A DNA stretch of 7,483 nt from Deltaproteobacteria bacterium (lineage in GTDB: Bacteria > Desulfobacterota_B > Binatia > UBA9968), in the NCBI GenBank assembly GCA_005879255.1, contig VBKY01000180.1:1-7483 (forward strand). Direction: 5' to 3'. Shown in pieces: positions 1 to 7,483 of the stretch (positions are counted from its first letter, which is position 1; every line of letters begins with the position of its first letter). The notes beneath the pieces are model-generated. The model did no database searches. It was not told where the DNA came from and was given only the letters and a program-made list of their open reading frames with translations. The translations under genes and the position numbers were made by a program.

Positions 1-113
1 AAGAATACCATACCTTCTTGATCATCTTACTTGCATCTATCTGCATCTTGATTGTCGCCTATTATTATCGCAACCAACTCTTTGATTGGCTCAAGCACCG
101 GCACAATCAATAG
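1..113 (+). CDS. C-terminal end of a membrane protein (partial)
   Basis: An open frame enters from the left edge (first full codon at base 3) and stops at the TAG at 111-113. The visible 36 residues start EYHTFLIILL, form one hydrophobic membrane segment of about 17-19 residues, and end in a short basic, aromatic tail (YYYRNQLFDWLKHRHNQ). The layout is that of a last transmembrane helix followed by a cytoplasmic tail, as in CorA-type transporters and many other integral membrane proteins. The fragment is too short to name a family. It is convergent with uppP. The 67 bases between the two stops show no clear hairpin plus T-run. Confidence 0.5.
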   Translation, partial: EYHTFLIILLASICILIVAYYYRNQLFDWLKHRHNQ

Positions 114-180
114 GATTATTCAGGCGTGACCACAGGAGAATCTGATTTTAACGAGCCCATTTTGCCGTTTTCAGTTGCTT

Positions 181-1005
181 TTAGAAGCTCAGACCCCGCG
201 TGAGATAATAGAAAACTGGGGCGACGATGATGCGGTACCAAGCGAATGGCGTAAGCTTGCCGTGCTCCAGGTACCTGACAAAGCCTTTCACAGCGATCAA
301 GGCGACGATAAAGGAAACGATAAACCCAATACCGAGCTGTAAAGAATCGTCGAAAACTAATTGATTCCTCATCTTTATGAGCTCATAACCGCTTGCCGCG
401 CATAACACCGGAACCGCAATCAAGAAAGAAAACTCCGCGGCGCTCTTTCGGTCCAAACCAAGCAGCATGCCGCCAACAATAGTCGCTGCCGCTCTTGAAG
501 TGCCGGGCCAAAGCGCGAGAACTTGAAATAGTCCGATACCGAAGGCTTGCGCGGGAGTGATCGTGTCGAGCGTGTTTGATTTTTGCCGTGATGCGAGCCG
601 CTCGACGATGAGGATCAGCACTCCCCCGATGAGCAGTGCTAGTGTCACGGCTTCAGGCGTAAATAACTTCTCTTTGATTGTGTGACGTGCCAAAAATCCA
701 ACCAATAGCGCGGGAAACGTAGCCAAGCCGATGCGCCATAGGCCAGACCAACCTGCTAACGTCGAGGCGGCGCTGGGGAATGCTCTAGGACCGTTCGGCA
801 TTAGTCCTTGGAAACGGCGCCAATAAAGAAATACCACTGAGAGAATCGCGCCCAGTTGAATCGCTACCTCAAAGCTCGAAGCCTTTTCACCAACGAAACC
901 AAGCAGATGACCGGCGATGATCAAGTGTCCGGTAGAGGAAATCGGTAAGAATTCCGTCAGACCTTCAACGATGCCCAGAACAAGCGCGATCCCCCAGCCA
1001 TTCAT
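181..1005 (-). CDS. uppP: Undecaprenyl-diphosphate phosphatase UppP (BacA family)
   Basis: This integral membrane enzyme removes a phosphate from undecaprenyl diphosphate, regenerating the undecaprenyl phosphate carrier for peptidoglycan and surface polysaccharide synthesis. The product is 274 residues, the usual length for the family. The first signature, VEGLTEFLPISSTGH, spans residues 13-27 and supplies the expected E14, E18, S24 and H27. The second, PGTSRAA at 167-173, contains S170 and R171, matching the arginine known to be essential in the E. coli enzyme. A FEVAIQLGAIL block at 45-55 is also typical. The rest is mostly hydrophobic helices. The ATG at 1003-1005 has a weak AAGG upstream and places the first motif at the normal distance from the N terminus. 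The gene lies 85 bases downstream of the glycosyltransferase on the same strand, so it may share its transcript. Confidence 0.96.
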   Translation of the reverse strand: MNGWGIALVLGIVEGLTEFLPISSTGHLIIAGHLLGFVGEKASSFEVAIQLGAILSVVFLYWRRFQGLMPNGPRAFPSAASTLAGWSGLWRIGLATFPALLVGFLARHTIKEKLFTPEAVTLALLIGGVLILIVERLASRQKSNTLDTITPAQAFGIGLFQVLALWPGTSRAAATIVGGMLLGLDRKSAAEFSFLIAVPVLCAASGYELIKMRNQLVFDDSLQLGIGFIVSFIVALIAVKGFVRYLEHGKLTPFAWYRIIVAPVFYYLTRGLSF

Positions 1006-1090
1006 GATGGTAGCCTTAATCGTTCCAGCTCAATTTGGCCGATCCTAGCGCTTTGCTGCGGCGCGGGCCGATCAAGGCTTTTTCTCGACT

Positions 1091-2785
1091 TCACGGCTTA
1101 GTCACCAGTACATATTCGTCGACAGCAGCCAACCTTCGCGGCTCCTCGCCGACATCTTTCGCCAAGCGCGACAAATTCTTTTCCTTCACGACAACCAAGA
1201 GCGGCTGTTTCATGGTTTGCCACTTTTCACGAAACTCATCGTAATCGAAAATCGCATCGCCCCAAGGAGTGATCAAATGTTTGCGTGCAGCGATCGTGTA
1301 GTAATTTCCTAAAAACGTGCGCTTCTTGTTACCATGGATGACCAGCCAAATCGGTCTCTCGGTGCGCAGATAGAACGACATTCCCGCCAGATGAGTCTCA
1401 TAAAAGACCAGTTGAGTTGACTCACGGATCTGTGGAGTGACTTTTTCCGCCACGGCTTTGGCAGAGCGATCGCTCGAGACCAGGATCACGACTTCCACGG
1501 CAAATCCTAGAAACAAGAACAGGGCGAGACCATGAACGATGTAGAGTTGCCGTTGGGTTACTAATCGACGCGAAGTCTTGCTCATGGCTAGATAAGCCAG
1601 CCCAAGCACCATGAATGCTCCATACACCCAAAGAGATTGAGACATAGCGCTAACACCGCTCCGAATTGGGTCTGGCAAAATCGTTGGGTGCATCGATCCA
1701 ACAACCAAGTGGAGTGCGATCAGGATTTGAGCAAACCAGATCAGCGACAACGCTGAGCGTGCTTTATCTGGGAGCTTCTGGTGCAGGCTCACGAGCGCCG
1801 CCGCTGTTAACATCGATAGTGCGGGAAAGATCGGCAAAATGTAATGGGGCAATTTGGATTTCGAAACAGAGAAGAAAAGAAACGGCAAGGCAACCCAAAG
1901 GATCAGAAAAAGCGTTTTGTCGTCCAGACTCTTCTTCCAATATTGTTTCGCCACAAAAGGAAGCACCAAAGTCCACGGGAAAAAACCGACCATGCCGACC
2001 AAAATAAAATAATACCAGGGTTCCGTGTGATGGAAACTTGGGTTCGTAAATCGGCCAAAGTGCTCGTCCCAAAAGTAATAACGTAGATAACCGGCATTTT
2101 GCGCGTTGGCCTGGAGATACCAAGGTAAGACAATCGCGAGAAATATGATCGCGCCGGGAACAAGATAAATTCTCCGTAGGTTCGACCACTGCTTGGTCAG
2201 CAGCAAATAAGAAAAGATAACCATTCCCGGTATGACGACTCCGACAAGACCTTTTATGAGCGTACCGGCGCCGAGAGCGACGTACATGGCCAGGCACCAC
2301 AACCGTCGTCTCCTCGCCTCGTCCGTGTGCACCGCCTCATAGAAAGCGCATAAAGCCAGCGTCACAAAAAAAGTAAGAAGCATGTCGAATATCACTATCC
2401 GGGCGAGGGTGAAAAACTCCGCGCAAGTGAGTAGAATCAGCGCGCTCCAGAGAGCCTCCCATCGCCCCCAGCGCACGTCAACGAAACGATAGACAGGAAT
2501 GAGACAAGCCAAAGCGGCCAACGCGGATGGCAAGCGCGCCGACCATTCGGACACGCCGAAAAGTTTGTACGAAAGAGCAATCAGCCAGTAAAAGGGAATC
2601 GGCTTATCGAGAACTGGATGAAAGTTTTCGTGCGGCGTGACCCAATCGTTTAGCACGAGAATTTCACGGGCCTTTTCGGAGTTTCTACCTTCGTCCGGGT
2701 CGAACAGAGCCGCACCACCCAATTGATACATCAAGACGCCAACCGCGGCGGTCCAAAATAGCCAAGGCAGCCACCGGTCTGCCAT
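1091..2785 (-). CDS. ArnT/PMT-like (GT39-type) membrane glycosyltransferase
   Basis: The product is probably a polytopic transferase that moves a sugar from a polyprenyl-phosphate donor onto an acceptor on the outer face of the inner membrane. From the ATG at 2783-2785 it has 564 residues, close to ArnT-like enzymes. A first membrane helix (about 5-27) is followed by the family's periplasmic acidic motif FDPDEGRNSEKAREIL (28-43), in which D31/E32 correspond to the catalytic DE pair. A DKPIPFYWL motif follows at 60-68, and W81-SARLPSALAAL-92 is also typical. Many helices run to about residue 435, then a soluble C-terminal domain of about 125 residues follows. The frame stays open to a TTG at 2923, but that 46-residue extension is basic and unlike the family N terminus. 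No strong ribosome site precedes 2785, so the start is only moderately sure. The acceptor cannot be read from sequence. The pairing with downstream uppP suggests undecaprenyl-linked chemistry. Confidence 0.88.
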   Translation of the reverse strand: MADRWLPWLFWTAAVGVLMYQLGGAALFDPDEGRNSEKAREILVLNDWVTPHENFHPVLDKPIPFYWLIALSYKLFGVSEWSARLPSALAALACLIPVYRFVDVRWGRWEALWSALILLTCAEFFTLARIVIFDMLLTFFVTLALCAFYEAVHTDEARRRRLWCLAMYVALGAGTLIKGLVGVVIPGMVIFSYLLLTKQWSNLRRIYLVPGAIIFLAIVLPWYLQANAQNAGYLRYYFWDEHFGRFTNPSFHHTEPWYYFILVGMVGFFPWTLVLPFVAKQYWKKSLDDKTLFLILWVALPFLFFSVSKSKLPHYILPIFPALSMLTAAALVSLHQKLPDKARSALSLIWFAQILIALHLVVGSMHPTILPDPIRSGVSAMSQSLWVYGAFMVLGLAYLAMSKTSRRLVTQRQLYIVHGLALFLFLGFAVEVVILVSSDRSAKAVAEKVTPQIRESTQLVFYETHLAGMSFYLRTERPIWLVIHGNKKRTFLGNYYTIAARKHLITPWGDAIFDYDEFREKWQTMKQPLLVVVKEKNLSRLAKDVGEEPRRLAAVDEYVLVTKP

Positions 2786-2862
2786 CCGGAACGCGGCAGT
2801 GGCCCTATCGGCGTTTTGTTGATTTAATTTCGCGCTATTGATTATCACTGAATAGCTCGCGA

Positions 2863-2879
2863 TGAACCTCAATCGTTCA
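2863..2879. promoter_or_regulatory. Operator-like perfect dyad TGAAC-N7-GTTCA
   Basis: Five bases repeat in inverted orientation around a seven-base centre. The site lies about 80 bases upstream of the chosen glycosyltransferase start and about 190 bases upstream of tatA. That is a suitable place for a dimeric regulator, but a 10-base match of this kind can arise by chance. The spacing differs from the Bacillus-type LexA box (CGAAC-N4-GTTCG), so no regulator is proposed. Confidence 0.2.
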
Positions 2880-2901
2880 CGTTTACCTGACAGCCACCGA
2901 T

Positions 2902-2930
2902 TTGCAACCCGTGAGGCAATCAATTGAAAT
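2902..2930 (+). promoter_or_regulatory. Weak candidate sigma70 promoter in the tatA leader
   Basis: TTGCAA (2902-2907) and TGAAAT (2925-2930) are 17 bases apart, each matching four of six consensus positions. If used, transcription would start near 2937 and the nested dyad at 2952-2994 would lie in the tatA leader. The candidate at 3014-3042 is closer to the gene and has a better -35. Confidence 0.17.
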
Positions 2931-2951
2931 GGCTCGCCATCGTTCGTTTCC

Positions 2952-2994
2952 GGCGTGGGCCGCGCTCTAATTGCGCAGCGCCCGGGACGACGCC
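2952..2994 (+). other. Nested GC-rich inverted repeat
   Basis: An outer stem GGCGT (2952-2956) pairs with ACGCC (2990-2994). An inner stem GCGCT (2962-2966) pairs with AGCGC (2977-2981) around a ten-base loop. Two further G-C pairs can form next to the inner stem if two cytosines bulge out. No T-run follows, so it is not a standard intrinsic terminator. It could be leader structure or chance in GC-rich DNA. Confidence 0.3.
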
Positions 2995-3013
2995 AGCTGA
3001 GGAATTTCCTACA

Positions 3014-3042
3014 TTGACTTCGCCGAGTCCGCGGCGTAGCGT
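3014..3042 (+). promoter_or_regulatory. tatA: Candidate sigma70 promoter for tatA
   Basis: TTGACT (3014-3019) matches five of six -35 positions. It is followed 17 bases later by TAGCGT (3037-3042), which keeps the three best-conserved -10 positions (T1, A2, T6). Transcription would start near 3049, just upstream of the GGGAGG ribosome site and 19 bases before the ATG. The hairpin CGCCG-N6-CGGCG (3021-3036) fills the spacer. The call rests on pattern matching only. Confidence 0.3.
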
Positions 3043-3056
3043 GATTCGTGCTCAGC

Positions 3057-3062
3057 GGGAGG
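3057..3062 (+). promoter_or_regulatory. tatA: Shine-Dalgarno site GGGAGG deciding the tatA start
   Basis: GGGAGG lies five bases before the ATG at 3068-3070. It is one of the best ribosome sites in the window and selects this ATG over the longer open frame that begins at the TTG at 2924. Confidence 0.7.
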
Positions 3063-3067
3063 TATTT

Positions 3068-3271
3068 ATGTTTGGCAGTCTTGGCGCCCCGGAGCTTCTG
3101 GTTATTTTTCTCGTTGCCTTGATCGTCTTCGGTCCGAGCAAACTTCCCGAACTCGGCAAGTCGCTTGGCGAAGCCATCAGGGGATTTAAAAAGTCCGTTG
3201 CCGACAGCGAGAAGACTCCTCTCGATGATTCTGCTTCACAGAGTAAACCAACAGACAACAAAGTGCGGTAA
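3068..3271 (+). CDS. tatA: Twin-arginine translocase subunit TatA
   Basis: TatA forms the protein-conducting element of the Tat pathway, which exports folded proteins across the cytoplasmic membrane. The 67-residue product has the expected layout: short N terminus with PEL (8-10), one membrane helix to about residue 20, the FGP hinge (21-23), an amphipathic helix with KLPELGKSLGEAIRGFKKS (25-43), and a polar acidic tail. G22 and F40 match conserved positions of the family. The acidic E9 in the helix entry is common in non-enteric TatA/TatE-type proteins. No tatB or tatC is seen in the window, so the partners must lie elsewhere. The next gene starts 36 bases downstream on the same strand. Its signal sequence lacks a twin-arginine motif, so that product is probably not a Tat substrate. 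Confidence 0.93.
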   Translation: MFGSLGAPELLVIFLVALIVFGPSKLPELGKSLGEAIRGFKKSVADSEKTPLDDSASQSKPTDNKVR

Positions 3272-3307
3272 GCTGGCCGCAGCGCACATTCAGCGAGTCT
3301 TGAAACG

Positions 3308-4543
3308 ATGACACGGTATCTCAGCATCGGCTTGAGCCTGTTGTTAGCTTTGCTTTCCGACGTGAAATCGGTTCCATCGGCACACGCGCAACAGCCGGTC
3401 GCAAGTTTCTATTATGACGAGCGCGGCAATGTGACCCGTCAAGAGCAAGATACCAACAATGACGGCAAGATGGACCGTTGGATCTATTATAATCGGCAAG
3501 GTCAGATCGAACGGGTCGAGCAGGATATCAATTTCGATGGCAAAGCCGATGTCATCGTCTACTACGAGTCGGGAAAACCGACGCGGCAGGAGATCGCGAG
3601 CAAGAACGACGGTCAGATCGATACTTGGCTCTATCTAAACGCCAGAGGTGAAATCGAACGCAAAGGCCAAGATACCGAGCACTCCGGAAAACCGACCCTT
3701 TGGGTTTACTATGAAAATGGCCAACCCTTGCGTAGCGAGGAGAACGCCAAAGCGTCGGGTGCGGCGACTCGAAAGGTTTATTACAAAGACGGTAAGATCA
3801 GCCGCGTGGAAGAAGATACCAAGGGCGATGGCAAGATCGATAGTTTTTCCTATTTCGAAAATGGCCAGCTGGTAAGAAAAGAGTTGGACCGAAAGCACGT
3901 CGGCAAGATTGATCTCTGGGGCTATTATCAAGCCGGCCGGTTAGTCAAACAGGAGGAAGATTTGCACGGCAACGGCAAAGTCGGCCGAGTCGTCTATTTT
4001 CAAGGCGACGAAGTCATACGCCGCGATGAAGACACCGCCCGGCACGGTCGCTTGGATATGATTGAGATCTTTTCCCAAGGCCGGCTCACGAAACGTCTGC
4101 GCGACGTCAAAGGAACCGGCAAGTGGGACACCGTCTTTTATTTTCAGGATAATCAACTCGTGCGCGAAGAGCGCGATACCAATGGTGATGGAATTTTCGA
4201 CTTGAGAATCCTCTACGAAAATGGTCAGATCGCCGCCCAGGAGGCCGATACAAATGGTGACCGCCGAGTTGACGTTTGGGTGAGTTTTCACAACGGTGAG
4301 CAAGTCGAACAGCTCGAGGATCAAAACTATCAGGGGAAAATCACTGCCCGGTATATTTTTAAAGGAGGCCAGGTGGTCAGTCAGGAACAACTGCCCAATG
4401 CCGACCCACCGCGGGCATCCACGCCCTTCGCACGGGTTGAAGAGGAACTCCAAAGCGTGACAAGTTATGTACCATCGATCACCAACGACAGAAGGACGGC
4501 AAGTACGCTACCAGGGATGGAGTCTGGGGCGGAAATAAAGTAA
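3308..4543 (+). CDS. Exported tandem-repeat protein, MORN-like units with calcium-loop-like motifs
   Basis: I do not recognise a named gene. The 411-residue product begins with a Sec-type signal peptide: hydrophobic core about 5-16 and likely cleavage after AHA at 25-27. From residue 35 to about 363 it is almost entirely repeats, with aromatic pairs at 35, 60, 85, 109, 134, 158, 182, 206, 230, 254, 278, 302, 326 and 350, giving a period of 24 (a few 25). The consensus is roughly YYENGQLVRxEEDTNGDGKIDxWx. The first half resembles MORN_2/YwqK-type repeats (COG2849) and the second half resembles the DxNxDGxxD loop of dockerin/EF-hand sites. Full loops are at 48-56, 73-81, 170-178 and 290-298, with a near match at 314-322. 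The tail (364-411) is polar and unrepeated. No catalytic motif or membrane anchor is seen. It lies 36 bases after tatA and 24 before a paralogous lipoprotein gene. The start has only a weak ribosome site. A structural or binding role in the periplasm or at the surface is inferred. Confidence 0.85.
   Translation: MTRYLSIGLSLLLALLSDVKSVPSAHAQQPVASFYYDERGNVTRQEQDTNNDGKMDRWIYYNRQGQIERVEQDINFDGKADVIVYYESGKPTRQEIASKNDGQIDTWLYLNARGEIERKGQDTEHSGKPTLWVYYENGQPLRSEENAKASGAATRKVYYKDGKISRVEEDTKGDGKIDSFSYFENGQLVRKELDRKHVGKIDLWGYYQAGRLVKQEEDLHGNGKVGRVVYFQGDEVIRRDEDTARHGRLDMIEIFSQGRLTKRLRDVKGTGKWDTVFYFQDNQLVREERDTNGDGIFDLRILYENGQIAAQEADTNGDRRVDVWVSFHNGEQVEQLEDQNYQGKITARYIFKGGQVVSQEQLPNADPPRASTPFARVEEELQSVTSYVPSITNDRRTASTLPGMESGAEIK
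3410..4396 (+). repeat. Array of 13 full plus one partial 72-75-base coding repeats
   Basis: The units encode 24-25 residues each, with aromatic-aromatic at the start, Gly near position 5, Arg near 9, acidic residues at 11 and 13, and a Gly/Lys/Asp cluster at 18-21. DNA copies have diverged strongly, so the array is old and held by protein-level selection rather than recent slippage. It ends in a QEQLP motif that is also found at the end of the array in the next gene. Confidence 0.85.
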
Positions 4544-4567
4544 CATCTCAACCCTTAGGTAAAGGCC

Positions 4568-5704
4568 ATGAATGGGCGATGCGGTTTCTTCTTCCTCGGG
4601 CTACTGCTCGGGATTTACGCGTGCAACGCAGTGCCGGTACAATATCCGCCAGGCTCCGCTCAGCAGTATCCCAATCCCAACGCGAGTGCTCCAACGGCGC
4701 CGCAAGCGCCTCAGATTAGCGGCTCCCAACGTTGGCAACACGCCTGGAACAAGGCGATGGAAGGCGTGGTTATGGGTGGGTCGATCGGCGGACCTTACGG
4801 CGCTGGTGGCGGCTTAGTCATTGGATTAATCGCCGGCTTGATTACCGCCGATTCACATTACGGTGAGCTCAATCGACAGATTCATTCGGAACAGCAGAAG
4901 GATCAGCAACTCGAAGCCGCCATCGAACAAGAATTGGCGAGACAGCGAGATCTAGAAAATCAAATCGCTAGCGCGACCGCCACGTCTACCACGACGCAAC
5001 CCCAGGTCCAACCAGCCGTCAGCGCTAAGCCGACTGAACGAGCATTGCCTGGTGGCATACCTCAACCGACCAAACCGCCGGAAAACGTGACTCTGTCATC
5101 TCTGGGTAAGTCAGCACCACCGCCGTCCCCTCCCAGTCCCTTCAAGAACGTCGAAGTGAAGGACATAAACGGCGACGGCGTACCGGACCTCTGGATCTAT
5201 TACAACCCGCTGAAGCCGGGTGAAATCATGCGCCAGGAAGAATCGACGAAGGGCGACGGCCGAGTCGACACGTGGAGCTATTTCAAAGATGGCCGGCTGA
5301 TACGCCGCGACGTTGATTCGAAAGGAGCTGGCCGGCCGGATACAATCTTCTACTACGATAACGACACGATCGTGCGTGAGGAGCGCGATGAATTCGGCCA
5401 AGGACAAATGACCTATCGCGCGAACTATCAAAATGGCCGGCTTGCGAGAGTTGAAAAAGATACCAGAAATAATGGACGGCCGGATCTGTGGATCTATTAT
5501 GATGCCACGAGAGACGGCGAAATCGTCATGAAAGAGGAACGCGACCTTAACGGTGATGGCATCATCGATTTATGGTCCTATTACGACAACGGCCGTCTGA
5601 CGCGGCGCGATGTCAGCGCCGCCGGCCTGGAAATACTCTCCAAACAAGAACAGCTCCCTGCTCCATCCGCCGAAATCATTCGAACGTCAAATCCGGGCAG
5701 CTGA
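4568..5704 (+). CDS. Predicted lipoprotein: glycine zipper, coiled coil and C-terminal calcium-loop-like repeats
   Basis: I do not recognise a named gene. The 378-residue product starts with a short hydrophobic signal ending IYAC, so C19 is a likely lipidation site (the Tyr at -2 makes the lipobox slightly unusual). A Pro/Ala/Gln-rich spacer follows. Then comes an exact glycine zipper with G66, 70, 74, 78, 82, 86 and 90, a Glu/Gln-rich probable coiled coil (about 98-134), and a Pro/Thr-rich linker (136-192). From 199 come six repeats like those of the preceding gene, with aromatic pairs at 211, 238, 262, 286, 310 and 338. DINGDGVPD (199-207) and DLNGDGIID (326-334) are full DxNxDGxxD loops. 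The first and fifth units carry a 3-4 residue insert (YNPLKPGE, YDATRDGE). The domain order suggests a membrane-anchored protein with an exposed repeat domain. A glycine zipper also occurs in SlyB-like outer-membrane lipoproteins. The ATG at 4568 has AGG eight bases upstream. The gene sits in one run with the TonB-like gene, whose ATG starts one base after this stop. Confidence 0.85.
   Translation: MNGRCGFFFLGLLLGIYACNAVPVQYPPGSAQQYPNPNASAPTAPQAPQISGSQRWQHAWNKAMEGVVMGGSIGGPYGAGGGLVIGLIAGLITADSHYGELNRQIHSEQQKDQQLEAAIEQELARQRDLENQIASATATSTTTQPQVQPAVSAKPTERALPGGIPQPTKPPENVTLSSLGKSAPPPSPPSPFKNVEVKDINGDGVPDLWIYYNPLKPGEIMRQEESTKGDGRVDTWSYFKDGRLIRRDVDSKGAGRPDTIFYYDNDTIVREERDEFGQGQMTYRANYQNGRLARVEKDTRNNGRPDLWIYYDATRDGEIVMKEERDLNGDGIIDLWSYYDNGRLTRRDVSAAGLEILSKQEQLPAPSAEIIRTSNPGS
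4763..4837 (+). other. Glycine-zipper segment of the lipoprotein (residues 66-90)
   Basis: Seven glycines fall at exact four-residue spacing (66, 70, 74, 78, 82, 86, 90), with hydrophobic residues between them and no charge after E65. Such GxxxG runs pack helices tightly in membranes or drive oligomer formation. The segment is long enough to span or insert in a membrane. Confidence 0.7.
5162..5617 (+). repeat. Six-unit repeat array homologous to the upstream gene's array
   Basis: Units are 24-28 residues long and carry the same DxNxDGxxD-LWxYYxNGRLxRRD pattern as the upstream gene. The two genes are therefore paralogous in this domain. The array is soon followed by QEQLP (5645-5659), matching the end of the upstream array. 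Confidence 0.8.
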
Positions 5705-5705
5705 A

Positions 5706-6734
5706 ATGATTTACCAAACCTCTGCTGACTGGCGCGAACTGGAAATTTTCTCTCTGCTGCGCAGTCCATTTTTGTTTTCGTCCGTGCTTTTCCATGGATT
5801 GCTTTTTTTGCTGGCGTTGAAGTTGGCGGCGCTTGCCGTTATTCCGAAGCCGGAACTGAATACGCCAATTTCGGTGCAGCTTCTAGATGTAAGAGACGGC
5901 GGCTCTGCCAACAAAAGTATCGGGCCGGGCGAGGGTCCCGGCGGGCCTCGCACAATGCCAAAGTTGGGGACGCCGGTACGGCCGGCCCAACAAACCGGTA
6001 AGTTAGACAGCGGTTCGATCGAAAGCTCGGTTGCCAGCAACAACCCGGTTGAAACGGCGCCGCCAGCCAATCCGATTACGCTACCAGGACCGAAAATCTT
6101 GGCTGCAAACACGCGTGAGTCGGTAAACGTGAAAGAAACTTCACCCGATTCCTTGGTTCGTCTGCCGACGAAGGAAAGCCCGACAAATCTTCCCGGTAGC
6201 GCCGTTGCCGACTTGGAAGCCAATCAACGAAGTCTCGCCGCACTCAAGGGCGCCGGCGAAGGTCCGGGAATTAAAGCGCTCAAGGAGGGCGCGCAGATTC
6301 CGGGAGCTCTCAAAGGAACCGGTACGGGTAGCGGTCCCTCCGGCGTTCCCGGCGGAAGTAGCAGCGGTACGGGAGTGGCCGGAGGCGGCACAGGAACCGG
6401 CACTGGCGGCGGCAGCCTGACGGGACTCAAAGGGATGCCGAGCGCCGACTACAGCCAGTATCTCAATCAGCTTAAGAAGCGTGTTGAGTCCGTCTGGAAA
6501 TTTCCCGACAACGTTAGCGGAGTACAAAAAGTCGCCATTCGCTTTGCCCTCGATCGCGCCGGCAAATTGACGCTCGCTGAAGTGTTAGAGACTTCCGATT
6601 CACGGCTTAACCTCAGCGCGTTAGAAGCAATGCGGCGGGCGTCACCCTTCCCAGCGATTCCAGAAAGCTTGAAAGATCTCGCCAACGAGCCTTTGATTAT
6701 GCGCTTTGAAGTCGCGATTCGCGTGCGCAGTTGA
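5706..6734 (+). CDS. TonB-like energy transducer (TonB/TolA C-terminal domain)
   Basis: TonB-type proteins span the inner membrane, take energy from an ExbB/ExbD (or TolQ/TolR) proton channel and pass it to the outer membrane. From the ATG at 5706 the product is 342 residues. It has a short cytoplasmic N terminus and one membrane helix (about 21-46) with S26-xxx-H30-G, the same S-xxx-H spacing as the functional Ser/His of TonB and TolA. A long Pro/Gly/Ser-rich periplasmic linker includes a Gly-Thr-rich stretch (202-243). The C-terminal domain (about 246-340) has YLNQLKKRVESVWKFP, then VAIRFALDRAGKLTLAEVLETS and ALEAMRRASPFPAIP, as in the TonB C-terminal family. The frame is open from an ATG at 5610, but that start would overlap the lipoprotein gene by 95 bases. 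The 5706 start gives a normal N terminus and a TGA-A-ATG junction that suggests translational coupling. Whether it works as TonB or TolA cannot be decided. No Pal or TolB gene is visible. Confidence 0.88.
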   Translation: MIYQTSADWRELEIFSLLRSPFLFSSVLFHGLLFLLALKLAALAVIPKPELNTPISVQLLDVRDGGSANKSIGPGEGPGGPRTMPKLGTPVRPAQQTGKLDSGSIESSVASNNPVETAPPANPITLPGPKILAANTRESVNVKETSPDSLVRLPTKESPTNLPGSAVADLEANQRSLAALKGAGEGPGIKALKEGAQIPGALKGTGTGSGPSGVPGGSSSGTGVAGGGTGTGTGGGSLTGLKGMPSADYSQYLNQLKKRVESVWKFPDNVSGVQKVAIRFALDRAGKLTLAEVLETSDSRLNLSALEAMRRASPFPAIPESLKDLANEPLIMRFEVAIRVRS

Positions 6735-6775
6735 GCCCGCGCCCAAATCTGCTTTAATTCACTTCGGCCGTTTCA

Positions 6776-6803
6776 TTGATTAAATTTCCCTTTCAGGTAA
6801 TCT
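6776..6803 (+). promoter_or_regulatory. Weak candidate promoter before the ExbB/TolQ-type gene
   Basis: TTGATT (6776-6781) and TAATCT (6798-6803) are 16 bases apart, each with about four of six consensus matches. The 97-base gap after the TonB-like gene is the longest in the run, so an internal promoter here is reasonable. No hairpin with a T-run is seen in the gap, so read-through from upstream is equally possible. Confidence 0.2.
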
Positions 6804-6831
6804 TCGTCGGAGCGAGCCGGAAGGATTCATC

Positions 6832-7455
6832 ATGCAGCCACAAGGTCTGGATCTTATTGACATCATTCACAAAGGCGCCATCGCCACCTATCCGCTGATT
6901 CTTTTGTCGATCGTCAGTGTGGCCGTTGTATTTGAGCGGCTCTGGTCGCTCAGAAACATCGGTTCGGCGACCTTGAGAGTTACCGAATCGATACTGGAAC
7001 CGATCAAAAAAGGCCAACGGGACCTGGCGATTGCCATTTGCAAGCAGAACTCTCAATGTCCGGCGGGCAGAATCTTCCTTAATATTTTGGACCGAGAAGC
7101 CGCCGGGTTGGAAGGTGCCAATAACATCGCCACGGAAGCGATGTTCGAAGAAACTCAAAAACTAAAAAAACATCTCTGGATCCTCGGCACGGTCGCCAGC
7201 AGCGCTCCATTTATTGGTCTGTTAGGAACGGTCGTAGGCATCATCAAGTCCTTTGAGAGCATGGCGATCGCCGGCACCGGCGGTTTCGCCGTCGTCGCTG
7301 CCGGCATATCGGAGGCGTTGGTGGCAACGGCACTGGGCCTGGGAATCGCTATCATTGCAGTGATGTTCTACAATTATTTTCAAACTCGAATCTCCACGCT
7401 TAACGGCTTGTTTCGCATTCAAGTCGGCAAAGTTTTGCACAGCATGGGCGCCTGA
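6832..7455 (+). CDS. MotA/TolQ/ExbB-family proton channel subunit
   Basis: This inner-membrane protein forms, with an ExbD/TolR partner, a channel that uses proton flow to drive a TonB- or TolA-type transducer. The product is 207 residues, slightly shorter than E. coli ExbB or TolQ. An N-terminal helix (about 18-36, ending FERLW) precedes a cytoplasmic region. The family core follows: LWILGTVASSAPFIGLLGTVVGI (115-137) and AGISEALVATALGLGIAIIAVMFYNYF (157-183). T133 and T166 sit at the two conserved pore threonine positions. The ATG at 6832 has AAGGA six bases upstream. The next gene starts nine bases after this stop and looks like ExbD/TolR. Position after a TonB-like gene favours an ExbB role, but TolQ is not excluded. 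Confidence 0.92.
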   Translation: MQPQGLDLIDIIHKGAIATYPLILLSIVSVAVVFERLWSLRNIGSATLRVTESILEPIKKGQRDLAIAICKQNSQCPAGRIFLNILDREAAGLEGANNIATEAMFEETQKLKKHLWILGTVASSAPFIGLLGTVVGIIKSFESMAIAGTGGFAVVAAGISEALVATALGLGIAIIAVMFYNYFQTRISTLNGLFRIQVGKVLHSMGA

Positions 7456-7464
7456 GGTAATTCC

Positions 7465-7483
7465 ATGGCTATGACCCCGCTCG
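7465..7483 (+). CDS. Start of a probable ExbD/TolR biopolymer transport protein (partial)
   Basis: An ATG at 7465-7467 follows a strong GAGG ribosome site (7454-7457) with seven bases between. Only MAMTPL is readable before the window ends. This N terminus and the position directly after an ExbB/TolQ-type gene fit ExbD/TolR. The identity rests mainly on gene order, since no domain is visible. Confidence 0.6.

Follow-up and report, generated by a model that had tools for sequence, protein, structure and literature searches.

A predicted hairpin-repeat protein with a 24-residue unit, encoded beside TonB-, ExbB- and ExbD-like genes in Binatia-like genomes and their wider phylum

Genes of the locus and their shared repeat

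The 7,483-nucleotide stretch of DNA analysed here (the window) carries on its plus strand, in order, genes for TatA, two repeat proteins (P1 and P2), a TonB/TolA-like protein, an ExbB/TolQ-like protein and the start of an ExbD/TolR-like protein (Table 1), with genes for UppP and an ArnT-like transferase on the minus strand. A TatA gene is likewise found upstream in the relatives L001, L062, L063, L067 and L072. For the ExbD/TolR-like genes, PF02472 was checked on those of L072 and L075.

Table 1 Plus-strand features of the window
Feature	Positions	Strand	Support or remark
TatA gene, just upstream of P1	3068-3271	+	
P1, predicted exported repeat protein, 411 aa	3308..4543	+	ORF, repeat analysis, fold model
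P1 signal-like N-terminus, to ~residue 27 (AHA)	3308-3388	+	signal peptide judged by eye
P1 repeat array, residues 34-361 (13 full 24-residue units, one partial)	3407..4390	+	unit profile, hairpins in model
P1 loop 1, DTNNDGKMD, full Dx[DN]xDG	3449..3475	+	kept in 21/22 aligned rows
P1 loop 2, DINFDGKAD, full Dx[DN]xDG	3524..3550	+	kept in 21/22
P1 loop 6, DTKGDGKID, K at position 3	3815..3841	+	full motif in most relatives (19/22 aligned rows)
P1 loop 11, DTNGDGIFD, full Dx[DN]xDG	4175..4201	+	kept in 19/23
P1 loop 12, DTNGDRRVD, acidic residues retained	4247..4273	+	full motif 0/23; position 6 is R in 21, H in 2
P2, probable lipoprotein, 378 aa, repeat hairpins after predicted helices (52-70, 78-137)	4568..5704	+	
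P2 Cys 19, lipobox-like place	4622-4624	+	
P2 repeat array, residues 197-349	5156..5614	+	unit profile
P2 full-motif loops, first and last of array	5162-5188, 5543-5569	+	
TonB/TolA-like protein, 343 aa, SxxxH in N-terminal helix (S26, H30), TonB_2 C-domain	5706..6734	+	
ExbB/TolQ-like proton-channel protein, 207 aa	6832..7455	+	PF01618, 107.9 bits
ExbD/TolR-like gene start, cut by window end	7465..7483	+	inferred: MAMTPL resembles the L062 frame MAMTPIGG

A previous reading of this DNA from its letters and open reading frames (the sequence-only reading) had described 13 full units of 24 residues and one partial at 3410-4396, and both the period and the unit profile agree with it, far above chance, the profile placing the array at 3407-4390. 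Lag-24 self-identity within P1 residues 33-363 is 0.257, about twice the largest value obtained in 2000 shuffles across lags of 10-60 (0.129), and the weakest unit, unit 4, scores 1.3 bits. The profile was built from 706 gap-free units taken from the window proteins and their homologues and, since many of these come from P2 homologues, it leans towards the P2 type. The consensus unit joins a WxYYxNGxLVRxE strand half to a loop half rich in D, and 97% of the 706 units have G at position 21. No tandem repeat, and with it no recent duplication, was detected in the DNA of the window, so that the array looks old.

P2 carries the same 24-residue unit as P1, with a lag-24 identity of 0.184 (shuffled maximum 0.179, 2000 shuffles). 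By a rough pattern, a lipobox is present in 16 of 20 P2-type proteins (from the loci described below and the window) and, among 149 homologues with lengths of 340-400 amino acids, in 124. Two P2 homologues carry the name Candidatus Binatia (P0074 and P0155, at 63 and 67% identity) and a third, P0138 (TPA, 67% identity), that of Candidatus Limnocylindrales; the window probably belongs in or near Binatia.

Conservation of the gene neighbourhood

Matches to a P2 profile were found in 37 of the 148 genomes of the class of G001 (Binatia-like), comprising 20 full-length P2 proteins, one fragment (G410) and 16 weaker matches in a short ORF; a contig search with a single protein gave four loci. Among the 20 full-length loci (L001, L062-L069, L071-L081), P1 lies beside P2 in all 19 with room for it (L066 ends first), and an ExbB/TolQ-like gene is present in each of the 19 that extend far enough (all but L001). 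All or part of a TonB-like ORF is seen in 19 of the 20, being split in L065 and partial in L076; in L081 it is not called apart from a 647-aa P2 ORF. L067 and L075-L077 have another gene order, with the TonB-like gene upstream and the ExbB/TolQ-like gene a 30-32% match on the opposite strand (with a Pfam check in L075), but the gene set is still together. No match to ExbB, ExbD or TonB was found beside the second P1-like gene of G419 (L070), nor in ten short-type loci of relatives in the class (L082-L091), which encode repeat proteins of ~150-220 amino acids with 4-6 units, probably lipoproteins and not beside exbB. In L062 the ExbD-like gene is followed by a convergent gene (10481-11740) for a protein with VWA and glucodextranase-B domains, and ORFs of similar size and place are seen in several other Binatia-like loci.

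Across the phylum of G001, repeat matches occur in 28 of 297 genomes. The gene-order survey was made within this phylum; outside it, groups such as Myxococcota are named on P0089-type and P0115 matches. The wider loci (L092-L121, the ten strong ones first) are 30 of the 31 listed places that belong to neither the P1-P2 nor the short Binatia type. In 23 of the 29 that could be tested (L092-L103, L105-L110, L112, L114, L115, L117 and L121; L104 ends at the repeat gene and was left out), exbB is the next recognised same-strand gene downstream. L109 has an unassigned 130-aa ORF in between and only a partial ExbB match, which leaves 22 loci with strict adjacency. ExbB-type genes occur at ~1.3 per Mb (106 matches in ~81 Mb from 25 genomes), which puts chance adjacency at well under 1%. 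The six loci without an adjacent exbB (L111, L113, L116, L118, L119 and L120) all have six or fewer recognised units: in L111 a 98-aa TonB-like ORF follows and no ExbB is found on the 5.4-kb contig, in L116 exbB is ~3 kb away, and L120 encodes a plain MORN_2 protein. With more than six units, 19 of 19 testable loci are linked to exbB. ExbD was called in 20 of the 23 linked loci and TonB in 18, several of the others reaching the contig end. In one of the linked loci, L108 of G136, two close same-strand repeat ORFs lie upstream of exbB (3995-7305) and are perhaps one gene split in assembly.

Receptor genes were recognised in 16 of the 23 linked stretches by BLAST to the receptors of L093, L094 and L101. 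These calls are supported by Pfam in L093, L098 and L101 and, below cut-off, by NCBIfam in L100, L107 and L112. The closest receptor models, all below cut-off, are of FCYXU type in L093, vitamin B12-like in L100, siderophore-like in L107 and haem-like in L112. Because these models vary whilst the repeat-ExbB core is constant, the repeat protein would appear to serve the machine rather than any one substrate. The L093 receptor (10351-12540), beside a long-type repeat gene, matches the FCYXU motif-type NCBIfam model over its whole length with 734.5 bits (cut-off 825); a list of predicted new selenoproteins in PMC12013277 includes a TonB-dependent receptor in Desulfosarcina. Genes for a tetrapyrrole methylase and DUF4198 proteins lie near some of the repeat-ExbB-ExbD-TonB operons (L093 12574-15001, L100 1339-2148, L092 9392-11197), a hint of corrinoid or metal uptake.

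An SxxxH sequence near the N-terminal helix is typical of TonB. As a short pattern it is found in all 18 TonB ORFs tested from the wider loci (L116 included), in 17 of 17 tested from Binatia-like loci and in that of the window. The company of P1 resembles known TonB-ExbB-ExbD systems in its TonB-like protein with an SxxxH helix and its ExbB-like and ExbD-like proteins, but differs from them in the additional exported repeat protein encoded alongside. A repeat gene is found with tonB, exbB and exbD genes in the window, in the 20 Binatia-like loci and, taking exbB as the next recognised gene, in the 23 linked wider loci. No report of a MORN/YwqK-type repeat protein together with TonB or ExbB was found in the literature searched, a scope that left out most subscription journals and bioRxiv preprints; in the tables of PMC1664576, the words MORN, ExbB and TonB co-occur only apart from one another.

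Predicted fold and the fate of the acidic loops

AlphaFold2 models every unit of P1 as a beta hairpin; the hairpins follow one another, and 281 of the 411 residues have a pLDDT of at least 90. The array is predicted to form one long single-layer sheet, resembling those of OspA and MORN proteins and agreeing with the extended beta fold that the sequence-only reading had proposed. Taking 28 strands at 0.48 nm, simple arithmetic gives a P1 rod of ~13 nm and, for the long types with 17-21 units, ~16-20 nm, which comes near the width of a periplasm.

With MORN and MORN_2 (YwqK/COG2849) repeats the P1 array shares a hairpin unit of 23-24 residues, a Y..NG strand half and, in the model, a single-layer sheet, and the MORN-like half claimed earlier is borne out by a match to PF07661 (E 9e-7) that at 28.8 bits falls just short of the 29.6 cut-off; the P1 unit differs in its acidic Dx[DN]xDG loop half. 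The resemblance to OspA of Borrelia is one of predicted fold, P1 having no match among PDB sequences at E up to 10, and OspA is not known to have metal-type loops. The best NCBIfam match of P1 is Lsa25.6 (NF050087; E 9e-19, 67.8 bits, with 46 for P2), a partial profile match inside the repeats of both proteins. NF050087 is, however, an equivalog for a Leptospira protein with a cut-off of 150 bits, which no match among the 297 genomes reaches, and an adhesin identity was rejected on that score. The Lsa25.6 protein itself is reported in PMC7662565 to bind laminin, plasminogen and fibrinogen. FG-GAP (PF01839) gives 12.9 bits for P1 and 12.4 for P2 (cut-off 22.1); in the relatives P0030, P0115 and P0055, DUF6802 or FG-GAP is above cut-off, and other relatives are below. 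Rhs/YD-repeat shells and teneurins have the lowest Foldseek E-values for the P1 model (5e-11), but with TM-scores of 0.12-0.19 and an rmsd mostly >30 the likeness is one of local hairpins only. P1 thus lies below every family cut-off in the Pfam and NCBIfam libraries; the sequence-only reading knew no standard family name for the composite unit. We file it as a variant of hairpin-repeat protein that is tied to TonB-ExbBD operons, a tie we have not found in print.

A likeness to EF-hands or dockerins had been proposed, but the model has no helix at residues 30-365 and situates the loops between strands, so they are neither; a Pfam search of P1 and P2 with matches of E up to 1 shows neither family. 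Calcium loops of the Dx[DN]xDG kind also occur in strand-loop-strand contexts, as set out in PMC3123361, and P1 shares with these a loop motif held between two strands. Its loops, as putative metal sites, differ in that they recur in series with each hairpin of the array and that the motif is missing at fixed places.

A DxNxDGxxD-type loop had been read in each unit. The motif is indeed present, but in its full Dx[DN]xDG form only in three of the 13 P1 loops of the window (1, 2 and 11) and in two of the six P2 loops; calcium binding by every loop was rejected on this count, the others being degenerate at fixed positions. Window loops other than 1, 2, 6, 11 and 12 are further from the full motif than are 6 and 12. 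Across 23 aligned P1-type sequences, on which the conservation counts in Table 1 are also based, retention is partial at loops 4 (6/18), 5 (3/18), 8 (8/23) and 13 (1/23) and the motif is absent at loops 3, 7, 9, 10 and 12. Lysine stands at position 3 in 21 of 22 sequences at loop 3, in 22 of 23 at loop 7 and in 20 of 23 at loop 10. In a larger set of 749 loops, 483 have N or D at position 3 together with D at position 5, and 125 have K or R at position 3, of which 36 have D at position 5. In some loops a lysine amine may take the place of the metal, which is a guess. Seventeen long relatives have the longer form Dx[DN]xDGxx[DE] in 210 of their 294 loops, eight of middle length have it in 48 of 59 and ten short ones in 37 of 44, as against 86 of 234 loops in 19 P1-type and 51 of 118 in 20 P2-type proteins. 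Metal-type loops are thus common in the family as a whole, with P1 and P2 keeping a smaller share of them.

A candidate structural partner of TonB-type machines

The best clue to the function of P1 is its TonB/ExbB gene context. Its gene lies beside genes of a machine that is powered by protons and extends to the outer membrane. P1 is possibly a part of such a machine, and the repeat protein may be an unrecognised component of TonB-type machines more generally. The explanation that we favour, with moderate confidence, is that P1 is a metal-stapled rod in the periplasm that serves a machine of TonB-ExbBD type. P1 would be an exported, elongated, single-layer beta-sheet rod with one hairpin per 24-residue unit, in which Dx[DN]xDG-type loops link adjacent hairpins and staple them via a divalent cation, most likely Ca2+. 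The staples would be at the conserved loops 1, 2, 6 and 11, the other loops now being metal-free. With P2, a probable lipoprotein that has a shorter array, P1 would be a periplasmic structural partner to the proteins encoded just downstream, the TonB/TolA-like one and the proton motor of ExbB/ExbD type, and the rod would probably give the energy transducer a stiff spacer or guide from one membrane to the other. The repeat, its second copy in P2, the motif positions and the linkage of the genes are shown here, and fold and export are predicted; that P1 binds metal, touches TonB and has a mechanical role is what we infer. Points against this explanation are the small share of full loops in P1, the annotated Binatia-like stretches in which no TonB-dependent receptor gene was recognised, the unlinked six of the 29 wider loci, the loci without ExbB, ExbD or TonB (L070, L082-L091) and the single, truncated state of the fusion protein P0319 described below.

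Two other accounts are, in our judgement, unlikely. In one, the repeat protein is not mechanical but a periplasmic ligand or cation store, its loops capturing or buffering a transported metal (Ca2+, Ni2+, Co2+ or a lanthanide) or chelate. Acidic loops in series, most of them full in the long relatives, are consistent with this, as are the neighbouring genes for tetrapyrrole methylase (L093 by Pfam, L092 by NCBIfam) and DUF4198 (L093 and L100, both by Pfam), a weak lanmodulin profile match (E 0.0036) and the XoxF noted for some Binatota genomes in PMC8262859. The lanmodulin match is, however, a gapped match to the EF-hand loop only, the motif has gone from most P1 loops, and the receptors beside the module differ between loci whilst the repeat-ExbB core stays. 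A role for lanthanides is kept only within this account.

The other, to which we give a similarly low weight, places P1 and P2 in an envelope-integrity machine of Tol-Pal type, as stand-ins for TolB or Pal, rather than in an uptake-type TonB system. It would accommodate the probable lipoprotein nature of P2, the window ExbB-like protein, which scores higher on the tolQ than on the exbB NCBIfam model (108.6 against 77.6, both below cut-off), and the annotated Binatia-like stretches, in which no TonB-dependent receptor gene was recognised among ORFs called without comparison to receptor references. Against it, receptor genes accompany the module in the 16 wider loci, and TolB_N is located elsewhere in 18 of the 20 Binatia-like genomes, so that a separate Tol-Pal set is probably present, which speaks against a canonical Tol-Pal cluster here. 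Least probable of all is that P1 is a surface adhesin or surface sheet like OspA or Lsa25.6, or else an immunity protein of YwqK type, and that its neighbours have no functional meaning. Its predicted single-layer sheet, its Lsa25.6 match and the name 'antitoxin component YwqK', which some homologues bear in their source records, speak for this, but that match is far below cut-off, the antitoxin identity is a source label only, the TonB/ExbB neighbourhood is conserved and no toxin gene was recognised among the seven window proteins scanned with Pfam and NCBIfam.

The proposed metal-stapled rod would bear on a wider matter, in that how TonB and TolA transmit force across the periplasm is still debated. 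A conserved, motor-linked extra protein that is predicted to be a rod would offer a new handle on periplasmic force transmission, and likewise on a repeat family whose members now bear the label 'antitoxin YwqK' or 'hypothetical'; the loss of metal-type loops at particular places would be a natural series on calcium stiffening of a single-layer sheet. More tentatively, and with some doubt, the family might represent an unrecognised structural class of TonB energy transduction, in which a metal-stapled, near periplasm-spanning rod stands beside the flexible TonB linker, or replaces it in P0319, and envelope Ca2+ sets the stiffness or reach of the machine. P1 and P2 would then be the form found in Binatia, in which staples remain only at chosen places and lysine has perhaps taken over at some of the others.

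P0319 (248 amino acids) has SLVAH in an N-terminal helix, five units at residues 38-155 and then a TonB_C match (E 1e-8). It comes from a metagenome contig of 1012 bases that cuts its end and is the only TonB profile match among 332 homologues, and as one case of a repeat-TonB fusion it is suggestive. Other fusions are seen in P0257, where the repeat unit is joined to a PpiC-type rotamase domain, and in P0312 and P0282, where it follows a DUF2007 domain.
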